From NCBI GenBank assembly GCA_018660685.1, contig JABJJW010000004.1, forward strand, positions 1 through 64,000: 64,000 bases of DNA, in the 5' to 3' direction. Position 1 is the first letter of the stretch. Each line of letters begins with the position of its first letter. The translations under genes and the position numbers were made by a program. Shown piece by piece: positions 1 through 64,000 of the stretch. The notes under the pieces were generated by a model. It saw nothing but the letters and a program-made list of their open reading frames with translations, had not been told where the DNA came from and did no database searches. Source of the stretch: Flavobacteriales bacterium. GTDB taxonomy: Bacteria; Bacteroidota; Bacteroidia; Flavobacteriales_G; Salibacteraceae.

Positions 1-675
1 GAAGACGATTGTCCAGAAAAAGCCGGACCGGTCGAATTCCAAGGTTGTCCTGATACGGATAGCGATGGTCTTCCAGATAACAAGGATGCATGCCCTGAAA
101 TAGCTGGACCGGTTGACAACCAAGGTTGTCCGTTTGGTGACAGAGATGGTGACGGCGTGATCGACAGAGAAGATAGTTGTCCTGACACTCCCGGACCAGT
201 TGAAAATGCAGGTTGTCCATACAGCGACCTCGATGGCGACGGCGTCCTTGATAAGGATGATAGATGTCCTCAAACTCCGGGTCCTGTAGACAATGAAGGT
301 TGTCCAGTAATCGAAGAAGAAGAGCTTGAAGTGCTGAATACAGCATTTGATGCCCTCGAGTTCGAAACGGGTAAGGACATCATCAAGGCTACTTCTTACG
401 CTTCTCTCAATGAGCTAGCTGATCTTATGATTAAGAAGGAAGCTTGGAAGCTTCAGATTTCTGGTCACACAGATAGTCAGGGTAGTGATGCAGCAAACAT
501 GTCTCTCTCCGAGAAACGTGCGAAAGCAGTCAGTACTTACCTTGAAAGCCGAGGCGTGAAAACTGACCAACTCATCGTTAAGTGGTTCGGTGAAACGGAG
601 CCAATTGCAGACAATGCGACGGCTGAAGGTCGAGCCAAGAACCGTCGAGTTGAGATGGAAGTCAAGTTTGACTAA
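1..675 (+). CDS. OmpA family protein with thrombospondin type 3 repeats (5' end outside window)
   Basis: The frame is open from base 1, so the gene starts before the window. The visible part begins with at least four thrombospondin type 3 (calcium-binding) repeats of the form DxDGDGVxDxxDxCP followed by TPGPVxNxGCP, then a roughly 120-residue OmpA C-terminal domain (ISGHTDSQGSDAANMSLSEK, then RAKNRRVEM) that in this family binds peptidoglycan. Established family knowledge puts such proteins in the outer membrane with a beta-barrel or TPR part upstream; that part is not visible here. An internal ATG at 157 is only an internal methionine in the repeats. A strong terminator follows directly. Identification of the domains is certain, the exact role (porin-like or gliding/anchoring protein) is not. 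Confidence 0.93.
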   Translation, partial: EDDCPEKAGPVEFQGCPDTDSDGLPDNKDACPEIAGPVDNQGCPFGDRDGDGVIDREDSCPDTPGPVENAGCPYSDLDGDGVLDKDDRCPQTPGPVDNEGCPVIEEEELEVLNTAFDALEFETGKDIIKATSYASLNELADLMIKKEAWKLQISGHTDSQGSDAANMSLSEKRAKAVSTYLESRGVKTDQLIVKWFGETEPIADNATAEGRAKNRRVEMEVKFD

Positions 676-691
676 TTGACATACAAATAAT

Positions 692-738
692 GAAAGCCCT
701 TTCGATTCCGATAGCCATCGGAACGGAGGGGCTTTTTT
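692..738 (+). terminator. Rho-independent terminator after OmpA-like gene
   Basis: Long hairpin: AAAGCCC..TTCCGAT, loop AGCC, then ATCGGAA..GGGCTTT followed by a run of six T. It begins 17 bases after the stop codon of the OmpA-like gene. Confidence 0.9.
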
Positions 739-763
739 AATTAGAGAATTGCATATTCGTCCG

Positions 764-2212
764 ATGAAGGAAAACTCTCCTCCTCTTCTAGTTGCCTTGG
801 TTCCTCTCGCCTTCTTGATTATTCTTCTTGGCACCAACGTTTCCATATTTGGAGATGATGCACTTTCATTCTCCAACCAAATTGCACTGCTTTTGGCAGC
901 TGGTTTAGGAGGGCTACTTGGAAGGTTTTATGGAACGAGCTTTTCTGATTTGATGGATGGTGCAATTGACAATCTCAAACAGGCGGTTCCGGCCCTAATC
1001 GTTTTGTTGTTGATCGGAGCTCTTGCCGGTAGTTGGTTGCTCAGCGGAATTGTACCAGCAATGATCTACTACGGACTCAAGATTCTAAACCCAGACATTT
1101 TTCTATTTGCATCGTGTATCATTTGTGCAATCGTTTCGATTTCCACCGGTAGCAGTTGGGGAACCGTGGCCACAGTGGGAATTGCTCTTTTAGGAATTGG
1201 CAAAGCCATGGAGATTCATGAAGGCCTCGTTGCTGGAGCAATAATCTCAGGAGCTTATTTCGGAGATAAAATGTCACCACTTTCTGATACAACTAATCTC
1301 GCTCCAGCCGTGGCTGGAACGGACCTGCTCACCCACATCAAATACATGAGTATCACGACAATTCCCAGTATTCTAATCTCGCTGCTCATATTTCTAATAA
1401 TCGGTTTCAATTATGACACCACATTCGATGAGGCGTCTGTTAGCGAATTGAGTGTTCTTCTTGAACAAAGTTTCGATTTGAATCCGCTACTCTTCATTGT
1501 CCCGATTGTCGTAATTGGGTTAATCGTTAAACGCATCCCAGCTGCTCCTGCACTTGGGGTTGGGGCGATTCTCGGTATTGTCTTCGCCATGATATTTCAA
1601 CAAGAACTCATTGCTGATCTTGTTAAAAGTGAGGCGGGTGGAAATGCATACGCGTTGAGCCTACGGGCCCTTGGGAGTGACTTTAGTATTCCCTCAACAA
1701 ATCCAATTCTTGCTGAGCTGATGAGCACAGGCGGAATGTCTGGAATGCTAAATACCATCTGGCTAATCATCTGTGCGATGATATTTGGCGGTGTAATGGA
1801 TCGCAATGGATGTCTGAAGGTGATTACTGGGTCACTTTTAAAATTGGCCACTGGAAGAACAAGTTTAATTGGCACAACAGCGGCAAGTTCAATCTTCATG
1901 AACTTCACAGCGAGTGATCAATACTTAGCCATTGTGGTTCCTGGCAAAATGTATGAACCGACATTCAAGGAACGAGGATTACATCCCGCAAACCTCAGCC
2001 GAACGCTAGAGGATGCTGGGACCGTTACATCTGTGCTCATTCCGTGGAACACATGCGGAGCTACACAAGCAGGAGTTTTAGGAGTAGCAACTGCGGTCTA
2101 TTGGCCATTCTGCTTCTTCTGTTTAATCAGCCCAATCATGACGATGATCATGGCGGCGTTCAACATTCGAATAAAAAAATTGGATGATGAAGTGAACGCT
2201 TCGAATGATTGA
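764..2212 (+). CDS. Na+/H+ antiporter, NhaC family
   Basis: Integral inner-membrane protein of 482 residues with about eleven to twelve hydrophobic segments. It carries the NhaC signature in the second quarter: SSWGTVATVGIALLGIG followed by GDKMSPLSDTTNLAPAV. Family members exchange sodium for protons (some take other substrates, such as malate/lactate in MleN), so a role in sodium and pH homeostasis is the default inference. A TTG 15 bases upstream is also in frame; the ATG at 764 is preferred because MKENSPPLLVALVPLAFL leads straight into the first membrane segment. It stands alone behind a terminator and 42 bases before the next gene. Substrate specificity cannot be read from sequence. Confidence 0.92.
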   Translation: MKENSPPLLVALVPLAFLIILLGTNVSIFGDDALSFSNQIALLLAAGLGGLLGRFYGTSFSDLMDGAIDNLKQAVPALIVLLLIGALAGSWLLSGIVPAMIYYGLKILNPDIFLFASCIICAIVSISTGSSWGTVATVGIALLGIGKAMEIHEGLVAGAIISGAYFGDKMSPLSDTTNLAPAVAGTDLLTHIKYMSITTIPSILISLLIFLIIGFNYDTTFDEASVSELSVLLEQSFDLNPLLFIVPIVVIGLIVKRIPAAPALGVGAILGIVFAMIFQQELIADLVKSEAGGNAYALSLRALGSDFSIPSTNPILAELMSTGGMSGMLNTIWLIICAMIFGGVMDRNGCLKVITGSLLKLATGRTSLIGTTAASSIFMNFTASDQYLAIVVPGKMYEPTFKERGLHPANLSRTLEDAGTVTSVLIPWNTCGATQAGVLGVATAVYWPFCFFCLISPIMTMIMAAFNIRIKKLDDEVNASND

Positions 2213-2254
2213 GCGTCTATTGGGAGACAATTATCATGAACTAAATCAACCTCC

Positions 2255-4180
2255 ATGCAGAGACATCTACTCCGACTTACATTCATTTCATGCTGTATAA
2301 TTGCCGCAATCGGCCTCACCAGTCCTTCAAATGGAGGTATTTCAGGTGATCGAACTGGTAGACTTGGAACGACTTCGACTTGTCAATCCTGCCACAGTAC
2401 ATTTTCTCTGAACTCAGGCAGCGGAAGTATCAATATGGGACTTCCTACCATCTACTATCCTGGCACAGCATACTCTGTGTCAATGACGGTTGATCAGTCA
2501 ACTCCTAATCCTGCTAGACATGGGTTTCAAGCAGTAGCAGTTCGTGATAATTCTTCTAGCGGTGCAGGTTCATTCACTTCAGGAACAGGAACCGGAACCA
2601 GCACCACCTCTAGTCGGTCATATATAAAACACAACTCAACATTCAACTCGAGTGGAACTTGGAGTTTTACATGGACCGCGCCAAGCTTTGCTGATACTGT
2701 TACGTTTTACTATGCGGGGGTTGCAGCAAATAATGGAAATGGAAATAGCAATGACTATGTCTACTCAAACAGCAGCGTCCTTTATTCGTTACCTCTAATT
2801 ACGGCTTCTGAGGATTCAACCTCGGTGTCTTGTTTTGGAGAAGCGGATGGTGCGGCCTCGATATCAAACATCACTGGAGGAGCAGGTGGACCGTACTCAT
2901 ATGAATGGTCAACGGGTGATACCACTTTGTCAATTTCGAACCTTACGGCTGGTGCCTACACTGTTTCAGTCACTGACTCAGCTGGTAATGAAGAGGAGGT
3001 CGTCATGAGCGTTGACTCACCAGATGAAATCCAATTGATATTCCAAGCTCTTCCATCCTCATGTGCATTTGGGGTCGGAGAAGTTTCCGTCCTCGCATCT
3101 GGAGGCGTGGGTGGATTCGATTATCTGTGGAATGATGCAAACGCAACCACAGATAGCGTCATCTTGAATACTGGTTTAGGGTGGTTTACGGTTACTGTAA
3201 CCGACGCTAGTGGGTGTATGTCCATCGATTCGGCTGAAGTTGTTCAAGCCGGTTCTGGCCTAGCAGGTGTGATGAGCAACACTCCTGACAATTGTGGTCA
3301 CGGAGATGGAACATGTACAATCGTCATGATCCAAGGCAATGCGCCATACACTTACAGTTGGAGCAGCGGTGGCACTTCCCAATCTGCAACCGGACTCACA
3401 GCTGGAATCTACACCGTCACAGTAACAGACGGGATTGGCTGCTTTGACGTGTTCACCGATACAGTCAACGCGTCGGATGCAACAATTACGCTCAATGGAA
3501 TTACCGACGTGATTTGTTACGGCGATACTGCGGGTGAAATTGATGTGACGGCAACAGGCTCCGGAGACATAAGCTACACTTGGTCTTCTGGTAATAACAC
3601 AGCCATGATATCAAACTTAGCTGCCGGAACTTATACCCTGACAGTAACGGATTCTGCCGGATGTACTTCTACAGAGACTTTCATGGTCAATCAGCCAGAT
3701 TCATTCTATGCGGACATTACGATCGACAGCGCCAATGAAGGGTTCTGCGACGGGATGATGACGTTAAATACCATAGGCGGCACTCCACCCTATTCATATG
3801 ATTGGTCACATCAATCAGGATTGAATTCCGCAAGTGCTGATGAGCTTTGTGGCGGAGCTTACACCATAGCCATCGAAGACAGCAACGGCTGCCTTCTCGT
3901 AGTTCACACAGAAGTTCCTGAAGCAACGGGTATCGGAAATCTCGCTTTACAGGCTATTCAATTGTACCCAAATCCAGCAGTTGATCAGGTTAATATACTT
4001 GGTGATCTATCTCAAATTGAGTCTATTGATTTCGTTGACCTTTCTGGAAGAATCGTCCTTCATTGGAATTCTGCGCTTTCTAATTCCATCGATGTAAGCA
4101 GCATTGAAAATGGGCAATACATCGCCTTGATTCGTGGGAAAGATGCATTGGTGAGTAGAGCCATTGTCATCGGTCGATAA
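2255..4180 (+). CDS. T9SS-secreted SprB-repeat protein with choice-of-anchor V/Reeler-like N-terminal domain and CxxCH motif
   Basis: Secreted protein of 641 residues. Residues 1-25 form a signal peptide. Residues about 27-180 resemble the choice-of-anchor V (Reeler-like) domain and contain TCQSCHS, a CxxCH motif that could bind haem c. Then five SprB-type repeats of about 75 residues follow (each with a C..G..DG or similar start, a YSW/YEWSTG core and a YTVTVTDSAGC end). The last 75 residues are a T9SS type A sorting domain (LYPNPAVDQVNI, then FVDLSGRIVLHWN). So it is exported by Sec, then translocated by T9SS and released or attached at the cell surface. SprB repeats are known from the gliding adhesin SprB; whether this one serves gliding or adhesion is inference. 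A terminator lies 29 bases downstream. Confidence 0.9.
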   Translation: MQRHLLRLTFISCCIIAAIGLTSPSNGGISGDRTGRLGTTSTCQSCHSTFSLNSGSGSINMGLPTIYYPGTAYSVSMTVDQSTPNPARHGFQAVAVRDNSSSGAGSFTSGTGTGTSTTSSRSYIKHNSTFNSSGTWSFTWTAPSFADTVTFYYAGVAANNGNGNSNDYVYSNSSVLYSLPLITASEDSTSVSCFGEADGAASISNITGGAGGPYSYEWSTGDTTLSISNLTAGAYTVSVTDSAGNEEEVVMSVDSPDEIQLIFQALPSSCAFGVGEVSVLASGGVGGFDYLWNDANATTDSVILNTGLGWFTVTVTDASGCMSIDSAEVVQAGSGLAGVMSNTPDNCGHGDGTCTIVMIQGNAPYTYSWSSGGTSQSATGLTAGIYTVTVTDGIGCFDVFTDTVNASDATITLNGITDVICYGDTAGEIDVTATGSGDISYTWSSGNNTAMISNLAAGTYTLTVTDSAGCTSTETFMVNQPDSFYADITIDSANEGFCDGMMTLNTIGGTPPYSYDWSHQSGLNSASADELCGGAYTIAIEDSNGCLLVVHTEVPEATGIGNLALQAIQLYPNPAVDQVNILGDLSQIESIDFVDLSGRIVLHWNSALSNSIDVSSIENGQYIALIRGKDALVSRAIVIGR

Positions 4181-4208
4181 AAGGCTAACCACTTCAATAT
4201 CATTACCT

Positions 4209-4238
4209 AAAATGCTTCCCTTTGCGAAGCATTTTTTA
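4209..4238 (+). terminator. Rho-independent terminator after SprB-repeat gene
   Basis: Perfect 9-bp stem AAATGCTTC / GAAGCATTT around a CCCTTTGC loop, followed by a T run. It lies between the SprB-repeat gene and the NDH-2 remnant. Confidence 0.85.
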
Positions 4239-4241
4239 ATT

Positions 4242-4538
4242 ATGCCCATTAATCTCGAAAAATCAGAGCTCCCAAGGATCATCATCATTGGAGCGGGTTT
4301 TGGTGGTTTAAGATTAGCCAGAAAGCTGATCAACAAACCGTTCCAAGTCGTGCTCATCGACCGGAATAACTTTCATCAATTTCAGCCACTCTTCTATCAA
4401 GTCGCAACCTCCGGGTTAGCGCCAAGCTCCATATCATTTCCTATTCGAAAACTGTTTCATGGGGCAAAGAATGTTCACTTTAGGATGGCGGAAATTGATT
4501 CACTTGACCTGAATCAAAAGGTTCTTCATCTTCATTGA
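4242..4538 (+). pseudogene. N-terminal remnant of a type II NADH dehydrogenase (NDH-2)
   Basis: Ninety-eight residues that match only the first quarter of NDH-2 (full proteins are about 420-450 residues). The FAD-binding Rossmann motif is intact (IIIIGAGFGGLRLARKL), as is the following RNNFHQFQPLFYQVATSGL segment typical of Bacteroidota NDH-2, up to about residue 95 (QKVLHLH). The reading frame then stops. None of the other frames downstream carries the expected YDYLVIATG-like segment or the NADH-binding domain, so the rest was deleted rather than frameshifted. NDH-2 oxidises NADH and reduces quinone at the membrane; this fragment cannot do so because it lacks the second nucleotide-binding domain. 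ATG 4242 is chosen over an in-frame upstream start because the terminator hairpin lies between them. Confidence 0.8.
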
Positions 4539-4588
4539 GTGGCTTTGGAACTACATCACGTTCGACCAAAGCTTGAGACTGGTTATAA

Positions 4589-4621
4589 AGCAAAAGCCCC
4601 TCGACGAATCGAAGGGCTCCT
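4589..4621 (-). terminator. Terminator of the DUF4920 lipoprotein gene
   Basis: Read on the minus strand: GGAGCCCTTCGA, loop, TCGAGGGGCT then TTTTGCTTT. It begins 21 bases after the minus-strand stop codon at 4642. Confidence 0.75.
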
Positions 4622-4641
4622 GAATTGTATTTTGAGTCGAC

Positions 4642-5235
4642 TTAGTGGTCGTGACCTGAATGATCGTGCTCGTCATGATTGAGCTCATCTCCTTCAGCAC
4701 TCCCAACTTCTACCTCGTAGTCCTTCACAATGACACCGTCCGCAACGAAAGTTAATTCCGTCTTCGATTCGGTAATCTCAGCGATTTCTTCTTCGGATTC
4801 ACCTGCATCCTCTGCGTAATGCTTTAGATCTTCCATACTGGTAGTTTCTATATAAGCATACCCATCAATGATGGCTTCCTTACCATCTATGTTTTTTGGA
4901 ACGAAGAATCCGTAATCTTTAAATGAGACTCTCATTGATTCGCCCTCATCATTGTAGTACATGGTCATCCAGCAACCCTTTACTTGGCAAACCTTTGCAA
5001 CGGTGCCAGTTACTTTAACTCTAACTGAGTCTGCTTCACCCAATTGTTCTTGGATGGTAGTAATATCTACTGCTCCATCTTCGGTAATCTCTGAACCAAA
5101 ATATGCCATCGGAGCGTGAACGGAAACCTCGGATAATGTAGTCGAATCGTCATGATCATGGTCATGGTCATGAGTTCCTACGCCACATGAAACTGCTACG
5201 GCTAGAATTATGAGAGAGTAAAGTGTCTTTTTCAT
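4642..5235 (-). CDS. DUF4920 domain lipoprotein with His-rich termini
   Basis: Lipoprotein of 197 residues: short signal with a lipobox ending AVSC at Cys17, then a His/Asp cluster (residues about 22-30), a DUF4920 core with the family's VAKVCQVKGCWMTMYY motif, and a second His-rich tail (NHDEHDHSGHDH). DUF4920 is a Bacteroidota family of unknown function; the Cys pair in the VCQVKGCW motif and the His clusters at both ends suggest a metal-binding periplasmic or outer-membrane lipoprotein, which is inference. It is transcribed alone from a -7 box that overlaps the upstream dehydrogenase stop codon, and has its own terminator. The His-rich ends are more extreme than the family core needs. Confidence 0.85.
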   Translation of the reverse strand: MKKTLYSLIILAVAVSCGVGTHDHDHDHDDSTTLSEVSVHAPMAYFGSEITEDGAVDITTIQEQLGEADSVRVKVTGTVAKVCQVKGCWMTMYYNDEGESMRVSFKDYGFFVPKNIDGKEAIIDGYAYIETTSMEDLKHYAEDAGESEEEIAEITESKTELTFVADGVIVKDYEVEVGSAEGDELNHDEHDHSGHDH

Positions 5236-5254
5236 TTTGATGTTGATTACGTCA

Positions 5255-5262
5255 CAAATCTA
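5255..5262 (-). promoter_or_regulatory. Bacteroidota -7 box for the DUF4920 gene
   Basis: Minus-strand TAGATTTG matches TAnnTTTG exactly and lies 20 bases before the start codon. Its first three bases are the TAG stop of the upstream dehydrogenase gene. No good -33 TTG was found. Confidence 0.45.
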
Positions 5263-7233
5263 GTAAGCATTCAATGAACTGATTGCTTCCTTCAATCGAT
5301 TAACTGCTAAAAAATTCTGTTCTAAATCTGAAGCGAATGGAACCGGCGTGTCGAGTGAGGCTACTCGATATATGGGAGCATCAAGGTTTTCAAAACAATT
5401 CTCAGTGATAAGAGCGCTGAGCTCGCCTCCGATTCCTCCCTTCATTACGTCTTCGTGGAGTATCAAAACTTTACCAGTCTTGTTGGCGGATGCGAATATG
5501 GATTCTTCATCGAGCGGTGAAAGTGTTCTCAAATCAATGATCTCGATCGATCCTTCAAAATCCTTTGCGGCCTCTTCGGCCCACGAAACTCCAAGTCCAT
5601 ACGTGAGGATGCTCATGTCGCTGCCTTCTTGTACTACCCTCGCTTTTCCGATTGGAGTCGTGTAATAACCTGTCGGAACATCGCCTCTCAGGCTACGGTA
5701 CAAGTACTTATGCTCAAAAAATAGGACTGGATTTGGATCTTCAAACGCAGACAAGAGCAGTCCTTTCGCATCTTCTGGCGAGGAAGGGTAAACCACCTTT
5801 AATCCGGGTGTATGGAAGAACCAAGCTTCGGTAGATTGAGAGTGAAATGGGCCAGCAGCAACACCAGCGCCTGTTGGCATTCTCACCACCACATCAGCAT
5901 TCTGACCCCATCGCCAATTGATTTTAGCGAGGTTGTTTACAATCTGATTAAAGCCACAAGTCACGAAATCGGAAAACTGCATTTCTACCATCGACTTTCG
6001 CCCTTTGATGCTCAGTCCGAGCGCAGCGCCAACGATGGCTGACTCACAAAGAGGTGTATTCCGCACTCTTTCCTTTCCGTATTTATCGAGCATTCCTTCT
6101 GTAACCTTAAACACCCCGCCATAATCAGAGATGTCTTGCCCCATCAGAACTAAATCAGTGTGCTTCATCATCGCTTCATTCAATCCATCAGCAATGGCAT
6201 CAACAAAGCGCATCTCGGCGCTCTCCGCTGGCTTATGTACGACATCAGCCTTATGAGGACTATGGAGGTCTGAAATTTCTTCCTCACTATTAGGAACAAT
6301 ATGAGGCAGTTTTAGCGCTTCTTCAAAAGAGGATGAAATATGCTCAATGAACTCTTCCTTAATTTTCTTTTTCTCTTCAGCAGTTAATATTCCTCCCTCT
6401 TCCAAATACTCCTCAAACCGCTGAACAGGATCCTTGGTTTTCCAGCTATCGATCAACCCTTCGGGGTAATATTTCGTTCCACTAGCTTCTTCATGACCCC
6501 GAATTCTGAATGTGTTGCACTCAAGTAAATGAGGCTGAGGGTTGACTGCAATTTCTTTTCGAATTCGCTGCACTTCGTGATAAACGTCTAGTATGTTATT
6601 CCCATCAACCTTCGAAGCATTCATTCCATAACCAGGTCCTTTATCCACAAAAGACTCGAACTTGAATTGCTCCTTGCTCGGTGTACTTAACCCCCATTGA
6701 TTGTTCTCGACGACGAAGATTACTGGAAGGTTCCATGCCGCTGCGACATTTAGCGCCTCGTGAAAATCTCCTTCACTCGCTCCCCCATCTCCACTGAACA
6801 CGAGCGTTGATCTCTTGGTCTCTTCCAGCAATTCAGAAAGGGCAATTCCATCCGCGATTCCGAGTTGAGGCCCTAAATGTGAAATCATTCCAACGATTCG
6901 GTGTTCCTGACTACCGAAGTGAAATGATCGATCCCTTCCTTTTGTGAATCCTTCAGCCTTCCCTTGGAATTGAGCAAAAAGCCTTTTAAGCGGAACGTCT
7001 CGCGTAGTAAAAACTCCAAGGTTTCGGTGCATGGTCAGCATGTACTCATCCCGATCCATTGCTAGGGCGGTTCCCACACTGACCGCTTCCTGACCATAAC
7101 CGCTAAACCACTTAGATATCTTTCCCTGTCTAAGGTAGATTAGCATCTTCTCTTCAATGAGTCTTGGAAGCAGAAGACGTTTGTAAAATTCTAGAAGGTC
7201 CTGGTCAGACAGAGTCTGTCGATCGAAGTGCAT
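5260..7233 (-). CDS. Fused alpha/beta E1 component of a 2-oxoacid dehydrogenase
   Basis: Cytoplasmic thiamine-diphosphate enzyme of 657 residues with both E1 chains in one polypeptide. Residues about 10-320 are E1-alpha, with the ThDP/Mg motif GDG (148-150) and NN (177-178). Residues about 340-657 are E1-beta (transketolase-like pyrimidine-binding and C-terminal domains, with GAALGLSIKGRKSMVEMQF and a LHEDVMKGGIGGE segment). The fused form is common in Bacteroidota and is usually annotated as 2-oxoisovalerate (branched-chain) dehydrogenase or simply E1 alpha/beta; pyruvate cannot be excluded from sequence. It decarboxylates the 2-oxoacid and hands the acyl group to a lipoyl E2, so it depends on lipoate; lipA is present 27 kb away. 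It is monocistronic, with a -7 box just upstream. Confidence 0.92.
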   Translation of the reverse strand: MHFDRQTLSDQDLLEFYKRLLLPRLIEEKMLIYLRQGKISKWFSGYGQEAVSVGTALAMDRDEYMLTMHRNLGVFTTRDVPLKRLFAQFQGKAEGFTKGRDRSFHFGSQEHRIVGMISHLGPQLGIADGIALSELLEETKRSTLVFSGDGGASEGDFHEALNVAAAWNLPVIFVVENNQWGLSTPSKEQFKFESFVDKGPGYGMNASKVDGNNILDVYHEVQRIRKEIAVNPQPHLLECNTFRIRGHEEASGTKYYPEGLIDSWKTKDPVQRFEEYLEEGGILTAEEKKKIKEEFIEHISSSFEEALKLPHIVPNSEEEISDLHSPHKADVVHKPAESAEMRFVDAIADGLNEAMMKHTDLVLMGQDISDYGGVFKVTEGMLDKYGKERVRNTPLCESAIVGAALGLSIKGRKSMVEMQFSDFVTCGFNQIVNNLAKINWRWGQNADVVVRMPTGAGVAAGPFHSQSTEAWFFHTPGLKVVYPSSPEDAKGLLLSAFEDPNPVLFFEHKYLYRSLRGDVPTGYYTTPIGKARVVQEGSDMSILTYGLGVSWAEEAAKDFEGSIEIIDLRTLSPLDEESIFASANKTGKVLILHEDVMKGGIGGELSALITENCFENLDAPIYRVASLDTPVPFASDLEQNFLAVNRLKEAISSLNAY

Positions 7234-7249
7234 AACTTGAATTAGCCGT

Positions 7250-7257
7250 CAAAAATA
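7250..7257 (-). promoter_or_regulatory. -7 box for the E1 dehydrogenase gene
   Basis: Minus-strand TATTTTTG is an exact TAnnTTTG match 16 bases before the ATG. The -33 element is weak. Confidence 0.4.
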
Positions 7258-7372
7258 TCAATTGGAGAGCGCTGGTCTATGAAAATGGACCATTGGTCGT
7301 AAAACGTAGATCAATTCGCCAACGCTTGAGATAAATTGCAATCTACACTAACGAACTAAACCTTTTATCCTC

Positions 7373-8071
7373 ATGAAAATATTCTTGAAACTTTTCTTCA
7401 GCCTACTATTTGTTGGCTTCCTTTCTAGTTGTAATGATTGTAAAGATGTTGTCTGTGATAACGGCGGCACTTGCGATGATGGCATTTGCCTTTGTCAAAC
7501 TGGTTACAGCGGTACCAACTGCGAAGTAGAAGACTTGTGCATTACTCAAAATGTTACTTGTGAAAACGGCGGCGTTTGCGTTGATGGCGAATGCGATTGT
7601 GAATCTTACTACTACGGCGAAACTTGCCTTGACTACTGCGTCAATGGCTCTTACTCTGCAGCTACAGGAACCTGTTCATGTGAGCATGGATACAAAGGAG
7701 ACGATTGTACAATCATTATGCGTGATTCTTGGATAGGAACATATTCGATGGCTGACGAGTGTAACTCAAACCCAGGTTTGGAAAGTGTAATTACCGAGAA
7801 AGAAAATCCAGACGATGCGGAAGCTGTTGATTTCATTGGCATTACCAATCTTACAGGATTAGATGACACGAAGGGTTATGGATACATAAGCAATGACACT
7901 CTGTACATTCCACAACAATCTGTGAAGACAAGTGAGGCAAACGGGGCTCAGAGCTACCAAGTTACAGGACAAGCTGGAGCCGTATTAATCGGTGGGCAGT
8001 ATACGATTGAAATCAAGCGGAAATTTGGTTCGTTTACCAATTTCTGTGAACTAAACATGACCAAACAATAA
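7373..8071 (+). CDS. EGF-module lipoprotein, paralogue 1
   Basis: Lipoprotein of 232 residues. The signal peptide ends in a lipobox (FLSSC, Cys20). Residues about 20-115 hold three EGF-like modules: CDNGGTCDDGICLCQTGYSG, a second CENGGVCVDGECDC unit and a shorter CVNGSY..CSCEHGYKGDDC unit. The C-terminal 115 residues (from RDSWIGTYSMADEC) form a separate, probably beta-rich domain that recurs in the two neighbours and ends in a Cys-containing strand (FCELNMTKQ). EGF modules are disulfide-bonded extracellular folds, so the protein should be exposed on the periplasmic or cell surface side. Function unknown; a binding or structural role is inference. Same strand as the next paralogue, 75 bases apart. 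Confidence 0.85.
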   Translation: MKIFLKLFFSLLFVGFLSSCNDCKDVVCDNGGTCDDGICLCQTGYSGTNCEVEDLCITQNVTCENGGVCVDGECDCESYYYGETCLDYCVNGSYSAATGTCSCEHGYKGDDCTIIMRDSWIGTYSMADECNSNPGLESVITEKENPDDAEAVDFIGITNLTGLDDTKGYGYISNDTLYIPQQSVKTSEANGAQSYQVTGQAGAVLIGGQYTIEIKRKFGSFTNFCELNMTKQ

Positions 8072-8146
8072 GTCGACTTTCTTCAACTAACGGTGAGCGT
8101 ACCTGCGAGAATGGTATTTTTGCGGCGCTTATAATCTATTATATAA

Positions 8147-8734
8147 ATGAAAAAAATCAACCTACTTCTAATCGCCTTATTTAGTACTATGGCGCTAACG
8201 ACAATGAACTCTTGCAGTGACCCTTGTAAAGATGTAACCTGTGAAAACGCTGGTACATGTAATGATGAAGGTCTTTGCGAATGTGCTGACACTTACTTCG
8301 GTGAGTCTTGCGAAACAAACTGTGTAAATGGAACTTATGATGCTGGTACTTGCGGATGCGATGCTGGTTACGAAGGTGACGCTTGCGATGTTGAGTCTCG
8401 TGCGGACATGATCGGAACTTACTCTGGAAGCGATGCTTGTTCTACTACAGGAGCAACTGCTGCTTACAATTCCACTGTTGCTGCATCTTCAGCTTCAGCT
8501 TCTGCTGACGGTATCCTAGTAACTGGATTATGGGATGGGTTCTTCATCAACACAATTACTGCAACTGTAGCTGGTGTTAACATTACTATTCCTAACCAAG
8601 AGCCGGATAGCGATGGATACACGATCCAAGGATCTGGAATTTACACTGACGGAACAATTGCCTGGACCTTTACGGTTACGGAAGTGTTCACCAACGGAGT
8701 AGATCAGTGCACAATGAGCGCTGTGAAGCAGTAA
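8147..8734 (+). CDS. EGF-module lipoprotein, paralogue 2
   Basis: Lipoprotein of 195 residues, paralogous to the preceding gene and to the one at 9322. Signal peptide with lipobox MNSC at Cys23, then two EGF-like modules (CENAGTCNDEGLCECADTYF and CVNGTYDAGTCGCDAGYEGD), then the shared C-terminal domain beginning RADMIGTYSGSDAC and ending QCTMSAVKQ. The C-terminal domain is rich in Ser, Thr and Ala and looks beta-stranded. It has one EGF module fewer than paralogue 1. A clear terminator follows, so paralogues 1 and 2 may form a transcription unit separate from paralogue 3. Function unknown. Confidence 0.85.
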   Translation: MKKINLLLIALFSTMALTTMNSCSDPCKDVTCENAGTCNDEGLCECADTYFGESCETNCVNGTYDAGTCGCDAGYEGDACDVESRADMIGTYSGSDACSTTGATAAYNSTVAASSASASADGILVTGLWDGFFINTITATVAGVNITIPNQEPDSDGYTIQGSGIYTDGTIAWTFTVTEVFTNGVDQCTMSAVKQ

Positions 8735-8756
8735 TTCGCTCACAACATTCAGAAAT

Positions 8757-8789
8757 AAAAAAGGCCCGCAATTGCGGGCCTTTCTTTTT
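8757..8789. terminator. Bidirectional terminator
   Basis: Perfect palindrome AAGGCCCGCAATTGCGGGCCTT flanked by A run on the left and T run on the right, between convergent genes ending at 8734 and 8805. Confidence 0.92.
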
Positions 8790-8804
8790 GTCTTAATGTC
8801 TAGA

Positions 8805-9149
8805 TTACTTTCCTCCCATTTTAGAGGCTTTCTTCTTTCCACTGTCTTCGGCCTTGTCAGCTGTACCAGACATCTTAGAAGCTTTCTCCTCTCCAGAATC
8901 TACTACTTTCTCGCCGCCCATTTTGCCTTCTTTAGTCGTCTCTTCGACAACTTCTTCAACTTCCTCAGTAACGGCCTCCATCACTTCTTCAGGCGCCTCA
9001 GCAGCTTCATCAGCAGCTTCAGTAGCTTGTTCCATGGTTTCAGCAGTCGCCTCAGCAGGCTCTTCAGTGTGCTCTTCTCCACCCCCGCAAGCGGTGAGAA
9101 TGGCAGCGGCGAAAACTAGCATTGCCGCAATTGTTGTTATTTTTTTCAT
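8805..9149 (-). CDS. Acidic Ala/Glu-rich lipoprotein
   Basis: Short lipoprotein of 114 residues: signal peptide with lipobox LTAC (Cys21), followed by GGGEE, then a low-complexity segment of Glu, Ala and Thr (residues about 26-72) and a Lys/Gly/Ser-rich tail in which KASKMSG/KKASKMGGK recurs. No known domain. The central segment would be a long charged helix or coiled coil. Such lipoproteins are common in Bacteroidota and often have no assigned function. It is convergent with the EGF paralogue 2 gene and shares its terminator. Coding is supported by the clean lipoprotein start; the opposite strand of this low-complexity sequence is open too but has no start context or signal. Confidence 0.75.
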   Translation of the reverse strand: MKKITTIAAMLVFAAAILTACGGGEEHTEEPAEATAETMEQATEAADEAAEAPEEVMEAVTEEVEEVVEETTKEGKMGGEKVVDSGEEKASKMSGTADKAEDSGKKKASKMGGK

Positions 9150-9321
9150 TTGTTTGATGGATTTTCAATTGAAACAAATTAAGTCATATTTCAAAATACC
9201 CACATGGTGTACACTGTCTTTTCGGCAAACTATCTTCTTGATCCAATCAATTCACCTCAAAAAATGGTAAGCACGCGTTTTTCATATATTTACCGCTCTT
9301 AAAAAAACCGCTCGAGATCAT

Positions 9322-9966
9322 ATGAATTTCAGATTATTTCTTCCCTTGACATTCCTTTTCCTTTTGGCAACCACAGCCTGCAACGAATGCATAGGCCCAT
9401 TTGGAAAAGAGAAAGTAGTTTGCAACAATGGTGGAACTTGCAACGACGGTCAATGTGACTGTTTGAAAGGATACTTCGGTGACCGGTGTGAAATTTTAGA
9501 TCTATGCGAGCTCAACGACGTGGATTGTGTTCAAGGGAACTGTGAAGATGGAATTTGCTATTGCGGAGTTGGATATGAAGGAGCTGACTGTTCCGTTGAA
9601 TCCAGAGCCAAATTCATCAGTTCGTACTTATTCATCGAAAGATGCCCTGGGCTCGATACGGTCAATGGCTATACCATGGTTATTACCAGAGATCCATTAG
9701 ACCAAGGAAGAATCGATATTACGAATCTTTTCAATTTTGGGCATTTTCCGATCAACGGCTTCTTCTCCGCCATTAGTGCTGTGGCCAATAAGAATTCTAA
9801 GACATTCACGATCCCTACTCAAGATCCTGATGACAATGGCAAGTCAATCAGCGGTAGCGGGTTGATCAACGATACGGACACCAACAACATCCGTCTCGAG
9901 ATTGATTTTACTATTTCCAATAGTGGCAAAGAATACACCTGTACGATCGACGCGGATAGGATCTAA
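9322..9966 (+). CDS. EGF-module lipoprotein, paralogue 3
   Basis: Lipoprotein of 214 residues with lipobox TTAC (Cys20), then EGF-like modules (CNNGGTCNDGQCDCLKGYFG; then a shorter CVQGNCEDGICYCGVGYEG unit) and the same C-terminal domain as its two neighbours (from RAKFISSYLFIERC to YTCTIDADRI). It is the most diverged of the three. Only 5 bases separate it from the SUI1 gene, so the two are probably cotranscribed even though nothing links their functions. Function unknown; surface exposure is inferred from the lipobox and disulfide-type modules. Confidence 0.85.
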   Translation: MNFRLFLPLTFLFLLATTACNECIGPFGKEKVVCNNGGTCNDGQCDCLKGYFGDRCEILDLCELNDVDCVQGNCEDGICYCGVGYEGADCSVESRAKFISSYLFIERCPGLDTVNGYTMVITRDPLDQGRIDITNLFNFGHFPINGFFSAISAVANKNSKTFTIPTQDPDDNGKSISGSGLINDTDTNNIRLEIDFTISNSGKEYTCTIDADRI

Positions 9967-9971
9967 TTCTG

Positions 9972-10304
9972 ATGTCTAAGAAGAGTAAAGGCGGATACGT
10001 CTATTCTACCAATCCCCATTTTGAGCACGACGATTCTGAAGAGGATGAATCACTTCTTCCTTCTGAACAATTATTGACCCTTCATCGAGAAACAAAAGGC
10101 CGAGCCGGTAAAGCTGTAGCCATTGTAAGAGGGTTTGTTGGGACCGATTCTGACTTAAGCGATCTCGGTAAGAAGCTCAAATCCCATTGCGGCACAGGTG
10201 GTTCAGCAAAGGATGGAGAAATCATCATTCAAGGTGATCAACGAGAAAAAGTCGAAGCTTATCTGAATTCTCAAGGTTATAAGACGAAACGAGTCGGCGG
10301 CTAA
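9972..10304 (+). CDS. SUI1/eIF1-like translation initiation factor (YciH family)
   Basis: Cytoplasmic protein of 110 residues. The N-terminal 45 residues are acidic and probably flexible; the rest is a SUI1 domain (GRAGKAVAIVRGFVG, then LKSHCGTGGSAKDGEIIIQG and a C-terminal LNSQGYKTKRVGG). Bacterial members (YciH) resemble eukaryotic eIF1 and have been shown to influence start-codon or initiator-tRNA discrimination; their exact role is unsettled. It overlaps the convergent symporter gene by 4 bases at its 3' end. Confidence 0.93.
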   Translation: MSKKSKGGYVYSTNPHFEHDDSEEDESLLPSEQLLTLHRETKGRAGKAVAIVRGFVGTDSDLSDLGKKLKSHCGTGGSAKDGEIIIQGDQREKVEAYLNSQGYKTKRVGG

Positions 10305-11956
10305 GCTTTACTCGTTCCTAATACTCCACGAGCGACGAAAGCTGCAGCAATGACTGCAGCGCAGCCAATTGCATTGAACCATAAGAACCCAATGTCTGCC
10401 GTAAAAAACAGCGTCAGAACAACTGCTTCCGCTACGATTGCCGCAATAAAAACTTCCCGGCTACGGAGAAATTTGATGAAGAATGCACAGATAAACACTC
10501 CTAGGATGGTTCCGTAAAACAAGGATCCAAGGATGTTTACCAGTTCAATCAGGTTATCAACGAGTTGCGCAGACAAAGCGAATAGGATAGCAAGTAATCC
10601 CCATCCAACCGTAATCATTTTACTCAAGCGCACATCCGTGCTCCGCTCTGTTTGATCATTACGCAACCGTTTGAAGAAATCATTCATCGTCGTACCAGCC
10701 AGTGCGTTAAGCTCACCGGCCGTGGAAGACATCGCTGCGCTGAATATGACGGCTAGCAACAAGCCAATCGCTCCGTGTGGTAAATATTTCAAGACCCACT
10801 GGATGAACACGTAATCTGAATCTTTGGTTTCAAGTGTGGGGTCAATTTCTGTAGCGAGAACTGCATAGGATTCACTTATGGCGGTTTGCTGATGTTCTAA
10901 AGCTCGTAACTGCTCTTTATTCTGTTCTGGCTCCTTGAGAAACTCCCCTTTCTTTTCACCTAGCGCATTAAACTTAGCAATTAACTGCTCGCCTTCTTCG
11001 GCCCTATCAGAAGTAGAAATGGTTTTTACAACCTGTTCATTGAAATGAATGGGGCGCTCATAGTATTGGTAAAAGACGAAGACAAGAATTCCAATCAACA
11101 ATATGAAAAACTGCATCGGAATTTTCAGAATGGCGTTGAACATCAGCCCCATTCTGCTTTGGCGGATGTTGCTACCCGATAAGTATCGCTGCACTTGTGA
11201 CTGATCAGTTCCGAAATAAGAAAGTGATAGAAACAGTCCACCTGTCAATCCACTCCATATCGTATAGCGCTCATTGATGTCAAAACTGAAATTCACGATT
11301 TCCATCTTCTCGAATGCTCCTGCGATGCTGATGGCTTCACCAAACGAAGCGTGGGGAGATAAGTAAGAGACCAACATGTAAAAGGCATAGAACATTCCTC
11401 CCATGATGACAGCCATTTGCCATTTCTGTGTGAGGCTGACCGCCTTGGTTCCCCCAGTAACCGTGTAAACAATGACCAATACGCCGATAGTAATGTTCAT
11501 GAGATCTAAATCCCAACCGAGAACAGTAGACAGCACAATGGCTGGAGCATAAATCGTGATTCCAGCTGCTAATCCTCTTTGAACCAAAAAGAGAAATGCC
11601 GTGAGCAACCGCATCTTAAGGTCGAAACGTTGCTCGAGGTATTCGTAAGCAGTAAATACGTTGAGTTTGTAGAAGATTGGAATCACCATGACAGATATGA
11701 TGACTAAGGCCAGAGGAAGTCCAAAATAGAATTGAAGAAAGCCCATTCCACTTTCAAAGGCCTGACCAGGAACCGACAGAAATGTAATCGCCGAAGCTTG
11801 AGTAGCCATAACTGATAGTCCAACCGTACCCCAACCTGCGTCACGTCCACCTCTCAGATATGCATTGAGATCCTTTTGCTGGCGCGTACGCCATGTGCCA
11901 TAGCCAACGATGAAGCTGAGCGTAGTGAGAAGTACAACCCAATCAACCCAATTCAT
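10301..11956 (-). CDS. Sodium:solute symporter (SSS family)
   Basis: Inner-membrane protein of 551 residues with about thirteen to fourteen membrane helices and the SSS signature ATQASAITFLSVPGQAF near residues 50-65; a cytoplasmic loop rich in charged residues lies around residues 310-385, and SSTAGELNALAGTTMNDFF follows at about 410. It imports a solute with sodium. The substrate is unknown, but the gene is the last of a coupled operon behind a PIG-L deacetylase, so a sugar or acylated amino-sugar derivative is a reasonable inference. Its ATG overlaps the stop codon of the 34-residue membrane gene (ATGA). Its end overlaps the convergent SUI1 gene by 4 bases. Confidence 0.92.
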   Translation of the reverse strand: MNWVDWVVLLTTLSFIVGYGTWRTRQQKDLNAYLRGGRDAGWGTVGLSVMATQASAITFLSVPGQAFESGMGFLQFYFGLPLALVIISVMVIPIFYKLNVFTAYEYLEQRFDLKMRLLTAFLFLVQRGLAAGITIYAPAIVLSTVLGWDLDLMNITIGVLVIVYTVTGGTKAVSLTQKWQMAVIMGGMFYAFYMLVSYLSPHASFGEAISIAGAFEKMEIVNFSFDINERYTIWSGLTGGLFLSLSYFGTDQSQVQRYLSGSNIRQSRMGLMFNAILKIPMQFFILLIGILVFVFYQYYERPIHFNEQVVKTISTSDRAEEGEQLIAKFNALGEKKGEFLKEPEQNKEQLRALEHQQTAISESYAVLATEIDPTLETKDSDYVFIQWVLKYLPHGAIGLLLAVIFSAAMSSTAGELNALAGTTMNDFFKRLRNDQTERSTDVRLSKMITVGWGLLAILFALSAQLVDNLIELVNILGSLFYGTILGVFICAFFIKFLRSREVFIAAIVAEAVVLTLFFTADIGFLWFNAIGCAAVIAAAFVARGVLGTSKA

Positions 11957-12057
11957 GCGTAGAGATTAGAAATGATGGCATACATGATGATCTGCAAGAC
12001 TAGAAAACCCAGCACAAGGAGGTAGACTAATGACCATTTTTCAGTCTTCTCTTGCAC
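11953..12057 (-). CDS. 34-residue single-helix membrane protein, symporter-associated
   Basis: A tiny gene missed by ordinary length cut-offs. It starts with GTG at 12057, whose G is the last base of the PIG-L stop codon (TAGTG), and ends in a TGA that overlaps the symporter ATG (ATGA). The product has a short charged N-terminus (VQEKTEKWS) and one hydrophobic helix from about residue 9 to 30. Being coupled on both sides leaves little doubt that it is translated. Small single- or two-helix subunits precede several SSS transporters in other bacteria, so a role as an accessory subunit of the symporter is likely; this remains inference. There is no clear ribosome binding site, as expected in this phylum. 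Confidence 0.75.
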   Translation of the reverse strand: MQEKTEKWSLVYLLVLGFLVLQIIMYAIISNLYA

Positions 12058-14516
12058 TACTGTTTGTATTCAATCATATTAACCAGAAGTCTGTAGGCTC
12101 CTGAAACACCAGCGGGGAGTTGCCTAAAGAAGCTGACGCCCGAATAAAAGAAGCTTCCCTCTCCGTGATGGGCTAATAATAGCCCTCCTGTAACATCCTC
12201 TTCTTCTTGGTCATGCCAACCAATCAACGGCGTGTAGGACTTATCCCATTCTCCTGCGAAGTACAATCCGCGCTCTTGAACCCAACCATTCCAGTCAGCA
12301 TTGGTTATTTTATTGGGAACCGCAAAGACCTTATTCTCCGCATCAAGAAGGGAAACCTCAGAATCTTCTTCTGTCACTCGCTTTCTAGACAACGTCAGAG
12401 GTTGTGGTCCGATTTGCTCGACTTTCAAGTCGTAGGTAGTGTTGTACATGACAATCATGTTTCCTCCGCCCTCGACATAGTCATGAAGAAGATCCACGTT
12501 GGAGGCTAGTTCTTCATTTCGGTTAAATGCTCTTATCCCAGTGATGACAGCATCGTATGCTTTCAATTCTTCGGGTGTCATCCCGTTGATCGACTTCTTA
12601 TCAACGTCATAGCCAAGGGAAGCCAAACTTTCATCGATCTCATCTCCTGAGCCTTCGATGTAAAGAATGCGTTTTGATTCGTCCATGCTCAGACTTAACG
12701 GAATCAGCTGAACCACTGCCTTTTCGTGAAGAGCAATTGCTGGAACGTGGTCGTAACTAATGACTTTCTGGTAATGCCCATACTTCTCCCCAGCCCTTTC
12801 CACGGAAAGCTCAAGTGACGTAGCCTTTGAGTTGGACGCCTTCACTTTGATGTCAAATACTTTGCTTTGCCCATTCTTTAACGAGAACGGTTCTCCGCTG
12901 TATTCTACAATCCATCCTTCTGCCCTTGCATTTAGAAGTAAGTCATCCATATCGCTGTGGGCGTTGACCTGTACACTGAATGTTTTGGTTGATCCTTCCG
13001 CTATGATAAGCGAATGCGAGCTTGAACTCAGGGTTACAGGATTAGAATAGATCATCGGCTCAATGATTTCTCCAATCGATCTGTCGCGCCACCTGCGATG
13101 TAACGTGCTCATTCCTCGCAGGTATCGACCATCTACCTTGACAGCATAACCAATTTGCATATCGGTCTCAAACGGTTTACCTATATCACGGTTATCCTCA
13201 AGCTTGTACAACGCACCTTCTTTTTGCTCACGTAACCAGAGCGGATTGCTAACATTTCTAGGTGCGGATAGAGAGCTCTCCCACACGACCATTTGTCCTG
13301 GGGCAGCATCAATAACGGTATCAATTCCCGTATGCTTGATGGTAACTTCTCTAGGTTCATTGGATGAATTAAACACTTCAACCATTACAGGAAATGAAGA
13401 CCGTGTAATAACCTGATCTTCTTTGGAATATACTTCAACTCTTACGCCTGATAAGCGAAGCTTAATCTCATTGTTTTGATCCTGAATCCAACGCATGTCT
13501 CGCTCTTCAGCCCACATACTTCTTTGACCAAGTTTACGGTCAAAATTCTGGGTCAACGATTCCAGATTAGCTTGGTTACTTGTGAAGTTCCACCCCTCGA
13601 CTAATTCTTTCAATGCCGCCTTGTGTTCTGCACTTCTTGACCAAATGCCATCTAGTCCATCGAGGAAGTTTTCGTCAAACGTTCCCTTCATAAACTGCAG
13701 ATACTCGTTTTGAACACCACGCGCTCTGGTTGTCCCAAACGCCTGACATCGATGCTTGCTTCGTGCCATCGATGCAATTTCATTCATTGCTTCCCCTCTT
13801 AAATCGCTATAAACCCCAATGTTGACGCGATGCATCTGCTTCTTCAACAGTCCTTCTGCGTCTAGATTCTCCAGCTCTTTATCCCACCAAGCAGAAGCAT
13901 TCCAGTAAAGCGCCTGTGGTTGCCAAACTCCGAGTTCAGCAACTTGTGTCGGATACACGTTCAGATCTATAGCAAGATCAAATGCCTCCTCAGCAAGTAA
14001 TGCAGACGCTTCGTGATGGCCATGCCCTGCCCTTTCTGTTGGCGGAAACCGTGTAATGATCACATGAGGTCGATACTTGCGAATAACATAGACCACATCT
14101 TTTAGAACTTCTTCCTTTCCCCACTTTTCAAAACTCTCCGTCGCGCTTTTCGAGTAGCCAAAGTCAACAGCCCGAGCAAAGAACTGCTCACCACCATCTA
14201 CTTTACGCGCCTCAAGAAGTTCATAGGTTCGCAATACGCCCAGCGCATCGCCTTTCTCATCTCCAATAAGGTTTTGACCGCCTTGCCCTCTTGTAAGAGA
14301 TAGATAGGCCGTCCTAACATGTTGATCATTCTCCAGCCACGAAATCAAGCGTGTATTTTCGTCGTCTGGATGCGCAGCTAAATAAAGTACCCTCAGGCCG
14401 CGTTCTAGTTCTTGGACATCTCGATAAATATCAACCGAACTTTTAAGTTCAAAATCTTGTCCATTCAGATTTGCAAATCCAATCAGTCCAAGCAATACAG
14501 TTAAGTGAAATTTCAT
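12057..14516 (-). CDS. Secreted PIG-L family deacetylase with C-terminal ThuA/GATase-like domain
   Basis: Protein of 819 residues with a signal peptide (cleavage about residue 19). Residues about 40-300 are a PIG-L (LmbE) domain: the metal motif HPDDE at 49-53 and HGHHEA around 165-170. These enzymes are zinc-dependent N-deacetylases acting on acetylated amino sugars or their conjugates. The middle (about 350-620) consists of NEW3/Ig-like beta domains, and the last 200 residues resemble a ThuA-like class I glutamine-amidotransferase fold (ILYIEGSGDEIDESLASLGY, then AVITGIRAFNRNEEL). Long PIG-L proteins of this build are common in Bacteroidota. First gene of the operon with the small membrane protein and the symporter, so deacetylation outside followed by import is the inferred logic. 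Confidence 0.88.
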   Translation of the reverse strand: MKFHLTVLLGLIGFANLNGQDFELKSSVDIYRDVQELERGLRVLYLAAHPDDENTRLISWLENDQHVRTAYLSLTRGQGGQNLIGDEKGDALGVLRTYELLEARKVDGGEQFFARAVDFGYSKSATESFEKWGKEEVLKDVVYVIRKYRPHVIITRFPPTERAGHGHHEASALLAEEAFDLAIDLNVYPTQVAELGVWQPQALYWNASAWWDKELENLDAEGLLKKQMHRVNIGVYSDLRGEAMNEIASMARSKHRCQAFGTTRARGVQNEYLQFMKGTFDENFLDGLDGIWSRSAEHKAALKELVEGWNFTSNQANLESLTQNFDRKLGQRSMWAEERDMRWIQDQNNEIKLRLSGVRVEVYSKEDQVITRSSFPVMVEVFNSSNEPREVTIKHTGIDTVIDAAPGQMVVWESSLSAPRNVSNPLWLREQKEGALYKLEDNRDIGKPFETDMQIGYAVKVDGRYLRGMSTLHRRWRDRSIGEIIEPMIYSNPVTLSSSSHSLIIAEGSTKTFSVQVNAHSDMDDLLLNARAEGWIVEYSGEPFSLKNGQSKVFDIKVKASNSKATSLELSVERAGEKYGHYQKVISYDHVPAIALHEKAVVQLIPLSLSMDESKRILYIEGSGDEIDESLASLGYDVDKKSINGMTPEELKAYDAVITGIRAFNRNEELASNVDLLHDYVEGGGNMIVMYNTTYDLKVEQIGPQPLTLSRKRVTEEDSEVSLLDAENKVFAVPNKITNADWNGWVQERGLYFAGEWDKSYTPLIGWHDQEEEDVTGGLLLAHHGEGSFFYSGVSFFRQLPAGVSGAYRLLVNMIEYKQ

Positions 14517-14588
14517 TCTCCTCTAATTCACAATTTTCGCATCTCAAAGAAACAATTTCAAACATTCCATTTTAGGGTTTTGTTGCTA

Positions 14589-15932
14589 ATGGTTGTAAAC
14601 GGAAAATATGGTTGGGCTTTGTTGTTGCTTTTCGGCTGCTTTTCCGCCCATACGCTAGCTCAACCGAATTCGAACATCCCCCATTTCAAACATGTTGAGA
14701 AGAGCGTTGATCTGTCTGGCATTGCCATCTCGCAAGTCCCTGTTTACTCTGGAGGAGAACTTGAGAACAGTGTACTTCTAGAAAACGGATACGCCAAATA
14801 TGACATCATCAATGCGGAAGAGTGGCCGCCACAGGGCCAGAACATTGAGGTGACGAAGATTGAAATTGTATTTACTCAATACCCGAAGAAGTACGACGAC
14901 TGGATTACAAATTATGATTTCTTGCTCAGCAAGAGACTCAGCGCTTTGCAAAACCTCGACAGCAAATTGATCAGTCAGACCATCGAATATGAGATAGTTC
15001 TTCAAACCGACTGCGAAAACGAATTCGAAGCAATGCAACTCTTTCATGGAGTTCGCATTCATTACCAAGAGCTGGAAACTACCGTCGGAATCTCAGAAGA
15101 AGATCAAGAACCCCTGATTGAAGAGGATACTCCGAAAAAACCCTCTAGACCAAGCTTGCGAACCCAGGGCTATTTAAAGAAGATCAGGCAATTCATGACG
15201 AAAGGGAAAGGGAAATACCATATGGACTCCACCGTTTTCAAAGTTCTAGAGCGAAACGAATGGCAGAACGCCCACATCGTTACGGACTGGACTGGCAGTA
15301 TGTATGGTTATGGAGCCGAAGCACTGCTCTGGCACACGATGAAAGAATCGGCAAGCCCAATACGTCATTTGACATTCTTCAATGATGGCGATCAAAAGAA
15401 GAACAGGAAGAAGATGCTCGGGAGTACCGGTGGAATTTATACTTCAAATGCCACCTCGATATCGAAGCTGCTAAGACTGATCAAGAAGGTCAAGAATAAG
15501 GGGAATGGTGGGGATAGTCCAGAAAATGACGTTGAGGCCTTGATTGCTGCGCTCAACGAACATCCAGATGAGGCCATTGTTCTAATCGCGGACAACAACA
15601 GTTGCATCCGAGATTATGTGTTGCTAAAATGCCTTGACCGGCCCATCCATGTCATTCTGTGTGGTACACGCAAGGGAATTAACCATCAATACCTGAACTT
15701 AGCTTGGAAGACTGGTGGAAGCGTGCATACCAAGACCATGGACATTGACTCGATTGATCATGAACTGCGAGATGGACGACTTCAAATTTGCACAGTGTTT
15801 TATTCGGTCATGGAAGAAGATAGAATACTTCCGGTTGACCGCAGCTTGGACCGCTTTCAGTACTGCAACCGCTACTATCGAAATCCGAAAAGGAAGAAAA
15901 GAGGGAAGGTCCAAAAGATTGACTGCGACTAG
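14589..15932 (+). CDS. Secreted von Willebrand factor A-like protein
   Basis: Protein of 447 residues with a signal peptide (MVVNGKYGWALLLLFGCFSA, cleaved near AQ at 24-25). The N-terminal 200 residues are unrecognised; the C-terminal half is a vWA-like domain with a MIDAS-type DWTGS at 233-237 and the GGDSPE signature at 307-312, followed by AIVLIADNNS, a strand that fits the vWA fold. The tail is Lys/Arg-rich. vWA domains bind metal and ligand proteins; the function here is unknown. The ATG at 14589 is chosen because it precedes the signal peptide; an upstream in-frame ATG at 14505 would overlap the divergent PIG-L gene. Convergent with the KAS III gene, 13 bases apart. Confidence 0.8.
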   Translation: MVVNGKYGWALLLLFGCFSAHTLAQPNSNIPHFKHVEKSVDLSGIAISQVPVYSGGELENSVLLENGYAKYDIINAEEWPPQGQNIEVTKIEIVFTQYPKKYDDWITNYDFLLSKRLSALQNLDSKLISQTIEYEIVLQTDCENEFEAMQLFHGVRIHYQELETTVGISEEDQEPLIEEDTPKKPSRPSLRTQGYLKKIRQFMTKGKGKYHMDSTVFKVLERNEWQNAHIVTDWTGSMYGYGAEALLWHTMKESASPIRHLTFFNDGDQKKNRKKMLGSTGGIYTSNATSISKLLRLIKKVKNKGNGGDSPENDVEALIAALNEHPDEAIVLIADNNSCIRDYVLLKCLDRPIHVILCGTRKGINHQYLNLAWKTGGSVHTKTMDIDSIDHELRDGRLQICTVFYSVMEEDRILPVDRSLDRFQYCNRYYRNPKRKKRGKVQKIDCD

Positions 15933-15945
15933 GCAACCGATCCTT

Positions 15946-17019
15946 CTATATCTTGTAGCAAACAGCGTTGATGTTCATTCCAGAGCCAACAGATGCGAAT
16001 ATGACGTAATCTCCTTCATGAAGATTGTGTCCCTTATGATCACCGCGCCGAACTCGATCAAAAAGTGTTGGCACTGTAGCAACAGAGCTGTTTCCAAATT
16101 CGTGGACACTCATTGGCATAATGTCCGCAGGAACAACCTTCTCCCCGTAAAGTCTATAGAACCGTTTAACAACGCCCTCATCTAACTTCTCGTTTGCCTG
16201 GTGAATGAATATCTTCTTGATCTTGCTTACATCATCGATTCCTGCAGCTTCTACGCATTCCTTCATTGCAGCAGGAACGTGAGTTAGCGCATATTCATAA
16301 ACCTTTCGTCCATGCATCTTGATGTACCGTATGTTTGGATCCGCTTCTGGATGATTTGACTTTCCCAAGAAAAGAAAGAATGCTTCGTCAATGGTGTGGC
16401 TTAGGCTTGAAGCCGAATAGATTCCAGATTCAGAATCTGCATCTGAATACTCGAGAACTGATGCGCCAGCACCATCCGAAAATATCATGCTATCTCGATC
16501 GTTGTCATCCAGCACTCTCGAAAGTGTTTCAGCTCCAATGACCAATGCTGTTTTAGCGATACCTGCTTTAAAAAAAGCATCTGCTTGAATGACTCCTTGA
16601 ACCCATCCAGGACAACCAAAAAGAATGTCGTAAGCAACGCACCTCGGATTTGAAATCTTAAGGTTGTGCTTAACCCTTGCAGCGAGCGCTGGCAACACAT
16701 CTGTTTGAATAGTTCCTTTTTTGACATCCCCAAAATTGTGAGCGAAAATCAGCTGATCAATTGTCTCTGGATCGATGCCAGAATCCTCAATAGCTCTTTG
16801 TGCAGCAATGGTTCCAATGTCAGACGTATGCATGTTAGGATCGACATATCTCCGAGCTCCAATCCCAGTTATTTCTTCGAATTTTTGTGCGATAACCTCT
16901 GGTGGAGTATCAATCTTGTTTTGATCAGCATCATAAAACGAATGATCACTAAAATCTTGATTCGTCTGTACTTTCTTTGGGATATAATGCCCCGTCCCTG
17001 TAATTATCGTTCTCCTCAT
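15946..17019 (-). CDS. 3-oxoacyl-ACP synthase III family protein (FabH-like)
   Basis: Cytoplasmic thiolase-fold enzyme of 357 residues. The catalytic triad of KAS III can be read directly: Cys136 in FGCPGW, His273 in IHQAN and Asn310 in EFGNSSVATVP. FabH enzymes condense an acyl-CoA starter with malonyl-ACP to begin fatty-acid synthesis; this longer form (FabH is about 320-330) is the second KAS III type often found in Bacteroidota beside the canonical one, sometimes linked to aryl-polyene or other specialised lipids. Its neighbour at 17211 is a fatty-acid desaturase on the same strand, which fits a lipid role. Substrate unknown. Confidence 0.88.
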   Translation of the reverse strand: MRRTIITGTGHYIPKKVQTNQDFSDHSFYDADQNKIDTPPEVIAQKFEEITGIGARRYVDPNMHTSDIGTIAAQRAIEDSGIDPETIDQLIFAHNFGDVKKGTIQTDVLPALAARVKHNLKISNPRCVAYDILFGCPGWVQGVIQADAFFKAGIAKTALVIGAETLSRVLDDNDRDSMIFSDGAGASVLEYSDADSESGIYSASSLSHTIDEAFFLFLGKSNHPEADPNIRYIKMHGRKVYEYALTHVPAAMKECVEAAGIDDVSKIKKIFIHQANEKLDEGVVKRFYRLYGEKVVPADIMPMSVHEFGNSSVATVPTLFDRVRRGDHKGHNLHEGDYVIFASVGSGMNINAVCYKI

Positions 17020-17210
17020 TGCTTAAATCTATTTCGGAGCATCGGCCTGCTCGTCCGTTTCTGATTAACTCTCTGTGCTACCTCTTAGGACATCACAACG
17101 TTCGTGAATTCTTCAGTAATCATTTGGGTATTGTGCTTCTTTTTATCCACATCGACAATGAACAAAACTCAGTTATAAAATGGTAATAGAGTAACTCGAA
17201 CAATCCGGGA

Positions 17211-18356
17211 TTACACCAATTGCGCACTAGCACCGTACTGCGGGACAGTTGTCTCTTTTTTACTCAACATCTTGAGCATCCTGAAATGCAGCTTAAGCGC
17301 GGAATAGAAATTTGGATTCTCCTGATAGCGAATACCGTGTTCATCTGCCGTCTGCTTGATGATTTCTGTCAACGGAATGTAGTGAGCGTGGTTTATGTGC
17401 GGAAACAAGTGATGCACGACGTGAATATTGATTCCTCCAGTCAGCCAAGTCGTAAACCGATTCTTTCTACTAAAGTCCGCTGTCGTTTCAATTACATGTA
17501 AAAAGTAGTTGTTCTCGATGTCGCCATTCTCATCTGGCAGTGGGTAATGTGTTCCATCATAGACATGTGTGCACTGAAACAACAATGCGAAAGCAAGACT
17601 TGGCAGAAAGTGCATGTTCAACCATGCGACGATAATCCACCAAGCTGGTACATCCAACAGAATGAGCGGAAGCGCCAATGAAACAACGAAGTAGAAAAGC
17701 TTCGAAGAAAACAGAATGACGTATTCTGACGCGGTGTGCGTGATATTCTTAGAATTCCCAATATGCAACTCGCTAAACATCCACTTAAAGTCTTTCACTA
17801 AAACCCAATGAATCATGGCTAGAGCATAGACCATCGGCGTATAAATGTGTTGCCACTTATGCTTTGGCTCCCAAGGCTCGTGTGGGGTGAAGCGAAATAA
17901 GCCATGCGTCTCCAGCGTCACATCGATTCCAGCGATGTTCACAAACGAGTGGTGTGCATTGTGCATCATCGTGAAGAGATAGCTATTTCCTCCTATAAAA
18001 TTCATGGTATAGCCGAGAATGCGATTGACCTTGCTGTTGTCTGAAAACGCATTGTGACATGAGTCATGCATAATGTTGAATGCCAAGAAGATATTGATGA
18101 AGCCAATCAATTGAAAGGCTAGTAACAATCCCCAAAAACTACCATTGATGAGACCGCTTAGAATCAACCCGTAGGTTACAAACCAAGCGATGTACCCCAG
18201 AACAGCTTTGAATTTCACCTGGGCATTGGCCTTCATCGACATGTTTCTGTCTTTGAAGTAAGCATTCACTCTCCCTCTCAACACTCGAGCAAAGGCATCC
18301 TTCGGCTTCGTGCTCTTGTATCTTACTACCTTTTCTGATGTGGTTGCTTGTAGCAT
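17211..18356 (-). CDS. Fatty acid desaturase (membrane-bound, three histidine boxes)
   Basis: Membrane di-iron desaturase of 381 residues. All three histidine boxes are visible: HDSCH (about 96-100), HNAHH (about 132-136) and HVVHH (about 314-318), with about four membrane helices between them. The third box begins with His rather than the Gln typical of front-end delta-5/6 desaturases, and no cytochrome b5 domain is present, so electrons must come from a separate ferredoxin or b5-like donor. It introduces a double bond into acyl chains for membrane fluidity, probably cold adaptation (inference). The 190-base gap to the downstream KAS III gene suggests a separate promoter there. Confidence 0.9.
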   Translation of the reverse strand: MLQATTSEKVVRYKSTKPKDAFARVLRGRVNAYFKDRNMSMKANAQVKFKAVLGYIAWFVTYGLILSGLINGSFWGLLLAFQLIGFINIFLAFNIMHDSCHNAFSDNSKVNRILGYTMNFIGGNSYLFTMMHNAHHSFVNIAGIDVTLETHGLFRFTPHEPWEPKHKWQHIYTPMVYALAMIHWVLVKDFKWMFSELHIGNSKNITHTASEYVILFSSKLFYFVVSLALPLILLDVPAWWIIVAWLNMHFLPSLAFALLFQCTHVYDGTHYPLPDENGDIENNYFLHVIETTADFSRKNRFTTWLTGGINIHVVHHLFPHINHAHYIPLTEIIKQTADEHGIRYQENPNFYSALKLHFRMLKMLSKKETTVPQYGASAQLV

Positions 18357-18454
18357 GTAAGTATCAATCTAAAATCAGGTGCAAATATCTTAAGGATTAA
18401 CCTAATAATGAACTAGTATCGGTCAGTTATGACCATGATTAATGTTAAAAACCG

Positions 18455-19165
18455 CTAGGCGATGTTCGTAAAGACGGCTTGAACGTCTTCATCCTCTTCC
18501 ATTCGGTCGAGCATTTTCTCAATTTCTTCCAGTTGTTCTTCCGAAAATTCAACCGGCGACGTCGGGATTCGTTGAAGATTTGCCTTTTCTACTTCAATCC
18601 CAGATTCCTCGATCGCTGCAGCCAATGTCCCAAAGTCAGTATAGTTTCCATACACATAGATCTGGTCCTCGTTTTCTACGATTTCTTGCAATCCTGCGTC
18701 GATGAGGTTAAATTCCAACTCTTCTAAATCAAGCTCAGCGGGTTTCTCGAATTGAAAAACGGCTTTTCGGTCGAACATAAATTCCAATGAACCGGTTGGT
18801 ACCAATGTCCCGCCGGGCTTCGTAAAGTAATGTTTGACATTGGCTACGGTACGAGTAGAGTTATCGGTAGCGCATTCCACAAAGACCAAAACCCCGTGAG
18901 GTCCTTTCCCCTCATAATTCACCTCAATGAATGCTGCCGCGTCCTTACCCTCTGCCCTTTTGATGGCCGACTCAATGTTGTCCTTCGGCATGTTCTGGGC
19001 CTTCGCATTTTGAATCGCCGACCTCAACGTTGCGTTCATGACTGGATCCCCTCCACCCTCTTTCGCGGCCATGGTGATGGCCTTGGCTAGTTTCGGGAAA
19101 ATGCGAGACATCTTATCCCAACGTTTTTCCTTGGCTGCTCTCCGATATTCAAATGCTCTTCCCAT
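18455..19165 (-). CDS. YebC/PmpR family protein
   Basis: Protein of 236 residues of the YebC/PmpR family ([20 protein letters not shown] start, then [19 protein letters not shown] and [15 protein letters not shown]). Members were annotated as DNA-binding transcriptional regulators; more recent work on YebC-type proteins links several of them to translation of polyproline stretches. Which role applies here cannot be told. The start at 19165 is chosen because the family begins MGRAFE; a possible upstream start only adds eleven non-conserved residues. Divergent from the methyltransferase gene. Confidence 0.93.
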
Positions 19166-19239
19166 CTCGTAAAAATTGACCGCGAAAATAACGAGCAAGT
19201 GAGGAATTATTGATAATTCTGTCGTCCAGAAATCGAATC

Positions 19240-20034
19240 ATGGAAGAACACAACTACAAGGAAGTCAATAAGGACATGTGGAACTCGAAAGTGGATATCC
19301 ACTTTAACTCTGAATTTTACGATGTTGATTCCTTCAAAGAAGGCCGTAACAGTCTGACAGATATTGAGCTGGACCTATTCGGTGATGTGACTGGCAAATC
19401 AATCCTTCACCTGCAATGCCATTTCGGCCAGGACACGCTTAGCCTAGCAAGAATGGGTGCCCAAGTCACCGGCATGGACATCAGTTCTGAAGCTTTGGCT
19501 AAGGCGAGAGAACTAAATGATGAACTTGGATTAAGTGGGCGATTCATAGAAAGCGACCTCTACTCGCTTCCAGAAAACCTCGAAGGTCAGTTTGACATTG
19601 TCTACACTTCCTATGGTACGATTGGATGGCTGCCTGACATCAATCGTTGGGCTGAAGTAGTGACCAAATTCATGAAGCCTGGTGGACGATTTGTCTTTGC
19701 TGAATTTCATCCCGTGTTGTGGATGTTTGATAAGCCAATTAAGGAGATCGTCTATCCCTACATGAGGAGTCAAGCCATTTTGGAGGATGAAGAAGGCACG
19801 TATGCAAACAAAGAGCACGATCTACAAACCTCAAGCGTCACATGGAATCATGGACTTGGAGATGTGATTGGAGCGCTGTTGTCTCAAGAATTGAAACTCA
19901 CCCATTTTGAAGAATTTGATTACTCCCCTTACAACATCTTTCCAAAGGCAACGGAAGAGAAGCCAAAGCAGTTTCGGGTTGAAGGAATGGGTAAGAAGTT
20001 GCCGTTGGTTTATGCACTTGAAATGACGAAGTAG
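19240..20034 (+). CDS. Class I SAM-dependent methyltransferase
   Basis: Cytoplasmic protein of 264 residues with a class I methyltransferase fold: motif I is LHLQCHFGQDTLSLARMGA (an H-C-H-F-G variant of GxGxG typical of this subfamily), acidic motif II ends in TGMDIS, and IVYTSYGTIGWLPDI is the motif IV region. Similar proteins are annotated simply as class I methyltransferases; the substrate is unknown. The start at 19240 is preferred over an in-frame codon 30 bases upstream that lies closer to the divergent YebC gene. Confidence 0.85.
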   Translation: MEEHNYKEVNKDMWNSKVDIHFNSEFYDVDSFKEGRNSLTDIELDLFGDVTGKSILHLQCHFGQDTLSLARMGAQVTGMDISSEALAKARELNDELGLSGRFIESDLYSLPENLEGQFDIVYTSYGTIGWLPDINRWAEVVTKFMKPGGRFVFAEFHPVLWMFDKPIKEIVYPYMRSQAILEDEEGTYANKEHDLQTSSVTWNHGLGDVIGALLSQELKLTHFEEFDYSPYNIFPKATEEKPKQFRVEGMGKKLPLVYALEMTK

Positions 20035-20121
20035 CCGGATTCTAGTTCGCACCCACCGCCAATTAGATGCCATGAATTAATTGATTTATCTGATGCTAAC
20101 TTATAGCCAAAGAATCAGGCT

Positions 20122-20931
20122 ATGAGAGAGCGCAGCATCAATGTTCAAATCCCAAAACCCTATCATGAGAAATGGGATGATATGACACCTCAAGACAAAG
20201 GCCGTCACTGCGCCTCTTGTGAAAAGGTCGTCACCGACTTCACTCAAATGTCTGATCGAGAGGTCATCGACTTCCTGCGAAAAGATAAAGGCTCCGGTTG
20301 CGGTCGTTTGAACCCAAGACAACTGTCTGCACCGCTGACTACGGTTGAAAAAAACAAATCTTGGTTCTCCCCGATCGGAATAGCTCTGAGCACGGCTCTT
20401 TCAATACTTATTTCAAATCAGACAGCGGCTCAAAAGATTTCAGAAAAAATCTATGTCCAGGAACAATCTGTAACAGGTGGATATGATGTTCTTCAAAATT
20501 CTGAGCCATCGGCTCTTGAGTCTCGAGAATTTAAAGGTCAGATCACAGATTCAGAAACCGGCGCACCAATTCCCTTCGTAAATATTGTATTCGATAAATC
20601 AGGCTTAGGAGGCTCCACAGACTTTGATGGATTCTTTTCAATTCCTCGAGGAATTGAAGAAATCAAGCATTTAGAAGTTACGATCACTTCACTTGGATAT
20701 GTTTCGGAGTCCTTTTGTCCTGCTGATCCTGACTCATTTCAAAATATTCAATTGACACCACTATATTTTAACTCTATTGAGGGTGTACGTGGTAACCATT
20801 ATGTCACTACTGGAATCATGGTCGGCGACATTGTTATTGTTGAATCTAAGCCCAAGAGATTTCTGCGCAAAGTAGGTCGTGTGGTTTCGTGGCCATATCA
20901 CCGAACGAGATCAGCCATACGCGACTGGTAA
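20122..20931 (+). CDS. Carboxypeptidase-regulatory-like domain protein with N-terminal Cys motif
   Basis: Protein of 269 residues. The N-terminus (IPKPYHEKWDDMTPQDKGRH, then CASCEKVVTDFTQMSD) is a Bacteroidota-specific Cys motif (CxxC plus a later GCGRL) that usually precedes a single membrane segment; here SPIGIALSTALSILISNQ (about 88-108) fills that role. Residues about 138-215 are a carboxypeptidase-regulatory-like beta-sandwich (FKGQITDSETGAPIPFVNIV), the domain that also begins TonB-dependent receptors. So a membrane-anchored protein with a cytoplasmic Cys-rich head and periplasmic beta domain is predicted. Function unknown. It is followed 13 bases later by the THUMP methyltransferase gene. 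Confidence 0.78.
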   Translation: MRERSINVQIPKPYHEKWDDMTPQDKGRHCASCEKVVTDFTQMSDREVIDFLRKDKGSGCGRLNPRQLSAPLTTVEKNKSWFSPIGIALSTALSILISNQTAAQKISEKIYVQEQSVTGGYDVLQNSEPSALESREFKGQITDSETGAPIPFVNIVFDKSGLGGSTDFDGFFSIPRGIEEIKHLEVTITSLGYVSESFCPADPDSFQNIQLTPLYFNSIEGVRGNHYVTTGIMVGDIVIVESKPKRFLRKVGRVVSWPYHRTRSAIRDW

Positions 20932-20944
20932 ATAGCATTTATCA

Positions 20945-22114
20945 TTGCAGCTGAAACGCCGCGCCTTGAAACTACTCGCTAAAACACTGTATGGCCTTGA
21001 GCCGATTCTCGCCAAAGAACTGGAGTCTTTGGGAGCTCAGAATATTTCCGAAGGCAACCGCGCAGTCAGCTTTGAAGGAGATAAGGAGCTTCTTTATAGA
21101 GCCAATCTTGAATTGCGGACAGCGCTGCGCATTCTCGTGCCGATTGCTTCGTTTCGAGCAAGAGATGACAAGAACTTCTACCAACAAGCCAAGAAAATTG
21201 AGTGGAAGGATTATTTAGACAACAGCAAGACATTCGCCATTGACAGTACGACGTACAGCGAAACATTTAAGCATTCACAGTACGCCTCGTTGAAGTTGAA
21301 AGATGCCATCGTCGACAAATTCAAGGAAGAGACTGGAGAACGGCCATCCGTCTACACCTTCGACCCTGACTTCAAAATCAACCTCCATATTTCGAACAAC
21401 GACATCAACATATCGTTGGACAGTACCGGTGAGAGTCTTGAAAAGCGAGGTTATCGAAGAGAAAGCAATGAAGCCCCAATCAGTGAAGTACTCGCTGCGG
21501 GAATCATCATCAAGGCATGGGATGGCACAAAGCCGCTAATGGACCCAATGTGCGGATCAGGAACCTTCCTCATCGAAGCTGCAATGATTGCGTCCAAGAC
21601 AGCTCCTAGCCTTAACCGGTCATTCACGTTTAAGAATTGGAATGATTTCGATGCGGAACTTTTTGAAAAGATAGAATTAGAGCTGAAGGAGCGGATTGCT
21701 GCCCCGACCGTTTCGATTGTAGGAAAAGACATTGATGGAACTTCGATTTCTAAGGCTGAGCGAAACGCGGAACGAGCTGGCGTGCTCGACATGATCCAAT
21801 TTGAGAAGCAAGATTTTTTGGAGTCCAAAGGTTCTGACGAAGAATCCATCATCGTGATGAATCCGCCTTATGGGAAGCGCATCGAGTTTGAGAAAGCATT
21901 GTTGGACGCATACCATGAGATTGGCTCTAGATTGAAGCACCACTACCCTGGAAATACAGTTTGGGTAATCGGATCAAACATTGGTGCGCTTAAGAAATTG
22001 GGACTCAAGGCAGCATCAAAGACGAAGCTCTTCAACGGCCCTTTGGAGTGCCAGCTTCACGAGTACAAGCTGTTCGCGGGAAAGCGTGTGGATCAGATCA
22101 AGGACAAGAAGTAA
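20945..22114 (+). CDS. THUMP-domain class I SAM-dependent RNA methyltransferase (RlmL-N/YpsC-like)
   Basis: Protein of 389 residues. The N-terminal 160 residues hold a ferredoxin-like plus THUMP RNA-binding region; the C-terminal part is a methyltransferase with DPMCGSGTFLIEAAMIA (motif I) and the catalytic NPPYGKR (motif IV, about 305-311), which marks N-methylation of a base. The family methylates guanine N2 of 23S rRNA (as in the N-terminal half of E. coli RlmL). No ATG exists before the conserved LAKTLYGLEPILAKELESLG; the start is therefore TTG, at 20945 or 20966. Confidence 0.88.
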   Translation: MQLKRRALKLLAKTLYGLEPILAKELESLGAQNISEGNRAVSFEGDKELLYRANLELRTALRILVPIASFRARDDKNFYQQAKKIEWKDYLDNSKTFAIDSTTYSETFKHSQYASLKLKDAIVDKFKEETGERPSVYTFDPDFKINLHISNNDINISLDSTGESLEKRGYRRESNEAPISEVLAAGIIIKAWDGTKPLMDPMCGSGTFLIEAAMIASKTAPSLNRSFTFKNWNDFDAELFEKIELELKERIAAPTVSIVGKDIDGTSISKAERNAERAGVLDMIQFEKQDFLESKGSDEESIIVMNPPYGKRIEFEKALLDAYHEIGSRLKHHYPGNTVWVIGSNIGALKKLGLKAASKTKLFNGPLECQLHEYKLFAGKRVDQIKDKK

Positions 22115-22157
22115 CTTCCATAATCGTTCCGGCAATTTCAATTCGAGACTTCCTATT

Positions 22158-22493
22158 TTGGCAACCATTATTTGGGAAGAAAAACTCAAAGTTTACGATG
22201 CACTCGTTGAGAAGTGCTCTCGGTTTGACCGAAAGGGCAAGACCGTTCCCTATACCTCAGCGAACGGATATTTGTTTTCTCTCCTCAACAAGGAAGGAGA
22301 ATTTGGAATTCGATTTTCCAAGGACGTGCAGAAGAAGTACACCGAGGAATTTGATTCGACCGTGCTCAAATCGCACGGCGCCACCATGCAGGGATACGTG
22401 TTGATTCCAGAGCACATGCTCGAAGATTTGGACAATGTAGCCACCTGCCTCAACGAGAGTTATGACTATGTAATGACGTTGGATCCGAAGTGA
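22158..22493 (+). CDS. Small conserved hypothetical protein (TfoX-N-like)
   Basis: Protein of about 111 residues. The sequence from EEKLKVYDALVEKC to TCLNESYDYVMTLDPK is compact and reads like a real globular protein; it has weak similarity to TfoX N-terminal-like or DUF1801-like small folds, which is only an impression. The first plausible start is TTG at 22158 (ATIIWEEKL). The frame is open further upstream, but that part overlaps the end of the methyltransferase gene in another frame and is not protein-like. It sits 43 bases behind the methyltransferase and may be cotranscribed. Function unknown. Confidence 0.6.
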   Translation: MATIIWEEKLKVYDALVEKCSRFDRKGKTVPYTSANGYLFSLLNKEGEFGIRFSKDVQKKYTEEFDSTVLKSHGATMQGYVLIPEHMLEDLDNVATCLNESYDYVMTLDPK

Positions 22494-22535
22494 GCTACAG
22501 AGGGCTCAAGCTAGACACGACTCGTCTGAATGAAA

Positions 22536-23429
22536 TCAGCTAATAATAAAGCTCCGCTCACTAAAAGCAGGAATCGTCGGTTCGCCCTCGTAGAAATAAT
22601 TGATCTCATCTTTATTGTCCATCAAACCAAGGCTGTAAAGCACCGGGACGTAGTGGTCTGGAGTAGGTGAAGCTAGCTTGCCGGATTTGTGGCTCGTTTC
22701 ATAGTTGATGAGATCCTTAAAATTTCTCGTGTCAATTTGCTTCTTCAGCCATTCATCGTACTCTGCCTCCCAACCAAATGGAGTCATATCACCTTGCTGC
22801 GCCTTTTTACCAGCGAGACGCAAATTGTGGATCAGAGACCCACTACCAATAATGAGTACGCCCTTTTCTCTCAACGCTTTTAATTGCTTTCCGAGTTGGT
22901 AGTGATAGTTAGGATCGGCATAGTAATCAATGCTCATTTGAAAAACGGGAACATCTGCTTTTGGAAAGAGATGCATGAGCTTCGGCCATGCTCCATGATC
23001 CAATCCCCAGTCCGTTGTTTCGGTCACGTTTGGGGCAAGTTTTTTGACTTCGTGGGCGATTTCGGGTGAGCCTTTAGCCTTGTAAAACACTTCGTAGTAT
23101 TCATCAGGAAAGCCATAGTAGTCATAGATCTGCTCTTGTCGCTCGGCAACGTTGACGAAGGTTCCACGCGTGCACTAATGTGCAGAAACCACGAGCGCTG
23201 CCTTCACTTCAAAGTTCTGCTGAAGGTCTGTTCCAAGCTCATGAAGCTTATTCCAAAATGGCCGTTCTTCTTTGGACATGGGAATGTCCATCGGGTTTCC
23301 ATGTGAGGTGAAGAGCACGGGCATTTTTGCTCCTTGCTCAGGAAGTCTATCCGTGAAATTTTTGAAACTGCTGAGTGTTCCCATTGCTGCAATGCCTAAT
23401 AGTGATTGAATAAAGTCTTTACGATCCAT
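22536..23429 (-). pseudogene. LigB-family extradiol dioxygenase (4,5-DOPA dioxygenase/YgiD-like), interrupted by one amber codon
   Basis: Read through, this is a full-length YgiD/DODA-type protein of 297 codons. It has the metal ligands His43 (SHGNPM) and His84 (VVSAH), then conserved DHGAWPKLMHLFP and GSGSLIHNLR motifs and a final H in TPDHYVPVL. Codon 85 (23175-23177) is TAG, exactly where the family has the Trp of SAHW; the frame continues unbroken on both sides (CTRGTFVNVAERQEQIYDYY follows). One G-to-A change from TGG explains it. Family enzymes cleave catechol-type rings or oxidise related substrates using a non-haem metal. As it stands the product would stop after 84 residues. A sequencing error is the main alternative. 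The start at 23429 (MDRKDFIQ) is preferred. Confidence 0.82.
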
Positions 23430-23510
23430 GGTCTGTTTACATGAGGCAATGCTAACTGCCTGAGGCAGAAATGTAAGCACTATTTATGATCTTTTTTCCT
23501 TCCTTCTTTG

Positions 23511-23795
23511 TCATTTTCCTTCCTGCGTGCAGAGGGTGAAGGCCTTGATTCCCCTTTTCTCAAATTCTGGCTTTAGGAACAGAGCCCAAATGTTATTATC
23601 CTTCAAATCAGCGATGGCAAAGCCAACGACATGCTCATCAATCTCACACACCCATCCTTTGCCCCTTTTGGTGATATAGTCAAGACAATCCGCATCTGTG
23701 ATCTTGCTGGGATCGGAAAGTGCATTCTCAACAACGGCGTTTCTGACATGTTGTATCTGCCCGATGTCTTCTTCTGTCGCTTCTCTAATCGTCAT
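23511..23795 (-). pseudogene. Truncated GNAT-family N-acetyltransferase
   Basis: Ninety-four residues that match the first two thirds of a GNAT acetyltransferase (normally about 140-150): MTIREATEEDIGQIQHVRN, KGWVCEIDEHVVGFAIADL and IWALFLKPEFEKRGI. The match ends inside the acetyl-CoA pyrophosphate-binding motif, right after RGI where RGIGxxLH is expected; the remaining KAFTLCTQEGK is unrelated. The other two frames hold at most a few suggestive residues (GLHPLHAGRK), so the 3' third has been deleted. Without the motif the enzyme should be inactive. It lies next to the broken dioxygenase, on the same strand. Confidence 0.7.
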
Positions 23796-23813
23796 ATAAC
23801 CTTCTGAATGAAG

Positions 23814-25241
23814 CTATTTGACCAGCACTAACTTCTGATTTAGGCTTATACCATCTGATGTACGAATCTCTACGAAATAGACACCATTGTTCCATGCTGA
23901 GCAGTCAATTTGGTCACCATTCAATATCTGAGCGTGATGGATCAACTCGCCACTTATCGAATGAACATCAATTGTCGCTTGTTGTGAACTTGAAAGTTCG
24001 ATTCTGAAAAGATCTTTTACGGGGTTCGGGTAGAGTCTAATTGAATTGATGTCCGTAGTTGAAACACCACTCGGAGCGTTGAACGACACTTCTCGATAAT
24101 ATATCGAGCTCGTAAAAAGATCGTTGAAGATGATGTGAAATGAGCCGTTTTCAAAGGCGACATCGGGATGGCGTTGATAGGACACAGAATCACCATAAAC
24201 GTCAAGCGGTTCACTCCAAGTTTCACCGCCGTTGATGCTGTGAATGAATAGGCAGTTAGATATTCCATTATCTGAGTTTTGGAAAACAATGCCTATGGTA
24301 TCGGTGTTCCCCGCAATCCTCGGGAAATTTTGCGAATTGCCGCTCTCATAAACAATTCCAGATTCGAACTCATAGTTCCAAGAGTGCATGTTTGAATAGT
24401 AAATCCTCGGTGAACCACTTCCAGAACTCATCCATGTAGAATGAACCCTGTTTCCATCAAAAATGGCGTCAGGCCCGCTGGAAGGACAGGAAGCGATATT
24501 CCAATTTCCTGGATCAACATCCAACACGGTATCGTATTGGGCTCCCCAATCATGGGAAGTTGCGATCCATGTATCACGGATATTTTGATCGTTATTTCGA
24601 AACGTAGTGACCACCTGATCGACCCAAACATTCAGATTACCAGGACAACAATCGCACACTTCATGAGGAGCTCCCTCACTAGCACTGACCATTGACTGAA
24701 ATGTCGATCCGCCATCAAAAGACTTCAGGGTGACCCATTCCGGGTTGTGGTAATTCTCGTCGTAAGCCATAACCATCAAAACGGGATCTCCTAATTCATC
24801 CACTGCAACCGTTGGAACAAATGGAATCACCGAGTCTGGAAGCGCGATCAATTCTGGATCAGACCATGTCTCTCCTCCATCAACACTCTTTTTCAAATAG
24901 ACCTTCGCCTCGATGTAAGGCAATATCATGTATGTGAGAAACATGGTGGAGCCGCTGACCGCAATGTCCGAACCGCCATAATTCGAAACGAATATGCTGT
25001 GATCGGCGCCGTTTAAATTGACCGGATCTGAGAAGATGGAATCTGAAGTTCGGTGATTCAGCCAAAGGCGGCTGTTGTTCTGCATCCAAAATACGTTTGG
25101 CGTTCCATTTACCAGTTCAATCCGAGGCCGCATGTCGCCATATTCCTGCGCATCAGCTACTTTGATAAGGTCTGAAATGTGAATTTGAGCATCGAGGACA
25201 TGCGCGCTCAAAACAAGCATAAGGCTGAGTATAAGTTTCAT
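23814..25241 (-). CDS. T9SS-secreted sialidase/BNR-fold protein
   Basis: Secreted protein of 475 residues: signal peptide to about residue 18, a six-bladed-propeller-like body with Asp-box (BNR) repeats SVDGGETWSDP, SFDGGSTFQS and SINGGETWSEP, and a C-terminal type A T9SS sorting domain (LYPNPVKDLFRIELSS, then NNGVYFVEIRT). An unusual Cys-rich motif, VCDCCPGN, follows the second Asp box. Asp-box propellers occur in exo-sialidases and other glycan-binding or lytic proteins; catalytic sialidase residues (an Arg triad) are not evident, so activity is unproven. Monocistronic; a composite repeat separates it from the M3 peptidase gene. Confidence 0.85.
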   Translation of the reverse strand: MKLILSLMLVLSAHVLDAQIHISDLIKVADAQEYGDMRPRIELVNGTPNVFWMQNNSRLWLNHRTSDSIFSDPVNLNGADHSIFVSNYGGSDIAVSGSTMFLTYMILPYIEAKVYLKKSVDGGETWSDPELIALPDSVIPFVPTVAVDELGDPVLMVMAYDENYHNPEWVTLKSFDGGSTFQSMVSASEGAPHEVCDCCPGNLNVWVDQVVTTFRNNDQNIRDTWIATSHDWGAQYDTVLDVDPGNWNIASCPSSGPDAIFDGNRVHSTWMSSGSGSPRIYYSNMHSWNYEFESGIVYESGNSQNFPRIAGNTDTIGIVFQNSDNGISNCLFIHSINGGETWSEPLDVYGDSVSYQRHPDVAFENGSFHIIFNDLFTSSIYYREVSFNAPSGVSTTDINSIRLYPNPVKDLFRIELSSSQQATIDVHSISGELIHHAQILNGDQIDCSAWNNGVYFVEIRTSDGISLNQKLVLVK

Positions 25242-25285
25242 TTCGGAAAGATACAGAGAACCTATGTTTCTGGTTTTCCATTCAT

Positions 25286-25468
25286 GAACACACCCGGCCC
25301 CGCTAAGGGCGGAATTCGCAAGAAAGCTGTTAGCTTTTAGCTTTTGGCCATTAGCCGGATTTCTTAGAACCTAGCTAAGAGCCAATAGCGAACAGTTAAA
25401 AGCGAGCTTAAGGATCCTTCCCCTCATGAGAGGGGTGGATCACGCAAGGCGTGAGACGGGGTGTGTTC
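25286..25468. repeat. Composite dispersed repeat, copy 1 (complete, ends inverted)
   Basis: Begins GAACACACCC and ends GGGTGTGTTC, so its ends are inverted repeats. The interior holds module B (GCTGTTAGCTTTTAGC ... TTCTTAGAACCTAGCTAAG ... GCGAACAGTTAAAAGC) and the hairpin module CCCCTCATGAGAGGGG. The other copies are at 28995, 32332 and 34323. It fills the gap between the sialidase-like and M3 peptidase genes. Confidence 0.85.
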
Positions 25469-25485
25469 CCAGAAGAATACAGAAA

Positions 25486-27642
25486 TCAGCTCTCAGGAAC
25501 AGGAAAACCCCGATCCCTCATCAACGCATCAATTTTCGCATCACGGCCTCTAAACATTCGATAAGCCTCTGCCGGGTCAATGGAATTACGAGGAGCGAAT
25601 AGATACTTAACGGCTTTGTCGGCCAACTCTTTGTCGTAGAATCCATCAGGTGCTTCTGCAAAAGCCTCAGATGCGTCTGCAGTCAGAACATCTGCCCACA
25701 TGTAGCCATAGTATGCAGTAGCGTATCCTTCACCGGAGAAAACATGACTGAATTGTGGTGTTCTGTGGCGCATTGGTAATTCCTTTGGCATGTTCAATTC
25801 GGCCAATGTTTCTTTCTCAAAAGCATCAACATCAATGTCTGTTGGATCAGCCAAATGGAACTTCATGTCCATGATGGCCGAAGCTAAATACTCAGTGGTT
25901 CCAAACCCTTGATTGAAGGTCGATGCCTTCTTAATCTTGGCAATCAACTCTTCTGGCATTGGTTCGCCGGTCTCAAAATGAACGAGGTAGGTGTTGATCA
26001 CATCGTCGGTAGCGAGCCATCGCTCGAGCAATTGAGACTGAAACTCTGTGTAATCTCTAACGCCACTGTTCAACGTCGGATATCGTACGTCGGAAGCGAA
26101 GAAGTGAAGCGCGTGTCCAAATTCATGGAAGAAGGTCGTTGCATCATCCCATGAAACTAAAAGTGCTTCTCCTGGCGCGGGCTTGACGAAGTTTGAGTTG
26201 TTGGAAGCAAGCACATTCTTGTTTCCATCAAATGACGACTGACTGCGATAAGTTGTCGCCCAAGCTCCAGACCGCTTTCCTTGTCGCGCATATGGATCGA
26301 GGTACCAAAGCCCGACATTCTCGCCTGTGGTATTGTTCGTTACTTCCCAAACCTTCACGTCTTCATGAAAGACCGGGACGGAACCTTCTTCCACTGGAGT
26401 GAAGTCAAGGTCAAACAACCGTCCGCCGACGTAGTGCATCGCCTCCGTTAGCTTATCCAATTGAAGGTATTTCTTCACCTCATCCGATTCGAGACTGTAC
26501 TTCTCAGCCCTTACTTTTTCAGCGTAGAAGCGATAGTCCCACGGCTCAATAGTGATGTCATCTCCATTCTTGTCCGCAACTGCTTGCATGTCCACTACCT
26601 CTTCGGCGACTCTTGCAATTGCAGCAGGCCAAACGGCTTCCATTAATCCCATTGCATTCTCAGGCGTCTTTGCCATGCGGTCTTGCAGTCTCCATTCGGC
26701 ATAGTTTGAATAACCCATCAGCTCGACTCGCTCACGACGAAGTCGTAAGATGTCAGCAATGATTTGATTGTTGTCATACTCATCGGCGTTGTCACCTCTG
26801 GCGTAGTAGTTTGTCCAGACTTGTTTTCTCAGATCTCGTTCTGTTGAGTACTTGAGGAATGGATCCATCGAAGAACGGGTGTTGGTGATAGCATATTCTC
26901 CTTCGTGTCCATTGTCCGCCGCAATTTTAGCAGCTGATTTGCTGAACCCTTCAGCTAAACCTCCCAATTGATCTTCAGTCAGGTAAGTGACGTAGCCTTC
27001 TTCATCGTGTAACACGTTGTTTGAGAATGAAGTGTAGAGGCTTGACAGCTCCTTGTTTATGGCCGCAAATCGTTCTTTCTTTTCGGCATCTAAATTGGCT
27101 CCGCTCATTTCAAAACGCTTATATTCTAGGTCTACGACTCGTTGCTGATCAACTTCCAACGGCGTTTGCTGTGATGCATCATAAACGGTCTTGATACGTT
27201 GAAACAGCAATTCATTCTGCGTGATTTTAGATCTGTACTCAGAAATGATTGGGGCTAGTTCGGTTTGAATATCTCTAAACTCTTGGCTATTAGCGTTGGC
27301 GCTGAATATTCCATAGTAAGTAAATGCTCGATCAAGTTCAGCACCCGAACGTTCCATTTCTTCAATGGTATTGGCAAACGTGGCAGCTTCAGTATTATTG
27401 GCGATGACATCAATCTCTGCTAGTTTCAAATCAATAGCAGTGAGGATTGCGTCTTTTACATCTTCTACCTTCATTTCGTCAAATGCAGGAACGCCGCCAT
27501 AGCGGCCGGTCCATTCTTTCAGCAATACATTGTCGCCCATTGGTTCTTCACTTACCTCATTCGTTTCTTGGTTGCTGCATGCAGCAAAAATCATCAGCGC
27601 AGCCATGGCTAGCCAGCTGATTTTTTGTGTTTGGATAATCAT
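25486..27642 (-). CDS. M3 family metallopeptidase lipoprotein (Dcp/oligopeptidase-like)
   Basis: Zinc peptidase of 718 residues with an intact HEFGH motif at 506-510 and the family's downstream helix (FASDVRYPTLNSGVRDYTEF). The N-terminus is a lipoprotein signal with lipobox FAAC (Cys22), so the enzyme is tethered to the envelope, probably in the periplasm. M3 enzymes (peptidyl-dipeptidase Dcp, oligopeptidase A) degrade short peptides; the length fits the Dcp type. It is monocistronic, flanked by a composite repeat downstream. Confidence 0.93.
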   Translation of the reverse strand: MIIQTQKISWLAMAALMIFAACSNQETNEVSEEPMGDNVLLKEWTGRYGGVPAFDEMKVEDVKDAILTAIDLKLAEIDVIANNTEAATFANTIEEMERSGAELDRAFTYYGIFSANANSQEFRDIQTELAPIISEYRSKITQNELLFQRIKTVYDASQQTPLEVDQQRVVDLEYKRFEMSGANLDAEKKERFAAINKELSSLYTSFSNNVLHDEEGYVTYLTEDQLGGLAEGFSKSAAKIAADNGHEGEYAITNTRSSMDPFLKYSTERDLRKQVWTNYYARGDNADEYDNNQIIADILRLRRERVELMGYSNYAEWRLQDRMAKTPENAMGLMEAVWPAAIARVAEEVVDMQAVADKNGDDITIEPWDYRFYAEKVRAEKYSLESDEVKKYLQLDKLTEAMHYVGGRLFDLDFTPVEEGSVPVFHEDVKVWEVTNNTTGENVGLWYLDPYARQGKRSGAWATTYRSQSSFDGNKNVLASNNSNFVKPAPGEALLVSWDDATTFFHEFGHALHFFASDVRYPTLNSGVRDYTEFQSQLLERWLATDDVINTYLVHFETGEPMPEELIAKIKKASTFNQGFGTTEYLASAIMDMKFHLADPTDIDVDAFEKETLAELNMPKELPMRHRTPQFSHVFSGEGYATAYYGYMWADVLTADASEAFAEAPDGFYDKELADKAVKYLFAPRNSIDPAEAYRMFRGRDAKIDALMRDRGFPVPES

Positions 27643-27825
27643 GGCGTGAATGTCGTAGAATTCTTGAGATTAACGGCAAGCGAGTCGTCTCCAACTCAAC
27701 TGTTTGTGCCATTGGTGTCTTCAAGGTCAAGTACTTTGAGCTTTTTCTCCTTCCACTGTGTCTTAATAGTTAGGCTAGTCAAAATATTACATTAGCCATT
27801 TAAAATTTGAATCAAGCTCTAAGTC

Positions 27826-28498
27826 ATGAACCTTACCGATCGTCAAGCTGCGCTACTCGCTGGAATATCCCTCTTACTTATGGCCGCTGTCGATGGCTAC
27901 GCATATGGCTATGCATATAACTCACTTGTCATTGCTGATGATGCGAATGCCACGTATGAAAACATCCGAAGTTCTACAGGTCTGTACACCGGCGGGGTGA
28001 TTGGATGGGTCATCATCTTCATTCTCGATCTTTTGGTTGCTTGGGGATTATATCGCTTTTTCCAGAACATAAATCCGTCCCTCTCTCGAAACGCTGGCAT
28101 TTTACGAGCGGTTTACACGTTATTCCTTGGCTACGCTATTTGGAATCTCATTCAGGTCTATCCATTGCTTGATGGCACGGAAGTAAATCCTGAAGTCATG
28201 GAACGACTTCAGCCCTTCACTTCTATATGGAATTACGGCTTGATCATCTTCGGTCTTCACCTCGTTGGCTTGGGAATGCTGGCTATCAAGAGGACAAAAG
28301 ATGCTTCGATATTTGGGATTTCTACTGCTCTTCGCCGGGATTTGCTACAGCGGCTTGAGTGCAGCCAAGGCGATGATGCCAAGTTATGCGGATCAAGTTG
28401 CTGCGGCTGAGATGATCTTAAGTCTTCCTATGGCGTTGGCCGAAATTCTCTTGGCTATATGGCTGATTGTTAAAGGAGGTAAAGGCAGCTCTGAATAA
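27826..28498 (+). pseudogene. DUF4386 membrane protein gene with a frameshift
   Basis: The first frame runs from 27826 and encodes a typical DUF4386 N-terminus (MNLTDRQAALLAGISLLLMA, several membrane helices, then LVGLGMLAIKRTKD), stopping at 28410. From about 28295 the homologous continuation lies in the next frame: LRYLGFLLLFAGICYSGLSA, then LPMALAEILLAIWLIVKGGK, ending at 28498. One extra base (or two missing) near the run ACAAAAGATG at about 28293-28303 explains it. Read with correction the protein is about 223 residues with six helices, the normal DUF4386 size. Function of the family is unknown. A sequencing error cannot be excluded. Confidence 0.8.
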
Positions 28499-28636
28499 CT
28501 TTTTCTTCCACTTTGTCTCGACTTCTCTCTTGCCCTTTTTGCATCAGCACTTCGTTGTTTTCATGTGGTCATCTGAATTCTTATCCTTCTTTTTGTTGGA
28601 CTTTTTTCTTCTCCACTTTGTCTTCACCTCCCTTCT

Positions 28637-28660
28637 GTTCTTTTCCTAGATGAAAAGAAC
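28637..28660. repeat. Hairpin GTTCTTTTC-CTAGAT-GAAAAGAAC
   Basis: Perfect 9-bp inverted repeat with a 6-base loop, one of three similar hairpins in the noncoding segments of this part of the window (others at 30801 and 31240). Confidence 0.8.
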
Positions 28661-28994
28661 CAAAAACCGAGCGTAGCGAGCTCACGAACACCATCAAGTA
28701 TTGTGACGTGAGTAATCACGGCTGTGAATGAGAATGCTATTTCGCAAACAATCCGCTTCCACAGCCACAACCAAGCCGTTCGCGTTCTTCCTCACACATC
28801 TCTCAAACTCTGGGGGTGCTCACTTCCGGGTTGCGGCTTCTTGCCTTCCCTGCTTGTTGCTCAATCACACATTCACATTCAAGGCCGATCCTTTTTAGAA
28901 AGTGAAGTCTTACTGTTAATGCTGGGAAAGCTTCATCTCTTACTTCAAGAGCTTGACCTAAAAAAAGTGACGGAAGGCCTTGGAATTCCCCAAT

Positions 28995-29069
28995 GAAACA
29001 CACCCCGTCTCCCGCCTTCGGCGTGATCCACCCCTCTCAAGAGGGGTGCCCGCAGGGCGGGGTGTGTTC
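28995..29069. repeat. Composite dispersed repeat, copy 2 (short form)
   Basis: Starts AAACACACCCCGTC and ends GGGGTGTGTTC, with the CCCCTCTCAAGAGGGG hairpin in the middle. The B module present in copies 1, 3 and 4 is missing here. It ends 18 bases before the minus-strand stop of pepT. Confidence 0.8.
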
Positions 29070-29087
29070 TTGAAGTTCGTAGCTACT

Positions 29088-30329
29088 TTAAGATCGTTCT
29101 TCCCAAAACTGGGCAAGATTAACCAGCGTCTCTACCGCCTTTTCCATATCCTGAACACTGGCCCATTCGTTTTTGGAGTGAAAGGCGTGCTCGCCGGCGA
29201 AGATATTTGGACACGGCAATCCCATGAAGCTCAGTTTAGAACCATCCGTTCCGCCGCGAATGCTGCCGATCTCTGGTATAAGTCCAGAGCGCTTGATGGC
29301 TTCAATGGCGTACTCAGAGACTTGCGGAACGTCCTTGATGATGTTCTTCATGTTTCGGTACTGCTTCGACACCTCGAAGGTGTAGGAAGCGTTGTTGTAC
29401 TGATCCACTACCCTTTTGAGAATGGATTCAAGTTCGTCTTCGTACTTCTTCAAGTCTTCGTCTACAAACGAGCGAATGAGAATGATGATCTCAGCTTCGT
29501 CAATACCAGCTTTGAATTCGTACGGATGAACATATCCTTCTCTTCCATCGGTCGTTTCTGGAGACCAAGCGTCTTTCGGCAATTCATCAATAAACTCAGA
29601 TGCAATTTTCAATGCGCTTGTCATGCGGTCTTTTGCAAAACCTGGGTGGGTATTGAATCCTTTGATTGTCACCACAACGCCATCGGCAGAAAAGGTCTCG
29701 TCTTCGAACGAACCCAGCGCTTCGCCATCAACGGTGTAGCCAAATTCAGCTCCGAGTCGTTCCATGTCCACTTTATCCGCTCCACGCCCAATTTCTTCAT
29801 CTGGAGTAAACAGAATTCGAATAGCGCCGTGCTTCACTTCTGGATGAGTCATAAAGTAATCCGCCATGTCCATGATCTCAGCCACTCCGGCTTTGTTATC
29901 GGCACCAAGCAGCGTTGTGCCATCCGCTGTGACAATATCATTCCCAATTTTCTTGGCAAGCTCTGGATGATCAACGGGATCAATCTGAATGCTGTTGTCA
30001 GCCGGAAGCGTGATGACTCCTCCTTGGTAATTCTCATGAATGACGGGCTTCACATTCTCCCCGCTACTCTCTGGTGATGTGTCGACATGCGAGCAAAGGC
30101 AAATGACCGGAACGTCTTTATCCGTATTCGCTGGAACGGTAGCATATACATAACCGTGCTCATCCATTTCAGCATCGTTGATGCCCATTTCAATAAGCTC
30201 CTCCACCAGCAATCGGCTTAGATTCTTTTGCTTCTCGGTAGAAGGCGTGGTCTCAGAATGCGGATCGCTTTGCGTGTCGATTTTAACGTATCGGAGGAAG
30301 CGGTCTAGGACGGTGTGGTTGTATTCCAT
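29088..30329 (-). CDS. pepT: Peptidase T (tripeptide aminopeptidase)
   Basis: Cytoplasmic M20B metallopeptidase of 413 residues (E. coli PepT has 408). The two-zinc site motifs are all visible: HVDTSPE (about 80), GADNKAG (about 141), FTPDEEIGRGAD (about 176) and the later lid dimerisation domain and H near the end (GEHAFHSKNEW). It removes the N-terminal residue of tripeptides. The start at 30329 (MEYNHTVLDRFLRYVKIDTQ) is chosen because upstream in-frame sequence is repeat-derived and not protein-like. The 3' end abuts composite repeat copy 2. Confidence 0.93.
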   Translation of the reverse strand: MEYNHTVLDRFLRYVKIDTQSDPHSETTPSTEKQKNLSRLLVEELIEMGINDAEMDEHGYVYATVPANTDKDVPVICLCSHVDTSPESSGENVKPVIHENYQGGVITLPADNSIQIDPVDHPELAKKIGNDIVTADGTTLLGADNKAGVAEIMDMADYFMTHPEVKHGAIRILFTPDEEIGRGADKVDMERLGAEFGYTVDGEALGSFEDETFSADGVVVTIKGFNTHPGFAKDRMTSALKIASEFIDELPKDAWSPETTDGREGYVHPYEFKAGIDEAEIIILIRSFVDEDLKKYEDELESILKRVVDQYNNASYTFEVSKQYRNMKNIIKDVPQVSEYAIEAIKRSGLIPEIGSIRGGTDGSKLSFMGLPCPNIFAGEHAFHSKNEWASVQDMEKAVETLVNLAQFWEERS

Positions 30330-30438
30330 GGCGTTCAGTTGAACGGACAAATTAAGTACTTCCAGCGATGCGCTTCTAGCTGTACGCTTTTGGCCATTCA
30401 CTTGGACCTTGTTCCATTCGTACAGGTGGTTTGCATTG

Positions 30439-30462
30439 AACAATTGACAATTGACAATGGTC
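30439..30462. repeat. Tandem (ACAATTG)n repeat
   Basis: ACAATTGACAATTGACAATGG: a 7-base unit repeated about three times. A related ACAACTGACAATTGAGG lies at the end of the alpha/beta hydrolase gene at 34294-34310. Confidence 0.6.
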
Positions 30463-30800
30463 TTAGCAACTGAATTGTTTCCAGCCATCAGAGACGACGT
30501 CATTTGAATGTTTGCAGTTTGCGAGCAATGCTACAATGGCGGATAGTAGGATTAAGCGTTTCATGAGAACAAAACTGACTGATTTACAATCTTTTAAGAA
30601 ATTGAAATCTGCAAACCAAACATGAAATATTTGCACATTCTGCAATTAAATGCAACTGTCTATTTGGGTTTGGGATATTCTGCAAAATGTGTACTGGTTG
30701 ACTGCGATCGAAGTCCTCTGAGCTCCTGGTGGTTCGCCCGTAGAGTTTTCCATTTGGTGATGCTGCACCGTATTTGGTAAAAGTGCATTGTGTCTCTCTT

Positions 30801-30826
30801 GCCCTTTTGGCTTGATCCAAAAGGGC
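30801..30826. repeat. Hairpin GCCCTTTTGG-CTTGAT-CCAAAAGGGC
   Basis: Perfect 10-bp inverted repeat with a 6-base loop. The arm and loop resemble those of the hairpins at 28637 and 31240. Confidence 0.85.
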
Positions 30827-31239
30827 GAAAAGATCAAGAAGCTTCCCTGAGGCATTTTCTCGACCGCCAATGCCAAGGCATCGACGGTCTTCGAACCGCG
30901 GACATCCTTCTCTAATCCACATATGCAGTGCATTTCAATGATCTGGGTTGCCTCACCGTTCATTCGAAATGAATAATTCAATTATCGCCGAAGGCTGCTC
31001 GCATAATGCTGGGGAAGCTTCATTCAGTATCCCTAAACATACTGCGTCGAAATGGCAACAAGTGCTTGCCTTGAGAATATGCAAGAGAGGAGAGAAATTC
31101 GGCCTTGGGGCGCGAAGGTGTTCTGGACGAAGTGCAGCCTTAGCGAGACAGGGAAGCTCCCAAGGAGATCACCCGGCCGAGGTTAGGGTGCACGAGAGAC
31201 AGGTTGCCTTCGTGGACCACAGCCTTGACTTTTTCTTTG

Positions 31240-31274
31240 CTTCTTTCTTTTGTGTCAAGACAAAAGAAAAGAAG
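31240..31274. repeat. Hairpin CTTCTTTCTTTTG ... CAAAAGAAAAGAAG
   Basis: Near-perfect 13-bp inverted repeat around TGTCAAGA. It lies about 70 bases before the rluF start codon, so it could also influence its transcription. Confidence 0.8.
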
Positions 31275-31342
31275 AGTAAGAGTGCCCTCAAAAGAATGAA
31301 CAGTGATAACAAAGTATCATTGTACCAGCGTATCAAAGAAAG

Positions 31343-32242
31343 GTGAGCGACCAAGACGGAACACGAATCAATAAATACCTCAGCGAGATCGGCTTATGCT
31401 CTCGACGAGAGGCGGATCGTATGGTGGAACAAGGTCGGGTCACGATCAATGGAAAGCGACCATCGAATGGACAGCGCGTCAAAAAACGGGACAAAGTAAA
31501 AGTCGATGGACGACTCGTTTCAGAGGAGGCCGAGGATGACGTCTACTTGGCATTCAACAAGCCGACTGGCATTGTGAGCACGACGGACACCCAATCAGAA
31601 CCGAATAACATCGTCGACTACATCGCTTACCCTAGACGGATATTCCCAGTCGGACGATTGGACAAGGCAAGCGAAGGACTCATCTTCATGACAAGCGACG
31701 GCGACATCGTTAACAAGATTCTACGCGCAGGAAACCACCACGAAAAGGAATATCAAGTTTGGGTGGATAAAGTCATCAATGCTGATTTCATCAAGAAAAT
31801 GGGGAGTGGAATTCCCATCATGGGCACGACAACTCGAAAGTGTGAGGTCGAACAACTCACCAAAAACAGTTTTAGAATCGTCTTGACCCAAGGTTTAAAC
31901 CGGCAGATCAGAAGAATGTGCGAGTATCTTGGCTATGAAGCCATACGATTGAAACGAACGCGCATCATGAACGTGAAGCTCGACGTAGCAGAAGGCGAAT
32001 GGCGCGATTTAACAGCTCATGAGCTCAGAGAGATTAACGCGATGATCGCCAGCTCGACCAAGACCCAGAAGAAGACTGGGGCGAGTCATACGAGTCAAAA
32101 GAAGAAGCCAAAGCAAGGTTCAAAACCGCCTCAAAAATCGAAACCGAAGCTCAGGTCTTCCGGCCCTAGCAAACGTGGTTCAGGACCGAAGAAATCTAAG
32201 AATTCAGGGAAACGTCAGTCGTCGAAAGGTAGAAGGAGATGA
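31343..32242 (+). CDS. rluF: 23S rRNA pseudouridine(2604) synthase RluF
   Basis: Protein of 299 residues. An S4 RNA-binding domain ([20 protein letters not shown]) is followed by the RsuA/RluB-type pseudouridine synthase domain with catalytic Asp in [11 protein letters not shown] (about residue 114) and [14 protein letters not shown]. It isomerises U2604 in 23S rRNA (family knowledge). The last 55 residues are a Lys/Ser/Pro-rich low-complexity tail, probably RNA-binding, not found in E. coli RluF. The start is GTG at 31343, preceded by AAAGAAAGG, a reasonable ribosome-binding-like stretch. Confidence 0.9.
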
Positions 32243-32331
32243 GGAAGCGCCTCGCTTCTGGCCTCTCGCCTCTCGCTTGGCTTCGAGTCCGTTTGTGATC
32301 CTGCTTCCTAATTAGCTAGTGCTTAAACGAT

Positions 32332-32495
32332 GAAACACACCCCGTCTTCTTAGTGGCTCTGCCACTAAGAATCCACCCCTCTCAAGAGGGGAAAGCGCGT
32401 TGGATTCACAGAAGAGCTGTTAGCCTTTAGCTCTTGGCTATTAGCCGTAATTCTTAGAACCTAGCTAAGAGCCAATAGCGAACAGCTAAAAGCGA
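32332..32495. repeat. Composite dispersed repeat, copy 3 (right end in a gene)
   Basis: AACACACCCCGTC, a TTAGTGGC..GCCACTAA hairpin, CCCCTCTCAAGAGGGG, then the B module (GCTGTTAGCCTTTAGCTCTT ... TTCTTAGAACCTAGCTAAG ... GCGAACAGCTAAAAGCGATC). The module runs into the 3' end of the alpha/beta hydrolase gene and supplies its TAG stop and last codons. A GCCTCTCGCCTCTCGC tandem lies just upstream. Confidence 0.85.
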
Positions 32496-33289
32496 TCCGA
32501 CATCCAAGTATCAAACTCCTCGAATTCCTTTAGGTTGTTATGCTTGGCCTCGTTTACGACCGTGTAGCTATCCCCATCCTTTAATATCGACTGTAACCGG
32601 GCCGAGCTTTTAGGCGGTGTTACCCTATCCTTTCCAGAAACGATGATGTGAAGCGGTAGCTCGCATTTTTCTAAATGCTCCGCGTTTGGAAAGTTAAATC
32701 GGAAAAGGAATACTGGTGGCAGGAATGGATAGTACGCATAGAACATGTCCTGGATAGACGAAAACGGAGTCTCCAGCAGTATCTGCTTTGCTAGGACTTT
32801 GGAGGCCAGAAACGAAGCGAGGCCGCTTCCAATGCTTCTCCCATAGATCGTGATATGCTCTGCAGGATAGAGCCCATCGAAATGACGATACACATTCAAT
32901 GCATCATCATAGAACAAAGATTCAGCAATCGCCCCTTTGCTTTTACCATAGTGACGATAGTCCATAAAGAAGACGTCCAGTCCGGTGTCGGCAAACTGCC
33001 TATCGTAGTATTTTCCCCAGCGAGTTAGATTACCGAGATTGCCATGGAAGTACAACACAATTCCCTTCTCCGATCTTTTGTTCTCCTCATGGAAATACAA
33101 TCCATGAATCTTGCCTTCTTCTGGTGACTCAATGACGACTTCTTCAAAGTGGTGATCGAATTCGAATTCAAAGTCTTGTGGGAGCTTAGCAGGTCTAAAC
33201 AAGATTGGAAATTGAAGCCAATAAGTCAGGGCATTGCCAATAAGCAAAAGCACAATGAGCGTAATAGCGAGATATAGTATCCAGATCAT
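32486..33289 (-). CDS. Membrane-anchored alpha/beta hydrolase (BEM46/serine aminopeptidase-like)
   Basis: Protein of 267 residues with an N-terminal membrane anchor (MIWILYLAITLIVLLLIGNA) and an alpha/beta hydrolase domain: oxyanion YFHGNLGN, then nucleophile motif GRSIGSG (Ser), catalytic Asp in GKDRVTPP and His near the end (EAKHNNL). The fold is that of BEM46 / prolyl-type hydrolases, of unknown substrate. ATG 33289 is preferred over an in-frame ATG 45 bases upstream. The last two residues and stop (RF, TAG) come from composite repeat copy 3, so the C-terminus may have been altered by insertion. Confidence 0.85.
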   Translation of the reverse strand: MIWILYLAITLIVLLLIGNALTYWLQFPILFRPAKLPQDFEFEFDHHFEEVVIESPEEGKIHGLYFHEENKRSEKGIVLYFHGNLGNLTRWGKYYDRQFADTGLDVFFMDYRHYGKSKGAIAESLFYDDALNVYRHFDGLYPAEHITIYGRSIGSGLASFLASKVLAKQILLETPFSSIQDMFYAYYPFLPPVFLFRFNFPNAEHLEKCELPLHIIVSGKDRVTPPKSSARLQSILKDGDSYTVVNEAKHNNLKEFEEFDTWMSDRF

Positions 33290-33384
33290 TCGGCGGCCGA
33301 AAGTACCACTGCATTGGTGAACTTTAGTCCCCATTCGTCCCAGCTTAGGTTTTCGCTTTGATTAAATCAAGCAACTTCGTTCTC

Positions 33385-34308
33385 ATGAATAAGCTTCTTC
33401 TTACATCCTTCTTGATCATTCCACTGCTGTCTCTCAGCCAGACATCCATCCAGGAATTTGAGAATATCCCATACTATTCAGCAGATCACGAACACAACTC
33501 AGAGTTGACTCAAGTAAATGTCTTGGCTCCGTCCAACGCGCGGAAGGCGCCGGTCTTAATGTGGATTGGTGGTGGCGCCTGGGCCTATGTCAACAGACAT
33601 CAAGAAATGAATCTATGTCGCCGATTCGCAGAAGAAGGAATCGTGGTTGTGTCGGTTGGACATCGTTTGAGTCCAGCTCTTTTGGGTGAGAAGAAACGCC
33701 ATGAAGGAATTAAGCATCCAGAACATGTAAAGGATTTGGCAGCATCGTTCAAATGGGTAAAGGAGAATGCTTCTCGATACGGGGGCGATCCTGAAAATAT
33801 CTTTATTGGAGGGTTTTCTTCTGGCGCTCACCTAAGTGCACTCATTGCGGTGGATAAACGATACCTCGAGGAGCAAGGATTTGAATTGAGTGCCATCAAA
33901 GGAATTCTTCCTGTTGGAGGTGGATACGACATACCAGACTACAAGAAGGCGATGTTCATTGAAGATCCAACACTAATAGAAAACCACATCAACGTTGTGT
34001 TTGGCGAAACGCACGAAGAGCATTTGGACGCATCTCCTCTTTCTTACATCGACGAATTCCCAGTTCCGATGTTGATGCTCAGTGAATCCTATACGCATCC
34101 ATTCACTAAAGTCTATGAGGAAGCTTTAATCGAAAAGGGACATACCAACTTTCAGGTCTTACACTGTATTGACCATGACCACGCCAGCCTGTGGAAGGCT
34201 TTGAGCAATGATCAGGATTGTGAGGAGCGCGACTATATGATCAATTTTATCAAAAAGGAAAGCGCCGCTTCAACAGCTCCACCTCCACCTCCAACAACTG
34301 ACAATTGA
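33385..34308 (+). CDS. Secreted alpha/beta hydrolase (esterase/lipase, BD-FAE-like)
   Basis: Protein of 307 residues with a signal peptide (MNKLLLTSFLIIPLLSLSQ). The carboxylesterase type features are present: GGGAWAYV (HGGG-like oxyanion motif, with Ile-Gly-Gly-Gly rather than HGGG), nucleophile motif GFSSGAH (Ser at about 152), and DHDHASLW near the end for the His. A bacterial diene-acid-type feruloyl esterase or general lipase role is possible. The start ATG 33385 gives a clean signal peptide; a TTG 27 bases earlier is not needed. The C-terminal PPPPPTTDN tail ends inside an ACAACTGACAATTGA repeat and leads into composite repeat copy 4. Confidence 0.85.
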   Translation: MNKLLLTSFLIIPLLSLSQTSIQEFENIPYYSADHEHNSELTQVNVLAPSNARKAPVLMWIGGGAWAYVNRHQEMNLCRRFAEEGIVVVSVGHRLSPALLGEKKRHEGIKHPEHVKDLAASFKWVKENASRYGGDPENIFIGGFSSGAHLSALIAVDKRYLEEQGFELSAIKGILPVGGGYDIPDYKKAMFIEDPTLIENHINVVFGETHEEHLDASPLSYIDEFPVPMLMLSESYTHPFTKVYEEALIEKGHTNFQVLHCIDHDHASLWKALSNDQDCEERDYMINFIKKESAASTAPPPPPTTDN

Positions 34309-34322
34309 GGATTGACTATTGA

Positions 34323-34480
34323 AGAACACACCCCGTCTTCTTCGCTTCGACTTCGCCAAGGCTTCGTCGAACAAGCTCAGAATCCACCCCTCTCAAGAGG
34401 GGAAAGAAGCTTGAGCTCGCTTTTAGCTGTTCGCTCTTAGTTAGGTTCTAAGCCGGCTAATAGCTCTTCTTCGAAGCTCC
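34323..34480. repeat. Composite dispersed repeat, copy 4 (B module inverted)
   Basis: GAACACACCCCGTC, a CTTCG-rich stem region, CCCCTCTCAAGAGGGG, then the B module in the opposite orientation to copies 1 and 3 (GCTCGCTTTTAGCTGTTCGC ... TTAGGTTCTAAG ... CTAATAGCTCTT). It lies between the hydrolase and the minus-strand end of lipA, where the hairpins may also terminate transcription. Confidence 0.8.
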
Positions 34481-34519
34481 TAGCTTCACTTTAATGATAA
34501 AATGAGATTGCTTTCCAAT

Positions 34520-35398
34520 TCAAACATGCCTTTCAGCGTGATAGCTGCTGCGAACAAGCGGTCCGCTCTCGACATGATAGAAGCCTAGCTCCTCGCCTAT
34601 CTTCTTGTACTCTTGGAATACTTCGGGCTTTATGAACTCAGCGACAGGCAAATGCTTCTTGGTAGGTTGTAAGTATTGTCCAATTGTTAGGATGTCAACG
34701 TTTTGGGCTAGAAGATCCTTCATCGTTTGAATGACTTCTTCTTTAGTCTCGCCTAAACCGAGCATGATGCCACTCTTGGTACGGTTGATCCCGCCTTCCT
34801 TGAGTCTTTTCAGCACTTCCATGCTTCTCCAGTACTTTGCCTGGATTCGTACTTTCTGAGTGATGCGCTCCACCGTTTCAATGTTATGAGAAACAATCTC
34901 TGGTTTGACCTCACAAATTGGATCGAGGTTTTCCCAATCTCCTTTGAAATCTGGAATCAAGGTTTCGATGGTCACCTCTGGGTTTTTCTTACGGATCATT
35001 TGAATCGTTTTCTTCCAGTGTTCCGCTCCACCATCTGGCAAATCGTCCCGGTCAACGCTCGTGATAACCGCGTGCTTCAATCCCATTTGACGAACGGACT
35101 CAGCAACTTTAGCTGGCTCAAATATGTCGACCTCCTCGCCTGCTCCAGTATCTACGTTGCAGAACTGACACGATCGCGTGCAGGTATTACCAAGAATCAT
35201 GAATGTCGCGGTACCAGCAGACCAGCACTCACTTTGATTCGGACATTTACCACTTGAGCAAATCGTATTGAGATTCTTCTCCTCTACGATGCTCTTGATC
35301 TTAAGGTATTCCTTACCTGAAGGAATTTTCACCTTGAGCCAATCTGGTTTACCAGTTCTAACTTCCTGGTCTTCCTTGTTTTTGAGAAGATTCGGCAT
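34520..35398 (-). CDS. lipA: Lipoyl synthase
   Basis: Radical SAM enzyme of 292 residues. Both iron-sulfur motifs are readable: the auxiliary cluster cysteines in [13 protein letters not shown] and the radical [11 protein letters not shown]. It inserts sulfur at C6 and C8 of octanoyl chains on E2 and GcvH proteins, making lipoate. It needs an octanoyltransferase elsewhere. It is the second gene of an operon: the rocD stop (TAA) is followed immediately by its ATG. The fused E1 dehydrogenase at 5260 depends on lipoylated partners. Confidence 0.97.
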
Positions 35399-36637
35399 TT
35401 ACTTGCTGTAATTCAAGATGGTCTCACGAATGATTGATACACAGTCCATCAACTGCTCTTCGGTCATAACGAGTGGCGGTGCAAATCGAATGATGTTGCC
35501 GTGTGTTGGTTTTGCCAAAAGTCCATTTTCCTTCATGGCCACGCATAAATCCCAAGCTGTCGAACTATCTGGTGTATCGTTGATGAGAACTGCATTGAGC
35601 AATCCACGTCCTCGAACCGAATCAACCAAATCAGTCTCTTGAGCGAGCTTGCTCATCTCGGCTCTAAATATGTCTCCTAAGTATCGCGCGTTATCGGCGA
35701 GGTTCTCGTCCCGAACAACATCCAACGCAGCCATTGCTACAGCAGCGGCCACTGGGTTTCCACCGAATGTGCTACCGTGTTGTCCAGGCTTGATAACATT
35801 CATAATCTCGTCTCTTGCTAGAACAGCAGACACTGGATAAACTCCACCACTAATTGCCTTTCCGAGGATGAGCATGTCTGGCTTCACGTTTTCGTGATTG
35901 CAAGCAATGAGATCTCCTGTTCGGGCAATTCCGGTTTGAACTTCATCTGCGATAAAGAGTGCGTTGTTTGCATGACACAGATCGATCGCTCCTTGTAGAT
36001 AGCCATCATCTGGCGTATTGACTCCAGCCTCACCTTGAATGGGTTCAACCATAAACGCGACAACACCTTCTTCCTGAAGTGCGTTCTCTAATGCATCGAG
36101 ATCATTGTAAGGGATGCTTACGAATCCTTCGGTATATGGCCCAAAATTCTTTCGGGCGTCTTCATCGTCAGAGAAGGAAATGATGGTCGTAGTCCTACCG
36201 TGGAAATTACCATTGGCAACGATAATTTTCGCTTGATTCTCAGCGACACCTTGTTTCTCGTAGCCATACTTTCTGGCCAACTTAATGGCAGTCTCTACAG
36301 CTTCAGCTCCTGTGTTCATCGGAAGCATTTTGTCGAATCCGAAGTACTCAGACATATACTGTTCGTACTCTCCCAATTTAGAATTATAGAATGCTCGACT
36401 TGTCAATGTTAGCTTTTGTGCTTGCTCGACCATCGCTCCGACAATACGTGGGTGACAATGCCCTTGATTTACTGCGGAGTAAGCGGAAAGAAAGTCATAG
36501 TACTTCTTCCCCTCAACATCCCAAACGTAGACACCTTCTCCTTCGTCGAGCACAACCGGTAGTGGATGATAGTTGTGGGCGCCGTATTGATCTTCAAGTT
36601 TTATTGCTTCTGCAGACGTCATTTGCATCGTATCCAT
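35399..36637 (-). CDS. rocD: Ornithine--oxo-acid transaminase
   Basis: PLP enzyme of 412 residues, class III aminotransferase. Visible signatures are [27 protein letters not shown]-like region [13 protein letters not shown] and the PLP lysine in [16 protein letters not shown]. It converts ornithine plus 2-oxoglutarate to glutamate semialdehyde and glutamate, feeding proline or arginine metabolism. The start at 36637 (MDTMQM) is chosen because a good -7 box lies just upstream at 36658; a longer frame would start upstream of that promoter. Immediately followed by lipA. Confidence 0.93.
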
Positions 36638-36657
36638 AATCGAAAAATATTGAGGCG

Positions 36658-36665
36658 CAAATATA
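36658..36665 (-). promoter_or_regulatory. -7 box of the rocD-lipA operon
   Basis: Minus-strand TATATTTG, an exact TAnnTTTG match, 20 bases before the rocD start. It supports the start at 36637. The -33 element is unclear. Confidence 0.55.
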
Positions 36666-36727
36666 GCTTTTGCCATTGTGATCATGTGTCATTCAGGATT
36701 CACTACTTTGGTTCAAAATACATCCTT

Positions 36728-37132
36728 ATGAGTCGGATATTCTTCATTGCAATCGCGCTATCAATCTCATCAGCGGCGCTTGGCCAAACTCATGAGAATC
36801 TCGTCGACTTACAACCGAAAGATGATTATAAAAATATTCGCGTTCACAAATTGGACAGCGATTCACTGGCTTCCACTTTTTTAATCTGGGTTAAGAAAAG
36901 TGTAAAAGAGCATTTTCATGCCGAGCACACTGAGGTTGTGCAAGTTTTAGAAGGAGAGGGTGTGATGACACTCGGAGATGAGTCATTCAAAATTCGATCT
37001 GGCGATTACATCTTCATTCCGAAAGGAACTCCTCATTCTGTAGAAGTAAAACATGGATCAATCCTCAAAGCTCTGAGTATTCAGACACCGCTTTTTGATG
37101 GTTCGGATCGAATCTTCGTATCCAAGGAATAA
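36728..37132 (+). CDS. Secreted cupin-domain protein
   Basis: Protein of 134 residues with a signal peptide (MSRIFFIAIALSISSAALGQ). The rest is a single cupin barrel: metal-type motif 1 HFHAEHTEVVQVLEGEG (about 61-77) and motif 2 GDYIFIPKGTPHSVEV. The three His and Glu that bind the metal are present. Small secreted cupins may bind sugars or act as enzymes; function unknown. It is divergent from rocD. The ATG at 36728 gives a clean signal peptide; an upstream in-frame start would lie inside rocD. Confidence 0.85.
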   Translation: MSRIFFIAIALSISSAALGQTHENLVDLQPKDDYKNIRVHKLDSDSLASTFLIWVKKSVKEHFHAEHTEVVQVLEGEGVMTLGDESFKIRSGDYIFIPKGTPHSVEVKHGSILKALSIQTPLFDGSDRIFVSKE

Positions 37133-37137
37133 TGGGC

Positions 37138-37221
37138 TTTTCAACAAAATGACCCTTCCAACCTCTTGAAAACAACGCAATTAGGCACTCACTTATCAAC
37201 AAAGAGGGTCATTTATCAACA
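37138..37221. repeat. TTATCAACA triplet with AAATGACCCT inverted repeat
   Basis: TTTTCAACA (37138), TTATCAACA (37193) and TTATCAACA (37213), with a perfect inverted pair AAATGACCCT (37147-37156) / AGGGTCATTT (37205-37214). Near-matches to DnaA boxes (TTATCCACA). It lies 90 bases before the HU gene. Confidence 0.5.
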
Positions 37222-37310
37222 AAATCGGCTGAAACGCTTGTCTACATTGATGTTTCGATTAATATTTGGTTTGTAACGAATTGCATGTTTAACCAAATTA
37301 TCACGAAAAA

Positions 37311-37583
37311 ATGAATAAAGCTGAATTGATTGAAGCAATGGCAGGTGGTGCTGGAATCTCAAAAGCAGATGCCAAAAAAGCGCTAGATGCATTCATTGAC
37401 ACTACCACTGGTGCATTAAAAAAAGGTGATCGTGTTGCTCTTGTAGGTTTCGGATCTTTTTCTGTTTCAAGACGCTCTGCGCGTACTGGACGCAATCCGC
37501 AAACTGGCAAGGAAATCCAAATTGCTGCTAAGAACGTTGTTAAGTTCAAGGCAGGTGCCGATCTCGGCAGTTCTGTAAACTAA
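37311..37583 (+). CDS. hup: HU family DNA-binding protein
   Basis: Nucleoid protein of 90 residues, the normal HU length. [20 protein letters not shown], then [20 protein letters not shown] (the DNA-binding arm) and KFKAGADL at the end. It bends and compacts DNA without strong sequence preference. The start ATG has clean context, and a possible promoter (TTG-N16-TTGGTTTG) lies 45-70 bases upstream. A terminator follows. Confidence 0.96.
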
Positions 37584-37606
37584 GTTTAACCTCCTAATAG
37601 AATATT

Positions 37607-37634
37607 AAGGTCTCCAATTTGGAGGCCTTTTTTA
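37607..37634 (+). terminator. Terminator of hup
   Basis: AAGGTCTCC AATT TGGAGGCC TTTTTT: hairpin with a T tail, 24 bases after the hup stop. Confidence 0.85.
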
Positions 37635-37691
37635 TTGGTAAAAAAGAAGTCGGCTATGTTGCTATTTTTGTCCGACTCAAAACAGCGATTT

Positions 37692-38075
37692 ATGGGAAAA
37701 GGAGATAGAAAATCGACGAAAGGCAAAAGATTCAAAGGAAGCTACGGTAAGACCCGACCAAGAAAGAAGCCAGTCGTCATAGCGCCGCCGAAGAAAAAGG
37801 CTGCGGCTAAGAAAGCGGCTGCAAAGCCAGCTACCGCTAAAAAAGCGGCTCCTAAACCAACAGAAACTAAGCCTGCTGAAGTAGAGACAGCAGCTGTAAC
37901 AACAACGGAAGCAAAAAAGCCAGCTGCAAAGAAGGCGGCGGCCAAAAAGCCTGCTGCAAAGGCGACTGCCACAAAGACTGCAGCCAAGAAACCAGCGACC
38001 AAAAAGCCTGCAACGAAGAAGCCAGCGGCCAAGAAGGCTGCTGCTCCGAAGAGCGAAGACAAGTCAGACAAATAG
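37692..38075 (+). CDS. Ribosomal protein THX with histone H1-like C-terminal tail
   Basis: Protein of 127 residues. The first 25 residues (MGKGDRKSTKGKRFKGSYGK then TRPRK) are the whole conserved core of small ribosomal subunit protein bTHX, which in Bacteroidota is normally 25-60 residues. The rest is about 100 residues of Lys/Ala/Pro/Thr repeats (AAAKKAAAKPATAKKAAPKP-type), like bacterial histone H1 homologues, disordered and positively charged. So either an extended THX bound to rRNA or a nucleoid protein is possible. The neighbouring HU gene fits either. The start ATG 37692 begins the THX core; the frame extends upstream with no conserved sequence. Confidence 0.8.
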   Translation: MGKGDRKSTKGKRFKGSYGKTRPRKKPVVIAPPKKKAAAKKAAAKPATAKKAAPKPTETKPAEVETAAVTTTEAKKPAAKKAAAKKPAAKATATKTAAKKPATKKPATKKPAAKKAAAPKSEDKSDK

Positions 38076-38090
38076 ACCAACCGGTCTATT
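38071..38090. terminator. Convergent hairpin over two stop codons
   Basis: Perfect palindrome AATAGACC-AACC-GGTCTATT. The THX stop (TAG) lies in the left arm and the minus-strand stop (TAG) of the CDO fusion gene in the right arm. No long T tract, so terminator strength is uncertain. Confidence 0.6.
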
Positions 38091-39468
38091 CAGCCTTTTC
38101 AGCTATAATGAAAATGGAACCTTCATCGGGTTGAGATAGAATCTCTCCAGGATGTTTGGTATATCCCACATGCGTGAGTGAGATGATTTTGAATCCGCTC
38201 TCATTTAGCAGTTCGGTAATCTCGTTTTCTGCGAAGTAATGCAGGTATGCAATTGATTTTCCGCCTGTTTTACGATAGAACACATCTCCCTTTTCGTAGC
38301 CCATGCGTTGAAGATCTAGTTGCTCATAGACACCAACAGCTCGCGGCCCCCATTCGAATCGGTCAATAACGTTGAATACGTCCAAATAGAGCCTACCTCC
38401 TACTTGGAGGCACTTTGAGATTTTGGTCAGGGACACCGCTCTTTCAGCTGCACTCGAAATGTGCCCAAAGGCATACAAGAAACTAACCGCATCCATACTT
38501 CTCTCCTCCACCTCGGCATTCAGCCAAGTTGAAGACTGGGTGCTTATGCCTCGCTTCTTCGCAATAGCACCCATCTCAGAAGAGATATCCACTCCAAAAA
38601 GATTGAAGTGCATGCCGCTCAGTGCTCGAATCTCCATGGCTCGCCTTCCTGTGCCGCAAGCGATTGCCAGATAATTGGCCATCTGCGTTTTGCTCAAATC
38701 ATCTGCTATGAGTCGATTGATTCTCGACGTGTATAAGCGTCTTGATTCATGATTGGTATCATAGTGGTCATAGTTCGCGGCCTGTTCTCTATAGTAGCTC
38801 GTAAGAAGCTCTGTGATTTCATCTGCTCCTGGTTTTGGAATCAGGGGATGAATGCGATGTGAGGGAGCGTCTTTTCGCTTTTCTAACGCCTCGTATTTAA
38901 AAGCCTTCTTCTTGATCTCTTTGAAGGACGTTCTAGGTTCAGACCATGACGCGGATTCCGCGGTATCATTCAATACGCCAATCGTCTCCGTGGATAGATC
39001 ATAAATTTCCATCCCATCAAAATCCGCGAGTGGAGGATAATAGAAATGAACCGTAATGGCCAGCTCATCCGTTGGGTTCTTCAACAAGTGAATCACGCCA
39101 TCACTTTCTTTGATCAAGGCCCCAGCCAATCCACATTCCATATTCGACTCGGTAACAACGCCATCCTGATGGGTAAATGTGACATTATCAAGGCGGCCTT
39201 CAGCAACTGCAACAACTCCCCAAAAGCCTTGGTGGAAATGAATGGCACTACTCGACCGAGCCGGCCAAGCCAAGACTACAACCTCGATAGGTTCGAGGCA
39301 CAGAATGTTTCGCGCATAATTGTGAGGATCCTTAACCTCGGGAATGTATTGCTGAAGATCAGCTTTCGTGAAATCGAATTCAAGCAGCGTTGTGAAAAGC
39401 GCTTCCAGATCGTAGGTCGAATAATCCTGTTGCTTCAGTAACTCTACGAGGGAATCAAAATCGTTCAT
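38086..39468 (-). CDS. Cysteine-dioxygenase-like cupin fused to a SAM-dependent methyltransferase
   Basis: Protein of 460 residues made of two domains. Residues about 1-170 resemble cysteine dioxygenase: iron-ligand candidates His77 and His79 in AIHFHQGFWGVVAVAEGRL, and His127 before LLKNPTDELAITVHFYYPP. CDO oxidises cysteine to its sulfinate. Residues about 215-460 are a class I methyltransferase with the SAM loop ACGTGR (270-275) and GVDISSEM. The fusion is not the usual bacterial form, in which the dioxygenase is alone. Substrate unknown; a small thiol is a natural guess. The start is the ATG at 39468; an in-frame upstream extension has no conserved residues. Divergent from YqgE and convergent with THX. 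Confidence 0.82.
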   Translation of the reverse strand: MNDFDSLVELLKQQDYSTYDLEALFTTLLEFDFTKADLQQYIPEVKDPHNYARNILCLEPIEVVVLAWPARSSSAIHFHQGFWGVVAVAEGRLDNVTFTHQDGVVTESNMECGLAGALIKESDGVIHLLKNPTDELAITVHFYYPPLADFDGMEIYDLSTETIGVLNDTAESASWSEPRTSFKEIKKKAFKYEALEKRKDAPSHRIHPLIPKPGADEITELLTSYYREQAANYDHYDTNHESRRLYTSRINRLIADDLSKTQMANYLAIACGTGRRAMEIRALSGMHFNLFGVDISSEMGAIAKKRGISTQSSTWLNAEVEERSMDAVSFLYAFGHISSAAERAVSLTKISKCLQVGGRLYLDVFNVIDRFEWGPRAVGVYEQLDLQRMGYEKGDVFYRKTGGKSIAYLHYFAENEITELLNESGFKIISLTHVGYTKHPGEILSQPDEGSIFIIAEKAE

Positions 39469-39589
39469 GCTTTTCAATGAGGGGAGCGAATGTATAAAAG
39501 AGATTAGGGTACCGAGGAATTCGGAGCAAAGCATTTTAATTCCGAATGTTTGGAATATATGCTGGCGAAATATATTTTGCACTCAGAAC

Positions 39590-40204
39590 GTGTTTAAACC
39601 GGAGAACATAGAAAATGACTTCTTTATTCGGATTGGATTTGACTTTGACCCAGAGCAACTAGGCAGAGGAAAGGTTCTTATATCCGAACCATTCATGAGC
39701 GACCCAAACTTTAACAGGTCTGTCGTCCTGCTCACAGAGTACACAAAAGAGGAAGGAGCTTTTGGGTTTATTCTAAACAAGCCAACCGATTTGTTGATGA
39801 GCGACATCATGAAGGAGTTTCCTGATGTAGAATTTCCTTTTCACTATGGCGGCCCCGTCGATCCTGAGAATCTGTTCTTCATTCACACGGTGTCAGACTT
39901 GGTCGAGGATTCTAGGCCAATCTTGGATGACCTTCACTGGAGTGGTGACTTTGATACGCTGAAATCACTGATTAGCATGGGCAAGGTCGATCCTTCTGAC
40001 TTGAAATTCTTTGGCGGCTATTCTGGTTGGGGTGAAGGTCAATTAGAAGAAGAGCTGAGCGAGCACAGCTGGATCATCGCTGATGTGAATGTCGAGCAGA
40101 TCATGAACAATGATCATGAAGAGCTGTGGAAGAACAGCCTGAAGAAGATGGGCTCCAAATTTTCCATCATGGCTAACTTCCCTGAAAATCCCGGACTGAA
40201 TTGA
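39590..40204 (+). CDS. YqgE/AlgH family protein
   Basis: Protein of about 204 residues. Family motifs are clear: GKVLISEPFMSDPNFNRSVV, FGFILNKPTDL, YGGPVDPENLFFIHT and FGGYSGWGEGQLEEEL. The family is of unknown function (AlgH was linked to alginate regulation). No ATG precedes the conserved LGRGKVLISEPF; GTG 39590 is the most plausible start. A near-promoter (TTTG-N19-TATTTTG-like) ends about 10 bases before it. Its 3' end overlaps the convergent aminotransferase gene by 32 bases. Confidence 0.85.
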   Translation: MFKPENIENDFFIRIGFDFDPEQLGRGKVLISEPFMSDPNFNRSVVLLTEYTKEEGAFGFILNKPTDLLMSDIMKEFPDVEFPFHYGGPVDPENLFFIHTVSDLVEDSRPILDDLHWSGDFDTLKSLISMGKVDPSDLKFFGGYSGWGEGQLEEELSEHSWIIADVNVEQIMNNDHEELWKNSLKKMGSKFSIMANFPENPGLN

Positions 40205-41009
40205 GCTGAAGCGCTCGGACTGTTTCCAATTCTCTTTTGGCTTGGGTCATTTCGCACTCATCACGCACATACCAAGACTTAATTCCCATAATCGAATTGG
40301 TGGTGAATATCTCGGTTGCCGAATAAAGGTCATCTGATGTCAAATCCTCATTGCATTCAACAGCGATATTATCTATCAAGACTTGTCGGACCACTCCGGC
40401 CAGCGCGCCCGATCGAAGTGGCGGGGTATAAACACGACCTTCCTTTACCAGAAAAATATTGGAAGAAATCGTTTCAACAACATGCGATTGCTCATTGAAC
40501 AAAACCAAGTCATCAAAGCTTTCATTTTGAGATTCAAGCGCCACTTTTATTTGAAGGTGCTTGCCAATGGTCTTGTGATTTCCGAATTCCCCAGATGGCA
40601 AGGTCAGTTCACTTATTCCCAACTTCTGAAGTGGCGAGGATGGAAAAACCTCCGTTTCGTGGGGTTCAATTATGGCAACGCATTCGGCGCGATTTGACTC
40701 CGGCATGTACTTGCCTTCCCCATCTCGATAAAATGACAACCTTAGCCTTCCATCGCCTGGCTGAACAAAATTAATAATGCGGTGAAGTTTCCGAATCATT
40801 TGATCTAGGTCAGTTTGTAGTTCGAGGCTTAAATAGCTGAGCGTGGTCTGGATTCGTGCTTTATGGTAATCCCAAAAACACGGGGCGCCTTGAATGAGAA
40901 GCATCGTATCAAAGAATCCATCACCATAGAGGAAGGCTCGGTTAATCACAGGCAGATTCGGAGACTCCTGCCAGCACTTGTCATCACTATTGAAATGATA
41001 CCAGCGCAC
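40173..41009 (-). CDS. Class IV aminotransferase (branched-chain/4-amino-4-deoxychorismate lyase-like)
   Basis: PLP enzyme of 278 residues of the fold-type IV family. The N-terminus has NRAFLYGDGFFDTMLL, the PLP lysine lies in KTIGKHLQIKVALE, and FNEQSHVVETISSNIF and TSDDLYSATEIFTTNSI are the other family motifs. Members are branched-chain aminotransferases, D-amino acid transaminases or PabC (folate pathway); the size and FDTM motif favour PabC-like, without certainty. It starts with GTG overlapping the rhomboid stop codon (TAGTG), so it is translationally coupled to the genes upstream. Overlaps YqgE convergently. Confidence 0.85.
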   Translation of the reverse strand: MRWYHFNSDDKCWQESPNLPVINRAFLYGDGFFDTMLLIQGAPCFWDYHKARIQTTLSYLSLELQTDLDQMIRKLHRIINFVQPGDGRLRLSFYRDGEGKYMPESNRAECVAIIEPHETEVFPSSPLQKLGISELTLPSGEFGNHKTIGKHLQIKVALESQNESFDDLVLFNEQSHVVETISSNIFLVKEGRVYTPPLRSGALAGVVRQVLIDNIAVECNEDLTSDDLYSATEIFTTNSIMGIKSWYVRDECEMTQAKRELETVRALQLNSVRDFQGS

Positions 41010-41608
41010 TATCTGAGGTACTGAAGCACTAATTCTGGTTCAATCAACACGGTAAAAACTACTCCAAACAGACCACCGAAGTAATGAGCTGAATGGGCAA
41101 TATTGCTTTTTCTGTTTCGATCCAAGTAGACTTCTAACGCTAAGTAGAGTAAGCCAAATACGATGGCTGGCATGCTAATCGGGATGAAGATTATTCCGAG
41201 CGGAGCCATTGGTTCCATTAAAATAAACGAGAACACTACGGCACTGACGGCACCAGATGCGCCGACGCCGTGGTAATTGAAATTCTCTTTATTCCTTGCA
41301 TAACCTGGGATGGTGCTGAATAGAATTCCACCGAGGTACAGCAGAACGAAATAAACCTGCCACATTCCTGGAAACAATTGTTCGTAGTAGGTTTCAACCA
41401 ACTTACCGAATTGGTAGAGAACATACATATTCACCGCTAAATGCCCCCAGTCTGCATGAACGAAGGCGTGTGATATGAATCGATACCATTGATTATTCCG
41501 TTGAATCAAGTATGGCTGGAAATCTAATTTCAAGAACAGATCCCGATTGTTCAATGCAGTGATTGACACCAAAGCGTTGGCGAGAACGATGAAGAGGGTA
41601 AAACTCAT
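41009..41608 (-). CDS. Rhomboid family intramembrane serine protease
   Basis: Membrane protein of 199 residues with about six helices. The catalytic Ser is in GVGASGAVSAVVF (helix 4) and the catalytic His in SAHYFGGLFG (helix 6); HAFVHADWGHLAVNMYVLYQ is the conserved L1/helix 2 region. It cleaves membrane helices of partner proteins; substrate unknown. Its ATG overlaps the Nnr gene stop by 4 bases and its stop overlaps the aminotransferase GTG, giving a coupled three-gene cluster in the order Nnr, rhomboid, aminotransferase. Confidence 0.92.
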   Translation of the reverse strand: MSFTLFIVLANALVSITALNNRDLFLKLDFQPYLIQRNNQWYRFISHAFVHADWGHLAVNMYVLYQFGKLVETYYEQLFPGMWQVYFVLLYLGGILFSTIPGYARNKENFNYHGVGASGAVSAVVFSFILMEPMAPLGIIFIPISMPAIVFGLLYLALEVYLDRNRKSNIAHSAHYFGGLFGVVFTVLIEPELVLQYLR

Positions 41609-43122
41609 TCTTCGAGGTTAAAAGCTGTTTTCATTGCAAATGGAATGGACTCGACAAGATCCGATGCGATTAGCCCATGCTGTCCCATCAAGTCAGATCC
41701 TGCATCTCCGCTTAGACCATGAATATAGACTCCACAGAGAGCGGAGATTAACGGGTCGTTGACCTGGCACATCAAACCGAGAATTAACCCGGTCAGCACA
41801 TCGCCGCTGCCCGCGGTAGCCATACCTGGATTTCCTGTGGAATTAAAGTAGACATCTCCTTTTGGAGTTGCGATGGTGGTGTATTGCCCTTTTAGGATGA
41901 TGTAAGCCTTGATTTCCTTGGCTGACTCCATCAGCAAAGTGAGTCGGTCAAACTCGGATTCGCGTTTTCCAAATAACCGCTCGAATTCACCAACGTGTGG
42001 TGTAAGAATGCTGTTGGCAGGAATGATCGTCTTGAGCTCTGGATGATGCGCAATGATGTTCAGCGCATCGGCATCGATGATCATAGGTTTGTTCCATTCG
42101 CCCATTAGCAACTCCAACACAGATGCTGTTTGCTCATGAGTTCCAATTCCTGGACCAACGGCTACTGCATTAAACTCTTCGAGCGATGGAAAGCTGCAAA
42201 TATGGTCTTCTCCCAAGTCGATGGAGCACATCGCTTCTGGAACACTGTTCTGCAGGACATCTACACCTTTAGCTGGAACATTGACGCGAATTTTTCCGGC
42301 CCCGGCTCTCAAGGCAGATCTGGCAGCAAGCACAGCGGCTCCCATCATTCCGTAACTTCCAGATAGCAGAAGGCAGTATCCATAGTCACCCTTGTGTCCA
42401 AATGAGCCACGTTCAAAATCAGCTTTAAATTCATCAATGCCGTCAACAAAATTGTACGGTGATTCGACTGACTCAATAAAGTCATGATCCAACCCAATTG
42501 GAATGATGCTCATCTGTCCTACATAGTCTTCCGAACTAGGAAACAAGAACGATAGTTTGGGCAGTTCCAAGGAGAGCGTGTGTGACGCATGAACCACTGA
42601 ATCGGAACTTACCGTTGGTTTGTCTGCATACATACCGGATGGAATATCAATCGATATAATGCGATTGGAATGTGCATTCATCAAATCGATCACACTTTTA
42701 GCAACCCCTTCTGCAGGTCGACTCAAACCTGAACCAAATATGCCATCAATCAAAACATCATCCGAACCAATCTGTGGTAATTCTGAACTCTTCGAAATTA
42801 TTGAAACTTCTATTCCACTTTGTCCCAGTCGCTCCAGATTAATTTGAGCATCTGGGCTCAGTTTATCACTGTATTGAACTAGAAAAGTGTGTAAATCATA
42901 GCCTGCGGAACGCAATAGACGCGCAACGACCAAGGCATCTCCACCATTATTACCGACACCAGCAATGACCGTAAATGTGGTCTGTTCGTGAAAGTGAAAC
43001 TTGATCCATTCAAAACAAGCCGTTGCAGCCCGCTCCATAAGATCAATGGAAGCAATAGGTTCATTGCTTATGGTAGCTTGATCAGCCTCTCGAATTTGTG
43101 ACGTCGATAGAATCTTGAGCAT
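41605..43122 (-). CDS. nnr: Bifunctional NAD(P)H-hydrate epimerase / ADP-dependent NAD(P)H-hydrate dehydratase
   Basis: Cytoplasmic repair enzyme of 505 residues. The N-terminal epimerase domain (about 1-215) has VIAGVGNNGGDALVVARLL and IDGIFGSGLSRPAEG; the C-terminal dehydratase (about 225-505) has ILTPHVGEFERLFG and the signature TAGSGDVLTGLILGL. Together they repair hydrated NAD(P)H. The upstream region to the next gene is short. Its 3' end overlaps the rhomboid ATG (ATGA), so it leads the coupled cluster. Confidence 0.95.
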   Translation of the reverse strand: MLKILSTSQIREADQATISNEPIASIDLMERAATACFEWIKFHFHEQTTFTVIAGVGNNGGDALVVARLLRSAGYDLHTFLVQYSDKLSPDAQINLERLGQSGIEVSIISKSSELPQIGSDDVLIDGIFGSGLSRPAEGVAKSVIDLMNAHSNRIISIDIPSGMYADKPTVSSDSVVHASHTLSLELPKLSFLFPSSEDYVGQMSIIPIGLDHDFIESVESPYNFVDGIDEFKADFERGSFGHKGDYGYCLLLSGSYGMMGAAVLAARSALRAGAGKIRVNVPAKGVDVLQNSVPEAMCSIDLGEDHICSFPSLEEFNAVAVGPGIGTHEQTASVLELLMGEWNKPMIIDADALNIIAHHPELKTIIPANSILTPHVGEFERLFGKRESEFDRLTLLMESAKEIKAYIILKGQYTTIATPKGDVYFNSTGNPGMATAGSGDVLTGLILGLMCQVNDPLISALCGVYIHGLSGDAGSDLMGQHGLIASDLVESIPFAMKTAFNLEE

Positions 43123-43139
43123 TGCCTCCCAAAAGTAAC

Positions 43140-43370
43140 TTAAGGCCTGTTCTTGTTCAATTGAAAATGTTCGATAATGTCCAAGCCATAAGCCAAGATT
43201 TCGTCATTTTCAAAGAGCACTGGATAGAAAACTACTTTTTTGGGAGGATTATCGCCTTCATCATCCACATTGATCGTGAGACAATCAATCTGTTTTCGAT
43301 CTAGATAATCAACAACGCGGCCACAATGGACGCCGTCATTAGATATGTAAAGGGTATAGTATCGAGCCAC
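43140..43370 (-). CDS. Glutaredoxin/thioredoxin-fold small protein
   Basis: Protein of 76 residues that resembles a glutaredoxin: YYTLYISNDGVHCGRVVDYL, a first beta-alpha unit, then FYPVLFENDEILAYGLDIIE, which corresponds to the cis-Pro strand and the GY-type end. The active-site CxxC is reduced to one Cys (HCGR), and the family role is therefore unclear; monothiol glutaredoxin-like or GST-N-like binding is possible. It is closely spaced (17 bases) before the nnr gene and behind the PD40 gene, all on the same strand. Confidence 0.7.
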   Translation of the reverse strand: MARYYTLYISNDGVHCGRVVDYLDRKQIDCLTINVDDEGDNPPKKVVFYPVLFENDEILAYGLDIIEHFQLNKNRP

Positions 43371-43379
43371 CTAAGTGAA

Positions 43380-44951
43380 CTAGCGGGAAGATACCAAGGT
43401 GAGATTTCTGTCAATCTCTGGTTGGAATGAGCTTTTGCCCAAAACTTTTACTTCAAAAGAAACTGGCTCGTAGCCCGGTGCTTCAACTCCTACATCAAAC
43501 TCTCCAGGAGGAAGGATGATGACGTATCGGTTCGTCTTTGGATTCGGCGTATAGTAACCGAAAATATCACCTGCAGTCAGGTCCATGACCGTGATACTCA
43601 CATCTTCAACCGTACCGCGATCGCTGGATATTTGACCTTTAATAACACTGTATTCAGATTCGACTTCAGTAATCGTAACTCGGTACAAGTCGTAATCTCC
43701 GAACCCGCCTTTGCGTAGAGCTGAGATGTATCCATACCTTCCAGACTGAGACTGGCGGTAGTTCATGTCATCATCAACTGAGTTTACTGGATAACCAAGA
43801 TTTCTGACGTTCATATACCGGTTGGAATCTGGATTCCATTCAGCCTTGAAAATGTCATAACCACCCATCGAGAAATGTCCCTTCGAGCTGAAGAAGATGT
43901 ATTTCCCATCATGGGTAACGTTCGGGAAATCCTCATCACGTTCTGTATTGATGTCACGACCAGCATTGTATGGAACTCCCCAATTTCCTGTTGGGAGTCT
44001 TTTGATGATCCAAACATCGGTTCCGCCAAATCCTCCAGGTCGATCACTGATAAAATAAATCGTGTTTCCATCAGATGCGTATGTCGCAGCGATTTCTCTC
44101 CACTTGCTATTGACTTGTCCGTCAAGAGGTTTAATGTTTTCTAAATGATTTTCTCTGAAATCGGCCTCGTAGATATCTCCACTGATGCTTTCCAACCCTT
44201 TCATAAGGAGCATCTTCTCTCCAAATCCTGACATACCAATTACCACCTCGCTTTCGGCTGGGTCATTGTCTGCGCCAGGCATTGGCAGGGCTTGTACATA
44301 TTCACCTTCCTCTACATGTGAGGAATAAATATTTGAAGCGAACGTGCCATCAGGTAGTTTCTTGCTGCCGTCATCCCTCTTAGATGTAAATGCAACGAAA
44401 TTTTCATCAACGGTTACAAATGGGAAGTAGTCTGGGTACTCACTGTTGATCTGACCTCCAAGGTTTTCCCAAACGCATTGCACAGGGAACTTCATCAGTT
44501 CATATGCATTCTCACAGTACTCAATTTGAGTCTCTGCATCATCTACCGTAAACTCATCACCCATTGAGTAGTTCTCAATGAATGCATTGAACATGTCAAT
44601 AGCGCGGTCAAATTGATGATCTGCTTGAAAAGCCCGCCCCATTAAATAGTAGACCGTCGCTGCTTCGTCATCGTAGAAAACAACCTTCTCAAAATATTGG
44701 AGTGCCTTAACCTTTGTGAAGTCAGAATTGAGATAGCACAGTCCAGCATTGTAGTTTGCCTTAATATCTTCTGGGTCATTATTATCCAGGAAAAACAAGT
44801 ATTCCTTCAGCGCTTCCTTATAATTTTCATCAAAGAAGAGTTGGTCGGCACGATCCATATTGCCAGTTGGCTCTACAGAATCGTCCTGAGCCACCGCAAA
44901 GGCCTGTAAACACAAGACAAAAACAAGAAAATGTAGCAGACGAAACGTCAT
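43380..44951 (-). CDS. TPR and PD40 beta-propeller envelope protein (PorE-like, no OmpA domain)
   Basis: Exported protein of 523 residues. Signal peptide (MTFRLLHFLVFVLCLQAFAV AQ), TPR-like helices (about 30-145), PD40/WD40-like propeller repeats (for example NTIYFISDRPGGFGGTDVW and KYIFFSSKGHFSMGGYDIF), and a final carboxypeptidase-regulatory-like beta domain (about 440-523). The architecture matches OmpA-family outer-membrane proteins of the PorE type, known to bind peptidoglycan for T9SS, but the terminal OmpA domain is absent. The ATG 44951 gives a good signal peptide; an in-frame frame start at 45023 does not. Role in T9SS anchoring is only inference. Confidence 0.85.
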   Translation of the reverse strand: MTFRLLHFLVFVLCLQAFAVAQDDSVEPTGNMDRADQLFFDENYKEALKEYLFFLDNNDPEDIKANYNAGLCYLNSDFTKVKALQYFEKVVFYDDEAATVYYLMGRAFQADHQFDRAIDMFNAFIENYSMGDEFTVDDAETQIEYCENAYELMKFPVQCVWENLGGQINSEYPDYFPFVTVDENFVAFTSKRDDGSKKLPDGTFASNIYSSHVEEGEYVQALPMPGADNDPAESEVVIGMSGFGEKMLLMKGLESISGDIYEADFRENHLENIKPLDGQVNSKWREIAATYASDGNTIYFISDRPGGFGGTDVWIIKRLPTGNWGVPYNAGRDINTERDEDFPNVTHDGKYIFFSSKGHFSMGGYDIFKAEWNPDSNRYMNVRNLGYPVNSVDDDMNYRQSQSGRYGYISALRKGGFGDYDLYRVTITEVESEYSVIKGQISSDRGTVEDVSITVMDLTAGDIFGYYTPNPKTNRYVIILPPGEFDVGVEAPGYEPVSFEVKVLGKSSFQPEIDRNLTLVSSR

Positions 44952-45006
44952 TGTAGCGTTAATTGGGATTCCAAATTTATGAATGCCATAACACGTTGGC
45001 AACTTT

Positions 45007-45432
45007 TTACGAACTATGATCAACTATTATCAGCCAATCTCCATCAATTTTCTCCCAGATCAGTGTGAATCTTCCTGTGAGAGTATCCGCAGTGCGAAAC
45101 AATGTCCATTGGCCTGTAGTAAAGGCTGTGGAGGTAGATGTTCGCTTGATTTGCAGATCCGAAAATGCCAATTCTCCCATCCCTTCTTTACCCGGGTAAG
45201 ATTTTAAATAACGGTCTAAGGCTGGTTGCCATCCAAAAGTGATTGACTTCCCGCTTGTAAAGGCCATATCATCATCATCCCAATAGCCTTGCATGAACGT
45301 TTCCACATCGGCGTCATTCCACGCTTCAACCTGGTCTTCCATCACCTTACGTATTTCCAACACATCTTGTTCCACTGGAGCAGAACAAAAACTCAAAAAA
45401 GTTAAAGGAATGATGAATAAGTAGCGGTACAT
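45007..45432 (-). CDS. NTF2-like (DUF4440/SgcJ-type) lipoprotein
   Basis: Protein of 141 residues with a lipoprotein-type signal (LTFLSFC, Cys16) followed by an NTF2-like cone fold: VEAWNDADVETFMQGYWDDD, the AFTSGKSITFGW strand and RFTLIWEKIDGDWLIIVDHSS end. Such proteins are annotated DUF4440 or ketosteroid-isomerase-like and often are enzymes or binding proteins; function unknown. It begins directly behind the large PKD gene with no gap (45432/45433), so it is probably cotranscribed. Confidence 0.82.
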   Translation of the reverse strand: MYRYLFIIPLTFLSFCSAPVEQDVLEIRKVMEDQVEAWNDADVETFMQGYWDDDDMAFTSGKSITFGWQPALDRYLKSYPGKEGMGELAFSDLQIKRTSTSTAFTTGQWTLFRTADTLTGRFTLIWEKIDGDWLIIVDHSS

Positions 45433-48400
45433 CTATCGGTGTAATACAAAAGTGCCGCGAAGTTCTTTGACTTCGCTCGTGGACGTTTCGTAGAGAATCA
45501 TGTAAGCATAGCCTCCATTAGGAGCCCAATCATTTGAATTTGGCAGCTTACCATCCCAAAAGAAATTCATGTTTTCACCTTCGAAAAGAAGCTCTCCCCA
45601 ACGATTCCAAATGGAAATTTCAAATTGTCTGCCCTCATTGAATCCTTTTACGAACCAGGTATCATTAATGTCATCGCCATTCGGTGTAAAGCTGTTTGGA
45701 ACATACAGCGTGGTCACCGGTTCCACATCCAAATACTTCGCCGCTGTATCAGGACAATTGAAAATATTCCAAGTTACTTGAGTCACCTCATAAGCACCAC
45801 TCAGCTCATATGCATAATCAGGTTGGAACTCAGAAGATACTCCACCATCACCGAACATCCACTCCCAGCGAACGCCTTGTTGCGAGGTGTTTTTGAATGA
45901 AATGAATGGATCAAACATATCTAAGGTTCGCTTGCTAAAATTAAATCCAGCTCTCGGTGCAGGTAATACGGTAATTGCTTCTTCTACACCAACTGCGCCG
46001 ATACATCCTGCATCACTTGTAGCTTCTAATCGAATAGAATACTGAACTGGTTCGAGCGTATCATTCTCAAGAATAATTATCGGTTCAAACTCCTCTGAAA
46101 CAAGACTGTCATCTATGAACCAATGGTATTCCATGGTCCCTACCGATAGGGCACTATTGTTTCCAAGCATAACCGTCAATGGAGAACAACCTTCATCGGG
46201 AATGGGTGTAAACGAAGGGCGCGGTGTCTCAGGGATGAATATTTCTTTGATCGCTGTGTCTTCACACCCTTTGTTAGAAACCGTCCTGAGAGTTAGGTCG
46301 TAATTACCTGGCAATGTGTAAATGTGTTCTGGATCCATTTCAATCGACGTGTTTCCATCCCCGAAATCCCAATATGAGTCTGCAATGAGGCCCACACTCA
46401 CCTTCGAGATGTTTCTAAAACTAGATGCATAATCCACACAAGCGATGTTATCCGAGATGATCGCATTTGGTAATGGATAAATGCTGGCCGTGTTATCTAC
46501 GATGAATGAACAGCCATAATTACTCCATGTGGTGAGGCGAACAAAAATATCTTGGGCATTTGCCGTCTGATAACTTGTGTTTTGATTTGAATCCAAAATA
46601 CTGTTGTTGAATTCCCATAACCAAGAAACGATTTGATCGCCACCAGGGGTGACTTGCGCTATGGTGGATTGATCAAAAAACGGAAGTGGATCTCCCTCAC
46701 AAACATTATTGGCCCATGTAAATGCGGTAGCAGGAGCAGGATAAACCCGAATGGAATCCGTGACAGTATCTCGACATCCTTTGTTTGTCTGCACCATCAG
46801 TGTTACGTTGAACATTCCAGAACTTGAGTAGTCGTGTTGAGCATTTCCTGCAAATGCTGAATCTCCATCGCCAAACAAGTAAGTAAACTGATTAACATTT
46901 CCAGACTGGGAGGTGGATTGATTGGTAAATTGGGTTGCAACATTATCACATGCCGTATCGGCTGTAAAACCGGCAACCGGTAAGTGGTACACACCAATTG
47001 TTCTCAGCTTCGTTTTAATGCAACCTGAGTCGGTCTCTACTGTCAAGCTCACACTTTGTGGTCCTGGTGTACCATACTGATACAATGGCCCAGGTGAAGG
47101 AACACCTCCTGAAATGCTATCCTCATGTCCATTGCCATCTCCAAAATTCCATGTCCAGTGATGAATATTGCCCAGTGCAACCTCGGAACTATCAATAAAT
47201 TGAGATTCATCTTTGAAGCATACCGAAGGCACGAAAAACTCTGCTACCGGATTTGGATGCACCGTAACCGTCTTAGTGAGCGAATCTGTACAACCCAAAT
47301 TATCAACCAATTTCAACTCTGCCGAGTACTGGCCAAACGTTCCGTACGTATGTGCAGCGTTGGGAGTCGAATAGTCCGTAGTGCCATTTCCTTGAACATC
47401 CCACTCGTAGGTGGTGATCTGACCAGAACCGTTCCCGCTCGTATTGATCAGGTTGACTGCATCGTTGTCACAAGCATTCTCAATTTGAAATGCTGGATAT
47501 GGGTTCCCATAGACCGTAATCTGGGTGTCCGAAGTATCACGACAGGCCGCGTTTGTCTCTATGATAAGTTGGACAGTATAAGTTCCTGGGTTGGCATAGA
47601 GATGCTCTGGACTCTCAAGTGTATCCCCATTCAAATCCCCAAAATCCCACCACCAAGCTACATTATGTCCGATGTTGGCAAACGTCGTATCAAAGAATTG
47701 AACCGAATCGTCATAACAATGATTCGGAACATAGATCTGCGCATCCGGAGATTCATGTATGTATATGGGTTTGGCCATCGTGTCCGTACATCCATTTACG
47801 TCCGTCGCGATTAGAGAAACGTAGAACGTATCCGAGTAAGCGTAGATGTGAGTCAGGTTTGTATCCGTGGAAAAGGTTCCATCACCTAATTCCCAATAAA
47901 AAGTGTCGAGGTTGCTGAAGGCGTTTAAACCAGAACAGCCGTTAGTGTCAATGAAGGTGAATCTGGAGGTATCTCCAAGACAGACATTTTCGGACTCCAT
48001 GGTGTAGTCTACAAAGAGCTCGTAATTGAAATCGGTATAACGTGCTCCAGCTTGGGAGTAGTTATAGAATCCAAACAACCCCGGTTCAAAGCATCCAGTC
48101 TGATCGAATATCGTGTCAGAATCAATCATGATTACGGCCCTCGTTGGGGTGTAGAGCAATTCAAAGTCGTAGGATGTGTATGATACCCATCCATTCGTCG
48201 TGCTAAAATCTGTCTGCAGCACATTAAAGCCTGTACTGCTTGTGTGAACCCAATAACTAGGGAATACTGCAGCAATTGTCCGCGGGAAGTTCTGGTTAAC
48301 TTTATTCAGACTGAACCCTTCGAGTGCCGTGTATCCGCTCCAAGTCTGGTTGTTTTTCTTCCAATCAAAGAGATAGTACTCATGAAACATATTCTGCGTT

Positions 48401-48738
48401 CCGTACCATGCTTGATTCCAAGTCTGCTTAAAACCAAAAACGAAACCTATGTAGTCATCATCTGAATAGGTTTGAACTTCAAACGTTCCTGTAACCCTAA
48501 CGTTGATTAACGTATCAGGGCCGACATACATTCTCGGGTAATTATTATTCTGATTTGATGAGAGTATGGTCCCCCCACCTGAAACGATCCATCCGTTGTT
48601 TCCAACATAGGATGAATCTCCCGTCCTCTTCCATGATCCAAAATTCACAGTTTGAACACACTGAGCAAAGGCCGCGTGGGCTAAAATCGTGAGAAGAATT
48701 GTAGAAAATATGTGCCTAGATATTCGCAATTGAATCAA
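45433..48738 (-). CDS. Giant PKD-repeat protein with type B T9SS sorting domain and thrombospondin-C-like head
   Basis: Secreted protein of about 1100 residues. After a signal peptide (to about residue 25), residues about 30-230 resemble a thrombospondin C-terminal (L-type lectin-like) domain: SDDDYIGFVFGFKQTWNQAW, then LFGFYNYSQAGARYTDF. About eight PKD domains follow (WWDFGDLNGDTLESPEHLYA, YWDFGDGNTSIEMDPEHIYT and so on). The end is a gliding-motility-associated/CHU_C type B sorting domain (YVPNSFTPNGDDINDTWFVK, then GGYAYMILYE). Such surface proteins act as adhesins or glycan-binding proteins. No ATG precedes the signal peptide; the start is TTG, at 48738 or 48729. A strong promoter lies just upstream. 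Confidence 0.9.
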   Translation of the reverse strand: MIQLRISRHIFSTILLTILAHAAFAQCVQTVNFGSWKRTGDSSYVGNNGWIVSGGGTILSSNQNNNYPRMYVGPDTLINVRVTGTFEVQTYSDDDYIGFVFGFKQTWNQAWYGTQNMFHEYYLFDWKKNNQTWSGYTALEGFSLNKVNQNFPRTIAAVFPSYWVHTSSTGFNVLQTDFSTTNGWVSYTSYDFELLYTPTRAVIMIDSDTIFDQTGCFEPGLFGFYNYSQAGARYTDFNYELFVDYTMESENVCLGDTSRFTFIDTNGCSGLNAFSNLDTFYWELGDGTFSTDTNLTHIYAYSDTFYVSLIATDVNGCTDTMAKPIYIHESPDAQIYVPNHCYDDSVQFFDTTFANIGHNVAWWWDFGDLNGDTLESPEHLYANPGTYTVQLIIETNAACRDTSDTQITVYGNPYPAFQIENACDNDAVNLINTSGNGSGQITTYEWDVQGNGTTDYSTPNAAHTYGTFGQYSAELKLVDNLGCTDSLTKTVTVHPNPVAEFFVPSVCFKDESQFIDSSEVALGNIHHWTWNFGDGNGHEDSISGGVPSPGPLYQYGTPGPQSVSLTVETDSGCIKTKLRTIGVYHLPVAGFTADTACDNVATQFTNQSTSQSGNVNQFTYLFGDGDSAFAGNAQHDYSSSGMFNVTLMVQTNKGCRDTVTDSIRVYPAPATAFTWANNVCEGDPLPFFDQSTIAQVTPGGDQIVSWLWEFNNSILDSNQNTSYQTANAQDIFVRLTTWSNYGCSFIVDNTASIYPLPNAIISDNIACVDYASSFRNISKVSVGLIADSYWDFGDGNTSIEMDPEHIYTLPGNYDLTLRTVSNKGCEDTAIKEIFIPETPRPSFTPIPDEGCSPLTVMLGNNSALSVGTMEYHWFIDDSLVSEEFEPIIILENDTLEPVQYSIRLEATSDAGCIGAVGVEEAITVLPAPRAGFNFSKRTLDMFDPFISFKNTSQQGVRWEWMFGDGGVSSEFQPDYAYELSGAYEVTQVTWNIFNCPDTAAKYLDVEPVTTLYVPNSFTPNGDDINDTWFVKGFNEGRQFEISIWNRWGELLFEGENMNFFWDGKLPNSNDWAPNGGYAYMILYETSTSEVKELRGTFVLHR

Positions 48739-48745
48739 TTACCTT

Positions 48746-48778
48746 CAAATATAAACGCGTTTACTGTTCGTAACGCAA
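48746..48778 (-). promoter_or_regulatory. Promoter of the PKD protein gene
   Basis: Minus strand: TTG (48776-48778), 22 bases, then an exact TATATTTG (48746-48753), a consensus Bacteroidota promoter. The start codon TTG lies 7-16 bases downstream, which implies a very short leader. Confidence 0.6.
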
Positions 48779-48824
48779 TTACGGGGTGTTGGTTGGCTTA
48801 TAAACTTGATTAATCGATGGATTT

Positions 48825-50219
48825 CTACAATCCGTATTTATCGATGAGATAAACCAACGCCGAAATCGACCCCATACCAAGTTCAAGTTCACGTTTATTT
48901 ACGGCATCAAAAGTGTCGGCAGCGCTGTGGTGATAGTCAAAGTAGCGTTGGCTGTCGGGCACGAATCCGATCAAAACATTGTCGTCCGTTTGAAGTGGAC
49001 CAATATCGGCGCCGCTTCCTCCTTCTTCGAGCTGATGAATCCCATATTTCTCCAATAGTGGTTTCCACTTGATGATTTTATCAACCGCTTTTGAATTTCC
49101 CTCGACATGAAACCCTCGAGGTGTGAAGCCACCACGATCAGATTCGATCGCTGCTATATGATTCCATCCTTTCTCTTCCGTTATCTGAGCATATTTTTTC
49201 GCTCCTCTCAGCCCGTTTTCTTCATTCATAAAGAAGACAACTCGAATTGTATTGTTTGGTTCATAATCAAGAATCTTGAAGAGCTCCAATACACCAAGGG
49301 ATTGCATAACACCCGCTCCATCATCGTGAGCACCATGACCTTTATCCCAACTATCAAGGTGACCTCCAACGAGTATGATGTTCTCCGGGTTCTTTTTCCC
49401 CTTGATTTCACCGATGACATTGTAAGATTGCTTGTCGGGAAGGTTTTGGCAAGACTGCTGAAGAAAGACTTTCACCTGCTCTCCATCCTTCAATTTCTGA
49501 CTGAGTTGTTCAGCACCTCTCGTACTTACAGCGGCAGCCGGGATTTGCGGAATTCCTTCATCATACTTCATTGAACCGGTATGCGGAAAATCATCAATCC
49601 GGAGACTTAAAGACCTTACTAAAGCTCCTACCGCACCATACTTTGCTGCCTCAACAGCCCCACCCCATCTATGCTGTACACAATGCCCATAGCTGTGGAA
49701 CGTGTAGGTGTTCTCGGGATTCATGGGTTCGTTGAAAAAGACAATCTTCCCTTCGACCTGTTCACGACCCAATGCCTCAAGGTCTTCCCAAGTTTCTACC
49801 TCCACAATTTCAGTGTAGAGTCCATCTCCTTCAGTTGAAATTGATCCACCCAACGCGCAGATGTTCAGTTCTCCTTTCCCACCTTCGGATGTAGTGAAAT
49901 AAGCCATCTCCTGCCCTCGTTCCCAATGCGGCACCATGCATGGTTGCTTTGTCGGATTCAGTCCAATGCTGTCCATCAAGCGATACGAAAATTCAACTGC
50001 AGAATCTGCTTGGGCGCTTCCACTCAAGCGAGGGCCAATATCCAGACACATGTCTCCTAGCCAATTGTAGACTTTGCTCTTCGTGAGCGACAGACGATAG
50101 ATTTCGTCGATTACTTTTTGATCGTCAAGGAAGTCGATTCCTGCTGCTCTCGGTTCTTGGGCGGTAGCAAGGCAGCAGTAAAGCGCAAATGCTCCGGTCA
50201 ACAAAATCTTTGGCTTCAT
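48825..50219 (-). CDS. M28 family metallopeptidase with PA domain (carboxypeptidase Q-like)
   Basis: Secreted zinc peptidase of 464 residues with signal peptide (MKPKILLTGAFALYCCLATA). Residues about 120-250 form a PA domain insert; the M28 catalytic parts are GGHLDSWDKGHGAHDDGAG (zinc-binding His and Asp), FFMNEENGLRGAKKY and DYHHSAADTFD near the end. M28 enzymes release amino acids or dipeptides outside the cell. It is monocistronic; a -7 box sits right at the start codon. Confidence 0.93.
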   Translation of the reverse strand: MKPKILLTGAFALYCCLATAQEPRAAGIDFLDDQKVIDEIYRLSLTKSKVYNWLGDMCLDIGPRLSGSAQADSAVEFSYRLMDSIGLNPTKQPCMVPHWERGQEMAYFTTSEGGKGELNICALGGSISTEGDGLYTEIVEVETWEDLEALGREQVEGKIVFFNEPMNPENTYTFHSYGHCVQHRWGGAVEAAKYGAVGALVRSLSLRIDDFPHTGSMKYDEGIPQIPAAAVSTRGAEQLSQKLKDGEQVKVFLQQSCQNLPDKQSYNVIGEIKGKKNPENIILVGGHLDSWDKGHGAHDDGAGVMQSLGVLELFKILDYEPNNTIRVVFFMNEENGLRGAKKYAQITEEKGWNHIAAIESDRGGFTPRGFHVEGNSKAVDKIIKWKPLLEKYGIHQLEEGGSGADIGPLQTDDNVLIGFVPDSQRYFDYHHSAADTFDAVNKRELELGMGSISALVYLIDKYGL

Positions 50220-50224
50220 ACCGC

Positions 50225-50232
50225 CAAATGTA
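50225..50232 (-). promoter_or_regulatory. -7 box of the M28 peptidase gene
   Basis: Minus-strand TACATTTG, exact TAnnTTTG match, six bases before the ATG, suggesting a leaderless or near-leaderless message. No clear -33. Confidence 0.4.
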
Positions 50233-50241
50233 AGAAGTGGT

Positions 50242-51051
50242 TTATTCCTTGAGGATTTTGCGAGTGATCACATCATTCTCAGTCTCAAGTCTAAGAATGA
50301 AGGCTCCTCTTTGAAGGTTTGAAAGATCGAACCGCACTGATGAAGAATGTGGGTTGTCGATCAAGCAAAGTTTTCCATAAATATCATAAACAACGGCCCT
50401 TTCAATTCGTTCATCCATTGATATATTGAGAATATCTGATGCTGGATTTGGATAGACTGAGACGTTCTCCTCAATTTCATCGACTCCAAGGATGTCAACT
50501 TTCTTAACAATTGAATCAGAGCCGTAGCTGCTGAAGGCGTACAGTTTCACCCAGTATAATTCTTTGGTGTCATAGTCATGGCAAGTATCTGCAACATTTC
50601 CGATGGTGGTGTTACCATCTCCAAAAAACCAGATTAGTGTTTCCGCTCTTTCAGAAGTACTTGTAAAGCAGGCGATAACCTCTGTGTAGTCAAAATAGAA
50701 TTCAAAGTCAGCGATTGGAGGAAGACAAGAATCAATCGATATCATCGCTTCCATGGAAATGGCAGAGTCACCGTTGATATCCGTAATAATGCATCGGACC
50801 ACAGCGCTGTCCAACGCAGTAATGCTATCGCAAAACACTAAGTTGTCGGAGTTTGTTCCGACTCCACTGAAGCCACTCCCTTGATCAATTTGCCAGAAAT
50901 AGTTCATTCCGGTTCCGACAGCTGCGATGTCAAATGCAGCGCAGGTATCCGCACAAAGGACTTGATCAGCAGGTTGTACTGTAATGATTGGTTGCGCTAA
51001 GGCTATTGCAGAGATGCATATTGCGGCGGAAAGAGAAAGTAGATTCTTCAT
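50242..51051 (-). CDS. T9SS type A secreted Ig/PKD-domain protein
   Basis: Secreted protein of 269 residues: signal peptide, Ig-like or immunoglobulin-type domain (PADQVLCADTCAAFDIAAVG), a PKD-like domain (LIWFFGDGNTTIGNVADTCH) and a type A sorting domain (VSVYPNPASDILNIS, then LRLETENDVITRKILKE). The many paired cysteines in the first domain suggest disulfides. A surface-exposed role is inferred; no enzyme signature. Its stop is 22 bases before the M28 peptidase start, so the two may be cotranscribed or the M28 gene uses its own -7 box. Confidence 0.85.
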   Translation of the reverse strand: MKNLLSLSAAICISAIALAQPIITVQPADQVLCADTCAAFDIAAVGTGMNYFWQIDQGSGFSGVGTNSDNLVFCDSITALDSAVVRCIITDINGDSAISMEAMISIDSCLPPIADFEFYFDYTEVIACFTSTSERAETLIWFFGDGNTTIGNVADTCHDYDTKELYWVKLYAFSSYGSDSIVKKVDILGVDEIEENVSVYPNPASDILNISMDERIERAVVYDIYGKLCLIDNPHSSSVRFDLSNLQRGAFILRLETENDVITRKILKE

Positions 51052-51108
51052 AGGTCTAGGTTACGGTCGATAAAGTTATCGCTTAGACGTAAAAAAAAAC
51101 GCAGGAGG

Positions 51109-53385
51109 CTAGTTTTTAGATGAATAATCCAAATTCATCTTTAAACCAATGTAAATTTCACGACCATGGACAGGTGCGTACGAGTATGAGGTGTCAAAAA
51201 ATGGGCTAAAACCGGGTGCAAATGAGGGGTCATTGTACCCAACAAGCGGAGATTCTTGTTGTTTATAGTTCAATAAATTTTGAATTCCTCCATAGATTTC
51301 AATCTTGTTTTGGGAGAATTGTTTGTTAATCTGAACATTATGGAAGGCAAATGGCTTGCTCTTCGTTGAACGAGCCATTCCCACCGGGTTTCCTTGATTA
51401 TCCAAATCATAAACCTCTGGCAAGGCCATTGGACCAGTAATCGAAGCGGTATAGGCTATGTCTAGTTTATGCTTTTTAAATGCGTAGTTAATGTTGACAA
51501 CACCTGACCACAGAGGGGCGAAATTGAGCCAAGAGGCTTCCATCTCACCGGCATCGTTTCTTTCATTCAGCGAAGTGAAGTTATAGTTCACTCCAAATCT
51601 ATATGCAAGTGGGAATTTGAACTGCTGACTGAAATTAAAAGCTGCTCCATATGACTCAGCAAAACCATTCACATTGGAATAAATGATTTTGTTTGGATCA
51701 TCATAATTCGGTGAAATCTTATTGGAAAACCGTGTATAGAACACATCGAGATCAATCATCCCTGAAGTACCCCACCAACTGTGTGTTTGGTTCAAGTTTG
51801 TCGAAAGGTTCCATGACTGCTCGGGATCCAATTTCTCTGCAATTTCCACAGCCCGTTGACCAGAAACAAAGGCGTGATCTTCGGTGAACAGATTTACAAT
51901 CTTAAACCCTGTCCCAAAATTCAGCCGCCATGTCGTCCATTCATCTATGGCGACTTTAGTACTCAGTCTTGGTGAAGGAATAAGCCCATGATTCGAATAC
52001 TGATCAACCCGCATTCCACCAAGTACGGTCAATCTTGGGTTTAAGGCGAACTCATCTTCCAAGAATATTCCAGGGATGTACTGCTTTTGTGCTCCAGACA
52101 GTTCTGTTGCGACCGTATTGTCATCATAAAATTGATATCGATTGCTGAATCCAGAAACTACCGTGTGCTTTCCTTTTTGTTTAGTCCAAACGAGATTAGC
52201 AAACCCGATTCTCTGGGCCGCCATATAATGAGCCGCTCCATAATAGCTGTCTTGATCATGGTTGCTAAAGGAGTAATCAATTCGAACATTCTCCTTCATG
52301 GCGAGCTCATAGGTACCAAAAAGCTCCATACGCTTCGTTAAGATGCTTTCCCCATAAATTGAATCGTTCCCTCTTAAGGTTCTGTACGCTCTGTTGGCGA
52401 GAAATTCTTGGGTGCCGTTTCGCCGATCTTCATAGTAGTACTTACCGGCAATGGTAAATTTCTTGAAGTTTTCGCGCTTCATGCTCCATTTCGAAAACAA
52501 ACTGACACGATCCATATTGACAATGTCACCGAAGCCATCTTCATTATCGTCATCGTAAAGATTCAGATATGCATAATTCAATCCACTCATTTGGTACCAT
52601 TTTCCAGCCTTCGAAGCAACGGTCACATTCCCGAATGATTCTAGATGAGAAGTTCCCATCACATCCACGGCGAGGGTTGATTGGTCTTCGGGTTTCTTGG
52701 TTATGACATTGATAACCCCAGCAATTGCCTCCGAACCATACAGTGTTGAATTCGGTCCCTTGATAATTTCTATTCGATCGATCATTTGGGTCGGAATTCC
52801 ATTGAGACCATAGACAGCAGCTAAATTCCCATAGATCGGACTGCCATCCATCAAAACGGCGGTATAAGGTCCCGGCAAGCCATTGATACTAATGCCATTC
52901 GTATAGCAGACACCACAAGCAACTACTTCCTGAACGCCCGTTACTAATTGTAACCCTTCCATCAAGTTTGTAGCTGGTAGGTTCTTAGTCAGGTGTTTGA
53001 CGCTAATGACATCAACCTTAATAGGTGAGGCTTTCACAAACGTTTCGCGCATTGTCCCGGTAATCACAACTTCGTTCAAGCCTAACATGTCGTCTTGAAG
53101 CTCTATATCTCCAAGATCAATTACCTCTAAGCTGAGGTCAATTTTAATTTGCTTCGTTTGATAGCCAACTGAAGATATGCGGAGTTCATCAGATGTTACA
53201 TCCGAAGGAACGGCCAGCCTGAAGGTCCCGTCCTCACGAGTAGATGTTCCAATTGTGGTGTTTTCAACCAAGACATCGACGAAGGGCAGCGATTTTTGAG
53301 AAGAAACCACTTTACCTAAGATGACCTGTGAAAATCCTTGGGTCACAAATAGAAAGGAAACAAAGAGAGCAATGCTCAATTTCAT
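51109..53385 (-). CDS. TonB-dependent receptor, probably metal uptake
   Basis: Outer-membrane receptor of 758 residues. Signal peptide, a carboxypeptidase-regulatory-like domain (about 22-95), plug domain (about 110-230, with YTAVLMDGSPIYGNLAAVYG and the TonB-type IEIIKGPNSTLYGSEAIAGV), then a 22-strand barrel. The plug has a CGVCYTN motif that could be a cysteine-paired metal site. It opens divergently from a DtxR/MntR-type regulator and a ZIP transporter, which strongly suggests an iron, manganese or zinc complex as substrate; the substrate is not proven. Starts ATG 53385, only a few bases from its -7 box. Confidence 0.92.
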   Translation of the reverse strand: MKLSIALFVSFLFVTQGFSQVILGKVVSSQKSLPFVDVLVENTTIGTSTREDGTFRLAVPSDVTSDELRISSVGYQTKQIKIDLSLEVIDLGDIELQDDMLGLNEVVITGTMRETFVKASPIKVDVISVKHLTKNLPATNLMEGLQLVTGVQEVVACGVCYTNGISINGLPGPYTAVLMDGSPIYGNLAAVYGLNGIPTQMIDRIEIIKGPNSTLYGSEAIAGVINVITKKPEDQSTLAVDVMGTSHLESFGNVTVASKAGKWYQMSGLNYAYLNLYDDDNEDGFGDIVNMDRVSLFSKWSMKRENFKKFTIAGKYYYEDRRNGTQEFLANRAYRTLRGNDSIYGESILTKRMELFGTYELAMKENVRIDYSFSNHDQDSYYGAAHYMAAQRIGFANLVWTKQKGKHTVVSGFSNRYQFYDDNTVATELSGAQKQYIPGIFLEDEFALNPRLTVLGGMRVDQYSNHGLIPSPRLSTKVAIDEWTTWRLNFGTGFKIVNLFTEDHAFVSGQRAVEIAEKLDPEQSWNLSTNLNQTHSWWGTSGMIDLDVFYTRFSNKISPNYDDPNKIIYSNVNGFAESYGAAFNFSQQFKFPLAYRFGVNYNFTSLNERNDAGEMEASWLNFAPLWSGVVNINYAFKKHKLDIAYTASITGPMALPEVYDLDNQGNPVGMARSTKSKPFAFHNVQINKQFSQNKIEIYGGIQNLLNYKQQESPLVGYNDPSFAPGFSPFFDTSYSYAPVHGREIYIGLKMNLDYSSKN

Positions 53386-53389
53386 TTGA

Positions 53390-53458
53390 CAAAACTAATA
53401 TGATTTTTAGACGAGTCTTAATTTATTTTAGGAAGTATTATAAAATCCTCTAGTTTTG
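53390..53458. promoter_or_regulatory. Divergent mirror-image promoters with operator candidate
   Basis: Exact -7 boxes face each other: TAGTTTTG on the minus strand at 53390-53397 (TonB receptor) and TAGTTTTG on the plus strand at 53451-53458 (DtxR gene). Their -33 positions read TTA in both. Between them, TTAGACGAGTCTTAA (53407-53421) is a near-palindrome, a candidate site for the DtxR-type protein. TSS spacing would leave the TonB message almost leaderless. Confidence 0.55.
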
Positions 53459-53478
53459 TGACCAGATAATCGCGGAAC

Positions 53479-54135
53479 ATGCCCTCGTTTACAGTAGAGA
53501 ATTACATAAAAGCAATCTATCGTCTCAGCAAAACATCGGAAGGTGGAGTCAACACCAATTCGATTGCGGAAACGCTGGGAACAAAGGCTGCGACCGTTTC
53601 AGATATGCTCCGAAAGCTGAATGAAAATGGGTATGTAAACTACAAGAAGTATCAAGGCACCAACCTAACCACTAAGGGTAAAGACGTCGCCATCCAAATC
53701 ATTCGCAAGCACCGGATGTGGGAAGTATTTCTAGTAGATAAATTGGAATTTAAATGGGATGAGGTGCATGATTTAGCCGAAGAGCTAGAACATATCGGCT
53801 CGTCTGAAATCACCAATCGACTCGAAGAGTTTCTTGACTTTCCGAAGGTTGATCCACACGGAGACCCCATTCCTGATCGGGAGGGTAACATTGATTTGAG
53901 TGACCAGATTCCGCTTACAGAATTATTGAAGGGAGAATCCGGATTGGTCACAGGAGTCAAAGACAGTTCGAGTGACTTTCTACGATACTTGGATGCACAA
54001 GGAATTCAGCTTGGGAAAAACGTCAAGATCGAAGAGATCTTCGACTACGACCAGAGTCGAACTGTAATAATAAATAAGAAGCAGATGAGCTTGAGTCATC
54101 AAGTCTGCAAGAACCTATACATCAACAAACAATAG
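53479..54135 (+). CDS. Metal-dependent transcriptional regulator, DtxR/MntR family
   Basis: Regulator of 218 residues. Winged-helix HTH at residues about 1-65 (AETLGTKAATVSDMLRKLNE), dimerisation/metal domain with DLAEELEHIGSSEITNRLEE and FPKVDPHGDPIP, and a C-terminal FeoA-like SH3 domain (LGKNVKIEEIFDYD). Such proteins repress metal-uptake genes when Fe or Mn is bound. The divergent TonB receptor and the ZIP gene starting 3 bases after its stop are its likely targets. Confidence 0.94.
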   Translation: MPSFTVENYIKAIYRLSKTSEGGVNTNSIAETLGTKAATVSDMLRKLNENGYVNYKKYQGTNLTTKGKDVAIQIIRKHRMWEVFLVDKLEFKWDEVHDLAEELEHIGSSEITNRLEEFLDFPKVDPHGDPIPDREGNIDLSDQIPLTELLKGESGLVTGVKDSSSDFLRYLDAQGIQLGKNVKIEEIFDYDQSRTVIINKKQMSLSHQVCKNLYINKQ

Positions 54136-54138
54136 CGA

Positions 54139-54960
54139 ATGGAAGCCTTACTTGAATTCATGGAAGGGCTCAACCCGATTCTAGCTGCACTTCTCGCTAC
54201 GACATTCACTTGGTTTCTAACCGCCCTTGGAGCATCACTGGTCTTCTTTTTCAAAAAGATGAGACGAGCTCTTTTCGATGGTATGCTTGGTTTCACAGGT
54301 GGAGTAATGATCGCTGCTAGTTATTGGTCCTTGCTTGCTCCTTCCATAGAAATGGCGGAAAATCAAGGCCAGCCGGGCTGGCTCCCGGCCGCGATCGGGT
54401 TTGCCTTAGGAGCGCTGTTTCTTTTTGCCCTTGACAAACTTATGCCTCACCTCCATATCAACTTTAAAAGAGAAGACGCGGAAGGACCGGAAACGAAGTG
54501 GCATCGCACCACGCTCCTCGTGCTTGCGATTACCATGCATAACATTCCCGAAGGACTCGCGGTGGGTGTTCTGTTCGGAGGAGTTGCTGCCGGAATCCCT
54601 GGGGCCACCATCGGAGCTGCGGTTGCATTGGCCATCGGTATCGGTATTCAAAATTTCCCCGAAGGGTTGGCCGTTTCCATGCCGCTCAGACGACAAGGAG
54701 TTTCTAGAAGAAAGTCATTTTGGTATGGACAACTGAGCGCAGTGGTTGAACCAATAGCCGGAGTACTTGGTGCTGCTGCGGTCATCTTTTTTGAACCAAT
54801 ACTCCCTTACGCCCTTGCTTTTGCAGCTGGCGCGATGATCTATGTGGTTATCGAAGAAGTGGTTCCAGAAACACAACAAGATAAATATACCGACATCGCA
54901 ACCCTGGGGTTTATCGGCGGTTTCCTAGTAATGATGATCTTGGATGTAGCGCTCGGATAG
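54139..54960 (+). CDS. ZIP family metal transporter (ZupT-like)
   Basis: Inner-membrane protein of 273 residues with about eight helices. The ZIP signature is complete: TMHNIPEGLAVGVLFGG in helix 4 and QNFPEGLAVSMPL in helix 5, with His/Glu metal ligands. A His/Glu-rich loop (LMPHLHINFKREDAEGPETKWHR, about residues 97-119) precedes helix 4. It imports divalent zinc, iron or manganese. It starts 3 bases after the DtxR gene, so it is cotranscribed with it. Confidence 0.94.
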   Translation: MEALLEFMEGLNPILAALLATTFTWFLTALGASLVFFFKKMRRALFDGMLGFTGGVMIAASYWSLLAPSIEMAENQGQPGWLPAAIGFALGALFLFALDKLMPHLHINFKREDAEGPETKWHRTTLLVLAITMHNIPEGLAVGVLFGGVAAGIPGATIGAAVALAIGIGIQNFPEGLAVSMPLRRQGVSRRKSFWYGQLSAVVEPIAGVLGAAAVIFFEPILPYALAFAAGAMIYVVIEEVVPETQQDKYTDIATLGFIGGFLVMMILDVALG

Positions 54961-54970
54961 TCATCCTTCG

Positions 54971-55080
54971 TCACTTCGAGCCTGATCGAAGCTTCCTTGA
55001 AGCTGAGAGAAGAAAAGTCGAGAAGTGAATTCAATAATCCCTTCGCCGTCATTCTCGACTATTCGATGCGCGTGCGCATC
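54971..55080. repeat. Inverted-repeat tract between convergent genes
   Basis: TCACTTCGAG (54971) is partly inverted as TCGAGAAGTGA (55018), and a perfect palindrome GATGCGCGTGCGCATC sits at 55065-55080. The GTCACTTCGAG-type motif recalls dispersed intergenic repeats of Bacteroidota. It may also act as a terminator between the convergent ZIP and MsrB genes. Confidence 0.6.
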
Positions 55081-55097
55081 GGCTCGAACTGACAGCA

Positions 55098-55646
55098 TTA
55101 ATCTATGACTACACCGTAATCCGCTGGATCTTCTCCATCCGGAACGAAAACCATTGCTTCTGAATTCAAGCAATACCTCAAGCCTGTAGGTGGTGGTCCG
55201 TCATTAAATACATGACCTAGGTGACTTCCACTCTTGCTGTCGAGAATTTCAATTCTCTGCATGCCCAAAGTCTTGTCGGATTTATACGTGATGGCCTCTT
55301 TGTCAATTGGCTCAAAAAATGAAGGCCATCCGCAACCCGAATCGAACTTTGCATCAGATCTAAACAAGGCTTGCCCTGTCGCGGCACTGTAGTATGTTCC
55401 GACATCATTTGAATTCCAATACTTTCCTGTAAAAGCCCGTTCCGTTGAAGCTTCCCGTAGGATTGCATACTGATCTTCGGTCAATTCCGAACGCCATTCC
55501 TCCTCCGTCTTCTGTACTTCAACAGGAATTTCCTCACTTGAATTATAAACCTTGTCAATCAACTTTTTATCCTCCATCTCAACTTGACTTTGTCCACAGG
55601 CGCTGAATGCTAACCCAATGAACATTAAATAAAATATGTGTTTCAT
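55098..55646 (-). CDS. msrB: Peptide-methionine (R)-S-oxide reductase lipoprotein
   Basis: Lipoprotein of 182 residues (lipobox FSAC, Cys17). MsrB core with SGCGWPSFFEPI (Cys105), HLGHVFNDGP and the catalytic Cys159 in RYCLNSEAM. It reduces R-methionine sulfoxide in exported proteins. The two zinc-binding CxxC pairs of cytoplasmic MsrB are absent (YYSAATG and ILDSKSGS at those places), which is the zinc-free form also seen in the PilB MsrB domain. Monocistronic; next gene upstream is on the same strand 31 bases away. Confidence 0.93.
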   Translation of the reverse strand: MKHIFYLMFIGLAFSACGQSQVEMEDKKLIDKVYNSSEEIPVEVQKTEEEWRSELTEDQYAILREASTERAFTGKYWNSNDVGTYYSAATGQALFRSDAKFDSGCGWPSFFEPIDKEAITYKSDKTLGMQRIEILDSKSGSHLGHVFNDGPPPTGLRYCLNSEAMVFVPDGEDPADYGVVID

Positions 55647-55676
55647 TTTCCTTGAACTGTTTCATGAACCATGGGT

Positions 55677-56300
55677 TCATCTCACAATCTTTTGAAGAGT
55701 ATGTGACGAAACTCTTACACGATCCTCCGGAATTTTGAAATAGGTCTCGTCAATTGGATAAACATCCATCGAACTGGCCGTGTATCGCATTCTTACTCCG
55801 CGATCTTGAAAGTCGAAAATCAATGGCAGAAACATCAAATCATCATAGCCGGTTCCCGAAGTGTTTTGGTATCGTGTATCACACCACGCTTCCACAATTA
55901 ACCCATCAGCCGATTGTAAAACATGCCTTGTCAAAACGATGTCGTTCCAGGTCATGGTCTTCTGCTTCGGGGCAACACGAAACTTGACTGGTTGATTTTT
56001 CATTCTTCTATAAAATACGGATTGTCCCGTGAGCTTAAAGAGGACTGTGATGCTGTCTTGATTGGAGACATAAAGCGATGTCGTCTCCCCTCCTACTTCC
56101 GTGGCCGACTCTACTCTGGTGTCTGCACCGCTAATGAACCAAGTGGCTTCGTTGGGGAGGACATGTTCCATGGCTTCCTTTCCTTCTGGGAATTCTTGAT
56201 ATGTAATGAGAAAGGAGACTTTGCCCTCAAAAGGTTTTTGAGCACTCAGGCTTTGAAACAGGCCTAGTATTAGAACTAGGAAGATGTTAAGCCTTCTCAA
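55677..56300 (-). CDS. Exported conserved protein (GLPGLI/DUF4412-like)
   Basis: Protein of about 207 residues. N-terminal signal-like LRRLNIFLVLILGLFQSLSA, then a beta-rich body: FEGKVSFLITYQEFPEGKEA, then VLTRHVLQSADGLIVEAWCD and RVRMRYTASSMD-like strands. The shape matches DUF4412/GLPGLI-type periplasmic proteins of Bacteroidota, of unknown function. The most plausible start is the TTG at 56300, which lies inside the 3' end of dapA and overlaps it by 14 bases; no ATG fits. Confidence 0.65.
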   Translation of the reverse strand: MRRLNIFLVLILGLFQSLSAQKPFEGKVSFLITYQEFPEGKEAMEHVLPNEATWFISGADTRVESATEVGGETTSLYVSNQDSITVLFKLTGQSVFYRRMKNQPVKFRVAPKQKTMTWNDIVLTRHVLQSADGLIVEAWCDTRYQNTSGTGYDDLMFLPLIFDFQDRGVRMRYTASSMDVYPIDETYFKIPEDRVRVSSHTLQKIVR

Positions 56301-57177
56301 ATGCTCTGATTTCTTCGACCTGTCCCTCGAGTTTTTTATAGAGTTCTGAACTAATTGGAGCAAGAGGTAACCGCACCGTCGAACCCACGATTCCCAGAAT
56401 TTCCATCACTGCCTTCACCCCAGCTGGATTTCCCTCCGCAAACAATGAATAGATCAGGTCAATCAACATGTAATGGAGTCTTCTGGCCGTGTCGTATTCT
56501 CCTCCCCAACACGACCTTGTAATCTCTGAAAACTCCGCTGGAAATGCGTTTCCGACAACGGATATTATACCATCACCTCCTAGGGCCATGTGCGGCACCA
56601 CAAGCGGGTCATCTCCGCTCAAAACCAAAAAGTCTCTATCCGTTCGTTTAATAATTGCCCCAACTTGATCCAAATCTCCTGAGGCCTCTTTTACGGCGAT
56701 GATGTTAGAATGCTCTGACAAACGTACCGTGGTCTCGTAGCTCATGTTTGAAGCCGTTCTCCCAGGGACATTATACATGATGACTGGCTTCGGGCTGGCA
56801 TCAGCTAATGCCCTGTAGTGTCCGAGAATTCCATCTTGAGTCGGTTTGTTGTAATACGGACTGGCTGAAAGAATCGCATCAACATTGGTCAAATTGAATT
56901 GGTTGAAGCCATCAATCAATGCTTGAGTGTTGTTCCCACCATGACCAAAGACAACCGGTCTTCGTCCATTCACAACTTCAACAACAGAGTCGAGCACTCG
57001 CTGTTTCTCGTCTAAAGTGAGTGTCGCTGATTCTCCTGTTGTTCCTTGGACAACCAGGTATTCCACACCGCCTTCGATGAGATGGTTACACAATTTCTCT
57101 AGCCCTGCGTAATCAACGCTCAGATCGTTATTGAAAGGCGTAATCATCGCCACGCCAGTACCCCGGAGCTCTTTCAT
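56287..57177 (-). CDS. dapA: 4-hydroxy-tetrahydrodipicolinate synthase
   Basis: Cytoplasmic aldolase of 296 residues, the usual DapA size. GTTGESATL (pyruvate-side motif), Tyr135 in MYNVPGRT and the Schiff-base Lys163 in AVKEASGD are all present. It makes the lysine and diaminopimelate precursor. Its ATG overlaps the DUF6913 stop by 4 bases, so it is coupled to that gene; its 3' end overlaps the following gene. Confidence 0.96.
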   Translation of the reverse strand: MKELRGTGVAMITPFNNDLSVDYAGLEKLCNHLIEGGVEYLVVQGTTGESATLTLDEKQRVLDSVVEVVNGRRPVVFGHGGNNTQALIDGFNQFNLTNVDAILSASPYYNKPTQDGILGHYRALADASPKPVIMYNVPGRTASNMSYETTVRLSEHSNIIAVKEASGDLDQVGAIIKRTDRDFLVLSGDDPLVVPHMALGGDGIISVVGNAFPAEFSEITRSCWGGEYDTARRLHYMLIDLIYSLFAEGNPAGVKAVMEILGIVGSTVRLPLAPISSELYKKLEGQVEEIRAFEKA

Positions 57178-57716
57178 GCCGCATTCATTTTATTAAAGTT
57201 CATCAAATACTTATCGAGGTGATGAATCAGGTTTCTGATGTCACCATCCTCTTTCATGTCAATCATGAAGTCAAGAAGAAATGCTCGATCACTGTTTTTG
57301 GAACCCGCCTTCCACTTGGCCTTTGACTTTGCCAAAATGACGTCAGCTTCCATCACCGATCCTTGAGATAGGTCAATGAGTATGTCGTATGCCGTGGATT
57401 CAAGGCTATCTAAATCGGTTGAATCTATATTTCCCATCCAAGAAAAGCTGCTGGAATGAAAAGGATGATCCTTGAGTGAACCTTTGTAATCTTCAAACAA
57501 CTTCTTTGATTTGAAGCCTACATAGAAGTCAACGGTTTTGATCCCACGTCTTCTTAGCTCCTTTACATACTCACTCACTACTCCAAAACTTTGGTCATCA
57601 TCGGCCATCCCAACGACTGCCATGGAATCGATTAAGTCTCCATGAACGAGACTGGGCCTCCTTGGGTGATTTTTAAGGTGTTGTTTTAGAAGATATTTCG
57701 CGAGCGGCTTAAGCAT
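57174..57716 (-). CDS. DUF6913 family protein
   Basis: Cytoplasmic protein of 180 residues (MLKPLAKYLLKQHLKNHPRR, then VDFYVGFKSKKLFEDYKGSL and AYDILIDLS). It matches the DUF6913 Bacteroidota family that is commonly found directly in front of dapA, as here. Its function is unknown; no catalytic motif is visible. It is the first gene of the operon, with ATGA coupling to dapA. Confidence 0.85.
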   Translation of the reverse strand: MLKPLAKYLLKQHLKNHPRRPSLVHGDLIDSMAVVGMADDDQSFGVVSEYVKELRRRGIKTVDFYVGFKSKKLFEDYKGSLKDHPFHSSSFSWMGNIDSTDLDSLESTAYDILIDLSQGSVMEADVILAKSKAKWKAGSKNSDRAFLLDFMIDMKEDGDIRNLIHHLDKYLMNFNKMNAA

Positions 57717-57729
57717 GATTAATACAGCT

Positions 57730-57759
57730 TAAAATTACATCAAGAGTTCGAAGTGCCAA
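57730..57759 (-). promoter_or_regulatory. Promoter of the DUF6913-dapA operon
   Basis: Minus strand TTG (57757-57759), 19 bases, TAATTTTA (57730-57737), one mismatch to TAnnTTTG, 14 bases before the ATG. Spacing is good, match moderate. Confidence 0.4.
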
Positions 57760-57761
57760 GG

Positions 57762-58658
57762 CTAATTGGAATTCTGTTCTTCTGGCGGGAAATTATATGG
57801 CTTTTCTCGCACATCCATTCTCACATCCAAATCATGCACAAACCTCCACTTTCTTTTTTTCCATTCGAAAGCATCAAACTCCAACAACGGAATGTAGAAC
57901 TCTTGCATGCCTTCCAAATCTGGCTGCGAAGGGACTAACTGATTGAATATGATTCTCTTTTTGTGTTTGTCGTATTTAAGCGACACTGCAGCGTCACTCT
58001 GATACTCGAGAATAAAACGCTTGATATTTCGGTCTTCAGGATGATCAAATAAATCCGCTCCGAACCGAATCCCACGGGGCGAAATAATCATGACATCGAT
58101 CACCTTCATTGACGAATAACGATTGTGTCCATCCCAACCCAACAAAATGTAGTGGCGCTTTCGATTTCCCTTTTTGTACTTGGCTGGAATGATTTTGTAA
58201 TACAAAGCCCCATACCAATCCTTTTCATTAAAAACTCTACGCGTTTCTCCTTTCAGCTTATGATAACTCTTCTTTAGTTCGACCAACTTGTACTCCTTTT
58301 CCTTTCGGTCATAGTACTGAATAAAACAGTGGTACTTATTGGTCTCATCCTCTAACGGAATGTTCCAGCTTAGCATTCTGAAGTAACCATCTGGGCTTCT
58401 CAGGTCGCCGATTTTCGGAATGGTATCGAAATTGGTTTTGAAGCTCTCCTCGTGATTTAAAGCATCTCGCAAGAACAACAGAAACTCTGCATTAGTCTCC
58501 AAACGCTCTTCATCTGTTTCGGCTTTCAACACGGCCTCTCGCAAGACGACAAGTTGCTTCAGTTTTGACCGCAATGAAACTTCAGCATCGTCATCTGCTC
58601 GAAGGATAAATCCTGAGCTAATTAGAATGATGGATATGAGGATTCGAATAATCACCAT
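57762..58658 (-). CDS. Exported hypothetical protein, conserved Bacteroidota type
   Basis: Protein of 298 residues with a signal peptide (MVIIRILISIILISSGFILR, cleaved near ADDD). The rest is a mostly beta protein with many aromatic and charged residues (for example RFVHDLDVRMDVREKPYNF near the end). No known catalytic motif. It looks like a conserved Bacteroidota exported protein of unknown function. It ends 45 bases before the dapA operon start, and that short gap holds the operon's promoter. Confidence 0.78.
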   Translation of the reverse strand: MVIIRILISIILISSGFILRADDDAEVSLRSKLKQLVVLREAVLKAETDEERLETNAEFLLFLRDALNHEESFKTNFDTIPKIGDLRSPDGYFRMLSWNIPLEDETNKYHCFIQYYDRKEKEYKLVELKKSYHKLKGETRRVFNEKDWYGALYYKIIPAKYKKGNRKRHYILLGWDGHNRYSSMKVIDVMIISPRGIRFGADLFDHPEDRNIKRFILEYQSDAAVSLKYDKHKKRIIFNQLVPSQPDLEGMQEFYIPLLEFDAFEWKKRKWRFVHDLDVRMDVREKPYNFPPEEQNSN

Positions 58659-58713
58659 GCGAAGATTGGATGATTAACGATCAACTTGAAAGAATCTTTT
58701 GGAAAGTAATTGA

Positions 58714-59064
58714 CTAGTCTAAGTGTAGAAACTCTTTCTTTTCGAGCAAGGCTTCATCTGACTCTCTAAAATCAGGATCGTCTACGCAGCAATCTACGGG
58801 GCATACAGCCGCACATTGAGGTTCATCATGAAAGCCTTTGCACTCGGTGCACTTGTCGGTAACGATGTAGTAAACATCCATGGATTTGGGTTCAACCTCT
58901 TCGTCAGCGTCTGCGGTCGTTCCATTTTTCCCTTCCACCTGACCGGTTAATCCCGTACCATCCGAAAATCTCCACTCAATGCCACCTTCATAAATCGCGT
59001 TGTTAGGACACTCGGGTTCACAAGCTCCACAATTAATGCATTCATCAGTGATAGTAATAGCCAT
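58714..59064 (-). CDS. Ferredoxin with two 4Fe-4S clusters
   Basis: Small redox protein of 116 residues. First cluster: CINCGACEPECPNNAIY (residues about 10-25); second: CTECKG..CAAVCPVDCC (about 76-96). A ferredoxin of the 4Fe-4S type (YfhL-like, with an insert between clusters) that shuttles electrons, for example to radical SAM or reductase enzymes. The start at 59064 (MAITITDECINC) is chosen because a -7 box lies just upstream at 59090; a longer frame would begin upstream of it. Confidence 0.93.
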   Translation of the reverse strand: MAITITDECINCGACEPECPNNAIYEGGIEWRFSDGTGLTGQVEGKNGTTADADEEVEPKSMDVYYIVTDKCTECKGFHDEPQCAAVCPVDCCVDDPDFRESDEALLEKKEFLHLD

Positions 59065-59089
59065 ACAGTCGTGCTTTTTTAGACTGATG

Positions 59090-59097
59090 CAAATGTA
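59090..59097 (-). promoter_or_regulatory. -7 box of the ferredoxin gene
   Basis: Minus-strand TACATTTG, an exact TAnnTTTG match, 25 bases before the ATG at 59064. A nearby GTCAAGAGTTAAGTCTAGAG stretch looks repetitive. Confidence 0.5.
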
Positions 59098-59142
59098 ACA
59101 TCGAGTCAAGAGTTAAGTCTAGAGTTTCAAACGGATTAAAAA

Positions 59143-60240
59143 CTAAACGTTAAACCGAAAGTGCATGACGTCACCATCGTGGACGACGTATTCCTTTCCT
59201 TCAATTTTGAGCTTTCCAGCATCGCGTACAGCTGCTTCAGATTTGAAAGTTAAGTAGTCATCGTAACCGATTACTTCAGCGCGGATAAACCCTTTTTCAA
59301 AATCAGTGTGAATGACAGCTGCGGCTTGTGGCGCTTTGGTCCCTTCTTCGATTGTCCAAGCGCGAACTTCTTTCTCGCCGGCGGTAAAGTATGTCTGAAG
59401 CTTAAGCAGATCGTAGGCGCTGCGAATCATTTTGCTCACGCCGGCTTCGTCAAGTCCGAGATCATCCAAGAACATCTTTCGTTCATCGAACGTGTCGAGT
59501 GACGCAATATCAGCTTCAATGCCCACGCCAAGAACAAGCACCTCAGCGTCTTCGTCTGCAACGGCAGTTTTTACAAGCTCCACATATTCATTCCCATTTA
59601 CCGCAGATGCCTCATCAACATTGCATACATAGAGAACAGGTTTATCAGTCAAGAGGAATAAATCGCCTACTATTTCTCGTTCCTTCTCGTCGATGGGAGC
59701 AGATCGTGCAGACTTCCCGGTCTCCAGATGGATTCGATATTTCTCGTAGATGTCAAATACTTTCTTTGCTTCCTTCTCTCCTACTTGTGCTTGTTTCCTG
59801 ACTTTCTCGATTCTCTTTTCAAGCGTATCTAAATCTTTCAATTGGAGTTCCATGTCGATGACCTCCTTGTCTCTAACGGGGTCAACACTTCCATCAACAT
59901 GGACCACGTTTCCATCATCAAAGCATCGAAGAACATGAATGATGGCATCGCACTCGCGGATGTTTCCGAGGAATTTATTTCCGAGTCCCTCGCCTTTACT
60001 CGCTCCTTTAACGAGGCCGGCGATGTCAACGATTTCAATGGTTGTTGGCATGATGCGTTCTGGATTCACCAACTCGGCCAACTCGTTAAGACGCTCATCC
60101 GGTACCGTGATGGTTCCTACATTAGGCTCAATCGTACAAAAGGGAAAGTTAGCGGCCTGCGCTTTAGCGTTGCTCAAACAGTTGAACAATGTTGATTTTC
60201 CAACATTCGGTAATCCTACAATTCCACACTTCAATGCCAT
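59143..60240 (-). CDS. ychF: Redox-regulated ATPase YchF (Obg-family GTPase)
   Basis: Cytoplasmic P-loop protein of 365 residues, the usual YchF length. GLPNVGKSTLFNCLSNAKAQ (P-loop), DIAGLVKGASKGEGLGNKFL (switch/G3) and the C-terminal TGS domain (RAWTIEEGTKAPQAA, then KGFIRAEVIGYDDY). YchF binds the ribosome and hydrolyses ATP; it is involved in oxidative-stress and translation control. A -7 box lies 20 bases upstream. Confidence 0.96.
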   Translation of the reverse strand: MALKCGIVGLPNVGKSTLFNCLSNAKAQAANFPFCTIEPNVGTITVPDERLNELAELVNPERIMPTTIEIVDIAGLVKGASKGEGLGNKFLGNIRECDAIIHVLRCFDDGNVVHVDGSVDPVRDKEVIDMELQLKDLDTLEKRIEKVRKQAQVGEKEAKKVFDIYEKYRIHLETGKSARSAPIDEKEREIVGDLFLLTDKPVLYVCNVDEASAVNGNEYVELVKTAVADEDAEVLVLGVGIEADIASLDTFDERKMFLDDLGLDEAGVSKMIRSAYDLLKLQTYFTAGEKEVRAWTIEEGTKAPQAAAVIHTDFEKGFIRAEVIGYDDYLTFKSEAAVRDAGKLKIEGKEYVVHDGDVMHFRFNV

Positions 60241-60259
60241 GCTCTTTTCAATTGGGCGG

Positions 60260-60267
60260 CAAAGCTA
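60260..60267 (-). promoter_or_regulatory. -7 box of ychF
   Basis: Minus-strand TAGCTTTG, an exact TAnnTTTG match, 20 bases before the ATG. The -33 region is an AT-rich repeat. Confidence 0.5.
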
Positions 60268-60271
60268 TTTC

Positions 60272-60310
60272 TAATTAGTTGATTAGAAGATTGGAGAATT
60301 AGAAAATTGA
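60272..60310. repeat. Short ATTAG direct-repeat tract
   Basis: TAATTAGTTGATTAGAAGATTGG then AGAATTAGAAAATTGA: a degenerate unit around ATTAG/ATTGG four times. Similar tracts are common intergenic repeats in Bacteroidota genomes. Confidence 0.45.
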
Positions 60311-60404
60311 GCTTGCCGGGTTGTGTAAGTATGTTAAAACATGGTTGTCGCAGCAATGTTTAAATTTATTCGATCGTTACCCCTTAAATCACAGCACTTT
60401 AACC

Positions 60405-60689
60405 ATGAAAAGCAAGAACATCAAAATCGTCTTAATAGTCAGCGCTATCATCCTTACCATTCCGCTCATTGCGATGCAATTGACCACTGAAGTAGATTGG
60501 ACCACTATGGACTTCGTCATCGCAGCCATGTTGCTCGTAGGCTCGGGATTAATAATCAGCCTGATCATTGAGAAAGTTCAGAATTCTACGCAAAGAATTG
60601 TAGCCATAATTGGAATTGTGCTTCTGCTCATTCTTACTTGGGCAGAAATGGCTGTTGGGATATTTGGAACGCCGTTGGCTGGGAGTTGA
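60405..60689 (+). CDS. Small membrane protein (three helices)
   Basis: Protein of 94 residues, mostly hydrophobic: three predicted helices (IVLIVSAIILTIPLIAMQ, then FVIAAMLLVGSGLIISLIIE and VAIIGIVLLLILTWAEM). It resembles small conserved Bacteroidota membrane proteins of unknown function. The ATG at 60405 is preferred because the upstream in-frame sequence is not membrane-like. Convergent with the large T9SS gene, 2 bases apart. Confidence 0.75.
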   Translation: MKSKNIKIVLIVSAIILTIPLIAMQLTTEVDWTTMDFVIAAMLLVGSGLIISLIIEKVQNSTQRIVAIIGIVLLLILTWAEMAVGIFGTPLAGS

Positions 60690-60691
60690 AC

Positions 60692-63600
60692 CTATCTCAG
60701 GACAGTTACGTGCCCTTTCAAATTGATCGCTGGACGATCAGTACATGTAGTTTCCACATCAAGGAGGTAGTAATAAACGCCCTGTTCATTGTCCTCTCCG
60801 GTGGCCAATTTACCATCCCAATAATGATTGGAATGATTGGCTTCGAAGACTAAATTCCCCCAACGATTATAGACCGCTAAATGATACTTGGTAATCAATG
60901 ATCGGTCTTCGATCATTAGCCCAAAGTTGTCATTCAAACCATCGTAGTTTGGTGTGATGACGTTAGGTACCATGGCAAAAGAGTCGAGATTCACTTTGCG
61001 TGATTTAACCTCAATGGTATCGCCTGCTTCGCATCCGTTATGACTCATAATAGCCCACAGAAGTCCGGTGTCCGAGACAGCTATTGTGCGGCCAGTATCG
61101 CCATTGCTCCAGAACACTTTGCTAATAGACGTATCCACTGAAATGGTGACCGCCTCGCCTTGACAAATTGTTACATCGTCGCCGATTGAAAACTTGGGCG
61201 ATTCTTGGAAATTCACGTACATAGAATCCAGCGCGGAGCATACAGCGGACTGAATAGCAACCGAATAGTACCCGCTCTCATAGACGGTGGTATTTCTGAG
61301 TGTATCACCGTTTGACCAGAGCCATTCTGAACCAACCGGACCTGGAGCCACAATTCCATGACTGTCTTTGTCACAAACCAATTCATCTCCGGTGAGAAAC
61401 TCGAGAACCTCCCGCACTATTGTAATGGTGTCAGTATCAGAGCACAGAACTGAATTTCCAATGACCCAGTAAAGTCCTGTCGAATCTACTGTGATTTGGG
61501 AAGTTGTATCCCCAGTGCTCCACAAGTAAGATTCTAGATCAGAACCGAATGCGCTCAAGACCTTCGGTTGACAAATCGTTGTATCGGGTCCTAGATCTAC
61601 CAATGTCGGGCTGAGATCAACCCTGATGGTATCCGTTTTGGAGCAATATCCGTTTGTCACGGTAACCCATATGACGGTTGAAGTGTATACGGTGATCGTA
61701 TTCGTCGTATCCCCGTTTTTCCATAAAGTAGAACCTCCTTGATTTGTAACAGACAGGATTACAGAGTCTTCGCAAACGATGGTATCAAGTGTCCGGAAAT
61801 TCGAATAAGAAGCATACACATAAACGGTGTCAATGTCCTCACAAAAGCCATCCGACGCGGTCAGAATATATTGTCCTGTTGACGGGATGGTAATATTTTG
61901 TGTGGTATCACCTGTATTCCATTCAAACGTGATTCCTGAGCTAGGTCCCATAAATGTGAATCCAGGTTCGCATATACCAGTGTCTGGACCAAGCTCAAAT
62001 TCATAAGGAGGAATGATGATGATGTCGACCGTATCGGTGAATGTCCCACAAACGTTCGTAACCTCAAGCCAATACTGACCCGATGTGGTTATCTCAATCG
62101 TTTGACTAACCTCTCCTGTAGACCAAGTATAATTTGAGAATGAGCTGGTTGTAGTCAATTCTACAGTCTCAACGCACTCGAGTGGACCGTTTAATATTTC
62201 TATCGCACTGGTATCATACACTGTTACGATTAGGATGGCTGTGTCACTTAGCACACAACCGATCGTATCAAAGATTACGTACTTGACCTCATAGTTTCCA
62301 GGGGTAGTGAACGTATGACTAGGCGCTTCGAGGTTTGACGTGTCACCATCCCCAAAATCCCAATAATGGCTGAGACCAAGACTGCCGAAATTGGTAAATT
62401 GGGTTGTATATGGCACACATCCGGCGCTGTTAGGAGCAACTTGTGCGTTGGCAACTGCTGCTTGCACTTCCATATCTACTTTGAAAACTGTTAGATCATA
62501 AGTACCTCCATTTTGGTTCCCGGAATAAGCGTTTCCAGTAAGTGGAAAATACCCATTCGTACAAGTGGCTTGGTAGACAGCTCCCCTTTTATCAAATCGA
62601 CTTGTTCCACCATCAACATGTGAACCACCAGATCCGTAGTACGAACCCATCAGAATAGTGTCAGCCTCCGGCGATAAAACCAAAAGATAAAAGCCCCCTT
62701 GAGCCACCTGAACAGCATCTAAAGTGTCGAGACCTGAAGTTGCTCCATTTCCAGCGGCATAAATGTTCTTGCAATTGTCAACAAGAAATGCAGAGTGCGA
62801 CAAGTTTGTAAATGTCGTGGTCCAAAGCAGTGTGTCAAGGACATCTGAATACTTTCTGATATATGAATAAGTACCGGCGATTGGCCCAGCATATTTCCCA
62901 GAGTCAGCTACAATGTTGCTTGCAGTATTTGTGGACCCGAGGATGTATACGTCTCCGTGACGATCCAGTTGAAGGAAAAACGCCTTGTCATCGCCATTTG
63001 AGTCTGATTCTACAAGTGTGCTTTGGAGGATTTGTTCGCCATCTTCATCAAAGCGAGTAATGAAGGCATCGTGGCTTCCACTATTCCATGTCTCGTCATG
63101 AGCACCGGTGGTTGTCGGAAACTCAGGGCTGGCGGTAATTCCGCATACATAGACTGAATTATCCTTTGCTGGTTTTAAGTTGAAAGCACCGTCATTCATT
63201 GATCCACCTAGATATGTCGACCATTCCATCTGACTCAGATTGAAATTCAGCTTAAAGATTGCTCCATCCTGCCCTCCCCCTAAAGTATCCTGGTATGCAT
63301 TAGTAGTCACAGGAAAATCACTACTACTCGTTGTACTTGCTATAAAGACATTACTGTACACATCACAAACAACTTCACCCTTAAATCCTGAATATGAGGA
63401 TGAGATTACATTTTGGCCGTCATTATCGGCTCCGCCAATGTAGGTAGACCCAATTAATGAATCGCCGCTATCAGAAAGTACCGTTATACAGATATCCTGA
63501 GCTCCACCGAGGCTGTCCTGAAAAGCATTTGTCGAAGTAGGGTAATCTGTAGAGGCCGTTTTCCCTAAAACAATCACACTGTTGAATCCATTTACAACAA

Positions 63601-64000
63601 TGCTATGAACATATTCCGCTCCTGATCCGCCAATGTATGTGCTCCACAATAGATCGGAACCATCCTCATTCAATTTACTCAGTCCGATGTCCGTTCCTCC
63701 AGCGGCAAAATTCATCTGGAACGAACCAGAGTCTACTGGATATCCTGTTCCGAATGGCCGTCCTCCACCATAAATGTTTCCAAATTGATCGAAGGTCGCC
63801 GAGTGACCAAAAGTGTTTACGGTTGAACCAACATTTGTTGATGCAACCACAACAGGGTCAATAAATAAGTCGAAATTCTTATCATAGTCTCCTACAGCAT
63901 AGCTAACACGAAAGCCATCGAGTTTGAACGCACAATCAACCTCTACTCTTTCTCCTTTGATGAGTTGGTAAGCAATCGGTGCATGCTCAATCACTTCGAG
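60692..64000 (-). CDS. Giant SBBP/PKD-repeat type B T9SS protein (5' end outside window)
   Basis: Secreted surface protein, at least 1103 residues, whose start lies beyond the right edge (the frame is still open at base 64000). At the visible N-terminus is a DUF7948-like stretch (IEHAPIAYQLIKGERVEVDC); then a beta-propeller region of about 400 residues with SBBP-type repeats (DLLWSTYIGGSG, DSLIGSTYIGGADND, MEWSTYLGGSMND); a PKD domain (YWDFGDGDTSNLEAPSHTFT); about six Ig-like repeats with a YxWSTGDTTxxITV core (YLWSTGDTTSQITVDSTG); and a type B gliding-motility-associated sorting domain (VITPNYDGLNDNFGLMIED, then GVYYYLLDVE). Role likely adhesion or glycan binding (inference). Confidence 0.88.
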   Translation of the reverse strand, partial: LEVIEHAPIAYQLIKGERVEVDCAFKLDGFRVSYAVGDYDKNFDLFIDPVVVASTNVGSTVNTFGHSATFDQFGNIYGGGRPFGTGYPVDSGSFQMNFAAGGTDIGLSKLNEDGSDLLWSTYIGGSGAEYVHSIVVNGFNSVIVLGKTASTDYPTSTNAFQDSLGGAQDICITVLSDSGDSLIGSTYIGGADNDGQNVISSSYSGFKGEVVCDVYSNVFIASTTSSSDFPVTTNAYQDTLGGGQDGAIFKLNFNLSQMEWSTYLGGSMNDGAFNLKPAKDNSVYVCGITASPEFPTTTGAHDETWNSGSHDAFITRFDEDGEQILQSTLVESDSNGDDKAFFLQLDRHGDVYILGSTNTASNIVADSGKYAGPIAGTYSYIRKYSDVLDTLLWTTTFTNLSHSAFLVDNCKNIYAAGNGATSGLDTLDAVQVAQGGFYLLVLSPEADTILMGSYYGSGGSHVDGGTSRFDKRGAVYQATCTNGYFPLTGNAYSGNQNGGTYDLTVFKVDMEVQAAVANAQVAPNSAGCVPYTTQFTNFGSLGLSHYWDFGDGDTSNLEAPSHTFTTPGNYEVKYVIFDTIGCVLSDTAILIVTVYDTSAIEILNGPLECVETVELTTTSSFSNYTWSTGEVSQTIEITTSGQYWLEVTNVCGTFTDTVDIIIIPPYEFELGPDTGICEPGFTFMGPSSGITFEWNTGDTTQNITIPSTGQYILTASDGFCEDIDTVYVYASYSNFRTLDTIVCEDSVILSVTNQGGSTLWKNGDTTNTITVYTSTVIWVTVTNGYCSKTDTIRVDLSPTLVDLGPDTTICQPKVLSAFGSDLESYLWSTGDTTSQITVDSTGLYWVIGNSVLCSDTDTITIVREVLEFLTGDELVCDKDSHGIVAPGPVGSEWLWSNGDTLRNTTVYESGYYSVAIQSAVCSALDSMYVNFQESPKFSIGDDVTICQGEAVTISVDTSISKVFWSNGDTGRTIAVSDTGLLWAIMSHNGCEAGDTIEVKSRKVNLDSFAMVPNVITPNYDGLNDNFGLMIEDRSLITKYHLAVYNRWGNLVFEANHSNHYWDGKLATGEDNEQGVYYYLLDVETTCTDRPAINLKGHVTVLR

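Follow-up and report, generated by a model that had tools for sequence, protein, structure and literature searches.

The window analysed here comprises 64,000 nucleotides of contig JABJJW010000004.1 from a Flavobacteriales bacterium (Salibacteraceae), and its minus strand carries a single uninterrupted frame of 460 codons (39468..38086) that reads from an ATG without a stop. The open reading frame list begins at a GTG (39582); homologues favour the ATG at 39468. The encoded protein has an N-terminal CDO_I cupin of the cysteine dioxygenase (CDO) type followed by a C-terminal class I SAM methyltransferase, the arrangement in one chain that a first-pass annotation of the sequence had proposed. 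Pfam CDO_I covers residues 47-149 (6e-7; 29.6 bits against a cut-off of 23), and Methyltransf_25, _23 and _11, each above its own cut-off, cover about residues 240-431 (best 7.8e-9). The candidate metal ligands (H77, H79 and H127) and the SAM loop named in the same annotation are likewise borne out, the loop reading ACGTGRR at residues 270-276. The features of the gene are listed below.

38086..39468 (-): gene of the fusion protein (460 aa), from the ATG at 39468 to the stop at 38086-38088
38884..39468 (-): cupin half of CDO type, C-terminal extension included, aa 1-195 (Pfam, model, fold matches)
39310..39312 (-): R53, equivalent to the substrate contact Arg60 of mammalian CDO (alignments)
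39232..39240 (-): H77-x-H79, predicted first two metal ligands (each in 42 of 42 fusions)
39088..39090 (-): H127, predicted third metal ligand (42 of 42)
39040..39054 (-): T139-x-H141-x-Y143, corresponding to the Ser-His-Tyr motif of thiol dioxygenases (conservation in 42 fusions)
38830..38898 (-): linker of about aa 191-213 with the invariant P211-K212-P213 at its end (PKP in 42 of 42)
38089..38829 (-): class I SAM methyltransferase half, aa 214-460 (Pfam, fold match to 2avn)
38794..38796 (-): Y225, aligned with Tyr14 of the N,N-dimethyltransferase TylM1 (42 of 42)
38641..38661 (-): SAM-binding loop A270-C-G-T-G-R-R276, ACGTGRR (conservation in 42 fusions)
38461..38463 (-): H336, aligned with His123 of TylM1 (42 of 42)

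A model of the full-length protein reaches a pTM of 0.62, at which the relative placement of the two halves is uncertain, and its pLDDT lies at 41-59 in the blocks of residues 161-200. The CDO half modelled alone (residues 1-204) has a mean pLDDT of 92.6 and a pTM of 0.87; residues 161-190 there score 93-96 and only the end drops.

Distribution of the fusion and conservation of its active sites

The fusion is present in 56 genomes of the Bacteroidota, namely 55 of the window's class and L037. G1019 carries it split over two contigs, and two of the carriers, G016 and G323, are single-contig genomes. A gene-calling artefact, named by the first-pass annotation as one way to refute it, and an assembly artefact are ruled out by the single frame and by this recurrence. 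The underlying genome draws for order, class and phylum are samples. The window's order yielded the full-length architecture in 7 of 42 genomes, the class draw in 7 of 395 (two of these already found), the order of G323 in 44 of 299 (one counted before, and G1019 split), the order of G286 in one of 12 (G286 itself) and the phylum draw in one of 395, the window's own genome, so the family is rare outside certain orders. A scan of named-genome contigs returned no match with the single protein as query; the alignment used as query gave seven loci, six in genomes already counted and L037 as the new one, all in Bacteroidota MAGs labelled Flavobacteriales, Crocinitomicaceae, Salibacteraceae, Cytophagales or Bacteroidia.

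The six other full-length homologues in the window's order are 40-48% identical to the window protein and have the same domain order, which is kept across the full-length homologues, the comparison that had been suggested as a check. An alignment of 42 distinct fusion sequences, the window's included, was used throughout (14 further fusion genomes lie outside it), and its 41 other members are 35-48% identical to the window protein. No free-standing close relative of the methyltransferase half was found in the class draw of 395 genomes, with few candidates scored per genome; the methyltransferase-only matches listed there (1e-10 or better) score no more than 52 bits, compared with at least 580 for fusions. 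As for spread on plasmids, tblastn with the fusion protein returned one record, matching the methyltransferase part only, and with a second fusion (see below) no record. A search of the open-licence literature found no described CDO-methyltransferase fusion.

Both catalytic sites are kept in nearly all aligned homologues. The three His residues together with Y51, W68 and Y143 are invariant, R53 is found in 41 of the 42 (Lys in G016) as is H141 (Asn in G064), and position 139 is Thr in 38 and Ser in four. On the methyltransferase side, G272, T273, G274 and R276 of the SAM loop are invariant, R275 occurs in 41, and the acidic residue after the second strand (position 294) is Asp in 40 and Glu in two. 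With the three His and the GTG of the loop present in every sequence, the loss of either site from most homologues, which would have told against the annotation, is excluded. In G006/G007, the closest pair used, dN is 0.068 against a dS of 0.276 in the CDO part and 0.059 against 0.427 in the methyltransferase part, and both halves are under purifying selection in this pair; dS is saturated in the other two pairs.

Relationships of the two halves

By sequence and by fold, the cupin is an Arg-type cysteine dioxygenase, nearer to the mammalian and Bacillus CDOs than to the dioxygenases of cysteamine, ergothioneine or 3-mercaptopropionate. Scored with a profile of 17 family members, the Bacillus subtilis CDO gives 6.5e-21, mammalian CDO1 no better than 5e-13, 3-mercaptopropionate dioxygenase 1.6e-5 and ergothioneine dioxygenase about 1e-3. 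The CDO-only model superimposes on rat CDO with Z 19.3 (rmsd 2.2, 164 residues), tied with B. subtilis CDO at Z 18.9 (rmsd 2.2, 151 residues); the thiol dioxygenases of Pseudomonas, Ralstonia and Azotobacter rank next (Z 16.6-17.0), then mercaptosuccinate dioxygenase (15.1), with ergothioneine dioxygenase (12.8-14.3) and ADO and plant PCO (12.2-12.8) last. The three-His site, the Arg60 equivalent, the Ser/Thr-His-Tyr motif and the CDO fold are all found, residue equivalences to mammalian CDO having been read from the alignments in the rat numbering. Arg-type and Gln-type thiol dioxygenases are distinguished in one paper, which names Arg60 and Tyr157 as substrate contacts in CDO and has cysteine bound through its amine and thiolate (PMC8050391). 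A Gln-type (3-mercaptopropionate) dioxygenase is ruled out here by the Arg (41) or Lys (one) at the Arg60 place of the 42 fusions. The Cys93-Tyr157 crosslink is lacking, as all 42 fusions have a Gly (Gly84) at the place of mammalian Cys93; this is no bar to membership, because bacterial CDO forms are described in that paper as using an unmodified Tyr (PMC8050391). Since the Arg-type site residues are kept and true CDOs are the closest folds, the simplest substrate would be cysteine or a similar alpha-aminothiol, and the first-pass idea of a divergent oxygenase acting on some other substrate has lost ground.

A rather doubtful variant holds that the true substrate is another alpha-aminothiol such as N-methylated cysteine, so that methylation would come first and the cupin would oxidise the methylated thiol, much as the two parts of OvoA work on one thiol. 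The CDO domain of this fusion type does form a clade of its own (100/100), set off by a long branch from the ordinary CDOs of the same class, and G286 (a fusion), G011 and G231 (solo forms that have no methyltransferase half) each carry an ordinary CDO besides the family member, so the two may have different jobs. The Arg-type CDO residues are nevertheless kept, even in the solo members.

The methyltransferase half matches 2avn with Z 23.6 (rmsd 2.9, 223 residues; VIA-align), a clear but unspecific fit, with dozens of entries within four Z units of 2avn, and it has the glycine-rich loop and the acidic residue after the second strand of class I SAM methyltransferases. With a profile of this half, the best solved relatives are the uncharacterised 1wzn and 3d2l, then TylM1 (3.8e-10); at lower rank are a UbiG-type O-methyltransferase and glycine sarcosine N-methyltransferase (1.6e-7 each), along with ToxA, phosphoethanolamine N-methyltransferase and NmbA (6e-7). 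All NCBIfam matches, UbiE at the top, fall far under their cut-offs. Most of the best named relatives act on nitrogen. Two TylM1 residues, Tyr14 and His123, the latter presumably with a role in that enzyme, align with the invariant Y225 and H336; by their titles, the TylM1 structure entries include Tyr14 and Ser120 mutants.

This mostly N-directed kinship bears on the suggestion that methylation falls on the sulfur of the sulfinate, an S- and not an N-methylation that would yield a methyl sulfone (3-methylsulfonylalanine). Sulfinates are good sulfur nucleophiles, and the fusion sets a methyltransferase beside a sulfinate maker, but the nearest named enzymes point the other way and no methyltransferase of this kind was found among the titles and abstract openings covered in the open-licence literature, which makes S-methylation quite improbable.

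Bacillithiol, or its N-methyl form, is a very improbable substrate of the fusion protein. In its favour, BshC was found in 18 of the 19 genomes that carry either a family member or the second fusion, and the bacillithiol N-methyltransferase NmbA is the distant relative of the methyltransferase half named above. The window's genome, however, has a separate NmbA-like gene (L138). In a tree of 31 NmbA-like proteins and other methyltransferases of the carrier genomes, where several joins lie on long branches, the fused halves form one clade (100/100) and the NmbA-like proteins another (100/99), the label "NmbA-like" resting on one member's match to 9ri2 (2e-29) and a common motif. The fused half as the genome's own bacillithiol methyltransferase is ruled out on these grounds. 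Moreover, the CDO pocket type suits small amino acids, and G005 (92% complete) yielded no BshC.

Gene neighbourhood and evolutionary history

In the window, the fusion gene has a lysine/alanine-rich gene on one side and a yqgE-like gene on the other, with no adjacent sulfur partner and no pdxH directly beside it. The first-pass statement that no pathway partner lies next door therefore holds for the window itself and fails for much of the family, as pdxH, a gene of PLP synthesis, is next downstream on the same strand in 25 of the 42 fusions. It is likewise found beside one of the five solo forms. Its estimated start lies -7 to +78 bases from the stop of the CDO gene, and the pdxH equivalog cut-off was passed in all six cases tested, five beside fusions and one beside the G011 solo form. 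No pdxH was seen in the control sets: none in 33 loci of other CDOs (32 distinct), none in 31 loci of a second set (29 distinct NmbA-like, one repeat and one second-fusion locus), none in 29 loci fetched with a methyltransferase family, and none in the five loci of the second fusion's group.

The count of 25 is inflated by shared descent, and the differing genes outside the pair are the stronger evidence. Among 26 loci, with the kinds of gene judged by eye and one contig ending at that point, pdxH is followed in seven by one glycosyltransferase-like family (Pfam gave no family in the one scanned), in 12 by an rRNA-methyltransferase-like family, and in the remainder by MsrB-like, TpiA-like or other genes. 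Mapped onto the tree of 42 fusions, the pdxH neighbour needs four changes and is present on both sides of the midpoint, so an ancestral fusion-pdxH pair, lost in some lineages including the window's, would fit. No link between pdxH and CDO was found in the open-licence literature; passages of PMC7181669 mention the two only as separate genes.

Other neighbours recur less often. A small Cupin_2 protein with a signal-peptide-like start (36698-37132, +) is encoded 1 kb beyond the end of the window's fusion gene, and since L034 has a homologue 4 kb away from its fusion, the block is partly syntenic. In the fusion loci L003, L005, L006 and L040 and in the solo locus L009, the CDO gene stands head-to-head with a gene for a miaE-like tRNA hydroxylase (identified as MiaE by Pfam in L003); it is absent beside the window's fusion, and a MiaE match of the same genome falls on another contig (G000:C22).

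Wider searches of the carrier genomes leave the taurine route through a PF00282 decarboxylase unsupported as a general partner. No PF00282 was found in four of 12 fusion genomes (G000, G022, G013 and G324, of which G022 is only 78% complete), so hypotaurine made by this route would not be a necessary intermediate, and none was seen beside fused genes among those with neighbours read. The expected hypotaurine gene pair, an ordinary CDO adjoining PF00282, does occur in G102 (L079:2021-3300).

Five family members, in G011, G017, G106, G231 and G257, consist of the CDO alone. They fall inside the fusions on the CDO tree, where three architecture changes are the minimum and keeping 13 fusions together, a group defined by architecture, is rejected (p-AU 0.0004). 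The G017 solo gene stops inside the linker (by eye), and its neighbour is the lptF-like gene that also flanks the G022 fusion. As the solo forms nest within fusions and one ends in the linker, the likeliest history is one old fusion followed by at least three losses of the methyltransferase half with the CDO half kept. Its persistence alone at three places of the tree argues that the halves are separable and that the CDO product is probably useful without the methyltransferase.

Such separability gives some room to an overflow valve, in which the CDO half would drain excess cysteine and the methyltransferase half would independently spend excess SAM on another small acceptor. In mammals, CDO and glycine N-methyltransferase are separate enzymes with comparable overflow roles. 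Cysteine traps PLP as a thiazolidine, and low cysteine would spare PLP, which would explain the pdxH neighbour of so many fusions. The resemblance of the methyltransferase half to glycine/sarcosine N-methyltransferases, among others, and the ability of the CDO half to stand alone also suit this scheme. It needs no fusion, however, and a fusion that arose twice favours a shared substrate or product; the overflow valve is possible, at rather low odds.

That second origin is seen in G179 (551 aa; L098:8555-10210) and G848 (543 aa; L145:7541-9172), which carry another CDO-methyltransferase fusion, 53% identical between the two, with about 150 residues between the domains. Since both trees place its CDO and methyltransferase domains in other clades, the pairing arose twice, separately. 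In G179 a Sulf_transp (YeeE-type) gene is found nearby, and the adjacent gene encodes a pyridine-nucleotide oxidoreductase. Relatives of this second fusion that are solo CDO-like genes (L099:5880-8800, L100:5876-8755 and L146:5790-8381) adjoin a gene for an amidohydrolase (Pfam Amidohydro_3 in L099, by eye in the others), with a GNAT acetyltransferase between them in two of the three loci, possibly an aminothiol release pathway. Elsewhere among the CDO family, 11 of 50 rows, forming one clade (96/91: L111, L083, L078, L091, L085, L086, L087, L084, L088, L090 and L096), have the second His ligand replaced by Tyr or Phe, and their metal sites are apparently altered.

A proposed reaction and comparison with known systems

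Our tentative preference, held with well under even confidence, is for a bifunctional enzyme that oxidises cysteine to cysteine sulfinate and N-methylates a small amino acid. Cysteine would bind a metal (iron) coordinated by H77, H79 and H127, R53 would pair with the cysteine carboxylate, Y143 and H141 would aid activation, and O2 would convert the thiol to the sulfinate. The C-terminal half would bind SAM at the ACGTGRR loop and methylate a small amine, the likeliest acceptor being the amino group of the freshly made cysteine sulfinate. Oxidation should precede methylation, because CDO binds cysteine through its free amine. One molecule would pass through both sites, and N- over S- or O-methylation is suggested by the fusion and by distant similarity. 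The acceptor itself is a guess, as UbiE tops the NCBIfam matches and the UbiG-type O-methyltransferase ties the glycine sarcosine enzyme. A PLP-dependent fate of the product, or a PLP-sparing role, might lie behind the pdxH link. Absence of the methyltransferase half from five members, at three places of the tree, argues against strict coupling.

In a bolder and improbable form, this bifunctional reading would have Bacteroidota making a hitherto undescribed N-methyl- to trimethyl-cysteine sulfinate, betaine-like, with one bifunctional enzyme, a PLP supply tied in through pdxH and a pairing invented twice. Work on thiol dioxygenases has mostly concerned single-domain enzymes whose job is to initiate sulfur catabolism or to sense oxygen. 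A fusion kept in dozens of species and with two separate origins suggests that sulfinylation and methylation serve one task, and its conservation points to an uncharacterised two-step sulfur reaction and a sulfur metabolite not described before.

Among known systems, mammalian CDO1 and B. subtilis YubC (PDB 4qm9 and 3eqe) share with the fusion protein the three His, Arg60, the Ser/Thr-His-Tyr motif, the equivalents of Tyr58 and Trp77 and the fold (Z about 19), whereas the fusion protein adds the methyltransferase, extends the CDO domain at its end by some 40 conserved residues, and has Gly in place of the crosslinking Cys93 of CDO1. The 3-mercaptopropionate dioxygenases share superfamily and fold (Z 16.7 to 6xb9) but have Gln where the fusion family has Arg. 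TylM1 and the glycine sarcosine N-methyltransferases have the SAM loop and fold in common with the second half, and TylM1 also the Tyr14 and His123 equivalents; identity to TylM1 is about 16-17% in structural alignment, and unlike TylM1 the fusion protein has a cupin attached. OvoA, in which a sulfoxide synthase and a methyltransferase form one protein, likewise joins iron-dependent sulfur oxygenation to SAM methylation, but its oxygenase differs: Pfam finds no OvoA-type oxygenase domain in the fusion protein, and the ovoA_Cterm profile scores 16.7 bits against a cut-off of 170. NmbA, whose type is common in Bacteroidota according to PMC12719100, is also a class I methyltransferase of the natural-product type, whereas the fused half belongs to a separate, well-supported clade, and the window's genome carries both genes.
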